In this document: positions 1 to 64,000 of the stretch, piece by piece
Numbering within the stretch: position 1 is the first letter of the stretch
Layout: every line of letters starts with the position of its first letter
NCBI GenBank assembly: GCA_021234155.1
Contig: JAJEKV010000025.1
Span: 14,880,867 to 14,944,866 of the forward strand
DNA: 64,000 nucleotides
Direction: 5' to 3'
Source of the DNA: Isoetes taiwanensis
Lineage: Eukaryota; Streptophyta; Lycopodiopsida; Isoetales; Isoetaceae
Made by a program: the position numbers and the translations under genes
Notes under the pieces: model-generated
The model's input: only the letters and a program-made list of their open reading frames with translations
What the model was told of the DNA's origin: nothing
The model's database searches: none

Positions 1-231
1 TTGCATGGCAAGGAATCTTGACATTGTTCAAGACTTTTACATTGGAGAGAAGCTACCAGAATCCGACCATAAGCCCTCGTGATCTAGTGTCAAGCAAGTG
101 CAAAAATCTGAAATCCAAAGAAATTATTTTTCACCCGAGATTGAAGATAGACTATAAAGTAAGTAAAAATTATAAAAAGAGAATTGAAGCACTCCTCGAA
201 CATGTCAGTTGGACGGGAAATCTGAATACTG

Positions 232-984
232 ATGCAAGCTCTTTCTCTCATTCACCAAGCTGCAGGAGAGGTATTTGGATACACGAAGAAATCTGTAAAG
301 AATAGACCATGTAATGCTTGGTGGGATGCAGAATGTCATGTTGCAAGAACGAAATTGCCGCGGAATTGTATTCACAAACCTGCATGGTACAAGAATTTGC
401 TGAGGAATAAAAAGCGCGCATTTTACAGACAAAAGCAAATAGAGCTTAGTGAGCGGCTCAAAAAGAGCCCTAAAACCTTTTGGACATCGCTGAAGGGAAG
501 ATCAGAAAAGCATACTTTAAAACTAGAGGCATTGCTAAAATTGGTACATGATATCTATAATAAAGAGGGCGCAGGTTGCATGCAGGTTTCAGCCACACAA
601 ACGGATTTGTTTACAGAGATAGAGGTAGGAGATATTATTGCTGATATGGAAAATAACAAAGCACAGGATCTAGAAGGACTTTGTGTAGAATTGTTCAAAT
701 GGGGAGGGCAGAGGACGTTATCTTCTCTTACAAGATTGCTAAATGGTTGCATCAGACAAGGATTGCCTGAAAACTGGAAGATGAACCGTGTCCACCCAAT
801 CCATAAATCAGGGGACAAGAAGGATGCAAGCAATTACAGAACTATACTAATTGGGAGTGTTTTTGCCAAAATATTAGGCAGCTTATTGGAATGCAAATTG
901 AGCACATGGGCAGAGGCAAATAACAAGCGTTCCTTTTGTCAAGCAGGTTTTAGAAGAGGGCATAATACACTTGACCATGTCTGA
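232..984 (+). pseudogene. LINE reverse transcriptase, N-terminal/finger part
   Basis: Open frame of 250 codons. It has the linker seen between endonuclease and RT in LINE ORF2 (WWDAECH, then YKNLLRNKKRAFYR), followed by RT finger sequence with NWKMNRVHPIHKSGDKKDASNYR and QAGFRRGHNTLDHV. The stop at 982-984 results from a one-base shift: the adjacent frame continues directly as LTLRVLVERAK. The first ATG is only the start of the open frame and is not a credible initiation site, because the homologous protein extends upstream. Related but shifted codons lie at 18-305. Confidence 0.88.
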
Positions 985-986
985 CA

Positions 987-1334
987 TTGCGTGTGCTCGT
1001 TGAGAGAGCTAAAAGGCCAAATAAGGTATTATATGTTGCATTTATAGATTTCGCCAAGGCATTTGATACTGTCCCACGAAGAGAACTAGGCGAAAGAATG
1101 GCACAAATTGGAGTTCCAGTAGAGATGAGCAGCGCTATTTCACAGCTATACGCTGAAGTGCTTATCAAATTATCAAGTGATTTGGATACGGTAGTCAAGA
1201 ATACCATAGGAGTGCGTCAGGGGTGCCCATTGTCTCCAACTTTGTTTGGCCTCTTCATAGAAGAATTGGAAGAATGGATGTGTGATCGCTCTTTGGCTTG
1301 GAGTCCTTTTGTGAGGAGAAGACAATGCGAGTAA
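987..1334 (+). pseudogene. LINE reverse transcriptase, palm motifs A and B
   Basis: This frame carries RT motif A (AFIDFAKAFDTVPR, with the first catalytic aspartate in FIDF) and motif B (GVRQGCPLSPTLFGLFIEELE). It continues the protein of 232-984 after a one-base shift and runs out at a stop at 1332-1334. Motif C (YxDD/FADD), which should follow motif B by about 30-40 residues, is absent. Instead, sequence just after IEELEEWM joins thumb sequence (LESFCEEKTMRVNTSKSK) in another frame. The polymerase active site is therefore incomplete. Confidence 0.9.
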
Positions 1335-1801
1335 ATACATCAAAATCAAAGATAATGGTCTTTGGAACAAGGGACAGGCCAACATTTGTCTATCAGGGAC
1401 AAGAACTAGAAACAGTGGAGAGCTATAAATACTTGGGGCTAGATTTCTCGGCAAAATATAATTGGAAGGAATGTATTAAGAGAAGAGTAACTGGAGGAAA
1501 ATCTGCTCTATATAGTATGCTTGTAAAATGCTCAAAGGCATCACTTTCAGATTGGGGGCTCAAAAAGATCTTATATAAGACCTTAGTGCAACCGGTTTTG
1601 CTTTATGGAGCACCTATTTGGGGGCCAAGTATCTCATCTAAGCTTTGGGGACAGATTGAATCTGTGCAGAAAGTATTCATACGAGAGGAGTTAGGCATCA
1701 AGGCACAGACACCATATGCAATAATGCTTGCGAAAAGAGGGATGTTCCCACTTGAGCTTGAAGCATTATTTCAGTGCAATCAATTTTGTCAATCGTGGTG
1801 A
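1298..1801 (+). pseudogene. LINE reverse transcriptase, thumb and connection part
   Basis: The frame contains VNTSKSKIMVFG (the conserved stretch after motif C), then YKYLGLDFSAKYNW and PVLLYGAPIWG, all usual in LINE ORF2 downstream of the palm. It overlaps the preceding frame by 37 bases because the motif-C deletion also shifted the frame. The protein continues weakly in other frames to about 1930 (INFVNRGE, LKNWASKWGVTDTNWP). That last part matches LDWASAWGINRTSWP of the second LINE near 14275. Confidence 0.87.
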
Positions 1802-2105
1802 AGAATCAAGCGCCGGATCGCATATCATATCAAGCATTTGTGTCCACGGATCAAAGCGAGGATGGTTACATGATCTGAAAAATTGGGCAAGTAAATGGGG
1901 AGTAACCGATACGAATTGGCCGTAAAAATAAGGAAGACACAAGGACATCGCTTGAGCAAACTTTCCATTGAACGCTTATGGGCGCTTCGGTATGCCAATG
2001 GCTAACACATTACATATCATGTGTAAATTCAATCGAGTATAAGAGTCAAGACTATATAAATGCTAACATGCCAAAATATTTTAAGCAAAAATTCTTAGCC
2101 GATAC

Positions 2106-2369
2106 ATGACGAGTTCACACAGACTTGCAATGGAGACAGGACGTTGGTATAAAATCCCGGTTGAGGAGAGGTTATGTAAAGTTTGTGAGTCAGATAGCAT
2201 TGAGGATGAGCATCATGTTTTACAGCTGCCCCCCGCTTACAAGGAGATAAGAGACAAGTTCGGCATTCAAGCACCTGATTTTAAATCTTTATTTCAGTTG
2301 TCACCTCTAACATTAGGTTCATATTTTAAGGCGGTAGATTCACACCGTTCTTTATTAGTGCAGTTGTAA
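2106..2369 (+). pseudogene. LINE ORF2 C-terminal finger
   Basis: Eighty-seven codons ending the LINE protein: ETGRWYKIPVEERLCKVCESDSIEDEHHV. This is a CxxC...HH arrangement whose final cysteine has been lost, since LQLP stands where the sister copy has FLTC. The end, YFKAVDSHRSLLVQL, aligns with YLKKVESHRLFLTQI at 14761 in the second LINE, so the true C-terminus of the family is here. The finger probably aids RNA binding or target-primed reverse transcription, as proposed for other LINE C-termini. Confidence 0.82.
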
Positions 2370-2431
2370 ATTGCTTAAACCTGTACTTGGAAGCTCCATG
2401 GTCTTTCAAGGCCCAAAGTGAGCTTGACTAA

Positions 2432-2451
2432 TACATTACATTACATTACAT
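2432..2451 (+). repeat. LINE 3' tail, four TACAT units
   Basis: Four perfect TACAT pentamers follow the LINE 3' untranslated region and abut sequence shared with paralogues lacking the LINE. LINEs of some clades end in short tandem repeats instead of poly(A). The second copy ends in ATT repeats, so the tail unit differs between copies. Confidence 0.8.
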
Positions 2452-2599
2452 TTTAAAATTGCTTGATAATTTTTGCATGCCAATTTTATACATGTTCTAT
2501 TATTCTATTCTATTATCTAGTTACAGCCAACGGGCTCGAAAATGTAACAAGCTCGAAAGGAAGTTATGCTAGATATAAAGCATCCCACTTTCCACGGAA

Positions 2600-5500
2600 T
2601 ATACCAATGTAACGATTGAAAATAGACACTATTTTTTTAGCTGTATTCCATCTCAACAAGCATGCTTTCCAGAATTATGGAGACAACCGTTCCATTTTCC
2701 ATGAGAAAGTCCCCATTGGTTTCTGACCTTTTGAACATCAACCTACAAATAAATGGAATCGACTAGTGATGAGTAAAGTTCCAAGTGCTAAAACTCAAAG
2801 GAAAAGCATATTTGCCACTAAAACACCTGTCATGCAGTAGCGACTCTAATCTAAACCTACCCCAATATTCTGGCTTTGGAATTACACGATCCCTGCAATA
2901 GAAATGAGAAATGCCTCAGCATGCTAGGAATGAACAGTAACAAAACATGTAAGCAATGATTGGTCAGAATGCCAAAACCATTGGCATATTTTGACATGAG
3001 ATCTGCATAAGTCTGATCCAGAACATGCGGTCCTTCAATTACAGAGCTCTGCACAATATCCAATTGGATATACATCACGATTTTTCACTAGTTGCACCAT
3101 GAAGAGCATGTCACAAGAAATTTGTTCCTCATTTTGCACTTCTATTAGAGATTATTGGTCAAAACCGCCACTAACACGTCATAAATGAAAAGCACCAGCT
3201 GCAAAGATAAAACAACATCATGACAAGTGAAGTTCATATCTGTAAAGCTCCAATTTGACTCGTCATAAAAAAAAGCACCAGCTACCTGTGAGCTGACTAA
3301 AGCTCCAATTTGACTTTCTATCGGGCGACTTTGAATATTGAATAGACTCCTCAAAAACCTTTGCCACAGACCCTTCAATGCGCACCTGCAAAATAAATAA
3401 ACACTTCGAATTTCAAGGTACATGCAGACTTGAAACTACAAGTGAAGTCCATAATTGACACTGGTGAGAAGAAAACATTGAATAAGCTTAACATACTTGA
3501 CGATGCAATTTCTCCCAGAAAAACACCAGCGCAGCACATGGATTAGCAATCCGTTCTTCTCCTTTTCAACTATTATAATTAGTATACCTGAACATTTAAG
3601 GTAAACAACAGTTTAAAGGGATAAATTTCATCACCATCATGTACAGATGGGGCTCTTACCACACAAATCCTCTTTCATCATAACCCTTAAGTAGCAGCAA
3701 CTGAGCAGATCTATAATAAGGAAAGGAAATCATTAAACCACTGGCATCTCAATTACAAATAGTTACCATATAAAGCATGGTATGCAGATATCCAAACCAT
3801 AAAAGACTTTTGACATACAGATGTCCTCCTTGGTCCGCCGTAGCAAGTTATCATTGCATTGGGTTCTGAAACACCAGCAGCAACGGCTTCTTCAAACCAC
3901 ACTCGAAACTGCCAAAGTTGAAATACATGTTTTGGTAGTCTAGGCAATAGTAATAACCCAATAGCTACTTACCTGCAACATTGGATCCTTTTCCACATGC
4001 CCCTCAAGCAAATATGCACCAACATAATTTTTCCTGAGAGCAGCAACATCAATGTCCGTGGGCTTTCTAATCCGTACACACTATGATGTACCCGGGTATT
4101 GAGATAGCTTCAAACTGAACTTTTCAACGATAGCAGGCGGCACAAACCTGCCTCCTAAAAAATGATGAGGATCTCTGAATGATTTTGCACATAGTTTTGG
4201 TGCAGTCAATGAAATCTAGCATTAACCATGCGGGACAGATGCATAGGAAAAATGGAGTTGAAAGTACAAGCACTAAATCAATATTGGCAATGTGTGGCAA
4301 CTCCTTGACTGATATAAAAGGGACTGATAAGCTGTTCAGCTGCCAAGAGATCATCTATTAAAATAAACGCTGAGCATATCTCATGATAACATCACATTGA
4401 CCAAACTTAAAACACAAACTTTGTCATGTACAAGTTTAAAGACATTAGAATGGCTGGTTTCTTGAGTGCAAATTTCGTGGACATAAACATAAAGTATTGA
4501 CTTTATCCAACTGTGTTGCATGTCTTCACATGCAGCAATTGTATTGTAAGTTATCAGCACACAAGGTTTTAAAGGCTGTTCATACTCGACCTCCTTGCTC
4601 AAGAAGGAATCGGAATCCAAATTTCATGGCCATGATCAAACTTACTGTCATCTAGCTCTTTCCTACGATTAAATAGTGTCATCGAACTGGTTGACCTCAG
4701 CAGAAATTATCAAGAAACAAAAGCAAGGCATCTCTTATATGCTTCATATAATAACAAATTATAAGTTTTAGGAAATTTCCACGACAAAGTAAATTATCCA
4801 ATTCAAATTAAATCCAGAGAAGGTGAAAATAAGGAGAACATTTTTATCCTTCCTCCCGTTTCGATTTCTATGTACATTCACTTGTGGGAACTTTCCTGCT
4901 ATATGCCAGTTCAGTGGATAGAGTAATACTAGGCAGTTGTAGCTATCTTTTGCAATTCAAACTCAAGGTGAAGACATAATGATATCTACTTTAAAGCCAT
5001 GAGAATTAAAAGACCTTCAATGGTTTATTCTGCTCGAAACATGGAATGTGCATTGAGAACCAAAATGAGAACTTACTTGTGTGACAAGGCCTGCATATGC
5101 ATGGCTTGTTTGGGGTAACATATGCATGGCTTGTAACCAAAATGATGAAGATGCCGAGCTGCAACCAATCCATCCCCGCCATTGTGTTCCAGGGACCACA
5201 TAGTACAAGGACACGTTTATATTCAGCTACAGGATACACCTGTGAAATGCCAAAGCGAGTTGGACACAAAATAAGATTGTAAAGGCAAGTGCCTACTGGA
5301 GACAAGGTACTATCAAGTGCTGAGCCGTGAAAGATAGAATAATTGAACGATATTTACATAGTTATAAGTATGTAATACCTCTGAAATAGCTGAAGCAACA
5401 CTCAAACCTGCAAGCTCCTGCTCAATAAATAGATAGAACATAAGTATGAGAATGAATGACAATAATGTTAAAGTTATTAAAAAGGAAGAAGAGCACCATC

Positions 5501-5606
5501 AGCTGATCGATGCTAAAACCCAATGGCCCCATAAGCATTTCATCAATAGAAACCGCAGCAGATTGTGTAATATAAGATACATCGTCGAAACTTTGTGAAG
5601 CATTCC
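2600..5606 (-). pseudogene. NAD(P)HX epimerase / pyridoxamine-5'-phosphate oxidase fusion, copy A (PPOX1-like)
   Basis: The exons read from high to low coordinates. E1 5497-5606 (SYITQSAAVSIDEMLMGPLG), E2 5379-5417 (ELAGLSVASAISE), E3 5077-5239 ([16 protein letters not shown]) and E4 4227-4339 (LNSLSVPFISVKELP) are YjeF_N epimerase. E6 3973 to about 4207 (PHHFLGGRFVPP) links to PNPO exons E7 3767-3908 (FRVWFEEAVAAGVSEPNAM), E8 3660-3700, E9 3497-3587, E10 3286-3385 (RPIESQIGALVSSQ), E11 2979-3048, E12 2827-2892 (PKPEYWGRFRLE) and E13 about 2640-2742. Most have GT/AG borders. The enzyme would repair NAD(P)HX and oxidise pyridoxamine/pyridoxine 5'-phosphate with FMN, in plastids. Damage: E5 is missing, E3 has a 2-base insertion inside the NNGGDG loop, E6 has an in-frame TAG near 4083, and E9 and E10 are frameshifted. 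Confidence 0.85.
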
Positions 5607-5913
5607 TGTGTTTCCAAGGAATTCGTCATATTCTAAATGCCACCAACCCTGTGTTACTTTCTGCTTCTGTTTCTGCGAGCATGTTAATGTGTTTGTGCAT
5701 CAACGGGCCGGATAGTTGGCTTTGGGATCGTGCCAACATCCGACGGGCAGCAGACAAATATCTGGGCTTTTTCCTAATTTAGATCTCGCCTTTTTCCCGA
5801 AAGCCAGGAATAGAACTGATATTTTAGAACACGGAAAGTGCAGAGTCAGACACAATTACAGAGGTATAAGAATGTCTGCATTTGCATTGTGTTGGCATTA
5901 CAGAATTCTGAGT
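5607..5913. promoter_or_regulatory. Short divergent intergenic region between epimerase/PNPO and kinase
   Basis: About 300 bases separate the first recognised epimerase exon (minus) from the likely kinase ATG (plus), and the same arrangement recurs at 24273-24579. A shared or bidirectional promoter is inferred from geometry only. I see no clear TATA box or named element. The kinase frame stays open upstream to 5716, so part of this interval could instead encode an N-terminal extension. Confidence 0.35.
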
Positions 5914-6885
5914 ATGGAGACGGAGACGCAGGAGACAGATGAAGAGCTTCTCAACTACACTTACTCTGCTTTATTTCCCAATCTTTTGGAGAGCTATGAT
6001 ATGCTTAAGGAAATCGGCGAGGGTGGCCAAGCTACGGTTTTCCTCTGCAGAAGTAAAAGAGGAGGTAAGAAAGAGTTTGCTTGCAAAATCATCTGGGTAG
6101 GAGACACAGAGCCGATCAAGGAAATGGAGATCATGCAGAAATTAGCCAGCAGCCCTGGCATAGTGCATATACACGAAGTAATCAAAGACGAGGGATTCTG
6201 GCACTTGATCATGGAATTGTGCGAATGTAGCTTGCTTGATGTAATCGTCAAGAAAGGCAGGCTATGCGAAAAGGAAGCGGCTCTTCTTACTCGAAATCTT
6301 GCTCTAGCTATACAGGATCTTCATCAAAAGGGTATCATCCACCGGGATCTGAAGCCAGGCAACGTTCTTGTGACCTCAGCAGCAAAGCCCTATGATGTTA
6401 GGGTTTCGGATTTCGGCATATCGGATCGTTTTTCAGGTTCTGCTCCCAGTTTTACATCCAGAGTCGGAACACCAAGATATTTCGCTCTAGAGGTTGTGCA
6501 GGGATATTATTCCACAGAGATAGACATATGGGATCTGGGTTTGATCCTGTATGAGGTGCTTACTGGGAATGATCACTTCTCAAGTCTAGAAACTGCGCAA
6601 ATTCACGAAGAACTGCTTCATGGCGAGGATTTGGCTGCCTCACACTTGCATTGGCCAGTTGGGTTGGTGTCAGAGGAAGCAAAGAGCCTTGTTTTGGCAA
6701 TGTTGCAGCCTGATCCAGAGGAAAGGATATCTGTGCAGCAAATTTTGGCACACCCCTGGGTTGCCAAATATTCTAGTACTAGTACAAGGGCGCCTCAGAG
6801 CTTAAAACGTAAGAGGCCATGCTTCAAATATGGTGTTCCTGCTAAGCTCATCAGAACAGTGAGGCCCTCTGAAATTGCCTGCTGA
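5914..6885 (+). CDS. Intronless serine/threonine protein kinase (CAMK-like), copy 1
   Basis: The product is 323 residues from ATG 5914; the frame is open from 5716 (389 residues). I prefer 5914 because the kinase domain begins 28 residues later and the upstream 66 codons look like leader. Numbered from 5716, it has the glycine loop GEGGQATV (101-108), ATP lysine K124 in FACKII, HRDLKPGN (209-216, catalytic D211), DFG (232-234) and DIWDLGLILYEVLTG. It ends with a basic KRKRP patch that may be a nuclear signal. The APE motif reads ALE (257-259) through a P-to-L change, which may weaken the activation segment. It resembles plant CDPK/PEPRK-type kinase domains, but no EF hands follow. It is the best-preserved host gene in the window; substrates are unknown. 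Confidence 0.88.
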   Translation: METETQETDEELLNYTYSALFPNLLESYDMLKEIGEGGQATVFLCRSKRGGKKEFACKIIWVGDTEPIKEMEIMQKLASSPGIVHIHEVIKDEGFWHLIMELCECSLLDVIVKKGRLCEKEAALLTRNLALAIQDLHQKGIIHRDLKPGNVLVTSAAKPYDVRVSDFGISDRFSGSAPSFTSRVGTPRYFALEVVQGYYSTEIDIWDLGLILYEVLTGNDHFSSLETAQIHEELLHGEDLAASHLHWPVGLVSEEAKSLVLAMLQPDPEERISVQQILAHPWVAKYSSTSTRAPQSLKRKRPCFKYGVPAKLIRTVRPSEIAC

Positions 6886-6970
6886 AAGGAATCAAAGGGC
6901 AACAAGGGACATTCTTCTCTACATTTATTTGCCACTCAAGAGACTTGGCATTAAACTAGATATCAGGTTA

Positions 6971-7130
6971 TGCCACCTTCGTGACATAGAGTATTATATT
7001 TTTTGAAGACAATTATTTGTAGAGGTTGGCTTCTTGACATATGCCACCTTCAATGATATTTTTTTTGAATACAATACAATTATTTATAGAGGTTGGCTTC
7101 TTGACAAACGCCACCTCCGTGACATATTTT
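6971..7130 (+). repeat. Tandem repeat of about 70 bp downstream of the kinase
   Basis: The phrase tatgccacctt(c) followed by an AT-rich stretch and gaggttggcttcttgac occurs two and a half times, at about 6971, 7038 and 7110. The same array lies at about 25637-25796 in the second kinase copy. It probably sits in the kinase 3' untranslated or flanking region. No function is evident. Confidence 0.75.
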
Positions 7131-7550
7131 TCCAAATTAATTGTTCGCTTTGCCGAGCTCTAGCCAATATGGATTTTGGTTGCTCTTTTTGTTTACACAT
7201 CTTCAAACTTTTCTTCCTTTTTTGCATTGTCTAACTCAAATTTTTGCTTTCTAGTATTTGCATCTTGTGATCTTTGATACTATAACAAGCTTTGTTTTAT
7301 GCTTTAGCATAGAATATTGTGGCTTCAGAGTCTCTTCTATTGGCAAGCACTGCCATGTTGCCATGTGCAGACACAATTTGTTATAATAGTTGGAAGATGG
7401 ACGATGTTCTTGAAGTTGGGGATTTTCGGACTTTTAAATGCTGTGGTATAGAAACATATTTGTCATTTTTATTGTAAGTGAGTGGACATAGAGTATAGTA
7501 GATCATTATGCAATTGTCAGAGTTGAGCACGTCTATAACAATGTGATGTT

Positions 7551-7789
7551 CCCGGGGGATTCACCTTCGTTATAAGGGATATGCCACCTGCGTGCATAGG
7601 GTAGCCGAAAAACCCCTAGTATAGGTGTTCCTGATAGGCAAATTTGACCCCTTTCCGTATCGTTTTACAACTAAAAGAACATCCCAAAAGCCCTATGACC
7701 CCTAGTATACATACGGAAAAGGGTAAAAAATCATCCCCTCCCATTGACGCACGTGGTTTTGACAGGTTCCACAAGGTGACGCCCCCTTG
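7551..7789. mobile_element. Short non-autonomous DNA transposon (hAT-type MITE candidate)
   Basis: A 239-bp insertion present here and absent at the matching point of the duplicate (near 26216). It is flanked by 8-bp repeats GTGATGTT (7543-7550 and 7790-7797). Its ends are imperfect inverted repeats of 17 bp, CCCGGGGGATTCACCTT against CAAGGGGGCGTCACCTT. An 8-bp target duplication and a CA-start terminus fit the hAT superfamily. No coding capacity. Confidence 0.85.
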
Positions 7790-7893
7790 GTGATGTTAGG
7801 CATTGTTATGAAGAAAGAGCTCAATACCTTATACGGTGGTGTGGCCATGTGACGTTGGGGTATTTTTGATACAAATATTTACGTTTGGATGTT

Positions 7894-8606
7894 GGAATAT
7901 TACGTCTGTATAAATATGTGCCACGCCTCTATGCCTGATAAGAATTTCTGAATATGTACATCTAGGAAAGAACTATGATTGAAGTGTCCCAAGTGCTCAT
8001 GCCTCTGTCATGTATGAGATTGATAAAGCCAAATAGTAAGACAAATACATCATTTATGAAGACTAATGTACATAAGGAAGAGTGAGATTTCTACAGCTTC
8101 TTGTTCTTTGACTCTTGCTTATATGTGCATACCGTCATGCTTATTGCCAATGCCATAGCAATTGTGTAATGAAGCAATCAACCACATGAATGTTCAAAGC
8201 ACAAAAAGAACTATAAGACCATCTTCTAAGAAAATGGGAAACATCCTTACCTTTTCAAGCATTGGGGCCAAAGCAAGTAAACAAATTAAGTGAATAATCA
8301 TACGACAATCAATATTGCAGATCAAATGGAGCAAGGGCAAGTAATATGAGCGAAAAGACAAAAGGACCAACAACAATTGTGCCTATTATTGCAATCCAAG
8401 GAACAAATATTGCAAGAATGGTCTGTAAAATGCAAATAAAAAGAGGTAAGAATATGTATCTCAATAAATAGGCCACTGGCGCACACAATATTGAAACCAT
8501 GATAGTTTTTTTTCATGAAGCAGAAAAGAATGCACAAATTTATGGTATTGCCAATAACATGATAATAGTTAGTAAACATGCCTAGAGTAGGAAGGAAAGC
8601 GTGAGT
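7894..8606. other. Unassigned, one weak membrane-exon candidate
   Basis: No clear gene. On the minus strand, about 8305-8434 has an acceptor-like TTTTACAG followed by a 37-codon hydrophobic stretch (TILAIFVPWIAIIGTIVVGP...) ending in a stop. It reads like an exon of a multi-pass membrane protein, but I could not place it in a family and found no partner exon. Confidence 0.3.
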
Positions 8607-8734
8607 ATGGACTTCATAGTCGCACTACCTAGAACTGCTAGGCAACATACTCAGATTTTGGTAATAGTGGATCGGTTAACCAAGTATGCTAAGTTTATAG
8701 CATTGAAAGGGGAGGCTACGGGGCATGACGTAAT

Positions 8735-9331
8735 ATGCAAAACATATTTCCAACTTTTGGACTTCCCTTGTCCATTGTAAGTGATCGAGACACTAAGTTC
8801 ACGGGTCACTTCTGGAGGGACCTCATGAAAGGATTGAGGATCCGATTATACATGAGTAGTGGTAATCATCCACAAACGGATGGGCAAACTGAGCGCATAA
8901 ACATGATCTTGGAGGACATGTTGCGAAGTTTTGTCCATAAGAAGCAGTCTAGATGGGAAGATTATCTACCCTACCTAGAGTTTGCTTATAATAATAGCCA
9001 TCACACGGGAATTCGGATGACTCCCTTTGTGGCTATGATGGGCCGGAACCCAAGGGCTTATTCTGGGATGCATAAGTACCTTAGAACCGAAGTTGCAGTA
9101 CACATGCTGCATGATATGGATGCAATCTTGCGGCAGTGCAAGCAAGCATTGCGAAAAGCTCAAGATAGGCACGAAGCGCCCGCCAAATATAGCGAGATAT
9201 TTCTTATGCGGAAGGTGATTACGTGTTTTTTACTGGTCGCTTATCCTTCGGGCGCTAAGAATGAACACATTGCGCCTTTAACCAAAGGTCGAAAGTGCCT
9301 AAACTTACTCATGGTATGCCGGGCCTTTTAG
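8735..9331 (+). pseudogene. Ty3/gypsy integrase fragment
   Basis: One 198-codon frame contains VSDRDTKFTGHFW (second catalytic aspartate) and HPQTDGQTERINMILEDMLR (catalytic glutamate), then WEDYLPYLEFAYNNSHH. The first catalytic aspartate (IVDRLTKYAKF) lies upstream at about 8665-8700 in another frame, with the shift near 8735. All three DDE residues are thus present, but on broken frames. Codons after about residue 158 are out of frame with the family. Confidence 0.9.
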
Positions 9332-9652
9332 GATTACTAAAGGATCGGGGAAACAGCGTACGAGTTGAACTTACAACAGGAAGTAGGGATCCATCCTGTG
9401 TTTCATGTAAGTCAACTAAAGAGGGCTATACTGGATACCGCTAACGTGGTTAGTCCGCAAAGTATACCGATCGTCTTAAACTCCTCAGAACGCTTGAACG
9501 TCTTTTAGATAAAAGAGTTCGCAGCCGCCATAATAGGGATGTGGTAGAACATCCGTTCGGTGGTGAGGACCCGTCTCAGGATGCCACCGGGAGGCGGAGG
9601 AATTTGTGCAGCAGTTCCCTCATCTAAAGGATCAACCTTGAGGGCAAGGTCC

Positions 9653-9668
9653 AAAAGGAGGGGAGGAA
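9653..9668 (+). other. Polypurine tract
   Basis: Sixteen purines (aaaaggaggggaggaa) lie immediately before TGTTACAGTG, the position expected for second-strand priming next to a 3' LTR. Confidence 0.8.
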
Positions 9669-10740
9669 TGTTACAGTGTGCTCCCAAAGGGCATAGCCGA
9701 ATCGGCCCCTTGACGGACGCCCATAAGCACGGAGTACTATTGGTCGCGATTGACACGCGCCCAGATTCAATGGGCCGTGTTGACTGTAATCAGTCTACGG
9801 TGACGAGATGCGAAGTAAATGGAATTAATGGCTAGCGGCGGGTAATGGTCCGCTAGGGGGCGCTAATATTATTAATATTAGCGCGACAAGAGCTAGCAGA
9901 GATTGATCGGGTCAAGACCCGTAAACTTACATGGTTAACATCAGTTGTTAATGTTAATGTAAGGCCCTAGGGGCAAATGTATTTAAATGTAAGTTAAGCT
10001 ATGGTTTTAATATGTAGTATTAAAGTGACACATGGCTTACATTGGCTCGATGGGTCTTGTAGAGACTGTTATATCAGAAAACAGAATCGTGGAGAAGGCC
10101 CGGCTGTCAGATCTCGAACAGAAGCTCTAGTGCATGGATTTGGATCGAACAAGGGCCTGATCTGGCCGGATTCAAGCATGCAGAACTGTTGGTGAACTCA
10201 AAGATGAGTTCTATAAAGCCCAAAGGTCGAATTCAAGCAGCACAATTGAACCGACGTTTCTGCCTTAACCGGTTGCTGTAGAATTCATGAATCAGGCTAT
10301 AGGGTCGGAATTGGATTCCAAAACTAATAGTGAGGCTTTGAGGGCAGTCTGCTACTGCCAATAGCCGGATTAAATCAGACCCATAGGGTCGGGTTGCAGC
10401 CAAGAGCTGGGTAACTGACCACAGGAGCAGTTTGACTCTGCCAAAGGTCGATCTGGATAAAGCCCCTGGTAGGTGCTGACGTCAGAGGGATTTCTTGAAG
10501 AAATCTGGGCTTGTGTTGGTGTTTTCTTAGCAGCAAGCCGACAAGTCTAGCGCGGGGGATCCGAGATACAAGGAGTGGGTGGTAGCTAGACGACGTCAAC
10601 ACGCGGGCGGGGATTATTTCTAAGGGAAAAATTTCTGCCGTGTAATAGTACGACCTACCCCGGTTCTCAAATATTTTTAGACTGTACGCACACCCAGTAA
10701 AGGAATACTCAATTCTGTCATGTTCTAAATATTCCAAACA
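9669..10740 (+). repeat. Presumed 3' LTR of the truncated gypsy element
   Basis: Begins TGTTACAGTG right after the polypurine tract. The right end is placed at ...ttccaaaca (10740) because that is the last CA before composition changes. With no 5' LTR in the window the end cannot be confirmed. It contains a perfect 11-bp hairpin at 9860-9884. No coding sequence recognised. Confidence 0.6.
9860..9884. repeat. Perfect hairpin inside presumed LTR
   Basis: Arms GCGCTAATATT and AATATTAGCGC (11 bp each) around a 3-base loop. A stem of this kind in an LTR could mark transcript-end or packaging structure; role unknown. Confidence 0.85.
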
Positions 10741-10858
10741 TTAAATATTATTTAGCTGCATTTCAGAGTCAACTACACACAATTCACATGCTGCATACAG
10801 TACACCACAATCACTGTACAACACAATAACCACTACATGACCACACTAAGCACCATAA

Positions 10859-11083
10859 CTAAGAAAACATGAATAACAGAAATAAACTAACCTGTGATTC
10901 CTCCAGATAGTGGGCAGCATGTTCTTCTCTTACATTTCTCTCCAATTTTCTAGTTCTAACATCCTTTGTGTTAGGAGACACTCTAGTGTTCTCAATCCAA
11001 AAATTTTGAATCTTTTCTATCTGTTCATCTGAAATTGCATCAAATCTTTTTAGCCCTCTTGTAAGAAACCCATTTCCCACCAT
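10859..11083 (-). pseudogene. First-exon-like fragment of an unrecognised gene
   Basis: The minus-strand frame opens with ATG at 11083: MVGNGFLTRGLKRFDAISDE, later VSPNTKDVRTRKLERNVREE and HAAHYLEESQ. A good donor (CAG|GTTAGT) follows at about residue 64, so the codons to 10859 are probably intron read-through. No downstream exon is recognisable before the LTR boundary near 10740, which may have removed the rest. The charged, regular composition looks genuinely protein-coding. Family unknown. Confidence 0.45.
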
Positions 11084-11838
11084 TGTAATCGATCTCTTCC
11101 CTCTTTTTTTTTTTTGCCTTTTGCGGGTTTTTCTTGGGTGGACACCTAATACCTTTCCAAGATCTCACTGGCTAATTTTGTCACTTGTTTCGAATGCGCC
11201 TGCTGGGTACGTATACATTGCAAGGCAAATATTCTTGGTCTGCTAGGCGGTCATTGCCGGTAGAGAGTTTCCTGCGATCGCATGGAGTCCCGTGAGGATC
11301 CTTATAACGATGCTCTTGGCTTCCAAATATTTTAATTCTTCACCTATAAATTTTCCAATGTTTTATCCCTCAAAACTCAAGTAAAATTTCTTTCTTCATG
11401 CTATCCTCAATTCTTTTGGTCCGCTTTATGAAAAGACATTAGCAAATTAAGGACAATACGGCGTTTCATCGCTTGCACTTCTTGATGAACCTGGATCCTT
11501 CGCCAGTGCGCAAGTTCCAATTTTTCTTCTCTTCTTCTTTTCCTCTGCGTCTTTTCTTCAACATTTCTTCTTCCTTGGTTCTTCTGCGTTTTCCCACGTG
11601 CGAAATGCCGGTTTGTGGACAGATTACCTCATTGACATCCATATCCACAATGGATTGGAGCTTGCAGCAGGGAGCGAGCGAAAGAACAGGACGTAGGCAA
11701 AGAACAGGAAGGGGCCAAAGAATAGGAATTTGAATTTTAGTTTTTGAAATTAGAATTTCCCCCACAAATTGGGACTCCATTCTTAAATAACGACAGTTGA
11801 GCGGTGCCATAATTATACTTTCATACCACAAAAGTGGC
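11084..11838. other. No gene recognised
   Basis: Contains a pyrimidine-rich stretch near 11100-11120 and short direct repeats of gaacagga(c/a)g between 11680 and 11730. Open frames here (such as minus 11466-11831) have low-complexity Lys/Glu/Arg translations and no motif. Confidence 0.4.
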
Positions 11839-12330
11839 TGCTTTGCATAATAGCAAGGTGCAAGAGAGACTTTGTGGTGAAGGGGCTAAGCCCCGATCAG
11901 AGCCCATTTACGGCAAATAAGCCTATTTATTTGCCATAATGGGCAAGCACGAGATTTAACCTCTTCAACCAACAAGTTTGAGATAATTTTTTCTCCATAG
12001 GTGCTATAACCATAATCACGAACAAAGAAGAGGTTTCTGGCAAGCTCGAGGATAGAAGCAAGTTTTTGGGCTGGAGCAACTAAACCCAAATTGTAATTCC
12101 TACTCATCCTCTCAACTATAAAGCTTGATCAGACCAACTTTTGCACGAAAATGGTTTCATCATTCCATATGGATTCAAGGCCTCATAAACAATAAACAGT
12201 TTATCATGATAAACAATTCATAGCCCGTTTATCATAGCATGTATGTGGATTATGGCTAATAATTAATTGACTTGAACTCGATGGCTAGGATCTATAATCT
12301 ACGAGGACCTATCACCTTCCGCCTAAGGTC
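11839..12330. repeat. Duplicon unit X, copy 1
   Basis: Starts ctttgcataatagcaaggtg and matches 16186-16286 plus 17353-17751 (split by a transposon) and 62041-62530. A minus-strand 73-codon frame (11886-12107, QKLASILELARNLFF) exists but is not preserved in the other copies, so I regard X as noncoding. A perfect 16-bp palindrome GTTTATCATGATAAAC lies at 12199-12214, and its core persists in the other two copies. Confidence 0.85.
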
Positions 12331-12430
12331 ATTTGACACAGTATTCCCTTGCCTTACATTGCATAAAGACAAGGTGCAAGCATCAGACAAGGTCATGCAT
12401 CCATTTAGGTTTTGATCTGGTGCTTATATT

Positions 12431-12972
12431 TTCTACAACATTTTAAAATTGCTTGATAACTTTTTCATGCCAATTTTATACATGTTCTATCTAGGTACAG
12501 CTAACCGGCTCGAAAATGTAACAAGCTCGAAAGGAAGTTGTGTTAGATATAAAGCATCCCACTTCCCTAGGAATATACTAACGTAGGCTAACGATTGAAT
12601 ATAGACGCTATTTTTTTAGCTGTATTCCATCTAACAAGCATGCTTTCCAAAATTATGGAGACAACCGTTCCATTTTCCATGACAAGTCCCGTTGGTTTCT
12701 GACCTTTTGAACATCAACCTACAAATGGAATCGACAAGTGATGAGTACAGATCCAAGTCTAATCCAGAACATGCGGTCCCTCAATTACAGAGCTCTGCAC
12801 AATATCCAATTGGATATACATCATGATTATTCACTAGTTGCACCACAAAGAGCATGTCACGAGAAATTTGTTCCTCATTTTGCACAGTAGCAGGCGGCAC
12901 AAACATGCCTCCTAAAAAATGATGAGGACCTCTGAATGATTTTGCACATAGTTTTGGTGCAGTCTCTGCCTA
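12431..12972 (-). pseudogene. Epimerase/PNPO gene, partial copy B
   Basis: Contains the 3' flank (12431-12600), the E13-like block (about 12605-12722), an E11 fragment (about 12765-12812, GPHVLDQ region) and an E6 fragment (about 12885-12972, LGGxFVPP with APKLCAKSF upstream). E7-E10 and E12 are deleted, joining E11-flanking intron directly to E6 at about 12884. Compared with copy A it retains a better acceptor (GCTAGGCAG) before E6. Confidence 0.8.
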
Positions 12973-13082
12973 GCATTAATGTAGCATCATATATAAATCA
13001 AATTGCCAGATAACCATTACAAAACTCTTTTTTTGTATTACCAAAAATTATCCGAGGCACATAAACAAACTAACCCGGTTAT

Positions 13083-14112
13083 TTCATGTCTCAACTAGCG
13101 GCTTTAATGAGCCCATCAAATGGGGGCTGGTTCACCTACAAATATCTATCGGTAAAGACGTGGCAAGGCAATGCATATTTATCACGTTATTTCAAAGGAC
13201 ATATAGTCCCTAGTCTACCGTTGTGGTTGCCGAATCGATAAAACTATATCCAAGATTCTCGCTCCATGCAAATGGGCAATTTGAGCTTGTTAAGTTAATA
13301 TATCTCTAAATTCTGGACTCTATTTTGAAGAACTAAATAAGCCCATATCCAAGTTGGCACCAAAAAAATGGGCATTTGAGCGTGCTAATGTCTAGATATC
13401 TCTAAAATAGTATACCATGTTGAAAAACTAAATAAACGAAAAGCAAGAATAGAAACAATTCGAACTCGCACCATTTTTTATCCCCTATTTTAAGTTGTAT
13501 CTCTCCAACTACACAACAGACAAAGAAGATCCTAAAGCTAAGAAAGGACATGCTCGTCATGAAATGCTAAGATCGGATAAGACACCGGTTTTCCACTTTG
13601 GAGAGTTATTGTGAAACATTACACGCACTTCCATTCTTGACTTATGCATAAACAGTTAACCGGCATTTCGGATCGAACTTTGTGTCATTTACATCACCAT
13701 CTTCAACATGCCAAGCGTAAGGAACATCAACCGAGACCATGTGTGGTGTCTCAACTAGCGGCTTAATGAGCCCATCAAATGGGGGCGTGGTTCACCTGTA
13801 AATATCTATCGAGAAAGACAGGCAAGGCGTATATTTGTCACGTTATTTCAAAGGGACATATAGTTCCTAGTCTACGGGTTGTGGTTGCCAAATCTAGAAT
13901 AAAACTATATCAAGATCTTTGCTCCATGCAAATGGGCATTTGAGCTTGTTAAGTTAATATATCTCTAAATTTTGGACTCTATGTTGAAGAACTAAATAAG
14001 CCCATATCCAAGTTGGCACTGCAAAATGGGCATTTGAGCTTGCTAACGTCTAGATATCTCTAAAATAGTAGACTTTGAAGAACTAAATAAACGAAAGCAA
14101 GAATAGAAACAA
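13083..14112 (-). pseudogene. Epimerase exon E5 copies and repeated intron unit R (copies a and b)
   Basis: E5, the epimerase segment missing from copy A, occurs here partially at 13083-13135 and more fully at about 13652-13795 (PPFDGLIK, then MVSVDVP...WHVE and TKFDPEM), with acceptor TTTACAG|GTGAACC. Each is preceded, in transcript direction, by intron unit R (13130-13640 and 13796-14112). R holds an internal dimer of about 105 bp built on gggcatttgagcttg...gaagaactaaataa. In E5 the SGWHVE-type glycine is changed. Confidence 0.8.
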
Positions 14113-14843
14113 CAAACACCTTATCAAATCATGTTAGGATTGTTGCCACTGGAAGTGGAGGCGCTGATCCAGACTATCACTTTTGTGAACAGATTATGTA
14201 GTACTTTCGATGATGATCAACTCCCAAGAAAAGCAATGGAAGCATCCACGCACACGGGCTGGTATAGAGATGTATTAGATTGGGCTTCTGCCTGGGGAAT
14301 CAACAGAACAAGCTGGCCGGATACAGAAATAGGTGTGCGGGATATGGTACAGTCACAGGCATTGAAGCGGATCTGGAATGAACCTGGCACTAAAATGGCT
14401 TATTACATGAAAGAGATCAATCCGATGTTGGTGTACTTAGATCAGACATACCTTCGCACCGGATCTCACGACACATGAGGCAAACCATTGCAAGATCTTC
14501 GGACTGCTCGCATAAGCTCCAAATAGAGACAGAAGATGGGCTGGTATTCCAAGAGAAGAACGGATTTGCTTGATGTGCACAGAAGGCGTTATTGAGGATG
14601 AAGAGCATGTGTTTCTAACATGCGCATCTTATGCAAGAATTAGAGAGTCTTTTGGTATCTGTTTTAGTAATTTCCATAGTCTCCTAGAGGTAGATCCAAA
14701 GCAACTAGGTTGCTATCTCAAAAAGGTCGAGTCACATAGATTGTTTTTGACTCAAATATGATCAAACATGTAAATGTAACTGCTGCTCCATGACCTCAAG
14801 GTCCAAAAGGGGCATGATAAATACTATTATTATTATTATTAAA
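14113..14843 (+). mobile_element. LINE, 5'-truncated copy 2
   Basis: Begins inside the ORF2 C-terminal region (TPYQIMLGLLPLEVEAL, aligned to TPYAIMLAKRGMFPLELEAL of the first LINE) directly after gaatagaaaca of intron unit R. Frames 14131-14478 and 14570-14761 carry the C-terminal protein: LDWASAWGINRTSWP, YLRTGSHDT, then CxxC and HVFLTC of an intact CCHC-like finger (MCTEGVIEDEEHVFLTC). It ends with six ATT units. 5' truncation is normal for target-primed reverse transcription. Confidence 0.9.
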
Positions 14844-16185
14844 CTTTTGTTGAGGTACTTAACTACTACAAATGGCATTTTGTCAACTGATAATGGACAT
14901 ATTTTGTAAAAATGTTCTCTATCTACTTAAACACAAGGTTTGTTCTTTCATTTTCCCCTTCACATCTTCAAATATGACAAATCCACAACTGCACAACTAC
15001 CACACATCACCCATTCCACAAATCCACGAGCATCGCTAATGCATGTTTCTAGTACAATATAGTTAAAACGGACAAACAATGTTGATGATTTTTTCCATGA
15101 ATTGTATCTAGAGGGCATATGTTGGGTCCTTTCTACTTTATATATCTCGTATGAGAAAGTTATAGGCCCTAAAATGATAGGGAAGTGCAGGAAGTAGTTA
15201 TTTGAAAAGAGAAGAAGAAGAAAATTTTGGCCTACATTCTGTCATTTATCATGTGCATAGGTTCTCATACAAAAATGTATGCCCCCCATGAGGACTTGAA
15301 CATGGGGCGGTAAATGATAAGGAAATTGTAGGAAGTATTTATTTGAGGAGAAGGAAAAGGAGAAGGAGAAGGAGAAGAAACTTGGGCCCTCGCTATTTCA
15401 CCTTGTTTCCCATGGGTATAAGTTCTCAGATGGATTAAATTGATAAGGGAATTGTAAGAGGAGGAGGAATTGGAGGAGGAGAAAGAACAAGGTGCCAGGG
15501 CATACTAGTTATATGACATTGGACTCATTTCCTCCCAACAAGGTGGGGATTCGAGAGTGTCCCCAATTATCTCGTCAGCGTGATCACATGTCACACGACT
15601 ACTCCAAAAGAGGAGGATAGGAGACACCTTACATTGTAGTCCCCACGAGGCCTTGAACATGAAGCCCTACAGTTGAGTTACATGTTATAAAATAATGCAT
15701 AAGCAGACAAAATACGCAAAAAATACTTTGACCTAACCATCTTATCAATGAAAATGAGGAAAAGTAAAACAAAAACAGCATAGTCTTTGACCCAAATCCA
15801 CGAAATTTTTTATATCTCTATGCCACATGTATTACCACCTCCTCCTGCTCAAAGATTTCAGAGAAGAGAATACAATAAGGAAACCCTTTTTATGCTTAAA
15901 AGTTAAAGGAAAGAGGAAGAGGAAGCCATTTCATATTGGCAGCATCCGATTGGACATATGAGGACGAATACACCACATCAACATTGTTTTGTTGCGTCCT
16001 GCCCTAACCACCTTACATTGAATGCAACTCGGTGGCCTCGAACTCGAGACATCGTTTGTCCTAAGACTACTGTGTTAGGATGAAACATGGCTTGTTCGCA
16101 TACAATGATGAAAAAAAAGGCCTCGGAAGTTCATGAGCTCATAGTATGTAAACATACACTTGTTGAAATCACAACACTATGCCTT
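14844..16185. repeat. Duplicon unit U, copy 1 (purine-rich)
   Basis: Starts ttttgttgaggtacttaactac, which recurs near 18603 and 40262. It continues through several G/A-rich runs (aggagaaggagaagg, gaggaggagg) and a conserved block ending in aaggtggggattcgagagtgtcccc. Diverged copies lie at 59820-60290, 61200-62040 and 63618-64000. No coding signal. Confidence 0.8.
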
Positions 16186-16225
16186 GCTTTGCATAATAGC
16201 AAGGTGCAAGAGGGACTTTGTGGTG

Positions 16226-16257
16226 AAGGAAGGAAGGAAGGAAGGAAGGAAGGAAGG
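16226..16257 (+). repeat. GGAA microsatellite
   Basis: About eight gaagg/ggaa units inside unit X (ttgtggtgaagg...ggggctaagcc). Unit X copy 1 at 11870 has one unit at this site, so this is a local expansion. Confidence 0.9.
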
Positions 16258-16286
16258 GGCTAAGCCCCGATCAGAGCCCAATTACG

Positions 16287-17352
16287 CATGGTTACCCGGA
16301 ACCGGAACGGGAACCGGAACGGCACCCCAAATTTCGGAACCGGAACCGGAACACTTCGGAACGGGAACATCCAACTTTGGAATTTTTAAAATTTGAAAAT
16401 GGATTTGGTGTTCCCATGAGCTAATTAACCTATTGAACTAGTTTTCAATTTTAAAATGTCAAAGGGTGATGTATAATAATGGCCAAATGAAAATATGGCT
16501 CTACCGTATTACATATTCTTATAAATGAACATAAAAACACCACATAGTTTAACTTTTATGACGAATATATCTTAAGCCATCATTATAAAACAGAAATCTT
16601 CTATTATAGCAAATATATGGCATGATGTGCTCTGCTTCTTCTTCCATTTAATTAAAGAGCAATAAACAAAACAAATGCACGAAAATCAATCAATCTATGA
16701 GTATGAATGAAATAAATAAATGCTGAAGAACATACCTTAAGATCATTCAATCAATGTAACTATTATGTGTGTTATGTGGCAGCAAATGGAACTTCAGTTC
16801 TCCCTGGCTGGCTTTCAACAATGATACAGATTTACTACTTATTCTAATGAAACAGAAGGAAAGAAAGAAAAGGAGCGTTTTGCTTGCTCTCTACCTATTC
16901 TCTGGAGTCTGACTGGAACTGGAACTTTAGAAGGGCTGCGTTGCTGCTTGCTTCTCTCCTCCTCTGGCGAAAGTGCTCGGCCATCAAACCAAATCGAGCT
17001 GACTGATCGAGAAATTTTGTATCCATACTATCCGGCCGGCCACTTTCGGTGGAAATGAAAAGAGTGGAGAAAGGGCTTTTACGCCTGCTATTTAATGAAT
17101 ATCGAGGGCCCAAACCTTTGCAAAATCAAAATTTGCAAAAGAAAAAGTGAAAAATAAGAAAAAAATGAAGGAAAAGGTCAAAACAAATTTTATAGTTGGG
17201 AACAACGTTCCCAACTTACCGGAACATTGTCGGAACGGCGTTCCGGGTAACATACACATTTGGAACGGGAACAAATGTTCCGGGAACGTGGCATGCCCCG
17301 GAACCTGTTCGGAACCGGAACGGCGTTCGGAACGCCGTTCCCGGTAACCATG
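16287..17352. mobile_element. hAT-like non-autonomous DNA transposon
   Basis: 1066 bp interrupting unit X. It is flanked by an exact 8-bp duplication CAATTACG (16279-16286 and 17353-17360), and its ends are inverted: CATGGTTACCCGG against CATGGTTACCGGG. The uninterrupted site is visible at about 11905. Subterminal regions are packed with ggaac/ggaacggg motifs on both sides, as expected for clustered transposase-binding sites. Interior frames show no transposase motif. The 8-bp target site and C/A-start termini indicate hAT. Confidence 0.92.
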
Positions 17353-17360
17353 CAATTACG

Positions 17361-17751
17361 GCAAATAAGCCTATTTATTTGCCATAATGGGCAAGCACGA
17401 GGTTTAACCTTTTCAATCGACAAGTTCGAGATAATTTTTTCCCATAGGTGGTATAGCCATAATCACGAACGAAGAATTTATGGCAAGCTCGAGGATAGAA
17501 GCAAGTTTTTTTTGCCGGAGCAACTAAACCCAAATGTAATTCCTACCCTTCCTCTCAACTATAAAGCTTGATTAGACCAACTTTTGCAAGAAAATTGTTT
17601 CATCATTCCGTATGGATTCAAGGCCTCATAAACATTACAGTTATCATGATAAACAATTCATAACCCGTTTATCATAACATGTAAGTGGATTATAGCTAAT
17701 AATTGACTTGCACTCGATGGCTGGGATCTATAATCTATGAGGACCTATTGC
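17361..17751. repeat. Duplicon unit X, copy 2, right part
   Basis: Continues unit X after the hAT insertion, matching 11912-12310, and includes the TTATCATGATAA palindrome core at 17641-17652. Similarity ends at about 17751, shortly before the inverted repeat at 17781. Confidence 0.85.
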
Positions 17752-17780
17752 TTAAGAGAGGTATAGCATCTTGAATGAGG

Positions 17781-17845
17781 GTGTTATGCCCTATTATAAC
17801 AAACGAGGGCCGGAGGCCCGAGTTTATTATAGTAGGGCATAACAC
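17781..17845. repeat. Long imperfect inverted repeat (hairpin)
   Basis: Arms of 31 bp (17781-17811 and 17815-17845) pair with about four mismatches around a 3-base loop. The outer ends are GTGTTATGCCCTA and TAGGGCATAACAC. ATGAG flanks both sides, so a tiny fold-back insertion is possible. Two of the mismatches are transitions that would allow G-U pairing in RNA. Confidence 0.85.
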
Positions 17846-18385
17846 ATGAGTTCTAGGATGTTATCCGCCTTAACAACCTGGGCCCGAGAGTATTGCTTAG
17901 AAGGGCATTGTGGAGAACCAGCCAAGAAAAGGCTTTGATCTTTGGGCAGGAATAAGAATTCCAGCTGGAGGAGAGAGTCTTTTTGAAAAATTAAGGGCAT
18001 GCTTCCGATCCTTCTCAGGGAGGCAAGTGTGGTAAATTTTGGAAACTTTATAACTTCTTTTCGCTTTGAAAAACCAGTTAAAGGGGGAGTGACTCTCACC
18101 CTTAACATCCTTACCCAGAAACGGGGAGTATGTCAAAACTACATGCTTATAGATGAATCTATGAGTGCCACTCCCACCCACTCTTTTTTTAATCTCTTTT
18201 TTTTTAATCTAACAAACTGAGTATCATTTGCCATCTCACTTTATCTCTTGATTTTTCATTCTTCCCCAAACAAAAGATAGAATGGGGAGAATAAAAGATG
18301 GGTGCATTGTTGTTCTCTAAGAGACGTCCTTTGACTCCCAAACTTGCTCTATGGTTTATGTTGTATCCTTTCTAAGCACAATGGG
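17846..18385. other. No gene recognised
   Basis: Overlapping frames on both strands (for example minus 17827-18108 and plus 17999-18220) show no known motif and no paralogue in the window. The bases near 18185-18215 are T-rich. Confidence 0.4.
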
Positions 18386-18670
18386 CAATTCGTTCGTAAG
18401 TGGCGCATTGGATAAAGATATTATCATTCTTGCAACTCAAAATTTGTTGTCTAGTAGTTTGTAATCTTCCAATGCTTGTATGTAATTCTTGTAAGCTCCA
18501 TATCTAAAACCACATAGCCACAATATCTAAGATTCTAGCATTCACCCTCACAACTTTTGAACGTGGCATTTCGAGCCTAAACTAGAAGTCTTTCTTACTC
18601 TTGTTTTAACCTTTTGTTGAGGTACTTAACTACTACAAACGGCATTCTGTCAACCGATAGTGGACGTTTT
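18386..18670. repeat. Paralogue of the 40052-40330 flank, start of unit U
   Basis: Shares gcaactcaaaatttgttg, gtttgtaatcttc, gaacgtggcatt and tgttgaggtacttaactac with 40060-40330, in the same order. It then breaks into an epimerase/PNPO E7 remnant at about 18710-18755. Confidence 0.8.
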
Positions 18671-18709
18671 TGTAAAATTAGTTACGAAACACCGGCAAAT
18701 AAAGAATCC

Positions 18710-19985
18710 GCTTCTTCAAACCACACTCAAAACTGCCAATGTTGAAATACATGTTTTGACAATGTCTCCTGCAAATATCTATCAGTAAAAACAGGCAAGG
18801 CAGTGCATATTTATTACGTTATTTCAGTGCACATATAGTCCCTAGTCTACGGGGTTGTGGTTGCCAAATCCAGAATAAAACTATATCCAAGCTACTGCTC
18901 CATGCAAATGGGCATTTGAGCTTGTTAAGTTAATATATCTCTAAATTTTGGACTCTATGTCGAAGAACTAAATAAACCCATATCCAAATTGGCACTGCAA
19001 AATGGGCATTTGAGCTTCCTAACGTCTAGATATCTCTAAATAAACGAAAGCAAGAATAGAAACAATTCCGAACTCTGCACCATCTTTTTATTTCCTATTT
19101 TAAGTTGTATCTCTCCAACTACATATCAGGACAAAGAAGATCCTAAAGCTAAGAAAGGACATGCTCATCATGAAATGCTAAGATCAGATAAGACACCGCC
19201 CCAATCGAGTTATTGTGAAACATTACAAGCACTTCCATTCTTGACTTATGCATAAACAAACTAACGAGCATTTCTGGATCAAACTTTGTGTCATTTACAT
19301 CACCATATTCAACATGCCAAGCAGAAGGGACATCAACTGAGACCATGCGTGGTGTCTCGACTAGCAGCTTAATGAGCCCATCAAATGGGGGCGGTTCACA
19401 CCGCAAATATCTATCAAGAAAAGACAGGCAAAGGCAAAGGCATATTTATCACGCGTTATTTCAAATAGACGTATAGTCCCTAGTAAAAACAGGCAAGGCA
19501 GGGCATATATCACGTTATTTCAGTGGACATATAGTCCCTAGTCTACTGGGTTGTGGTTGCCAAATCCAGAATAAAACTATATCCAAAATAATGCTCCATG
19601 CAAATAGGCATTTGAGCTTGTTAAGTTTATATATCTCTAAATATTGGACTCTATGTTGAAGAACTAAATAAGCCCATATCCAAGTTGGCACTGCAAAATG
19701 GGCATTTGAGCTTGCTAACGTCTAGATATCTCTAATAGACTACATGTTGAAGAACTAAATAAACTAAAGCAAGAATAGAAACAATTCCAAACTCTGCACT
19801 ATTTTTTTTATCCCGTATTTTAAGCTGTATCTCTCCAACTACACATCAGGACAAAGAAGATCCTTAAGCTAAGAAAGGACATGCTCATGATGAAATGCTA
19901 AGATCAGATAAGACACCAGTTTCCACTGGGAGAGTTATTGTGAAACATTACAAGCACTTCCATTCTTGACTTATGCATAGAAACA
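18710..19985 (-). pseudogene. Epimerase/PNPO fragments: E7 remnant, E5 copy c, intron unit R copies c and d
   Basis: A scrap of E7 (about 18710-18755, VWFEEA region) is joined to intron unit R copy c (18770-19255). Then comes E5 (about 19259-19400: PPPFDGLIKLLVETPRMVSV, FDPEMLVSL), then unit R copy d (19490-19985). The E5 acceptor here reads TTTGCG|GTGTG, where copies a and b have TTTGTAG or TTTACAG. E5 lacks the conserved glycine before WHVE (SAWHVE). Confidence 0.8.
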
Positions 19986-20149
19986 TCTACCATAAACAGC
20001 ACAAAATTAAAAGGCAGAGACATCTTCCACAATGAGAAAACATGACAGTGTTGCAGAACCAATGTAAATACGGCTTACAAAGGCAAGATCGCTGATTTCA
20101 AGTTAAGAAACTAAACAACTTCCCAATGTCAATAGTACTTTGCGGATTA

Positions 20150-21655
20150 CACCATGCGGGACAGATGCATACGAAAAATGGAGTTGGAAGTACAAGCAGT
20201 AAATCAATATTGGCAAGCTCTTTCCTTTAATAACGTTATTGTGAATTCACATACATTTAAATGAAAACACAAATATAGCATCGATAACGTGTCAAAGTTT
20301 AAAGAAAGATTGTGTGGCAACTCCTCGACTGATATAAAAGGCCCCTGATAAGCTGTTTAGCTGCCAAGAAATAGTTTTATCAATAATCTAGATAACAAGG
20401 GCAGTCTATTAAAATAAATGCTGAGCATATCTCATGATAACATCACATTGACCAAACTTAAAACACAATCTTTGTCGCGTATAACTTTCAGGTTTAGGTT
20501 TTCAATGTTGAAGACTAAAGACATTAGAATGACTGGTTTCTTGAGTGCAAATTTCATGGACATAAACATAAAGTACTGACTTTATCCAACTGTGCTGCAT
20601 GTCTTCACGTGCAGCAATTGTATTATAAGTTATCAGCACACAAGGTTTTAAAGCTCAGATTCCTGTTCATACTCGACCTCCTTGCTCAAGTAGGAATCGC
20701 AATCCAAATTTTATGGCCATGACCAAACTTACTGTCATCTAGCTCTTTCCTATGATTAAACAGTGTCATCGAACTGGTTGACCTCAACAGAAATTATCAG
20801 GTAACAAAAGCAAGGCATCTCTTATATACTTCATAAAATAACAAATTATAAGTTTTAGGAAATTTCCACGACAAAGTAAATAATTTTTATTACCAGTTCA
20901 AATAAAATCCAGAGAAGGTGAAAAGAAGGAGAACATTTTTATCCTTCCGCCCGTTTCGATTTCTATGTGCATTCACTTGTGGGAACTTTCCTGCTATATG
21001 CTGGATAAGGTAATACTAGGCAGTTGTAGCTATCTTTTGCACTTCAAACTCAAGGTGAAGACATAATGATATCTACTTTAAAGCCATGAGAATTAAAAGA
21101 CCTTCAATGGTTTATTCTGCTTGAAACATGGAATGTGCATTGAGAACCAAAATGAGAACTTACTTGTGTGACAAGGCCTGCATATAATGATTTTCCAGTT
21201 TGTTTGGGGTAACATATGCATGGCTTGTAACCAGAATGATGAAGATGCCGAGCTGCAACCAATCCATACCCGCCATTGTTCCAGGGACCACATAGTACAA
21301 GGATACGTTTATATTCAGCTACAGGATACACCTGTGAAATGCCAAAGCGAGTTGGACACAAAATAAGATTGTAAAGGCAAGTGCCTACTGGAGACAAGGT
21401 ACTATCAAGTGCTGGGCCATGAAAGATAGAATAATTCAACGATATTCACATGGTTATAAGTATGTAATACCTCTGAAATAGCTGAAGCAACACTCAAACC
21501 TGCAAGCTCCTGCTCAATAAATAGATAGAACATAAGTATGAGAATGAATGATTGAAAAAGAAGAGCACCATCAGCTGATCAATGCTAAAACCCAATGGCC
21601 CCATAAGCATTTCATCAATAGAAACCGCAGCAGATTGTGAAATATAAGATATAAG
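20150..21655 (-). pseudogene. Epimerase/PNPO gene, copy C (epimerase N-terminal exons)
   Basis: E1 about 21569-21655 (SAAVSIDEMLMGPLGFSIDQ), E2 21471-21509, E3 21164-21331, then a long intron, then E4 in two parts (20318-20372 and about 20150-20215). E3 here keeps one frame and reads [18 protein letters not shown] then CICYPKQTGKSLYAGLVTQ. Relative to the family motif GPGNNGGDG it has G-to-W and D-to-Y changes at the nucleotide-binding loop. The intron inside E4 (about 20216-20317) is retained, unlike copy A. E1 is cut upstream, where sequence jumps to E4 at about 21656. Confidence 0.82.
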
Positions 21656-22500
21656 ATTGTGAAAGTACAAGCAGTAAATCAATATTGGCAAGCTCTTTCC
21701 CTTAATAACGCTATTGTGAATTCACATACCTTTAAATGAAAACACAAATATAGCATCGATAACGTGTCAAACTTTAAAGAAAGATTGTGTGGCAACTTCT
21801 CGACTGATATAAAAGGGACTGATAAGCTGTTCAGCTGCCAAGAAATCGTTTTATCAATAATCTAGATAACAAGGGCAGTCTATTAAAATAAGTGCTGAGC
21901 ATTCTTCATCATAACATCACATTGACCAAACTTAAAACACAAACTTTGTCCTGTACAACTGTCAGGTTTAGGTTTTTAATGTTGAAGACTAAAGACATTA
22001 GAATGGCTGGTTTCTTGAGTGCAAATTTCGTGAACATAAACATAAAAGTATTGACTTTATCCAACTGTGTTGCATGTCTTCACATGCTGCAAGTGTATTA
22101 TAAGTTATCAGCACACAAGGTTTTAAAGCTCAAATTCCTGTTCATACTCGACCTCCTTGCTCAAGTAGGAATCAGAATCCAAATTTTATGGCCATGACCA
22201 AACTTACTGTCATCTAGCTCTTTCTTATGATTAGTGTCATCGAACTGGTTGACCTCAGCAGAAATGATCAGGTAACAAAAGCAAGGCATCTCTTATATAC
22301 TTCATAAAATAACAAATTATAAGTTTTAGGAGATTTCCACGACAAAGTAAATAATTTTTGTTGCCAATTCAAATTAAATCCAGAGAAGGTGAAAAGGAAG
22401 AGAACATTTTTATCCTTCCTCCCGTTTCGATTTCTATGTACATTCACTTGTGGGAACTTTCCTTTCCTGCTATATGCCAGTTCAGTGGATATAGTAATAC
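21656..22500 (-). pseudogene. Epimerase/PNPO gene, copy C' (E4 and preceding intron)
   Basis: Contains an E4 second-half remnant (about 21661-21691), its intron, the E4 first half (about 21791-21845), and the upstream intron (21850-22500) that corresponds to 4345-4935 of copy A. It is joined at 21656 to E1 of copy C and at about 22500 to intron unit R. This looks like serial partial duplication of one locus. Confidence 0.78.
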
Positions 22501-22504
22501 TAGG

Positions 22505-22990
22505 CACCTGCAATTATCTATCAGTAAAAACAGGCAAGGCAGTGCATATTTATCACGTTATTTCAGTGGACATATAGTCCCTAGTCTACCGGGTTATGGT
22601 TGCCAAATCCAGAATAAAACTATATCCAAGATACTGTTCCATGCAAATGGGCATTTGAGCTTGTTAAGTTAATATCCAAGTTGAGCTTGTGAAGAACTAA
22701 ATAAGCCCATATCCAAGTTGGCACTGCAAAATGGGCATTTGAGCTTGCTAACGTCTAGATATCTCTAAAATGGTAGACTATGTTGAAGAACTAAATAAAT
22801 GAAAGCAAGAATAGAAACAATTCCGAACTCTGCACCATTATTTTATCCCCTATTTTAAGCTGAAGATCCTCAAGCTAAGAAAGGACATGCTCATCATGAA
22901 ATGCTAAGATCAGATAAGACACCAGTTTCCACTGGGAGAGTTATTGTGAAACATTACAAGCACTTCCATTCTTGACTTATGCATAGAAAC
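22505..22990. repeat. Intron unit R, copy e
   Basis: Fifth copy of the E4-E5 intron unit (tctatcagtaaaaacaggcaaggc ... cattcttgacttatgcat), with a shortened internal dimer. E5 itself is missing on its left side; the unit abuts E3-E4 intron sequence instead. Confidence 0.8.
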
Positions 22991-23151
22991 ATCTACCATA
23001 AACAGCACAAAATTAAAAGGCAGAGGCATCTTCCACAATGAGAAAGCATGATAGTGTTGCAGAACCAATGTAAATAGGCCTTACAAAGGCAAGATCGCTG
23101 ATTTCAAGTTAAGAAACTAATTCCCAATGTCAATAGTATTTTGCAGATTAC

Positions 23152-24272
23152 ACCATGCGGGACAGATGCATAGGAAAAATGGAGTTGAAAGTACAAGCAG
23201 TAAATCAATATTGGCAAGCTCTTTCCCGTTTTAAAGCTCAAATTCCTGTTCATACTCGACCTCCTTGCTCAAGTAGGAATCGGAATCCAAATTTTATGGC
23301 CATGACCAAACTTACTGTCATCTAGCTCTTTCTTATGATTAGTGTCATCGAACTGGTTGACCTCAGCAGAAATGATCAGGTAACAAAAGCAAGGCATCTC
23401 TTATATACTTCATAAAATAACAAATTATAAGTTTTAGGAGATTTCCACGACAAAGTAAATAATTTTTGTTGCCAATTCAAATTAAATCCAGAGAAGGTGA
23501 AAAGAAGGAGAACATTTTTATCCTTCCTCCCGTTTCGATTTCTATGTACATTCACTTGTGGGAACTTTCCTGCTATATGCTGGATAAGGTAATACTAGGC
23601 AGTTGTAGCTATCTTTTGCACTTCAAAGTCAAGTTGAAGACATAATGATATCTACTTTAAAGCCATGAGAATTAAAAGACCTTCAATGGTTTATTCTGCT
23701 CGAAACATGGAATGTGCATTGAGAACCAAAATGAGAACTTACTTGTGTGACAAGGCCTGCATATGCATGGCTTGTTTGGGGTAACATATGCATGGCTTGT
23801 AACCAAAATGATGAAGATGCCGAGCTGCAACCAATCCATCCCCGCCATTGTGTTCCAGGGACCACATAGTACAAGGACACGTTTATATTCAGCTACAGGA
23901 TACACCTGTGAAATGCCAAAGCGAGTTGGACACAAAATAAGATTGTAAAGGCAAGTGCCTACTGGAGACAAGGTACTATCAAGTGCTGAGCCGTGAAAGA
24001 TAGAATAATTGAACGATATTTACATAGTTATAAGTATGTAATACCTCTGAAATAGCTGAAGCAACACTCAAACCTGCAAGCTCCTGCTCAATAAATAGAT
24101 AGAACATAAGTATGAGAATGAATGACAATAATGTTAAAGTTATTAAAAAGGAAGAAGAGCACCATCAGCTGATCGATGCTAAAACCCAATGGCCCCATAA
24201 GCATTTCATCAATAGAAACCGCAGCAGATTGTGTAATATAAGATACATCGTCGAAACTTTGTGAAGCATTCC
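23152..24272 (-). pseudogene. Epimerase/PNPO gene, copy D (5' exons)
   Basis: E1 begins at about 24272 and ends at 24163; E2 24045-24083; E3 23743-23905; a shortened intron; then an E4 second-half fragment (about 23152-23222). E1-E3 are essentially identical to copy A at offset 18666. That includes the 2-base insertion in the NNGGDG loop and the duplicated catatgcatggcttgt, so both defects predate the large duplication. No PNPO exons follow. Confidence 0.85.
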
Positions 24273-26317
24273 TGTGTTTCCAAGGAATTCGTCATATTCT
24301 AAATGCCACCAACCCTGTGTTACTTTCTGCTTCTGTTTCTGCGAGCATGTTAATGTGTTTGTGCATCAACGGGCCGGATAGTTGGCTTTGGGATCGTGCC
24401 AACATCCGACGGGCAGCAGACAAATATCTGGGCTTTTTCCTAATTTAGATCTCGCCTTTTTCCCGAAAGCCAGGAATAGAACTGATATTTTAGAACACGG
24501 AAAGTGCAGAGTCAGACACAATTACAGAGGTATAAGAATGTCTGCATTTGCATTGTGTTGGCATTACAGAATTCTGAGTATGGAGACGGAGACGCAGGAG
24601 ACAGATGAAGAGCTTCTCAACTACACTTACTCTGCTTTATTTCCCAATCTTTTGAGAGCTATGATATGCTTAAGGAAATCGGCGAGGGTGGCCAAGCTAC
24701 GGTTTTCCTCTGCAGAAGTAAAAAGAGGAGGTAAGAAAGAGTTTGCTTGCAAAATCATCTGGGTAGGAGACACAGAGCCGATCAAGGAAATGGAGATCAT
24801 GCAGAAATTAGCCAGCAGCCCTGGCATAGTGCATATACACGAAGTAATCAAAGACGAGGGATTCTGGCACTTGATCATGGAATTGTGCGAATGTAGCTTG
24901 CTTGATGTAATCGTCAAGAAAGGCAGGCTATGCGAAAAGGAAGCGGCTCTTCTTACTCGAAATCTTGCTCTAGCTATACAGGATCTTCATCAAAAGGGTA
25001 TCATCCACCGGGATCTGAAGCCAGGCAACGTTCTTGTGACCTCAGCAGCAAAGCCCTATGATGTTAGGGTTTCAGGATTTCGGCATATCGGATCGTTTTT
25101 CAGGTTCTGCTCCCAGTTTTACATCCAGAGTCGGAACACCAAGATATTTCGCCCAGAGGTTGTGCAGGGATATTATTCCACAGAGATAGACATATGGGAT
25201 CTGGGTTTGATCCTGTATGAGGTGCTTACTGGGAATGATCACTTCTCAAGTCTAGAAACTGCGCAAATTCACGAAGAACTGCTTCATGGCGAGGATTTGG
25301 CTGCCTCACACTTGCATTGGCCAGTTGGGTTGGTGTCAGAGGAAGCAAAGAGCCTTGTTTTGGCAATGTTGCAGCCTGATCCAGAGGAAAGGATATCTGT
25401 GCAGCAAATTTTGGCACACCCCTGGGTTGCCAAATATTCTAGTACTAGTACAAGGGCGCCTCAGAGCTTAAAACGTAAGAGGCCATGCTTCAAATATGGT
25501 GTTCCTGCTAAGCTCATCAGAACAGTGAGGCCCTCTGAAATTGCCTGCTGAAAGGAATCAAAGGGCAACAAGGGACATTCTTCTCTACATTTATTTGCCA
25601 CTCAAGAGACTTGGCATTAAACTAGATATCAGGTTATGCCACCTTCGTGACATAGAGTATTATATTTTTTGAAGACAATTATTTGTAGAGGTTGGCTTCT
25701 TGACATATGCCACCTTCAATGACATTTTTTTTGAATACAATACAATTATTTATAGAGGTTGGCTTCTTGACAAACGCCACCTCCGTGACATATTTTTCCA
25801 AATTAATTGTTCGCTTTGCCGAGCTCTAGCCAATATGGATTTTGGTTGCTCTTTTTGTTTACACATCTTCAAACTTTTCTTCCTTTTTTGCATTGTCTAA
25901 CTCAAATTTTTGCTTTCTAGTATTTGCATCTTGTGATCTTTGATACTATAACAAGCTTTGTTTTATGCTTTAGCATAGAATATTGTGGCTTCAGAGTCTC
26001 TTCTATTGGCAAGCAATTGCCATGTTGCCATGTGCGCACACAATTTGTTATAATAGTTGGAAGATGGACGATGTTCTTGAAGTTGGGGATTTTCGGACTT
26101 TTAAATGCTGTGGTATAGAAACATATTTGTCATTTTTATTGTAAGTGAGTGGACATAGAGTATAGTAGATCATTATGCAATTGTCAGAGTTGAGCACGTC
26201 TATAACAATGTGATGTTAGGCATTGTTATGAAGAAAGAGCTCAATACCTTATACGGTGGTGTGGCCATGTGACGTTGGGGTATTTTTGATACAAATATTT
26301 ACGTTTGGATGTTGGAA
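23627..26317. repeat. Segmental duplication, copy 2
   Basis: Partner of 4960-7893, lacking the 239-bp element. The left edge is within epimerase intron sequence. The right edge follows gatgttgga at about 26317, after which a direct-repeat unit begins. Differences are few and are mostly single-base indels. Confidence 0.95.
24580..25551 (+). pseudogene. Protein kinase copy 2, glycine loop and DFG segment out of frame
   Basis: Nearly identical to 5914-6885 and still one open frame (open from 24382), but with two compensated frameshift pairs. A lost G near 24652 and a gained A near 24722 replace the glycine-loop segment with unrelated residues (LRAMICLRKSARVAKLRFSS). An extra A near 25074 and a lost base near 25153 replace DFG through the APE region (VSGFRHIGSF...). 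The catalytic lysine (FACKII) and HRDLKPGN remain. As written it would not bind ATP and Mg normally. The changes sit at homopolymers or CAG-like sites, so sequencing error is a live alternative. Confidence 0.8.
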
Positions 26318-26963
26318 ATGGATGAGTGTAGTTATGCTATGCAATGTGACTTCTTTCATAGTTGGATATAGATGAGTGTAGTTATATAGGACAATAATTC
26401 TTGCTTTTGAAGGGCATGTTATTGAAAGTTGAGGAGTATTAAGGCTATGTGATGTAAAGTCTTATATAGTTGATACAATAGGTTGAAACATATAATTGCC
26501 TAAAGAAAAGATGTATTGCATGTACCTGAAAAATTGCCTAATCTCTATTGCCTGTGTTATCTTTAGCAATGGTCAAGTTCAACCAATTCTTGAGTACTTT
26601 AGAAGGAAAGGGCCTATTTAACCAATTCTTGAGTACTTTAGAATGGAATGGCCTTTACATATGGAAGGGCCTATTTACCGTGTCAAGTTTAAATGCAAGA
26701 TATATTGCGAAAATACTTAGGCATGAGAACCTCATACTTTGAAGGTCGATGAAAGCCTTGTCACTTGGACACTTACTCTTGGACATTCAACCTCAGGCAT
26801 AATAAGATTGATCACTTGCACATTCTTCTTGGCACATCCCTTTTGTTAGGAACCAGTTGATTCAGGTTACCTTCATAATTTTCCCAGTACAAAATTTCAG
26901 TGGTCTCGTCGTCCGAAATTTAAAATAGGAAACCCTTTCCGCTTTTAGAGAAATATGGAAGGG
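26290..26963 (+). repeat. Direct repeat, left unit (about 675 bp)
   Basis: Matches 27365-28041 at high identity, from acaaatatttacgtttgg to agaaatatggaaggg. It contains an internal duplication of about 40 bp (accaattcttgagtacttta twice) and a 64-codon frame at 26548-26742 repeated in the right unit. The frame has no recognisable motif. Its first 25 bases also end the segmental duplication. Confidence 0.9.
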
Positions 26964-27364
26964 TTTTCATATTTCGAGGTTTTATAACCCAAACGGTTCT
27001 GAGATAGTTTCAGCAATCACAGTCCCTACCCTGATTATGTATTTCGTTTAGATTGGATCACGTAGTGGACCATAAGATCCGAGCCAAGGGCCAAGCACCA
27101 TTCCCACCTATACCTTTTTGACGTGACAGAAATGTCAACATGTTCTCTCAACTGACATGCCATGTAGTACTTATTTCAAACATAGACTATAAATCCTGGT
27201 TGAATTCCTTAGGCAGTCTAAGAAACTAGAAGTTTGTGATTCACATGCTCTTTTTGTTGAGTATAAAATTTTCAGGAAATGTAGGATACATCCTACACCC
27301 TCTTAATCATGCCCAACCTCTTCCACATAACTTTTTGAAGGAGACGTTGCAGATCCTCAATAGG
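26964..27364. other. 401-bp spacer between direct repeats
   Basis: Single-copy within the window. No coding motif. It could be the interior of a very small LTR-like element (TRIM-like), but no primer-binding site or polypurine tract is evident next to the repeats. Confidence 0.4.
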
Positions 27365-28041
27365 TACAAATATTTACGTTTGGATGTTGGAAATGGATGA
27401 GTGTAGTTATGCTATGCAATGTGACTTCTTTCATAGTTGGATATAGATGAGTGTAGTTATATAGGACAATAATTCTTGTTTTTGAAGGGCATGTTATTGA
27501 ATGTTGAGGAGTATTAAGGCTATGTGATGTAAAGTCTTATATAGTTGATACAATAGGTTGAAACATATAATTGCCTAAAGAAAAGATGTATTGTATGCAC
27601 CTGAAAAATTGCCTAATCTCTATTGCCTGTGTTATCTTTAGCAATGGTCAAGTTCAACAAATTCTTGAGTACTTTAGAAGGAAAGGGCCTATTTAACCAA
27701 TTCTTGAGTACTTTAGAATGGAATGGCCTTTACATATGGAAGGGCCTATTTACCGTGTCAAGTTTAAATGCAGGATATATTGCGAAAAGACTTAGGCATA
27801 AGAACCTCATACTTTGAAGGTCGATGAAAACCTTGTCACTTGGACACTTACTCTTGGACATTCAACCTCGGGCATAATAATATTGATCACTTGCACATTC
27901 TTCTTGGCACATCCCTTTTGTTAGGAACCAGTTGGTTCAGGTTACCTTCGTAGTTTTCCCAAAGACAAAATTTCAAATGGTCTCATCTTCCTAAATTTAA
28001 AATAAGAAACCCTTTCCGCTTTTAGAGAAATATGGAAGGGT
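27365..28041 (+). repeat. Direct repeat, right unit
   Basis: Partner of 26290-26963, differing by scattered substitutions; the frame 27623-27817 corresponds to 26548-26742. The unit ends at tatggaaggg, after which the flanks differ. Confidence 0.9.
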
Positions 28042-28343
28042 CCCACCCTCCAAATCAGCCCTTCAATTTCACAAGCTAGTCCCACACAATCCTCACAAGT
28101 GATTCAAATATAAGTATACTTATTCTAGCTAATTTCTCTAAGATATATGATCTTTTTGCTTTGACATGCAGTGCCATTTGGATTCTCTAGATACCTTCTA
28201 CCATTTGGATGCTCTGGATACTTTCTGCCAGTTCATTGGCATGCGAGGTAACTTGCCCAAGACTCAGGCACTGCCCGCCTCATTCCCGCACCAGTCAATG
28301 CCTCCTTCACTTACCAGGCCCAAAATGTAAAGGTCACATCCAC

Positions 28344-29996
28344 TGTGACGGTCCAGGGGAATATACGCCATAAATACGTATATTCCTGGATCCGTCACTA
28401 TACAAGTCTATCTTCATAGCCTTGTATACCATAGATTGTGGCATTAGGGGGCATGGCCAAGTTATTCTCATAACTTAGCCAACCATAGGTTAGACCATTA
28501 TCCACGTGGCCTTAACCTATTGGGGGCACCCGCCACACAGGATTCACCCGATTGGTGCCACGTGGCATCCTAGGTGGACCTAACTTATATAGGTCTGAAA
28601 CCCTAACCCTAGGCCTCTTTCCAGCCCTAGCACCCGTGGGGACTCACCTACTGCGTTCGAAACCCCGTTTCAACATCGCTTGTTGGCATAGGGTGGTGCA
28701 AAGAGCCCCAGCCAGGGTAGACTTGTTCTTGGAGTAGGAGCAAAGATCTCGTGAGTCAAGACCATGGAGGCACACCTGATCTGGAGGGAGAGCTTCAGAG
28801 CAGGTGTATGTAGGATAGTAGTTGTGATAGCTTATCCGGAATTAGCATTCCGTATATGCTAGTATCTTGTATCTAGAGTAGAGCCATCCTAGAACAACGT
28901 ATTCAACATCTTGAACCCTAATCAATGAACCCTAACTATTAGTTAGATTTGTATGATTAGGTTAAGATGTTCTTCTTATGATTATTCTCATGATGTGATG
29001 ATTATGTGATGATGGTTGATCATGTTTGCTCCTCTTGTATTGGGAAGGGGGGGTAGAGACCTAGAGCCATATGTAGTATGCTTCTAGATTAGACCCCTTA
29101 GTTCCTATTAGTTGCGGCTCAGGTATAGGAGCCCGCCAAAGCTATCGAGGCTATGTTATGACTCAGCACCACATAACGGGCTAGAGGGAAAGTGGAGGGA
29201 GGATCCCCGCCGAAAGGGGGCTTCGGGGATCCCATAGTGGGCTAGGCTTATGGTCTGCCACTTCGCAGTGGGCCGGCATGGGTCCGACACCTCCCGGGGC
29301 AATGGTGTTGCCCTCCGCCTCGAGAGCTGCAAGTGTTGGCTTGGCTCTCGCTTTTGGGGGTCAAGTCGCACGAATCGGTGTCGCCACGATTCTCTAGCCG
29401 CCACGGCAACACCTCTAGACCCCGGGAGGGGAGATGCAACCCTTCCCGCCTCATCCACCGGGAGATGCAACCTCGAGTAGTCCCGATGGGTGATGCCATG
29501 GGATTGCGTGTCCCAGGAAGGCTAGAGTCATGCCGAGCCTGATTTAGCCCATCCGCAGTATGCACGTGAGGGGCGGATGGAGTGGTCAACCCTAGCCATT
29601 GTCTATAGCCAGCCCGCCATTGTTATGACTCGCCCCGCTTCTATCTTGAGGCTCTAGCTACCGGGCCATCCTCCTTATGAGTCTGAGCCATGGGTAGGAG
29701 CTCTTATGTTTCATGGCATAGGATTATCTTCTTTGCGCTTGTGGATATGTGATGGACTACCCTTCGAGGTAGTATGTTGTATTGTTATTGCTAGTTCTGA
29801 CGTTGTTTATGCTTCCGCCGTGATAGGAGCCCATAGGGAAGGGCGCCAGAGACACCTTCGAAGTCCCCCCCGCCTCCAAGACTAGATTCTTTCAGAAAGC
29901 GGGTTAGACTGAGGGCCCATGCGTTTGATGGACCTGGATGGGGGATTTCCTACCGAAAGTGTACCACCGCACCGTATATTTAGCAGGGGCGCCACA
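28344..29996 (+). repeat. 5' LTR
   Basis: 1653 bp from TGTGACGG to CGCCACA. Bases 28901-29118 are identical to 38957-39174 in the 3' LTR, whereas the GC-rich 29160-29620 differs by many small indels. Open frames inside are not genes. Confidence 0.95.
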
Positions 29997-29997
29997 A

Positions 29998-30010
29998 TGG
30001 TATCGTGAGC
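29998..30010 (+). other. Primer-binding site, initiator-Met-tRNA-like
   Basis: tggtatcgtgagc one base after the LTR end resembles the complement of the plant initiator Met-tRNA 3' end (TGGTATC.GAGC) with a small central difference. Confidence 0.7.
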
Positions 30011-33000
30011 AATGTTCTTGGTTGACCAAGAGCTAGCACTCCACCATATCCCCTCAATAGGTAGACTAACCGGCCTAGCTATGGAATGGAATGAGAATTC
30101 CAGCCTTGAACCAGAATATGGGAGAATTTTTTTCCCCATTAGCGGGGATCGTAATTAGATTAAGTATAGTCTAAGTGGTAGAAATAATATAGTCAAAAGA
30201 AACCTTTCTAGTAAATTTGAGCTCAAGTTGTTCATGAACCGCACCTTCCAAGCAAAAAATTGAACGAAAATCGCCAAAAGAAAGCTTGAAAGAAATGGCG
30301 AAATGACCACTACTTGGCCCAAAAAGGAATTAGGAAATTTTGAGAAATAGTTAAGGATTAGGGAAGTACCTTTAATTATTAACCCATAGTTATAATAAAT
30401 TTACTCTTAAGAAAAGTATCTAATAAACCTATGGAAACACCTCTACTCCCTAGAAGTTCCCCAAATGGTAGCTTGAACCTCTCCCTTACCCTTGTAAAGC
30501 CTAATTAGAAGCTAATCTCCTGAAGCTGCCATAAGAGTGTCCAACCTAACCAACAAAATTTACCCAGATCGACCCAAAGGAGCCGGAAGATAGAGGCAAG
30601 ATCGCCAAGAGGCCACCATCAAGGAAGCTGCTGTTGGGAGGGACCAAACAAGTAGCTAGGAAGGTCGAAGCTCCAGCTTGGTAACCGAACGCCGGCACTC
30701 ACGTGGGCGACAAGCAAATTCTGAGGCTCTGCTTGTAGGCTAGACCGACGAACTTGGCCACTCAAGCTCTCGCATCTAATCGCTTTTTACCGTGAGGAGG
30801 AGCAAATCGACTTAGCACTTCAGCGTAATGATCGCAAGGTCAGGAAAAATTGAGATCGCGGGCGCTCGCCGGCAAGGGAAGAGCAAGTAGCGAGAGCAAC
30901 CGGGCAACAGGGAGCAATCCCAAAGAACAAGAGAGAGCAGAGAAGAGCAAGTAGCGAGCAACTCGGAGCAACGCAAGCAAATCCTTAACGGGGAAGGGAG
31001 AAAGTGGAAGAGCAAGTAGCGAGAGCAACGAGCAATCTAAGGAGCAACCCCAAAGAACAAGGAGAGCAGGAGAAGAGCAAGTAGCCAGAGCAACCTCGGC
31101 AACAGAGCAACCCCAACACCAGAAGAATAGGGGAGCAAAGAAGCAAGAGGGAGCAACCCTCAAGAATACGAAAATAACCCATGCAAAGAGAACAAAGAAG
31201 AAGGCGAAGCGAAAGCAACCAATGCCAAGAAAAGCCGCATAAAGAGGCATGAAGCTAGGGCGAGGGAGAGCATGGTTATCGAGAACCACAACTGACGAAT
31301 CGGAGGAGGATGAGCCCGAGGAAGAAGGACCAAAACGGGCAAGGGGCTAAAGAAGAAGAGGAGGAGGAGGTCAAGAAAAGACGAGGCCTACACGCCTGCA
31401 AACCATATCCAATGCAAATTAAGGAGGGCAACATCAGCGAGAAGCTACTTAAAGCTCAAGCAAGATATGGAGTAATGAAGAAGAAGGCAAGATACAAGAT
31501 TTATCTCCGCCAAACAATCCGACAAGGCAACACTAGAGTCGAAAATCAAGCCTCCACCACCTTGACCCGATTCCCCAAGAACGTCCCGCCATGGGCCAAA
31601 TCCCCAAAGACAAATAGAGCTGCTCAAAGATATTCGACATTGCCAACATCATACCACCGATGATCCGTAAACTCTCTTTCGAAAGTGCCTACATCAAAGG
31701 TCTATTGAGGAGTTCAAGATGGGCCACCGACTACGGAACCACATCAACGATGGCGGGATCTCGCCGAAGCGGCCAAAGCCGAGGAGGCCAAGATCCGCAC
31801 CATTCATGCCAAGAGGATGACCATTACGCCAAGAGCATGAACCTAGCACCTAAGGATTAGAAAAAAAAAAAAAAAAAAAAATGAATGAAATTTAGGAATC
31901 TTTGAATAAGATTTTGAACTTGTATGTATATATGTTCCTAGAATTAATGGTTATATGTATATATATGGAGTCAAAGTCAACTCGGGTTGGATCATGCGAA
32001 AGGCCTCTCGTCGCCGCTAACGCAGCCTCATTTTTCGCTGGCAACCCGGTTTGCAAAAAAAAAAAAAAAAAAAAAAAAAAGTCAAAGTCAACTCGGGTCC
32101 CATCACAGAAACCCCTCACAACCCCCCTTGACGCAGGGGCTATTTCTCGCGACGCCACCCGATTTCGGCATTTTGACAGTTATAGGTGTCCAATTTGAGT
32201 AATAAAAGTTGCTAGTTAGGTTAGAATCATGCTGAAAAGTCATGTTAGGATGTTTAAATTCCCAAAAACCCTTCATAGGAATAGAATTGACCCGAAACCG
32301 GGTCGCATCGCTGAAACCACTTTGCGCTTCCTTGACGCAGAGCCCTTTCATGACGCCACCCGATTTCGCCCAATTTTGCCTAAATTGACCAATTTTGACC
32401 CAACAAATTGCCATGTAGTGTTTCTTGCTTTGCTTTGTTTAGAATTGCACTTCATGGTAGCTCATTTGGACAACCATGGCTATAGATTCGAAGTCCGCCC
32501 CATCGAACCTTTTGTGCACGGAACCCGAGGTACCCTAGTCTATAAAAAGGGCCCTCATTTGTCATTTTCTCCCCATCAATCGCTCTCGCCTCCTTTGGCG
32601 ATTTTCTAGCCCTTTGCTTAATCCCAAAGAAATTTTTTTTTCATAGCTATCTCTCGCTCAATGGCACCATCAAGCTTTGTTAGATGGTACGAGGAGGGGC
32701 CGAGCAAGCCTTCCATGTATTTGATCATCTTTTTGATCTCCATGCCATTTTGACTACAACTCCCTATTACAATCACATCAATTGCCAATATGACCAAGCC
32801 TTATAGTTAGAACCAAGATCCTTAAGCTAGATAGAGACAAAGATTCACTCATCACAGCCTTAGTTGTCGCCTTATCTTGCTAAGTGTCTTCTTGTCTACA
32901 TATAGGTAGTATAATTAAACCTTTTCCTTAGAAACCCGGCTAGTTGCTAAGGCCTTAGAAATTGTTGTCACACGTTGGTATGATACACCAACACACGTTA

Positions 33001-35700
33001 TAGGTGCACTATCATCAAGTGTCTTCAGCCATACCTTTGTATCATAGATAATTATCTAGAAATTCATCCTATCTAGGTAATTCAGTCTAGCACACCAAGT
33101 ACACCCAAAGGAATGAGTCTCCTTCTACCACCCCATGATAGTAAATAAGTACCTTTTCGCTTGTTTAGTAGAGTGCCAAATGCCAAGTGGGTCATTTGAG
33201 GTAGAGTGGATAAAGGTATAAAAATAGGGTTTTTAAAGTAAGTAGCCATAAATAATTGTTGTGTGATAGTATTAGTTGCCTTGTGCGTAGGGCAGTAATA
33301 TAGGGTAGGAGAATCACCTTGCGCATTTCTCGACGGGAGCCACTCGACAACATCAACGAATCGAAAGAGCGAGGGCAACCTTATGGAGGAAGCTTCAGCA
33401 AATCAAAGGCCAAGATGGTGTACAGGAAAGCACGAACACGAAAAATAAAGGAGAGCCTATAGGAAGAACGATTGCGACATCAGGATTAGACACAAGACTG
33501 CCAAGAGGGCTATGCAACAGTCAATGGGCATCATGGCACTTACAAAATTGCTCACATTAGGGGAAGGGTATCTCCTAGTCAAGGATATTCTCCAAGTGCC
33601 ATATTGCCTCGAGGAACAACCCCACATCGATGACTGATGTCACAGCTACGCCACCAACAAGTAGACTTCATCGACTTATGACCCCTAAAAGATGAGACTG
33701 GACAAACCTCCTCGGAAGGGAAATTATCATAGGTATCCAGGCCATAGTAGTATCAGATTTGGACTTCAAGCAAACATGCTTGACTAAGGAGGTACTACAA
33801 GCCAGCAAGGGTGGGCTTCTCAGGAATAGGAATTTCTTCCTCATCAGCCCGATACTTCAGAGCAGCTGCATCAACCTCGACAGCGCCATCTCAAGATCAC
33901 GACAATCTTCTGCTGTAGAGATTGGAGGTCAAGCACCATCAAGAAGAGGCATCATGAGGGACCAAATACCAGAATTAATTGATCACCAAGATTAGTCCTT
34001 GTAGATGGATGCACATAAACTCCTCTAAGCAAGAGAAGTTGCACAGCTTAGAAGTGGTAAAAGCACTCAACATTGTCATCACCTTATAACAACAAAGATG
34101 CAATCAAAGCGAGACGAAAGAATAGAATCGACAAGGTCAACACCACAATATCAATCCAGGAGTTAGAAGAATCATCCTCGAATCTTGTAACCTTCAAGGC
34201 AGATGAGTCAAACACGAAAGATTCTACGCAGTGGTGAACATGACCTCCAAGCCTTTGGGATGCAACACCGAGCCTTATGTCGCCACTACATCAGCAAGTC
34301 CACTAAGAGGGATAATGTTAATGAAGATAATCAACATCAACATTTAGGACGAGAAGAGTCAAGAGTCAGAATATGTTCGACAAAAGGAATAGGGCAATGA
34401 ATGATTATACAACAACCCAAGGAGACCAGATCTTTTCAACAACTTATGAATCATCGCCTTGCTACCCAACGACTAACGACTATACCAGCTTTTAAGCAAG
34501 CTAGGGGACCTATTAGATAGTTGAGCTTCTTAGAATTATGGGTGATAACATCCATGATGGGATGGGCAATGAAATTTCGAGTAGATTTTTTGTCTTTTCC
34601 TTTAGAAAGATGGACCCAAGAATGGAGCAAAGCTTCAAGTATTGGGAAGAAAATGTATGGAGTACAATAATTGTATACATTGCCGGCAGATATCCAACAT
34701 ATTGGAACCTCTTCGTGAGTTTGATCACCTCGCTAAGAAGGATTCAATAATAGGATAACCGTCGACCATGTATATGACGAAGTACTTCCGCAAATATAAG
34801 GGATAATCCACCAAATGAAGAGAAGCAATCTAATAAGTCCGGCCAACTTCTTAGATGGCATCAACTCAAAGGTGGGGCTATTTCAAGAGGGCAATAATTA
34901 AGAAAGGGTAGATCCTAGAGTATAGATTAGATCTAAAACAAGAATAATTATCTAATCATATAGTTTTCTATGTGTGCCCAAAAGTAATGTCATGCCGACT
35001 AACTTGTGGCCATAGGATTTATGTAAGTAGTTCTTTAACTTGTAATTTTGCACCTCCTAGATGATCTTGGACATCTTTAAGAGCAAGACTCTTAAGTCTA
35101 AATCTAGGCCAGTAATTAAGCCAAGGCCAAGTAATTAGCAGCACCAACGGAACAAGAGTCAAGTTCGACATCAACCTAGAGCGAAGCAAAGTAGAGCATC
35201 GGCACCAACTTATGTACATTAGCAATTATGACCTCACAATAAGCATGCAATATTAAAGCTGGCTAAAGCAATAATTGATTATTATAAGCAAGAGATACTT
35301 ATCCCAGCACTAAAGGGCAAGTACCTTATAATTTAAGTTAAGTAATTCCAATCGTGCAACGTATGTCAGTAAAGCAATTACTTAAGTGCATCATGAGGAA
35401 TGAGGTCATACACAAAGCTACAAGTTGTCGACCCAGCCCAATAATAGTAAGAAGGAAGATGCTACTTCTTGAACAAATTTGCCTTGGGCAATTTCTAAGT
35501 TAATCAAGAAGTCCCATGATATATCTCCAGGTGAAATTTGAGAGCTTTTGCTCTATAGAGGCATAGAGTCTGAAATCACTCTTGCGACCGGGAGGCGAGC
35601 CGATCAGCAAGGCTCTTTATAGAATCAGCACTTCCAGAGCTAGCGAGCTCAAGAAGCGGTTGTAGGAGTGGGGATCCTTTCGGCCAAGATGGAAGTTTAA
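30011..35700 (+). other. Gypsy interior, gag to early pol, not resolvable
   Basis: No intact gag, protease or RNase H could be read. The region 30840-31170 is built of repeated agagcaagtagcgagagcaac-like phrases. A 117-codon frame at 31310-31663 is Lys/Glu/Arg-rich without a zinc knuckle. Two A runs lie at 31861-31881 and 32056-32080. Translation shows stops in all frames within short distances. Confidence 0.5.
31971..32375 (+). repeat. Three degenerate repeats in the gypsy leader/gag region
   Basis: The phrase caactcgggt..catc...gaaa.cc..., then gacgca(g), then gacgccacccgatttcg, recurs at about 31975-32055, 32085-32165 and 32290-32372. The first two are separated by a 25-A run, and the last two share gacgccacccgatttcg exactly. 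Origin unknown. Confidence 0.65.
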
Positions 35701-35759
35701 AGGTGTATATCAACCATGGGCAGCTCAACAAGCAACGACATAATGGATCAGCCCCAAGA

Positions 35760-36012
35760 AGCGGGATTCTTCTACAAAATCGACTTAAGCAAATAAGGAT
35801 GAAGGGGAAGATAATTATAAGACTCCTTCAAAACTTGGTATGGGCACTATCACTTCACGGTGATGCTCTTGAGTCTATGGAATGCTCCACCAACTCAGAT
35901 GCATTTGAGGGACATCTTGAAGATTCCTTGGATGATTTCTTCATCAATTCTCTTGACGACATCGTGATCTACACAAATCAATGGAAGAGCATGCAGCCAT
36001 GGAGATGTTAAG
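35760..36012 (+). pseudogene. Ty3/gypsy reverse transcriptase remnant
   Basis: Shifted frames give FYKIDLS (motif A), then GHYHFTVM and NAPPT (motif B area), and INSLDDIVIYT (motif C, with both aspartates intact) near 35946-35978. It then runs into a stop at 36009. The block is far shorter than a normal RT, and RNase H is not recognisable afterwards. Confidence 0.8.
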
Positions 36013-36399
36013 ACGCCGCCACTCATTGGCAAGCTTTTGAAGCAGCAATTTGCAATGCCATCTCCACTTGTGGCTTAATTCGCAAGAAGATAGAAGAAGC
36101 CATCTTTCCCAACATGGAGTTCAAGCACATGATGGGCTAGTCCTTACAAGAGTGCAAGAAACGGATTAAGAAAGAGAAACCTTCAAATATTTTAAAAGGA
36201 AGGTAATCTTTAATATCAAAAGAACAACTATACTCAAAGCATAAGGAGTAAGAAAAATTTTCCAGGACACGCATAATAGCCCTATTTCGGCTATGCAAAA
36301 TTTATAAAGGTCTACTTCAAGATTAGAAGTAGCTACTTCGGCCGGACATGAAGAAGCGATATAGTCGATATATCCAACAATGTCAAGGTGGCACCGCCA

Positions 36400-37343
36400 G
36401 ACAAAGGGCGGTACAACTTAATTTTTAGGAGTTTTGGAACCTTGGGGTGCAAGGCCAAGTGGGAAGTCTTCAGCATGGGTTTTATAGTTGGCCTTCCAAG
36501 GACAACAAGAAGCTTTGAAGCCTTGATGGTTGTGGTATATAGTTTATCAAAGGGCACATACTTGCCATGCCACACCATAGACACGACCTTGGATCTAGCC
36601 ATGGGGTCTACATAAGAGTTAGTTTAGGCTGCATGGAAGGCGTTAGGTCCATCATCACCAATAGAGATCCGGGAGTTCTTTAGCGGCGTTTAGCAACACT
36701 TCTTCAACATGAGCTGCACCAACTTGTTGATGGGTTTTGCTTATCTTTTCTTGTCAAATCAGCAAAGGGACCGCACCAACACAATTTTGGAGAGCTTCGT
36801 TGAGGAACTATGATTGGAACAAGTAATCCAAATGGGCGAGTACATCCACCGGGTCAATTACGTACAATAATATAAAGCAAGAGTCATCGAAGATGTCTCC
36901 CCATGATCGATTCTGATTATCAATGCTTGACCCTAGTTATGTGGCATACTCTAGTGCCCTAGGTGGGAAGTTTCTCAACAACGGCGGCATGTATCTCAAG
37001 AGCTTTTGGTAGAAGTGTGAGAACATCTTCAACAAACATGGGCACATCCGAAGAGTCTAGCAGATAGACATAAAACTCCTGGGGAGTTGTTTTGTTGTGG
37101 CGTATAAAGTTGGCTCAAGTAAAGGTTAAGCAAGGGAAGCTTCGCATCGGCAATTGTAAGAAGCTCGCCCTAGGTGGGCCGGTCCATTCAGGATCTTGGA
37201 GAAAAGTGGGCTCTCAAGCCTACAAGTGGAATCTCTTGGCCCACCTTAAGGTCTTCCATGTAAGTTTATTGAAAAGGCACGATCCTAACCCTGAGGAGGT
37301 TTGGCTACTCAACTTTGTTGGAAATGACGGAGGATCAACTTGA
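36400..37343 (+). pseudogene. Ty3/gypsy integrase remnant
   Basis: FIVGLPRTTRSFEALMVVVYSLSKGTYLPCH is the start of the core domain, with the first catalytic aspartate (VVDRLSK in relatives) replaced by tyrosine. A scrambled segment near 36700-36860 still shows phrases of the second half (NTILESFVEEL). The C-terminal part at 37092-37343 ends in HLKVFHVSLLKRHDP. Multiple stops separate the pieces, so no functional integrase is made. Confidence 0.85.
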
Positions 37344-37499
37344 AATTGTGCCTGAATTGCTTCTTGATAAAGTCATTCAAGAGGACTAGGTGCTCTCAAT
37401 TCCTCCGATTTGGTCATGTAGAAAGCACTTACCCGTGGAAGGCAAGATGGGTATTGAAGTAGGATTTGGAGAAACAATACCCAGAATTTATGAAGGAGT

Positions 37500-38407
37500 T
37501 TGATGGGTGAGTCGTCTCCGACTTGGTCGACCCCGACTTGCCAGGTGGTTAGCTAGTATGTTGTTAGTTAGCCTTAAGCCTGGCGCATGCATTCTAGTTA
37601 GTAGGGTGCATGTGCGGGGAAACTTGGATCGTGTGGGCGATGATGGGATACCTTTAGGGCATTCTCTGAGCCACACGCACCAAGAGGTGCGCATGACCAT
37701 TAGGGTCATGTGAGTGAGGAATGAGGCATGGTGGGCGATGATGGGACATCGATCCCGGATGATCTCTATGCCACGATGCGAGAATGCGCACACCTGGCCG
37801 TAGGAGGGTCATGGTGAAGGTTAAAGTGATCATCTTGCGATGATGGGATGGGATGAGGCGTTCCCTAGCTGAAACCCTCGGGGCATGATGCCTTTGGGGT
37901 GTACTCGATCCGGGGATGGGTGTACAAGGTAGCACTTCGATCATGGGCAATGATGGGAGCATCTTAAATGATCCCTAAGCTCAAATCCGAAAGGGCCATG
38001 ATCTTGGGCAAGGTAGTAGGACAACCTTGAGCGATGGTTTCGCTCAAGGAGGTAAGGGGGGTGGTCCCCTAAAACCACAAATTATTAACTAAACTAACGT
38101 AATGTGCTCCTTTTGCAGGCAAGTAGAAGGAGGACTTCAACGAGGAGGCGTTACGAGAAGATAGGGGGAGCCATAATTTAGATTATGAACCCTAATAACT
38201 CTTATAATAGTATTTTGAATTATTATAAGAAATAACGGTGTTAAGGCTATATAATTTTGTATAAGTACAAATATAGCCTAAATTTTGACCTTTTAACTAA
38301 TAAAACTTGATTGCTAAACTAAACTAAAGGTTATGACATGTTGTTGTTTTGCAGGCATAAGGTAGGTTCGTCACCTTAGCGCAATCTTTGAGGGGCGGCA
38401 TTGTCCT
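37500..38407 (+). other. Gypsy 3' untranslated region with recurring gatgatggga motif
   Basis: Between integrase and polypurine tract. From 37636 to 38030 the phrase g(c/g)gatgatggga recurs about every 70-110 bases amid diverged sequence, suggesting an old minisatellite. No protein recognised. Confidence 0.5.
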
Positions 38408-38418
38408 AAGGGGGAGAA
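38408..38418 (+). other. Polypurine tract
   Basis: aagggggagaa immediately before the 3' LTR TGTGGCGG. Confidence 0.85.
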
Positions 38419-40042
38419 TGTGGCGGTCGAGGGAATATCACGCCATAAATCACGTATATTCCTGGATCCGTCACTATACAAGTCTATCTTCATAGCCTTG
38501 TATACCATAGATTGTGGCATTAGGGGGCATGGCCAAGTTATTCTCATAACTTAGCCAACCATAGGTTAGACCATTATCCACGTGGCCTTAACCTATTGGG
38601 CACCCGCCACACGGATTCACCGATTGGTGCCACGTGGCATCCTAGGTGGACCCTAACTTATATAGGCTGAAACCCTAACCCTAGGCCTCTTTCCACCCTA
38701 GCACCCGAGACTCACCTACTCGTTGAAACCCCGTTTGAACATGGATTGTTATTGGCATAGGCTGGTGCAGCGACCCCGGGGTAGACTTGTTCTTGGGTAG
38801 GGCGGCATCTCGTGAGTCAAGACCATGGAGGCACCGGATCTGGAGGGAGAGCTTCAGGGCAGGTATGTAGGATAGTAGTTGTGATAGCTTATCTGGAATT
38901 AGCATTCCAGATATGCTAGTATCTTGTATCTAGAGTAGAGCCATCCTAGAACCCGTATTCAACATCTTGAACCCTAATCAATGAACCCTAACTATTAGTT
39001 AGATTTGTATGATTAGGTTAAGATGTTCTTCTTATGATTATTCTCATGATGTGATGATTATGTGATGATGGTTGATCATGTTTGCTCCTCTTGTATTGGG
39101 AAGGGGGGGTAGAGACCTAGAGCCATATGTAGTATGCTTCTAGATTAGACCCCTTAGTTCCTATTAGTTGCGGCCTGTGCATAGGAGCCCACCAGGCTAT
39201 CGAGGCTATGTTATGACTCAGCACCACATAACGGGGCTAGAGGGAAAGTGGAGGGAGGATCCCTGCCAGGGGGGGGGGGGGGATCCCATAGTGGGCTAGG
39301 CTTATGGTCGGTCACTTCATTGTGGGCGGGCATGGGTCCGACACCTCACAGGGCAATGGTGTTGCCCTGCCTCTCGAGAGCTGCAAGTGTTGGCTTGGCT
39401 CTCGTTTTGGGTCAAGTCGGGTGCGAATCGTGTGTCGCCCACGATTCTCTAGCCATACGGCACCTCTAGACCACTGGGAGGGGAGATGCAACCCTTCTGC
39501 CTCATCGGACCAGGGAGATGCAACTTTGGAGTAGTCCCAGATGGGTGATGCCATGGGATTGCGTGTCCAGGAAGGCTAGAGTCATGCGAGCCACATTTAG
39601 CCCATGCGCAAAGTATGCACGGGGGCGGATGGAGTGGTCAACCCTAGCCATTGTCTATAGCCAGCCCGCCATTGTTATGACTTCGATGCGCTCTATCTTG
39701 AGGCCTAGCCAGTCGGTCATCCTCCTTATGAGTCGAACCATGGGTAGGAGCTCTTATGTTTTATGGCATAGGATTATCTTCTTTGCAGTTGTGGATATGT
39801 GATGGACTACCCTTCGAGGTAGTATGTTGTATTGTTATTGCTAGTTCTGACGTTGTTTATGCTTCCGCTGTGATAGGAGCCCATAGGGGAAGGGCGCGCA
39901 AGACACCTTCGTGTCCCCTGCCCGCACTAGGATTCTTTCAGAGTGCGGGTTAGACGGAGGGCCCATGCGGTTGATGGACCGGATGGGGGATTTCCTGCCG
40001 AGTGTACGGCCGGGCGCCGTATATTTAGCAGGGAGCGTCACA
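38419..40042 (+). repeat. 3' LTR
   Basis: 1624 bp. Identical to the 5' LTR across AT-rich blocks but carrying many small deletions in GC-rich blocks; for example a run of about 13 G at 39269-39281 stands where the 5' LTR has gaaagggggcttcgggg. Confidence 0.95.
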
Positions 40043-40047
40043 TCCAC

Positions 40048-40610
40048 CTACAAGCATAGTACTTGTGGTAGATATTATTGTTCTTACAACTCAAAGTTTG
40101 TTGCCTAGGTAGTTTGTAATCTTCTAAATGCTTGTATGAAGTCCTTGTAAGCTCCACGTTTCAAACCATATAGCCACAATATCGGAGATTCGAGCATGCA
40201 CCCTCACAATTTTTGAACGTGGCATTTTGAGCCTAAACTTGAAGTCTTTTTTACTCTTGTTCTTAACCTCTTACTGAGGTACTTAACTACTACAAATGGC
40301 ATTTTGTCAAATGACAGTGGACATGTTTTGTAAAAATGTTTTCTATCTACTTAACACAAGGTCTGTTCTTTCATTCTACCCTTCACATCTTCAAACATGA
40401 CAAATCCTCTTTTGCACACCGACTACCACACATCCCCCATTCCACAAATCCATGAGCATTGTCAGCACATGTTTCTAATACAATATAGTTAAAATGGACA
40501 AATAATGGTGATGATTTTTTCATGAATTGTACCTAAAGGACATATTTTGAGCCCTTTCTACTTTACATATCTCATATGAGAAGGTTATAGGCCCTTAAAC
40601 CTTGGTCCTT
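40048..40610. repeat. Duplicon flank and start of unit U
   Basis: Matches 18386-18670 and 14848-15180 in order (gtttgtaatcttc..., cttactgaggtacttaactac..., catgaattgtacctaaagg). Ends near 40600, where paralogy stops. Confidence 0.8.
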
Positions 40611-41274
40611 GCAGGTTCTAGGGATCAAACCGCTATCCAACGTTGGATTAGGGATTGGTTACATCATATAACCTCTTGAATATTCTTTTAAAGAAAGTAT
40701 TCCAGTGATTATTTGCAATAACATCTTGGCGCCCAGGGTGTAGGGATTTTTACGGTTTCGGAAGGGTTTACTTGGATTTGCTAAGGGGTTAGAAATATGT
40801 TTGAGGGCCGGGAATCAAAGGTCACTGACGATATCGTTTAAGGATCTTTGGTGTTTTAGTGTAATATACTATAGATTCACATGGAGCTTTGGAGGTATGG
40901 GAAATAGGAGCTAACTTGTGTTATAATGTTTGGTGGCTCATCTTCTCAAGGTAAATAAGGCATCTTATATCTTTGTTTTTTGAGTTTGCAAACATTTTTA
41001 CACTACTTATCCTTGAGCTTGGAAGCAAAGTGGCAAATCCACCGAAATGAGTTGTGGAGTCCCCTCTTTTTCATGAGGCCTCCCATTGCGCTATCTATAG
41101 CTGCAGCATCAGCACATTCAAACGCCAGGTAACCCACTTGATCTTTGATTCAAATTCATTTTCTTATAGTTATTGATTTGTTTTCTAGTCTAGATCCTTA
41201 CCTTCATCTAAATGTTTTGTATTGTAATCTGATTTTGTCATTATATGTCTACTTTTAACGAAATGATTGTGCAG
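40611..41274. other. Mostly unassigned; possible exon before the FYVE fragment
   Basis: About 41074-41128 reads MRPPIALSIAAASAHSNAR and ends at a donor-like CAG|GTAACC. This could be an exon of the gene whose FYVE-type exon starts at 41275. Nothing else is recognised. Confidence 0.35.
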
Positions 41275-41350
41275 CACCATTGTCGTGCCTGTGAAAGAAG
41301 TCTATGTGCTGAGCATTCGTCAAACGAGATGGTTCGTTCAACTTTGAGAA
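41275..41350 (+). pseudogene. FYVE-type zinc-finger exon fragment
   Basis: After an acceptor (TGTGCAG, to 41274) the frame reads HHCRACERSLCAEHSSNEMV. The (R)HHCRxC core is the signature of FYVE fingers, which bind phosphatidylinositol 3-phosphate on endosomes. Here E replaces the usual glycine after the second cysteine. No other finger exon follows; the next recognised exons belong to a TOPLESS-like gene. Isolated fragment. Confidence 0.6.
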
Positions 41351-41580
41351 TTAATTTATCTACCTGGCATGATGATAAATTAGAAGAACTGATTATTGAA
41401 TAGTAGACCATTCTACCTATTTTAGAGGCTGGAGCTCAATGGACCTTTAAAGTTTGACACATTTCATCATGATCTATGCCTCTGTAAGTAATATCTTCTC
41501 TTTTCATGGTCTACTGTTTATCTATGGCGAATAATCTCAGTTTAAGTGGTAGTGCTTATTAATTGGTCTGTTAATTCCAG

Positions 41581-42172
41581 GCTGCCGTGTTAAAGACCTT
41601 GTTGTTCAAGTCAATAGGGTAGTTTTGAGTCCAGATGGAGGCCTCTTAGGTATGTGCTGCCTATATGTGTATATACATGTTTGTGTTAATCATCGTGTGA
41701 ATAATGTCGCTTTCATGCCATCTTCAGTGGCATTTGGAAAGGTGTCTTTGCAATGGTTTTTAACAGGTGTGGCATTTTAATGCGCGTGGCTTTCTCCAAG
41801 CATGTGGTTTGGATTTACCAAATATGATGGTGGGAGTGACTTGCACAACACTTAGAAGTATGCATGGACTAATGACTTCTAAGACCAACTATATAATGTA
41901 TAAATAACTCAAAACTTGTTGTGATGTAGATCGATGCACATATTGGTGATGTTAATGATCTCGCATTTGCTCATCCTAACAAGCAGTTTTGCATTATATC
42001 CTATGGGGATGATAAAACCATAAAGGCGCCCTAAAGTTTTGATAAGAAGTAGTTTATTGTTCAAAAACTGGTGTGCTATTAGGTATGGGATGCGATGTTT
42101 ATCACGCAAGCTATATACTTTTGAAGGGGCCTGTCTATTCTATATGCCTTCATCATAAAGATAATATTCCCC
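41581..42172 (+). pseudogene. TOPLESS-like WD40 corepressor fragment
   Basis: Successive exon-like pieces are VNRVVLSPDGGLLG with donor at 41649; VAFSKHVVWIY (41788-41861 region); IDAHIGDVNDLAFAHPNKQF and GDDKTIK (41930-42040); VWDA (42083); and GPVYSICLHHKDNI (to about 42172). The order and junctions follow the WD40 part of plant TOPLESS/TPR corepressors, which tether histone deacetylases to repressors such as Aux/IAA. Stops and frameshifts interrupt every piece, and the N-terminal LisH/CTLH part is absent. Confidence 0.75.
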
Positions 42173-45100
42173 ATAAAGTTACTTTCTATATTCCTCTCCT
42201 TTTGCTTTGCAGAGTGCTCAAATACTTGAGGACATATAACAGACCAGTCTTTGAAGTATCCAATCTAAGGCATCTACACGCAATAAGTAAGTCCTCTGAA
42301 TGATCTTCTTGCCATCTGTATGCATCATTTCTATGATACGGGACTACTTTTATTCTGATCTTCCATTTTCTTCTATATTACCATTGCTTACAAATGCATG
42401 TTCTTATATGCTCTACAAGAAAAAAATACCCAGTGTTGTTGGGCTTTTCATCAGAATCAAATTGACAAATAAACGAACGTCTAGTTGGGCATATATGTTA
42501 CAAATTATTTTTGTTATTCCTTTAAATTTTTATATTTTCTCATTTTTGGAGCATGTAGGTTTTATAAATTACCTTTTCAAAAGTCGTATCCTTACATCTA
42601 TGATTTTTATTACATATGTTGCAAGGACTTTTAACACCATGGAAGAATCGCCCAACTTAGTAAGCAATTTTGACATTATGAAGCACATCAAGTTTCCAGC
42701 AATAAACAAAATGGTAGGATTTTTTATTACTTTGAGCATTTAAAAATGCTAACAAAGTTAACATACAAGAAATTTATCGCGATGGCTGTAAAGTTGATAA
42801 AGTCCTCAGCTAAATTCACATGATTCCTCCATAGTTACATAGCCGCATTGTAAAGTTGATAAAGTCCTCAACTAAATTCACCTGATTCCTTCATAGTTAC
42901 ATGAACTTTGTTTTTACATAATTCTTTTTACAATCAAAAGCCTTTGTAAGTTTTACAAAAATCCTTTAGGCATCTTTGGACCGCACCCCATATCAAAGCC
43001 TATCGAGCCATGTCAATAGGTTGGAGATTGGTTCCTACCATATAATGATGCGGGGTTGCTTCAAAAATCCCGGGTATTATATATATGGAGAATAACTGGA
43101 CCACATCTCCCACCTTTCTTCCACTATTTCAAACTTGCTAAACTAAAAACAATATCAAAATAATGGGGTTTCAAGAGCCATGTATTCGAAATAGGTTTGT
43201 TATAAAAAAAATTGGTTAAGATAAAAATAATCACGTTATGCCGGGGTTGCCTTATTAGGACATTGAGTTATTTTGGTGGAGGTTCACAAAAATTCTAAAA
43301 CCTGAAGATGGTATTGATATATAAAACCTTAGGCAAACTCATGTTGGATATGGTGCCCCAATCACCATATCAAAGCGAGAGGTGCCCTCCAACATATAAT
43401 TCTACCATTTCAATCTTGCTTAACTAAAAACAAAGCTCAGAATTACCCAAACATAGAACTACCCATATCATATGCAAAACTATAATTTTTTTCCTATGAT
43501 GCATTGCTAAATAAATTAGCAGAAGATTGATCAAACTTTTTTTTAGTATGGCAGACAAAGTAGCACATTTTACTAAAGCTTAAATGATATGGCCACTAGT
43601 CCTTTAAGATTAGCCCAACATATACGTTGCTCCTTTAGCCCTAAGTCCTTGACTACTTTGCTTCAATGGCAGCCAATGTGAAGATGAAAAACATGAAAAT
43701 GGAAAACACCTTTAATAATGTTGTCGTTGGATGTTTCATTAGAGGAAATAAATGTCTTTTCATTAGAACTCAAAGCAATACACCTCTTCCTTGGTCATTG
43801 TTGAAGTTCCTCGGACCATCATTGTAGAATGCTCGTTTTATGACCATTTGAAGATCTTGTTCTTCAACTAAGTATAATTGTTCAAATCTTATAAATAGAC
43901 CCTGGCATATCTAATTTATAGCATAGATCGCATCAGTTTAACCAATATCGAAAATTAACAACACCTTCTTCACAAAAGAGAACCATAGATAAATAAACAA
44001 TGCCTGTAAGAAACATTTTTGCTCAACATCAACCTGTGTGAAATTCGTATCAGTTATCACCATAATTGCAAGATGATAGAAGCTATTTATAGAGCTTTTT
44101 GCTGCTGGATCAATATATCGCCATCCCATTGAGCAAAAAGGTTTTATCTAGAGATATAGAGGTAGAATGTGTAATCACTTTGTCAGATTGTTTTCCTGTA
44201 TTATTCTTTTCATCTCTCAAAACTACAATTTCTTTTGTCCTGAAAGCGCTGGGTTCACATCTAAGATGGATTCAATAAATGAAAGAGGCAACAGACAGGT
44301 GTGGAATGTTGCAGCCATTTGCTGTTATCTTGCGAGATCGCTTTAGCAACCACTTTCGCTTTGCATATTGAGTTCTTTGTCCCTGCATTTTGTTCTATCA
44401 AATCATATCATTCCAAATTTTGAAAAAAAAAGCTTGGTCCATGATATATTACATGCCATGAAAGCTTCAACAAATGGACAATGCAAAAAGAGCTATTTGT
44501 GCTTGTGGGCTATTTTATTTAGATACGTTTAAGAACCATTCAAATATTGGCACTAACCTATAGCATGAGCATGTCAAAGTCAATCATGACCACTTTCTTT
44601 ATAACCATTAATGTTCCGCAAACTAATAAACTTTGCCACTGGCCAAGGGGAGCTATACTTAATCAAAAGACCACACAGGAGCTGGCATGATACATTCAGA
44701 TGCTTATCAACAAAATTTTACCTAATGAGCTTGAAATGGATAAACCTTCCGCTCTAAAGTGCATTACCTTCTTGTATTCCAGTTTCTAGACTTGCATTGT
44801 TTCTCTCATGTTGATCATGTCTAATGGGATGTTATGAGGTTCTTGCAGATCCTCTTTTCTAGCACAAGAACATAGCCTCTCCTTGAAATGATGGATCCAA
44901 TTACTTTCTCAAAGGACAATCTTCTATATTTCTTTTTCAATATTTATTTACTTGCATTATCAGTCATTGGACATCCTTGTATTTATTTGACACATGTATT
45001 GCTTGGCCCTAAAAAATCCTGATAAATAACTCAGATAATAAAAGCATTTGAAATAAATGGGTTAAAACAATGCTACTAAAGAAGATGAAGCTATACCTTC

Positions 45101-45868
45101 TTTCAAAACCATGCCTTATCAAAGGCCCTTGTCTTTGGATGTAAATATTCACCTTGTATTGTGCATGACGATTCTGAGTATGCTTGGTTGTCAGAGTACA
45201 AGAGCATATCAAATAAATAGCAAGAACAATGCAACTGAAGAACACAATGACATACCTTGCAACAAGTCAAATGGATGAGCAATGTGCTCATAATCCTTCA
45301 AATAGCATCTATTGCACATCTTCGCAACTGTTTAAAACATGCAGCAAATGCAAATGTTGAGTCATGGTTGCAGTTGTATAGGGGTATGGTGCTGACCCTA
45401 ATCAAGTAATTTAGAATGCACCAACATGCCTTTTAAAATTCCTCTATCATAAACCTCTCATGTGAGTATTTCGTTTCAACTGGCAAGAGTTTGTTTTCTT
45501 TTAGATTCTAGCACAATGTAATTGTCACAGAACTTACATTGAAAGCTACAAATTATAAAATCTAGTAGCACAATCGTGACGACCGCCAGTGGCAAGCTAG
45601 GGGTGGTGCTAGCACTTACATAAATTCATTATATGCTTGAGTTGCTCTTGGTTAGCAGTAATGACCTATAATAAGAAAGAAGCTAAACCAACTTGAAATG
45701 CAGTCCCATATTGTGAAATAATGGAAGTGTGTAACGTGTTGCACTACTGTTAAACATTGAAGATTGGGCACGAGCATAAATACTGTAAATAATGCTGCTT
45801 GAAGTGTTGCAGGTTGCTCACTTGACTGGAAATATGAAATTACCAATGAAGTAGGCATCAAATTTGCC
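42173..45868. other. 3.7 kb without a recognised gene
   Basis: AT-rich. Short frames only; 42300-42743 is hydrophobic without family resemblance. A short direct repeat (gtaaagttgataaagtcctca...) occurs at 42789 and 42852. On the minus strand near 44040-44129 a frame GWRYIDPAAKSSINSF ends at a donor-like CAG|GTTGATG and may be an orphan exon. Confidence 0.4.
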
Positions 45869-46095
45869 AATGAAAGGACATTCAGGTCTGTGCTGAATAA
45901 CTTTTCTTCTTGACCAGAACGATATAGTGGGACTCCAAAATCACCTGCAGCCTTATACCCAAATCGATAATTGGCACCTGCAAAAATAAAAGCAGCGAGT
46001 AATGCATCTAATCAATCTGAAACTATCGTCCACAGACCTGCAATAATTGCTTTGACCTTTAGATCCTTTACTAATTTCTCGACAAAATCATTTAG
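45869..46095 (-). pseudogene. Plastid-type FAD synthetase (RibF-like) fragment, two exons
   Basis: Minus-strand exon 46038 to about 46095 encodes DFVEKLVKDLKVKAIIAG. A 60-bp intron (45978-46037, GT...AG) joins it in phase to exon 45977 down to about 45870, ANYRFGYKAAGDFGVPLY. The junction reconstitutes the family block (V/I)AG.NYRFGYKAAGD of the RibF adenylyltransferase domain, which makes FAD from FMN and ATP. Downstream residues do not follow the family, and no other exons are seen. Fragment. Confidence 0.68.
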
Positions 46096-46139
46096 GACTA
46101 AGATGTTGTATGTTTGCAAAATCAAGTGATACTTCAAAC

Positions 46140-47182
46140 AAAACTAAATCTCCACATGAAGATGACCAAAGGATATGACCCTAAGCCCAATCACGAGGTG
46201 CAACAATTGGAAACACATCCATCCATTTTGCCGAGGAGTTAGCCAATGAGGCCAAGCCCATTCATAATGATTATATTAAATACCATCCAGTCAAGACTCA
46301 AGCTTGGATTGACACACCTATGAGGCAAGAGGGCAATATCGGTATGGATGTGGCCAAGCAAGAGCCAAATAATGACATATTCATTGTTGCCCCATCAATA
46401 GCAACCCACAAATGCATGGGCAAATGCTAGGAGAAGGACCAATATCAAATGACCTGAATATGGGCAGTCATGAGCATACTAGTACCACATGCATGGCTGG
46501 TCCATCTCGCGGTAGCCCTACAAATGCAAGAGAGGAAGACCCATTCTTTTTGGCAGCGAGCTCAGCATTCCCTAATTTATCTCAGCCCACAATCCGTCAA
46601 GGCAATAATAAGCATAAAGAGAATGATAGCCCACGATCTAAGAGGAAAAGTGCATGTCACAAGTGATGAATTTTTGTCATTTATTAATAAAAGGAAAAGG
46701 CGAGATTTGGAAATTAGGTTGAGGTATGAGCGATATTGCCACCAAGAAGATGGAGCAACAAAAGAAAGAAAAGCTGAAGCGATCCCGAAGCCATGAAGAG
46801 GGCACATGAGAGGAGAGGAGAAAGAGGCATAAATAAGAAGGCACATATGGAGCTTGAGGCATCAACCAGGGGAGGCTTAGACATCAATTATACCTCAATG
46901 TAAAGTCTAGTGTGGCTGAAATTTTTGGGCAGCAAAGACCCTTGAATATGGAGGCAAGCGGGAGGAGACTAATAGCAAGAAATAGGCTTAGATCGAGGAC
47001 AAGGCTTGCCTCTATTGGAGATGCATGGAAATGTTGAGGGAGGTGTCAACCATAGAAAGGATTATGACAGAAATTCATCATGCAATGTTAAGGAGGAGAT
47101 GGATAACGTTTGCTTCAATTGGCATGCCGTTGAAATGAATTTGGTATCAATCTTTGATTGATTTATTTTTGTCTTTTTGTAG
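46140..47182 (+). other. Unassigned, short overlapping frames
   Basis: Frames at 46412-46666 and 46470-46796 translate to polar, basic protein (INKRKRRDLEIRLRYERY) with no named domain. The stretch 46140-47050 reads in shifting frames as if one degraded coding sequence, possibly a gag or a transcription-factor-like gene. I cannot place it. Confidence 0.35.
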
Positions 47183-47260
47183 TTGCCCGGAGAATGATGC
47201 AATTTTACAGTTCCACGATGAAGAAGAGTCACAATTTGAAGATGCACTTGATAAGCTTGG
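47183..47260 (+). pseudogene. Orphan internal exon candidate
   Basis: Bounded by a good acceptor (cttttttgtag) and donor (CTTG|GTAAGTC), with an acidic open frame CPENDAILQFHDEEESQFED...KLG. No family recognised and no partner exon found. Confidence 0.4.
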
Positions 47261-47639
47261 TAAGTCTTTCATGCAAAGTCAAAGATGTAGATGACAGAGA
47301 ATCTCTCATAAAATTGTTGTATTTGTGATCACGGGGGTACATAGGAATTCATTAAATGACATCTTGAATTGCAAACTTCTTTTGTTTCTAAAATTATATC
47401 ATGGTGAGGTGTGTTTTGTGTTGCAACTATGGAGCGGGTTTTGTTGTTAAGGTTACTAAAAGTTGTATGGAGAATATTATGCTTAATTCATATGTGCACA
47501 CCTGTGCAATATATAAAAGTGTGCATATGGGATAAACAATTCATTAGTTGATAATGATTCAGCTGCCAACAAATCCGTTCAGATTCATTTGTTGCTGCTT
47601 CACCTACATTCTAGGTAGGACTCGCATGGGAAACCAACA

Positions 47640-49690
47640 AAGCGCGAGACTTGCTTCTCATTCATCTCATTGATTTTCTACAATGGTGGATAGTGGGTAG
47701 CCTTTTACATACAAACTACCCATAAAAATAAAGGGAAAATCAATTATATCATTTGGACCCCAACAAAATACAATGCTAATAGGGGGCTTATCAAGGTTAA
47801 AACGCTTTGGGTTTTGAGGAAAAACCTAGTGATAAACTGTGGCCGAAAAGAGAATGGAACAAGCGTAAGGCATAAAATGCATCCCCAAAGGCCACGAGAT
47901 GGAAGGGAGTGAGGGGATCTTGGCTAAGCTAGCACGTACACGCACATCACCAACAAAACAACAGAGACAAACCAAACCTCGAGTGGAGGGCTGGTCTGGC
48001 GTGCCGCGATAAAATCGATAACAAAGAAGGGGGAGGGTGGGTTCAAAGGGAATAAGGTCTTGCTGAGAGGCGCCGATGAAGTCGAAGCTGACCCAGCCTC
48101 GTCGCGAACTCCGAGCCGAGAGCGGACATCGCGTCGCCCGCGTATAAAACATCATGCGTCCCATTCTAGAATGGCGATCCAGATGTCTCCGGATCGATGG
48201 GATTAGAATGGGACTACATATATCAACAAACCTTAGAATACCAAAGGACTTCCTTAACAAACTAGGATGGGGCCGAAGGTCGCGAGGGCCAGAAGGCTGG
48301 TAGGAAAAGAACTGACATGGCGCCAAATTAGCCCAAACTAGGCGGAAGAAGCCCCTCCACGTGGAAACAATTCAAAGGCCAGAGTCACTGGCGAGAAGAG
48401 CTCATTCATCTCGTGATTTCACCAATGGTGGGCCGGTGGATAGCTACACATCGCGAACTACCCACAAAATGAGGGAGAAAATCAATTATAACATTTGGAC
48501 CCCAAAACAAATCTGATGCTAATAGATGAGTAGGCGTGTACTGCTTAGAAGCTTATCGCAGGAGTTAAAAAACCCCGCCCTTTCGGGTTTTGGGAAAACC
48601 CTAGTGATAAGCCGACAAGGGGCTGAACAAGCGTAAGGCATAGAATGCGGCTCCAAAACCAGCGCGTGGAGAAGTCAAAGCGGTCGTATTTCGCCAAGCA
48701 ATATGCACATCACCAACAACAAACGAGAAACATGCCAAAGAATAGCATCACCCGATTGGGTGGAAAAAAGCATCCTGCCAAGTTGGAAAAACATGATCAT
48801 GAGACTTGTACAAAATATAGTAAACAAGAAGGGGGAAAGGGGCGGGTTCAAAATAAAAGTCTCTTGAGAGAAGAGGAAAGCCTTAGATGAAAGCTTGTCG
48901 ATGAAGAACTTCGCAATAAGTATGGCGCTAACTTGTGAAACTGACTAAAAGCATCGCGATGATGCATGCATCTTGGCCTGCTCTGAAATGCATACATGCT
49001 ACGTCATGAAACAAGAATACCCGGTCGCTCTGGTGAATCAGCTGACGATCTTCTGCTACATTCGCATAAAACCAACAAAGCGCCCGAGATACCAAAGAGC
49101 GGGAGAAGCGTAGATGAAAGCGTCGATGAACTAAATAAGTAGCAAGCGTAACTGGCCCGAAACTGACCCAAAAGCGCTATCGCGATGCAGCCATCACGGC
49201 GCGAAATGCATGCATGCTAGATCTTAATGAAACAGAATGCCGGTCGCTTCACGAATCGGCCCGACATTCTTTTGCTACTGACTTCATATGAAACCAACAA
49301 AGCGCCCAGAATACCAAGGACTTCCTTAACAAACTAGGATCGAGGGCCGAGGTCCGCGGGATGAAGGCTAAAAGGCGAAAAGGACAGCATGAAACAGCAT
49401 AAAATTGGCCAAACCGGGCCGAGGAAGAAGCCCCTCCCGCACGGAAACAAAATCAAGAGAATAAAGTGCTGCTTAGAGGAAGCCGCCGTCAAACGTCGAT
49501 GAAGAACTTCTGCGCAATATAAGTAGCAAAGCATGCTGGCCCGAGCGGCTAAAGCATCGCGATGCATGCATCACGGCGCATACAATGCATCACATGCTGC
49601 GTCTTGAGCAAAGGAATCTTGGGTCGCTTCTGTGAATCGGCGACGATTCTTACTGCCCCACCTTCATGAAACCAATAAAGCGTTGGGATT
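47640..49690. repeat. Degenerate repeat field with aaccaacaaagcg units
   Basis: Two copies of a block (about 47660-47900 and 48405-48660: caatggtgg..., atttggaccccaa, cctagtgataa, gaacaagcgtaaggcat). These are followed by three units of about 190-200 bp at 48888-49092, 49117-49310 and 49488-49690, built from gaactt(c)gcaata.agta, gcatcgcgatg.atgcatgca, gaatc.g..gacgat and aaccaa(c/t)aaagcg. Between them a second block (ccaaggacttccttaacaaactagg) repeats at 48243 and 49314. The 166-codon minus frame at 47826-48326 lies inside and is not a gene. Confidence 0.75.
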
Positions 49691-52249
49691 GTGGAAACTT
49701 TGAACTTGTATTTTGAGTGCGCAAAAGCCCAAACATATTACCTTCTGAGCTCAAGCGACAATTTGCATAGCGGATAGAAGGCCTCCTCTTCGTCCCGTTA
49801 CCTCTTTATATAAATGTAAGCGTCCACAAGGTGGAATTTTTCTTGTTTTTATCATCTTCTTTATTAAAATGGGATGGCATTGTTGATATTTGTGCACGGA
49901 GCGTCGCTATCACGGGCGCGTCTTGACATTCCTTCCCGCTGCGGGAACGCTCTGATAATACCAATTCAATTTCTTGAATCAAAATTTTCTCTTTGGCGGT
50001 TTCCAGCCTACAAGCTCGGATTATCTGAATAGATCATATGTTGTGGTAGCATCCCGACTGCTTGGGAATGCATGTTTGCATACGATGCCATATCAGGTGC
50101 CTTGCACGAGAGATCTTTCTTAAGCGTGAGATTGTTTATCTTGATTTTTGTGGCATCAATGGGCGCGGTTGTTTGTGGCATCAATTTTAAAATCGGCGAG
50201 GGTTTTTCTCTCGGAGTAATACAATGGATACAACAATTGTTTGGCGGGGTTTATCTGACTACTTTTCCGGCTAATATAATGGATCCATTAAATTTTTATC
50301 TTGACTCCAATTATATACAGCCTTTCTTCATTTCTTCACAAGTTCTAGCAAACCACTCCCTTTCCTTTCTTGCTTTGAACTTGGTTTTTGGCGCTAGATA
50401 GCAAAATTTGGAACCGGGGACTCCTGATGGATTTAATTTTCAGCTACTTACTTGCACATGTCCTTTGCCAAGCAGGCTCTCTATTTTTACGCAATAGAGG
50501 TCTCTATTTTCACCAACATAGGTCTCAAGAAGAGATCTTCCTAGCCGATTAATAGTTCTATGTATTTGCATACATTCTTTAATAAAACTATGAGCATGGA
50601 ACATCCTGAAGTATTATATGCGAGGTTTTATATATAGCTATTACAAATGCTGACTAGTGCATTTTGCTCTATATTGCATTTAGTATTCCTTGCTTTAGAC
50701 GATATGAGGTTAATAGTTTCCGTTACATTTTTAACAGAGTACTAATTCTTGGGGCATTAAGCGAGTTTAACATTCTTTTGCATGCCCTTCTTTGTGAGAG
50801 GCGGCTTAAGTGGAGCAAGTTTATAGTTCCTTGGTCGGATCAAGCTTCCGCGAGATCAGCCGATTTTGATGCTCGGAGGTACTTCATTGTGAAGTTTTTC
50901 TCTTGAAAGTATTTTACAACATAAGCCGGCTTTTTAAGATTTGTTGGCCGAGGAAATATTCATCGGTGCGGGTAGAACCGACCATGAAACCTTTTCTTTA
51001 TGTTCTCATGCTTCTATTATGTATCATACTCACCTGGTTTTGCCTTTACGAACATGAAAGAGCTTGGAGGAAAGGCGGTTGGGACTGGCCCGGTAAATTA
51101 ATCGCGGTGTTTGGCTCTTCAAACCCGGTTTGAAACGTTTTAGTTCTGTTGAATTGCCACACAACTTCATTATCTATCCTCAAGCAGCAACGTCGAGCAT
51201 GGCATAGAATCAAAAGCGGTGTGCCAAAATGGCGGCATTTGTGGGATAGTCGGCATCTTAGCAAAACTCTTTCTTGCAACAAATGTCAAGGTTCGTCGAC
51301 AAAATCTTCTTTCTTTGATGGACTACATTTTTTAAACTCATATTATGTTTCTTTTGTGATTGGTGACTTAGACTTATTAGCTTACCAAATTGTTCTTTAA
51401 TGATGGGGAAGATGGTTTCTACAAGTTGCCTAATTGCTTTGATAGAGGTACATTGCTTGCTTCCATGGATAATTTCCAATTTGCTTTATTTCAATGGTAC
51501 CCATTTTCAATTGTCAAAGAAAGCCTTTATCGAAATTAAGGTTGTAAATGAATTTTACGTTTTGCAAATTGATTTGAACTATGGTGAGGACTCCATGGGC
51601 CCGATCATTATTAGTTTATTTCATAATTGTCAATTATGTATCTTAATTTCCTTAATTTGTTGTAAAGTCACGATTGTGAATCATTAGCTTCTCCAAAAGC
51701 TTTTAAGGCAGGCGCATGCTTTGAAGCTTAAGATTGTGTTCTACATTCTACACAATGTATCTCGCGAATGTTTTTATTTGCTCTATTACTTTCTGAGTTA
51801 TGAGTTTTTCTTGATATTTAAGATGGAAATTTGATGTTTTAGAGATATATTACATCGTATAGTACAAAGTCATATGATGAGTTTATCTCGCACATGATCA
51901 CGATGAATTGAATGTTAGCACATTATAACTATTGTACACATGTGCCAATATAGGATAGTGACTCCTTCCTTGGATGGAAGAAGAATCTATTATAGTATTG
52001 TCGACACCACATGGATATTCCATTATGATGAGTGAAATTGGAGCTATACTTGCTAATTTGAGATAAATATTAGACACCTCTAGCGGACAAAACTTTGTGG
52101 CCCGGTGTGCAGGTCGCGATGTGCGGTAAAATTTGAGCCCTTTACGCTGGCCTTCAAGATGTGTTGTGCATGTTGATTTATGTGGCCTTGAATTGGATAT
52201 TGTAGCTAGCAACGGATCACGGGGACTCTCAAGCTGCGGCTCCCATTTC
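49691..52249. other. No assignable gene; several hydrophobic frames
   Basis: Plus frames 50072-50401 (109 codons) and 50903-51133 (begins MKPFLYVLMLLLCIILTWFC, signal-anchor-like) are hydrophobic but unmatched. A 15-base interrupted palindrome ttcccgctgcgggaa is at 49933-49947. No introns or motifs could be assigned. Confidence 0.4.
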
Positions 52250-52480
52250 CAAAAGAGAGTTCGCGACAACATTTGTAATTATTATTCTTGAATTAGAAAC
52301 AAAATGCCATATTATCATTTGCATTGTTTCTTGTTATTGATCGAGGGAAGCTAATATGCACTTTCACGGTCATATGTACGCCAAGCTTCTTTTTTTCTTT
52401 TTTTTTTTTTTTAGCGGTTTTAGCCTATATAACTTCTATAATCTCCATAAGTATAATTACTTAAAAATAAGTGGATCGCC
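52250..52480 (+). repeat. Direct repeat flanking the P450 element, left
   Basis: Shares caaaatgc...tatcattt, ttattgat.g.ggg, gctaatatg.actt, tcatat..ac and a T-rich run with 56600-56780 in the same order, diverged. The TIR-bounded P450 segment lies between the two copies. Confidence 0.6.
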
Positions 52481-52765
52481 ACGAAAATGATGGCGTATCT
52501 TCTATTCTCGGCTCTATTAGCTTGGATTTTAAATCCATTGCCTTAAATCTCAGTCATTGAGATGTCTTAAGATGCTACTTGAGGTTGATCACAGTGCGGA
52601 GTCCATCTCCTATCAAATAAAGTTTTTTGTCTTGCATGTACCTAGGATATTGTGAGTATCGGGGAAAAATTAAGCATACTATATATTTTTTCATAAAAGA
52701 TGGTTTGGCTATTTTTTTTAAATTTATAGTGTTTTGTGATATACATTTGGCTAAAGTTATTATTA

Positions 52766-55630
52766 GGGTACCTTCGCACTTTCGTAGTTAAGTTAGGATT
52801 AGTTAAGATTTTAAGCTTGAATTTGCCTTCCACCACCACTAGTTAGGTTAGTTTTGCATTAATCTTTTATTTAGCATTAGTTAAGTTTTAAATCTAAAAG
52901 TATTAACTTAGAATTGGATTCACACTAGTTTCCATTAAGTTAGTAAATTAAACCAAAGTTAACCCAAAATTAAAATTACCGAAAATTAAAGTGACCGAAG
53001 GTCACTTTATTTTAACAGAGCGAGTTATTGGCTTTGAAATAGTGAGACCGAATAGCCTTCCGAAGCGAGTCGACCCTCAAAATCTTGGAGCTCAGTCGAG
53101 GTGTCGAAGCGGTGTAGTCACAGTTCTTTAGAGCATGTTAACTTTGTCAAAACTTATTGCTTTAGAAGCTGGTAGAAGCGGCATAATATCAAGCTTAGGG
53201 GATCTCATGCCTCCATGTTTTTCTACGCATTGGTTGCCTTGACATTCTTCCAATATCTCAATCAAGAAAATTTGCTTCTGAAAAACGAAGGTGATTGTCT
53301 TCACGAAGGGAACTTGATTGGATACCCGGCTTTCCTGAGATCGCTATCTATTGGGAGAAATTGAGTAGTTTTGCATATTATTCTTTGGTAGCGAGGGCGT
53401 TTTACCCGCAGTCGAGCGGGGATCGGCTTCTAAGTCTCAAAAGTCTCACCTTTAGAGCCACTTTCATTCTTTCCATGCACGAAGTGCCGAGGCTTGAAGC
53501 CAAATATAGATTTATAAAGGGCTCTTGGCATAGCAGAATTTTGAAACTATGGGGCAATCTGAACTTACTCCGGCTTGAAGTCCTTGAGGATTTGGAAATT
53601 CAGGACACATCTTAAGTCTCAATATCAATCCCATCACCTTTGCTTTTGGAGCTTTAAATTTCGGGATCTTCAAAGGAGATCATTTCCTCGAATTCCACCG
53701 GGAAGGGCGGTGTCATTGCAAATAAAATAGCAACTTCGAGAACATTGTGTGGATAATAATGAGTAGTATAAAAACCAATCTATCATAGGGGCTGTGTGAA
53801 AGCCTGAGAGGTCTAGCGAGAGAGTTCAAGGCGGATGATGATCATAGGGTCTATGAGTTCAAAGAGATGAAGAAAAACAAATTACGCTCAACCCCGCGAA
53901 ACAATGCATTGAATGTTTACTATGCTTTCATGTCCCTTGAAGCATTTGCTTCTTAAATTTGTTGATAATATTTACATTAAGCTTTGGAGTAGACCACGGG
54001 TGTTGGATCAGATCTTTTAGGCGTCAAATTTGCTGAAGCATTTGATCGCTCACGCCTTAAGTGGCAAAAGGTTTGTTTCTCCACATCCTGCATTATGGAA
54101 ACTAAAAAAGAATGTTTAGCATAGGCTCACGGAGAGTTGAAGAAGGCCATCAAAGTGGTAGATGAATTTGCATCTTACGTCATCTGAGAAGGGAAAAATT
54201 GGCGAGGTTAAAGGGCAATAAATTCTGAGGAAAACCATGACTTATTGTCAGTTGTGGCTGGAGGATACCTCGACAGAAGTTCTTGAGAGATAATAATCCT
54301 TGACTTTATTCTTCTTTGGAAGAGATACAAACTCTGTCGGCTTGGCTTGGTTCTTTTGGCACCTATCTTTTAATCCCACCAGAATTGGGAAGGTGATTTA
54401 CAAGAGATAAGCGGTGTAAGCCACATGGATTCAAATCTTGGCCATTCTCAAAGGAGCAGATTTAGCTTTGAAGGTGAAGGAAATGCATTATATGAATCAA
54501 TGAAGTTATATCCTGTTGTTCCAAATGACACCAGGTTGCGCACAAGATGATATTTGGGAAGATGGAACCGTAATTAGGAAGGGTATGAGAGTGATTTATA
54601 GTCCATATTCAATGGGAAGATCTAAGAAAATATAGGAGAGGATTGCTTGGAATATAAGCCTTGAGGAGAGATGGATCGGAGATGGACAATTTGTGCAATG
54701 ATCCTTACAAATATCTATTCCAACAGGTCCAAAATTTGTTTAGGGAAGGAGATGGCCACTATCTACGGATGAAGTATGTTGCAACGTATATATTAAGTTA
54801 TGTCGATGGTAGAAGCGTTAAACCACAATGTCTTGTCACGGAGTTCATAGTATGAAGATGGATTACCGATGAATATCGAGGCATAAAATATCCAAAGGGC
54901 TGATCTCTATGCCTATACATCTGGCGATTGATTACGCATTATTTCTTATACTTTGTTTATATAGTACTCTAGGATAGAAGAGGATTCCAATATAAGTGTA
55001 GAGGCTATATGTGTGATTAGCGTGTAATTTCTTTGTAACAAGCGTGATGCATCTAAGCGAAGCCTATTGCATTTTTTTGAAAATGCCTTTTTTAATACAT
55101 CTATGTCATGAAGCCTACATCACATTGGTGGAAATTTACCAAAAATATACTAAGTTCAAAGTTGTTCACCTAGATATAAATATTACTTGATTGAGAGGGT
55201 ACCTAATTGGTTAGGATATTGTTGGCTAAATGTCAGTTCTTGTTGTCGTAGGCCCACCAGCGGACTACAATATTTATCTTCTATTTTATCAAAATAGAAG
55301 ACCACAAAGAAACGATTTAGCAGGCATGTCACCGACACTTGGCGGATTGAGATTAAGTTAGACTAACTTGTAGAGCATATATCTGAAACATTAGCATTAA
55401 GTTAGCACTAACTAACCAAGACATGTCTTGAACACATTTTATTTTGTCGTTAAGTTAAAAAAATAACCTAAGCATTTCTTACGATAGAAGAGTTTAACTG
55501 GTTTGGTTATCTGCCAAAGTCTTAGCGAGGAAAGTTAACTTGAATCTTGGTCTTGACGTAAAGGTCATTGTATTTAGCGGCCCGTTAAAAAAATTAACTA
55601 ATCCTAACTTAATGGTGGATTGAAGGTACC
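52766..55630. mobile_element. TIR-bounded element carrying a P450 gene (MULE-like candidate)
   Basis: The left end GGGTACCTTCGC...AGTTAAGTTAGGATTAGTTAA (52766-52806) is the inverted counterpart of the right end TTAACTAATCCTAACTTAA...GAAGGTACC (about 55593-55630). Flanks TTATTATTA and TTATCATTA match 8 of 9, as for the 9-bp target sites of Mutator-like elements. Both subterminal zones are full of TTAAGTTAG/CTAACTTAA words. No transposase is recognised; the interior is a decayed host P450. AT-rich flanks could match by chance. Confidence 0.65.
53210..54855 (+). pseudogene. Cytochrome P450, CYP86 clan, decayed nearly full length
   Basis: The pieces run in family order across shifting frames: a hydrophobic start and FPEIAIYWEKL near 53320; the GIFKGDHF zone near 53670; SFGVD.GC and KFAEAFDRSRLKWQ near 53980-54065; the I-helix GRDTNSVGLAWFFWHLSFNP near 54327-54387; K-helix ESMKLYPVVPNDTR near 54490 (ExxR has become ExxK); DDIWEDGTVIRKGMRVIYSP with YSMGRSKKI; a PERW equivalent; and the heme region with ICLGKEMA near 54737-54757. 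Intact relatives omega-hydroxylate fatty acids for cutin, suberin or sporopollenin. Many stops. Heme cysteine present but frameshifted from its upstream FxxG. Confidence 0.85.
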
Positions 55631-55639
55631 TTATCATTA

Positions 55640-58521
55640 CATTTATATATATTTAGACTTATGGCGAAACTTTTTAGAATTAAGGAGTACTAAAACTTTC
55701 ACTTTGCTATTTTTTTCTAATTAAAACTAAAATATAAATTCTATAACTTTAGATATATTTACAATTACAAATAATAATCAACAATCCCGAGGACCATACA
55801 ATAATATTAAAAGCTTTTAGCGACTCACAACATAGCTTATAGAATCCATAGTCGAACTACATTTCTATTTTAATGGCGTCTTCTAGATATGATGCTCAAA
55901 TTGCACTTGTCTCTAACCCTTAAGGGAGAAGATATTATGCAACCAACTTGCTTGGAGCATCTAGGGGATCATTAGCCCATCTTATAATTCCTTTTTAGAT
56001 ACATATATATGAAGGTATATGTATTAGAAATTCATAGTCGAGAAAATCTACTAACACTAATGATCTTTGGTGAAGTAGGGATGTGTAAAATCTATAATAA
56101 AATTCATTTTATTTGGCTGTAATGATTTAATATATAATTATTGTAATACAAAGAAGGCTAATCCTTCTTTCTTTAAGGAGAAGGGGAAATGGTTGGCTAA
56201 TCTTAAAAAATAATGAATTACTTGTTTTTAACTATGACCATTTTATTTTTTTTTTTTTCAAAATCCCCCTTCATAAAATTGACACTTAAAAATCATCTTG
56301 ACCCCCTAAAAAATTGCCATTTGGCTATTAATAGCCACTGTCTCTGCAGCTGGAGGTATGCATCTAGGATCTATCAAATCACAGTTTATTCATCCCTTTT
56401 AATCATGGCTCCATTAGTTTTACTTATTTTATGTAAGGTCACAAACGCTACTTGACATCGAGGATATGACATAATAACAAGCTGACATAGCAAAGCAAAG
56501 GTTCTTTGATTCGATGATTTTCTTGCCAATAGAAAACAAGAAGTTTTTGCTTGTAGAATGTCTATTTATTTGTAGAATGTAGACAAAGGGCATGCAACAT
56601 TTCTTACTTGATTCATTTTGTACTATGAATAAAATGCAAATACTATCATTTCATAATTTCTCTTATTGATGGGAGGCTAATATGTACTTGCGATCATATA
56701 CACTTGGCTCAATTTTTTTCTTTTCGCCGCTTTTAACTATGGTCCCCGGAAGCATGATTACTTAAATTAGTCGTCTTTTCTTTTTCAGCACACCACGGTG
56801 GAAAGGGTTCAAATTATCTTGAAGTAGAAGTGGATATCACGATGTGTGCGAAGTTGACTTCTTGTCTCCCAAATTGTTATTGTCATGTGCAGTGTGGAGA
56901 AGATGAATTAGTTATGGAACATGAAGACATATTGGGTGTCCTATATTTTAACATCGACTTAGCAAATATCTTACATGTTCTAATATAATACCACCTAATT
57001 ATCTTCACTCTACCCGCAAAATTAAAGGTCCTTTAAGCATGTATTAAAACCAATGCGACAATTGATGTTTCTCATCTGGTCTAATGCCACTAATTGATGT
57101 GGTCGCCGGGTCCCCCTAATGCCATTGAATGTTTGTTCCATGAATCATCTAATAAATCATTGTCTGATCCTTTTTATTACTTTCAATATCACCGGACTTA
57201 ACAACCTTGCCCTATCAATCTTCATGAACAACTCCAATCCTTCCATGATTCAGTCAATATGCAACTGTTAATACAACATAATTTTCATCTTATCTATAAA
57301 TTTGAGATGGCTTATACATCAACTCTCACATTCATCAGCATTTATCATTTGGGGTGTATTATTGTTTAGGGTGTCTCACAATTTTTGTGACCATTAAGAT
57401 GTTGTATCATAGAATATTCCATGGCACTCCTAAATCAAGATGGGGTCAAACAGCCCAAGTTGACCGATTTGCAAGGAGAAGCATTTAAAAGCATAAATCT
57501 AATGGTTATCATTCTCACATCAAGCATTACAACATAGTAAGTCTTTGAACTTCTCCGCGACAAACCATTCTTTGCTTCTATTTCTTGAGGAGGAATTGAA
57601 CCTTAAAAGCCGAGAACAAAAAGAATTATATGGACAATAGGCCCTAAACAAACACATAGAAATAGAAGAACGGTCATTGCCGAACGCAAATCCCACCCTT
57701 CTCCCTTTGCTTTCGTGACAAATGCTTGAATTTAACAAGGTTAGGCCCTAACAAGATTTACTATTACGTGAAAACCTCATTTCTTACTCAAACAACTGAG
57801 AGCAGTATGTAGACTTCTCAAGGGGTACAAAACCAACAAAGAGATTTGGGAACTATTAAAGACCCACTATCCATGTCTCAATAAAGGCTCCAATCGTTTA
57901 TGGTTCAATGGAGGTTAATTAATGGATCCTTGACTAACGTTTAGATGTCCACATAGTGCATGTATAGATGTAGATGCATGTATAGGTGTTTTTATTCAAG
58001 GCTTCTCATGTTTTCTTTGGCCTTTATTGACCATAATTGATGTAGATCATGGGGCACTATACACCCTTTGTACATTGGGGCAGAAATCCTAAGCCAAGTT
58101 GGTGATTATGGAAGCTTACAGTTCTATTAAAATATAAAATAGTATACGACATACTTAAATAGGAAAACTAAATGCATTATTAGATAAATGATCCTCGAGT
58201 TCTTTGGATTATGTTCTTCATGATGGGAATCTGATGAGGCTTATGAACATATGCTCTATAGTTTTTAGATTACCAAAATATTTTCTATTTGTGTGTAAGC
58301 CCGAAATTGTTTTGTTTAATATTTGGTTAAAAGTGATTTAATGCGACATAACTAGCAATTGTTAAACCCAAGAACTAAACATGCTTTTACGAGTTTGTTC
58401 ATACTTTAGCGGTAGTATTTATTCTTTCTATAACATTCTATTGCATCCATAACATATATAGTCATAATCTTGATCCACTTGCCCAACAATGCGACATCGG
58501 CCAAACACCATTCTAGTTTTT
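55640..58521. other. 2.9 kb without a recognised gene
   Basis: AT-rich with a second copy of the 52250 repeat at about 56600-56780. Phrases near 57830-57900 (KEIWELLKTHYP) faintly resemble Copia gag but are too short to call. A minus frame at 57520-57738 has no motif. Confidence 0.4.
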
Positions 58522-58592
58522 GTTTTAAACGGTAACCACCTTGGTGGTGCTATCGTAGACTACCAATCAACCACAAATCAACCGTTTAAAAC
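58522..58592. repeat. Inverted repeat with 12-bp perfect arms
   Basis: GTTTTAAACGGT (58522-58533) and ACCGTTTAAAAC (58581-58592) enclose a 47-base interior that itself contains ACCACCTTGGTGGT. It could be a short fold-back element or an RNA hairpin. Confidence 0.8.
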
Positions 58593-58702
58593 ATAACTTC
58601 ATCAAACAATAGTTCATTTCAAACACTAGTAGTTCATTCAAACACTGGATTGAAGAAGTAGCTCCTTTAGGTACTGGATTACGACATTGGCTCAGCAGAG
58701 CA

Positions 58703-58985
58703 GTAGTTTTGGAAATTTCCCGCGACAAAGTAAATAATTTTTGTTACCAATTCAAATTAAATCTGAATGGGGTGAAAGAAAGGAGAACATTTTATCCTTC
58801 CTCCGTTCGATTTCTAAAAGCATTCACTTGTGGGAACTTTCTGCTATATCTTTTGGATAAGGTAATACTAGGAGTTATAGCTATCTTTTGCACTTCAAAC
58901 TCAAGGTGAAGACATAATGATATCTACTTTAAAGCCATGAAATTAAAGACCTTCAATGGTTTTATTACGCTTTCGAAACATGGAG
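58703..58985 (-). pseudogene. Epimerase/PNPO intron fragment, copy E
   Basis: Corresponds to 4763-5045 of copy A, the intron between E3 and E4 (gacaaagtaaataattttt ... ctttaaagccatgaaattaaa). It stops at the E3 boundary. Contains no exon. Confidence 0.8.
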
Positions 58986-59380
58986 CGTTGCCCTTAGTTG
59001 AGAGCTTAGAGTGAGGAACGTTGCCCTTAGTTGAGGCTTGACCACATACAGAGGCAGTAGTTTTATCTGGAAGAAACTATTGGGCTGCCTCAAATTTTTG
59101 ATTTCTTGATGCTTGCTTCAATTCTTCCTTATTTTACGCCATAGCTCGGGTAGCTATCAGAACACACTTTCGGACCAAAAAGAGTTTTAAAAGGAGAATT
59201 CCAACCCTCCCTCCCATGAATTTTGCTATAATTCCCTTTCGAGGAGCTCTAAAATAATAAGATAGAATAGAATGAGTGGAGTGAATTGAATTGAATTGAT
59301 TTGGTTTTATCGTCCGCGCATAGACTAGGTGGTCTATAGGACCCAAACAAAATAATAAAAGCAAGCGTGTGCACTGAGAT

Positions 59381-60500
59381 TAAAAAACCCTCATCTGGAG
59401 GTTTTAGAAACAGGAGTAGCAAGGGATCTTGAGGAACTATATACAATGATATGACAACGACACATTCTTTGGTGTGTCTCAATACATCGTCAGATGGTTC
59501 GGCTGAGAATGCAGCATCCATGATGTCGAATAAAGATCTAAGGCCTTGACATTGTATCCAACGGTACATGCTTTGTGGTTTGGCCGAGGATCAAGTCATC
59601 ATATCTAACCGAATATGAGATATTCCGAACAATGCTTGCCGAGTGTAGCTTTCATCTTCAATGTCACCTTGTTGCCAAGCGGAGGGCACAATCTATCCTT
59701 ACATTGCCTCAGAGCCCCATCTGCCTATCTCAGTGCATGAAGTGATGTGCACGATGCGAATGGAAGCTATCAATCTAGCTTTTAAGGAGTTGTAAATATA
59801 TATTTGAAGAGCACATATGAAATATTTATTTGAAGAGAAGGAGAAGAGGATGAGGAGGGGAGGCGCCACACCAATATAGCTCCCACAAGCTCGAACATGA
59901 GGCTCAAAAATAGTGGGAATTGTAGGAAGAGGGAAGGGAATATAGTTCTATAGGCCATGCCCTTCACCTTAAATGTATGCCCCCATGGGGACTCGAACAT
60001 GAGGTGGTAAATGATAAGAGAAAGTTGTAAGTGTTTATTTGAGGAGAAGAGGAGAAGAAAAAATTTGGCTCAGCTATTTCATGTCGTTTTCACATCGGTA
60101 TAAGTTCCAGATAGATTAAATTGTGAGAGGTGTAGACATAATTTGGCCCCGGGAGGAGGGAAGAGGAGGAGGTGAGGAGGGAGAAAAAGCAAAGGTCTTG
60201 AGGGCATGCGGTTATATGACATTGGTCAGATTTTCTCCCAGCAAGGTGGGGACCGAGAGTGTCCCCAATTGTCACCGTCATCTATATTTGCTAGGTTAAA
60301 AACCCTCATCTGGAGGGGTTTTGAGGAAAACAGCGATGTGAGGGATCTTTGAGAGGGCTACAATGATATATGACAATGACACATTGCTTGGTATTGTCTC
60401 AATGCATCGTTCGAGGATTATAGGCGAGTCTGAAAGACATCCATGATGTCAGATAAAGATCCTGAAACCGACATTGCAATTATCAATTTCTTGGATTCCG
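59381..60500. repeat. Direct repeat (aaaaaccctcatctggagg unit) with unit U copy between
   Basis: The unit at 59381-59600 recurs at 60296-60500: aaaaaccctcatctggagg, gggatctt, caatgatat, atccatgatgtc, gacattg. Between them, 59820-60290 is a diverged copy of purine-rich unit U (catgaggtggtaaatgataag, aaggtggggaccgagagtgtcccc). The minus frame at 59249-59569 falls in the first repeat and is not conserved in the second. Confidence 0.75.
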
Positions 60501-61199
60501 CCGGGGATCAAGTCATCGCAGGAGGATAAGGAGACGCCACAAAAAGCGGGTTTTCGTCGAGGTGTAGAAGAGGGATAGGTCATCAAGGACCGAACAGGTG
60601 AAGTAAATATTAAGGCATTATTGAAGAAGTCAGGTCGGGCTCGAATAAATTGTTTTTTATAAGTCCACACGGAGACCAATGCGGCCTGGGACCCAATACA
60701 AAAGCGTGATCCACATTCTTGCTGGTTAAAAAACCTTAGCCGAAGGGTTTCGAGAAGCAAGTGGCGACAATAAAGGCTAACGACAACGATCAAATGGTTG
60801 GCTGAGGGGTATGCTCGAACCCTCAAGTCGGTACTTCTGAATGTATGATGGAATTAGGCATATACCCAGTAGTTACCCGATTATCGTAATGGCATGACTC
60901 ATCGAGGTCTAATCAGGCATAGTGTCCAGAATCGATCATATGCGAGGCTGACTGCAGAAGTCGATACTCATCCTCAAACGACTCTTATCGGCGGTAGCGA
61001 CAAACCCTATCCTGCGGTGGCTCCCAATCCATCGACATGTCTCAATTAGGAGATAATTGCGACACCTAATCTTGAATGGAAGCCCGATATGCTGCCTTTT
61101 CATGGGAAGATGTGAAAGGCGATAGGTATGGCTGGTAATTCCAGCTCTAATGTGGGATTATGTGATGCTGTAATGTCTTTGTTGAAGGCTCTCGGGGCC
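60501..61199. other. No gene recognised
   Basis: A third, weaker trace of the 59381 unit is at about 60725 (aaaaaaccttagccgaaggg). The minus 125-codon frame 60449-60826 overlaps it and has no motif. Confidence 0.4.
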
Positions 61200-62040
61200 T
61201 AAAATCTAAACTTCTTTGGAGAGAAGAGGGAGAAAGAGGGAAGAGGGGAAGGGGAAGAGGGAAGGGGAAGGAAGGAGAAGGAGAAGTTGGCCCTCGGTAT
61301 TTCATGTGGTTTTTCATGGGTATAAGTTCTCAAATAGATTAAGCGGCGGAGGGGTGGCGTGAGTTATTCCGGGGAGGAGGAGGAGGAATTCAAAGAGGAG
61401 AAAAACAAGGTCTTTGAGAACATCACGGTTATATGACAGTAGTCCATTTTCTCCCAACAAGGTGGGGATTCAGTATACCTCTAGATGGGTTATTGATCAT
61501 ATCCCCTTACGACTACCCTAGAAGAGGAGGATAGGAGACACCTTACATTATATGTCCCCCGCGAGGTCTTAGACATGAGGTCCACCACAATTGAGTTACA
61601 CGTTGGCGAAATAATGCATAAAGAGACAAAGTACACAAAAAATGCTTTGACATAACCACCTTGTCGATGGAAATGAGAAAAAATAAAACAAAAAGCGACA
61701 TAGTCTTTGATCCACATCCACGAATATCTCTATACCCGCGGAGTAATACCACCTCCTCCTTCGAGGAGAATGCAACAAGGAAAGAAAGAGACATTAAAAG
61801 AGAAAGAGAACAAAGAAGAGGAAGCCATACCACATTGGCGGTGTCAGATTGGACATATGATAACAGAACACACCACATCAACATTGTTTTGATGGGTGGA
61901 AAACCTTATATTGAATGCGGAGCAGGATATCTTGAATTGTTAAGATGAAACATAAGCTTGCACGCATACATATTGGGAAAAAGTCCAGAAAGTTCATGAG
62001 CTCATAATATATAAAGATACAATTGTTGAAATCACAACTA
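61200..62040. repeat. Duplicon unit U, copy near 61 kb
   Basis: Purine-rich block (gaagaggggaaggggaagaggg), then catgtggtttttcatgggtataagttctca, aaggtggggattcag, ccttacattatatgtccccc and the segment to 62040, matching 15340-16180 in order. Confidence 0.85.
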
Positions 62041-62834
62041 TCTGCTTGCTTTGTATAATAGCAAAGGTGCAAGAGACTTGTGATGGGGTTCAACCAAATG
62101 CGAGAACCCATTCACGGCCGAGATAAGTTTATTTATTTGACGCAATGGAAGCTGACCTGAGGGATTTAACCTAAAGCAGCTTGAGTTGAGAGATAATTTT
62201 TTTCCCATGTTTGCTATAGCCATAATCACAAAGCGAAGAAAGGTTTACGGCAAGCTCAATGATAGAAAGCAAGTTTTTTTGACCCGAGTAGCTAAACCAA
62301 ATTGTAATTCACGCTCTTTATATGGCTATAAACCAACTTTTGCCTGAAAATGGTTTCATCATTCCATATGGATTTAAAGGCCTTATAAACATTAAGCGGG
62401 TTATCATGATAAACAATTCATAGCTTCGTTTATCATAGTGCAATATGGATTATGCTTCATTATTGACTTAAAATCAACGGCTGGGATATATAATCTCTAC
62501 GGACCTATTGCTAAAGGTCATTTTGACATTATTGCCCTTTTGCCCACATTGCGCAAAGACAAGGTCATGACATCGAGACAAGGTCATGCATCGATTTAGG
62601 TGTTGATCACAGTTGCTTATATTTTCTAGCAGTTTAAAATTGCTTGATAATTTTTTGCATGCCAATTTATACATGTTCTATTATTCTATTCTATTATCTG
62701 AGATTCTGATAGCAGACTCCGAAAGATATGGCACAAGCTCAAAAAGGAAGTTATGCTAGATACCAAGCTTATCCCACTTCCCTCGGAATATACCAATGTA
62801 AGCGATTGAAAAATATGACACTATTTTTTAGAAG
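62041..62834. repeat. Duplicon unit X and 3' flank of the epimerase/PNPO gene
   Basis: Unit X (62041-62530, including ttatcatgataaac at 62401) is followed by the 3' flank (gtttaaaattgcttgataatttt...), as at 11839-12600. There is no LINE here, so this shows the pre-insertion state of 2440-2460. Confidence 0.85.
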
Positions 62835-63610
62835 TACGTATTCCATCTCAACAAGCATGCTTTCAATTAGCTGGGTAACCATTCCATTTCCATGAAAAGT
62901 CCCATTGGTTTGATCTTTTGAACATCAGCCTACAAATGAAATGGAATCATTTAGTGATGAGTATAGTTCCAAGTGCTAAAACTCAAAGGAAAAGCATATT
63001 TGCCACTAAAACACACATCATCGCATTAGCGACTCTAATCTAAACCTACCCAATATTACGGCTTTGGAATTACCGCGATCCACCGCAATAGAAATGAAGC
63101 CTCGGCATGCCTGGAATGAGCAGGTAACAAAACATGTATGATGATTGGTCGAGAATGCAAAACCATTGGCATATTTTGACATAGAGATCGCATAAGTCCC
63201 CGATCGAACATCACGGTCAGCTAATTCTGAGAACTCGCACAATATCAGTGGATATATCGATTTTCACTAGTTGCAATTCCTGAGAAATTTGTTCCTCATT
63301 TTGCACTTCTATTAGAGATTATTGGCCAAAACCGCCATAACCGTCATAAATAAAACACCGGCTACAAAAGATAAAAACAACATCATAATGAGTGAAGTTC
63401 ATATCGTAAAGCTCAGTGACGTCATAAAAAAGCACCGGTACACGTAGTGACTAAAGCTCAATTTGACTTTCTATCAGGCTGACTTTGAATATTGAATAGA
63501 CTCCTCGAGAAACCTTTGCCCACAGACCAGCTAATGCGCACACCGCAAAATAAATAAACCGCCAATTCAAAGGTACATCACCCGGAGACTTGAAACTACA
63601 AGTGAAGTTT
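62835..63610 (-). pseudogene. Epimerase/PNPO gene, copy F (PNPO C-terminal exons)
   Basis: E13-like block (about 62835-62935), E12 (about 63020-63078), E11 (about 63175-63240) and E10 (about 63440-63545), collinear with 2640-3430 of copy A. It ends at gtgaagt (63608), where unit U begins. Many differences from copy A are clustered at CTG/CAG sites that read as CG or ACG here (for example ttctggct in A, ttacggct in F). Splice sites are largely lost as written. Confidence 0.82.
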
Positions 63611-63617
63611 TTGGCCC

Positions 63618-64000
63618 CTTAGGGGCCTTAGGAACCAATTTATTTGAGGAGGAGGAAGAGGAGGAGGAATTCAAAGAGGAGAAAAACAAGGTCGCGGGGG
63701 CATCTTGGTTATATGACATTGGTCCCATTTTCTCCAACAGGTGGATTGAGGTGTCCCAATTGTCCTGCGTCGGAGTTGTGATCATGTCCCTGCGAATACC
63801 CTAGAAGAGGAGGATAGGTACCTTACATTATATGTCCCGAGACTGCTTGAACATGGTCCACAATTGAGTTACGTTGTAAAATAATGCATAAGCGAATAGA
63901 GAATGCATAAAAAGCCACTTTGGCCATAACCACCTTGCTCGATGGAAATGAGAAAAAAATAAAAAACAAAAAGCGACATGATATTTGATCCACATCCATA
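63618..64000. repeat. Duplicon unit U, copy at right edge
   Basis: gaggaggaggaagaggaggagg, atatgacattggtcccattttctcc, ccttacattatatgtccc and the remainder match 61375-61715 and 15460-15800. Runs off the window. Confidence 0.85.

What the first reader, a model, noticed from the sequence alone, without database searches (positions are those of the whole stretch)
52766..55630. Decayed CYP86-clan P450 enclosed by inverted GGTACC ends and TTAAGTTAG-rich subterminal zones
A nearly full-length P450 lies between inverted termini with an 8-of-9 target-site-like match, and no transposase is visible. This is the structure of a gene-capturing (Pack-MULE-like) element, but with a far larger capture than usual. 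The TTAAGTTAG words repeated on both sides suggest transposase-binding arrays. The family appears undescribed to me.
Basis: partly seen in the sequence, partly recalled or inferred. Interest (0 to 1): 0.75.

Follow-up and report, generated by a model that had tools for sequence, protein, structure and literature searches.

The report
Gene-capturing PIF/Harbinger jumping element

Summary
The element is real (52766-55630), one of a multi-copy family in this 1.66-Gb genome: 249 termini within 2 mismatches, 0 in the reversed control. It is not Pack-MULE-like. In 19 of 19 copies with both ends located, the flanks share exactly TTA or TAA. Unoccupied relatives of the window's target lack the second TTA, so the "8-of-9" match is native sequence. 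Same-ended relatives L017 and L019 (6.2-6.3 kb) hold the transposase region; L019's frames hit DDE_Tnp_4 and Myb/SANT. The family is PIF/Harbinger. The cargo joins MYND/MSS51-like, ARM-like and P450 fragments; the P450 part is the C-terminal ~64% plus ~245 bp, not nearly full length. Four other copies share cargo and junction: one capture, then transposition. One (L004) later gained 993 bp of a DCP5/LSM14-like gene internally, replacing about 4 bp and keeping apparent intron sequence: probably repair synthesis from genomic DNA. PIF gene capture is known (grapevine Pifvine-3, maize Pack-PIF). Verdict: new member of a known kind, with a useful before/after capture pair.

The parts
52766..55630 (+). 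non-autonomous PIF/Harbinger-type element, 2865 bp, right terminus lacks its outermost C
   Evidence: ends shared with a multi-copy family
52763..52765 (+). [quoted passage not shown]
   Evidence: unoccupied relatives lack one TTA
55631..55633 (+). [quoted passage not shown]
52766..53036 (+). left terminal inverted repeat and conserved subterminal region
   Evidence: matches members with other cargo, e.g. L005 and L022, up to 53036
55351..55630 (+). right conserved subterminal region and terminal inverted repeat
   Evidence: matches members with other cargo, e.g. L005, L006, L022, L028
52788..52796 (+). subterminal word TTAAGTTAG
52935..52943 (+). subterminal word TTAAGTTAG
55353..55361 (+). 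subterminal word TTAAGTTAG
55397..55405 (+). subterminal word TTAAGTTAG
55604..55612 (-). subterminal word TTAAGTTAG (reverse strand)
53240..53381 (+). captured fragment of a MYND-finger/MSS51_C gene
   Evidence: 75% to L033; 88% in sister copy L001; the L033 frame hits PF20179 and PF01753 above cut-off
53425..53954 (+). captured fragments of a gene related to a 605-aa open frame with weak ARM-repeat similarity, in three blocks against L031
   Evidence: no Pfam model reached its cut-off
53949..55143 (+). captured, decayed C-terminal part of a P450 (CYP94-like, name recalled) plus sequence beyond its stop codon
   Evidence: 81% to L013; 83% to L014 over its first 774 aligned columns; frame broken
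9450..9452 (+). unoccupied target in the window, homologous to the insertion site of the transposase-bearing relative L017, with one TTA

Best explanation
This is a non-autonomous member of a PIF/Harbinger DNA transposon family. Two proteins encoded by same-ended relatives (Myb/SANT ORF1 and DDE transposase) probably recognise its ends and subterminal TTAAGTTAG arrays and moved it by cut-and-paste into TTA/TAA sites. An ancestral element acquired fragments of three host genes (MYND/MSS51-like, ARM-like, P450), probably by repair synthesis from genomic DNA. The composite was then multiplied by transposition, and the window copy has since decayed. Shown by sequence: family, ends, 3-bp TSD, empty sites, transposase in same-ended relatives, chimeric cargo with one shared junction in five copies, later internal gain in L004. 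Inferred: mobilisation in trans by those proteins, binding to the words, and the repair mechanism of capture.
For: TSD exactly TTA/TAA in 19 of 19 copies tested. Empty sites: 34 of 40 scored rows (of 747 candidates) run across the window junction; 4 of those 34 were aligned and all 4 lack the second TTA. 4 of the 40 rows run across the L002 junction (one read). The L017 site is unoccupied in the window itself. L017 (6293 bp) and L019 (6225 bp) have both ends and the transposase region; L019 frames hit DDE_Tnp_4 at 1.8e-18 and Myb_DNA-bind_4 at 8.5e-10, L018 the same families, L012 DDE_Tnp_4; L017's frames were read but not scanned. Same ARM|P450 junction in the window copy, L001, L002, L003, L004. 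L004 insert: donor L030 at 97% and 95%, sequence after exon 1 kept, donor-internal jump at a shared GCC, about 4 bp of target replaced. Words are more conserved than their surroundings: 0.959 vs 0.881 left, 0.979 vs 0.922 right, 19 rows.
Against: No transposition, expression or binding was observed. The conservation contrast in the words is modest and the rows are related. Transposase-bearing copies were not tested for an intact product across introns. An extended 9-bp target preference, described for plant PIF elements (PMC2836001, passages), is not evident: only the TTA is invariant in 19 sites. Shared letters at the L004 edges are 1 bp each, which chance gives easily, and its insertion point coincides with a place where L031 has about 185 bp that the elements and L021 lack. 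The nearest P450 relative outside the elements, L014, is itself broken, so the donor is a lineage, not a proven locus.
Confidence: 0.93

Rival explanations
1. A Mutator-like Pack-MULE with 9-bp target-site duplications.
For: 8 of 9 flanking letters match in the window; gene cargo without a transposase.
Against: No copy of 19 has an exact duplication longer than 3 bp; 9-bp identities in the other 18 range from 1 to 7. Empty sites lack only one TTA. Open frames scanned in same-ended relatives hit DDE_Tnp_4, and none hit a MULE transposase model.
Confidence: 0.01
2. A CACTA-type element: 3-bp duplication plus subterminal arrays of short words resembling transposase-binding arrays.
For: 3-bp TSD and subterminal word arrays.
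Against: Termini begin GGGTACC, not CACTA/CACTG (definition recalled); TSD is TTA/TAA in 19 of 19; transposase is DDE_Tnp_4.
Confidence: 0.02
3. The cargo was captured from spliced mRNA (cDNA) and not from genomic DNA.
For: For the ARM-like and DCP5-like pieces, blocks that are adjacent in the element are separated in the genome.
Against: The DCP5-like piece keeps sequence before and after the first LSM14 exon (read here as 5' and intron sequence; no gene model was available), and the block it lacks holds further coding-like sequence and has no GT..AG edges. The gaps against L031 lie inside one open reading frame and have no GT..AG edges.
Confidence: 0.04
4. Capture by fusion of two neighbouring elements (the Pack-TYPE model) rather than internal repair synthesis.
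For: Model proposed for plant Pack-TYPE elements, with examples in a maize Pack-PIF cluster (PMC8903248, passages).
Against: The L004 gain is internal, adds no extra termini, replaces about 4 bp, and its donor lies on another contig. The founding MYND/ARM/P450 capture is not resolved by this.
Confidence: 0.2

Closest known systems
Pifvine-3 (Harbinger-3_VV), PIF family of grapevine (PMC2528002)
   Same: PIF superfamily, mostly TAA/TTA 3-bp TSDs, ORF1 plus transposase, complete copies of 5.8-6.7 kb, long 5' region (up to 3.5 kb) that in most cases matches other genome sequence including exons and introns, shared in some cases by several copies (passages)
Pack-PIF elements of maize (PMC8903248)
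   Same: non-autonomous PIF elements with captured gene fragments; TTA/TAA TSDs in 81.2% of the maize and 52.4% of the rice PIF elements found there (passages)
   Different: the Pack elements of the maize cluster #18 shown there average 535 bp with 163-bp and 58-bp gene matches; cargo-bearing copies here are 2.9-4.5 kb and the window copy has three gene sources
Ping/Pong/mPing (PMC2836001)
   Same: two-protein system (Myb-like ORF1 plus TPase), 3-bp TSD, short elements mobilised in trans (passages)
   Different: mPing has no gene cargo (recalled); precise excision was not tested here
Pack-MULE
   Same: gene-fragment cargo between inverted ends
   Different: TSD length and transposase differ

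Membership tests
PIF/Harbinger superfamily | 3-bp TSD, TTA or TAA | tested here: met
   19 of 19 copies, 11 TTA and 8 TAA; empty sites
PIF/Harbinger superfamily | DDE_Tnp_4 transposase in same-ended elements | tested here: met
   L019 1.8e-18, L018 1.8e-18, L012 7.7e-15; both ends located in L017 and L019
PIF/Harbinger superfamily | second ORF with Myb/SANT-like domain | tested here: met
   PF13837 in L018 and L019
PIF/Harbinger superfamily | extended (9-bp) target preference in plants | tested here: inconclusive
   19 sites oriented by TTA: only the TTA is invariant, flanks are A+T-rich without a clear 9-bp consensus
PIF/Harbinger superfamily | precise excision and two-protein requirement | not testable with these tools
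   needs a transposition assay
Pack-TYPE (Pack-PIF) | non-autonomous, TIR-bounded, carrying fragments of identifiable host genes | tested here: met
   P450 and MSS51_C/MYND relatives found outside elements, the ARM-like one named only weakly
Pack-MULE / Mutator-like | TSD of about 9 bp (recalled: 8-11 bp) | tested here: not met
   0 of 19 copies have an exact duplication longer than 3 bp
Pack-MULE / Mutator-like | MULE transposase in same-ended relatives | tested here: not met
   in the frames scanned from L012, L018 and L019, DDE_Tnp_4 was found and no MULE model
CACTA | CACTA/CACTG termini (recalled) | tested here: not met
   termini GGGTACC at the left of 19 of 19 copies

The most novel reading that the evidence does not exclude
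A PIF/Harbinger family that repeatedly assembles multi-gene chimeras by inserting genomic gene pieces inside already mobile elements through repair synthesis, one step at a time, without fusing neighbouring elements; L004 against L001/L002/L003/window is a polarised before/after pair for one step. Transposase-bearing members may carry host-gene chimeras themselves: L018 has a sulphate-transporter/GH81 open frame lying between family sequence and its own transposase, though its left end was not located.
Probability: 0.45. Interest if true: 0.55.

Novelty: new member of a known kind. Interest (0 to 1): 0.34.

Why it matters
It corrects the superfamily and so predicts which proteins move the element. 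It also gives a family in which capture can be dissected: five copies share one multi-gene cargo and one of them gained a further gene piece, with a donor relative, the target and unaltered sisters in one assembly. A 2026 review says an undiscovered mechanism may bring fragments of unlinked genes into DNA transposons (PMC13317346, passages); this pair bears on that question for PIF elements.

Tried and rejected
Considered and dropped: Pack-MULE with a 9-bp TSD; CACTA; mRNA-derived cargo, because the pattern of adjacent-in-element, split-in-genome blocks first looked like spliced introns but the edges are not GT..AG and apparent intron sequence is kept; independent captures of the P450, rejected by the shared junction.

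Not settled: the donor of the P450 part. L014 is nearer than L013 to L001, L002 and L004 (K2P 0.023-0.029 against 0.035-0.038) and to the window copy (0.133 against 0.163), but L003 is nearer to L013 (0.081 against 0.092); fewer sites are compared for L014. The 8-row tree of this region has one well supported inner branch of five, L013+L015 (99/99).

Led nowhere: a literature search for the terminus letters returned 112 papers; the 10 listed are unrelated by title. Pfam named no family above cut-off for the frames scanned from L005, L006, L007, L022, L025 and L026. Donors of the PPR (L028), DUF2921 (L027) and sulphate-transporter/GH81 (L018) pieces were not sought.

Rows left out: the TSD count uses 19 elements (the window copy, L001-L010, L017, L019, L022, L023, L025-L028). 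Not counted: L011 (ends oriented oddly), L012 (right end broken, next to another copy's right end), L016 (fetched piece stops inside the right end), L018 (left end not found), L024 and L029 (right end not in the piece). The elements were chosen from the best matches, not at random. Genome-search counts are lower bounds; one search lists only the first places.

Full report
What was checked. The element at 52766-55630 has inverted ends. Its left 135 bp has 40 scored matches in the 1.66-Gb assembly, the window itself among them, of 114 candidates; its right 161 bp has 40, itself among them, of 95. A 33-letter terminus pattern with up to 2 mismatches has 249 matches and the reversed control has none. 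The element is a member of a repeat family.

True boundaries and duplication. Alignment of copies shows termini GGGTACCTTCGCAC. In 19 of 19 copies with both ends located the flanks share exactly three bases, TTA (11) or TAA (8), and never more. In the window the flanks read TTATTATTA and TTATCATTA. When the flanks are joined with one TTA, 34 of 40 scored genome rows (747 candidates) run straight across the window's junction; two rows are the window's own flanks and four are unoccupied sites of the sister copy L002. Four of the 34 were aligned (L035, L036, L037, L039): none has a gap or extra letters at the junction, L035 and L036 read GTTATTATTA|TCATTAC exactly, and L037 and L039 each differ by one letter in that stretch. 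The 8-of-9 match is thus target sequence and the duplication is TTA. The site of the transposase-bearing relative L017 is found unoccupied inside this very window, at 9450-9452.

Superfamily. L017 and L019 are 6.2-6.3 kb, have both ends, and contain the transposase region. Frames of L019, L018 and L012 match DDE_Tnp_4; L018 and L019 also match Myb/SANT models. L017's frames were read but not scanned. A 3-bp TTA/TAA duplication, two genes (ORF1 with a Myb-like domain, and TPase) are the marks given for PIF/Harbinger (PMC2836001 and PMC2528002, passages); that DDE_Tnp_4 is the PIF/Harbinger catalytic domain is recalled. Besides L012, eight places carry most of the transposase region at 84-86% identity. 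The 9-bp extended target preference described for plant PIF elements is not evident in 19 sites.

Cargo. The P450 part matches about residues 188-526 of the 526-residue open frame at L013 and about 245 bp beyond its stop. It is preceded by fragments of a MYND/MSS51_C gene and of a relative of a 605-residue open frame with only weak ARM similarity. The name CYP94 is recalled; Pfam says P450 only. Four more elements hold the same cargo (C1076, C1093, C1034, C133), and all five copies show the same ARM|P450 junction. Distances among L001, L002 and L004 are 0.01-0.02 substitutions per site; L003 is at 0.05-0.08 from L001; the window copy is at 0.13 in the P450 part and 0.22 elsewhere from L001, so it is the most diverged of the five. 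The nearest P450 relative outside elements is L014 for four of the five copies and L013 for L003; the tree supports only L013+L015.

A later gain. L004 differs by a 993-bp insert. Its donor relative, L030 on another contig, is an LSM14/DCP5-like gene (PF12701 for its first exon; DCP5 is recalled). The insert keeps sequence before and after that exon, jumps over 560 bp of L030 at a shared GCC, replaces about 4 bp of the element, and shares 1 bp at each edge, read by eye. The uninterrupted state is present in L001, L002, L003 and the window copy and in the outside relative L021, so L004 is derived; against this, L031 has about 185 bp extra at the same place. The search for the insert returned L004 itself, the donor gene and one weaker place on contig C1054, and no other element (3 candidates, all scored). 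This fits template-switching repair of the kind inferred for animal Pack-TIRs, where junction homologies have a median of 2 bp (PMC8277862, passages). The mechanism is inferred.

Other members. L028 carries PPR repeats and L027 a DUF2921 part within their ends. L018 has a sulphate-transporter/GH81 frame between a stretch shared with L012, L017 and L019 and its own transposase, but its left end was not found, so that the frame lies in one element is likely and not shown. Donors of these pieces were not sought.

Subterminal words. With up to 1 mismatch, TTAAGTTAG and its complement number 8 in the ends and 1 in the middle of the window copy, 12 and 1 in L001, 10 and 2 in L019, 12 and 0 in L028 (four of 19 copies counted). 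Consensus columns inside the words are 0.959 (left) and 0.979 (right) conserved, against 0.881 and 0.922 outside (19 related rows). Facing pairs occur in the right end. Binding by the Myb/SANT protein is a reasonable guess and untested.

What is known. Gene capture by PIF elements was reported in grapevine, with cargo in a long 5' region (PMC2528002, passages), and Pack-PIFs in maize (PMC8903248, passages). The finding is therefore a new member of a known kind. Literature searches made: (open-licence PubMed Central papers only).

Noticed in passing
window 4576-7550 and 23246-26217: A 3-kb stretch with a protein kinase open frame is present twice at 98% identity; the second frame matches a shorter part of the kinase model.
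   Followed up: partly
window 8594-9818: Sequence homologous to the host sequence of the L017 insertion, with an integrase-like open frame at 8729-9328 (retrotransposon by recalled motifs; no Pfam hit at 0.001).
   Followed up: partly
window 52616-52765 and 55631-55783: The element sits in a dispersed repeat: 34 other scored places in the assembly are alike across the insertion point, two of them about 93 kb and 63 kb upstream on the same contig.
   Followed up: partly
L012 1-800: Right ends of two family copies meet tail to tail, one with about its last 65 bp missing.
   Followed up: no
window 53037-53239 and 55144-55350: Two inner stretches of the element without a well identified donor; part of the first aligns in sister copy L001 to a short match at L034.
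   Followed up: no
window 52766-55630: Divergence of the window copy from L001 is patchy along the element (K2P 0.065 to 0.322 in 200-column blocks), lower in parts of the P450 region though its frame is broken; cause unknown.
   Followed up: partly
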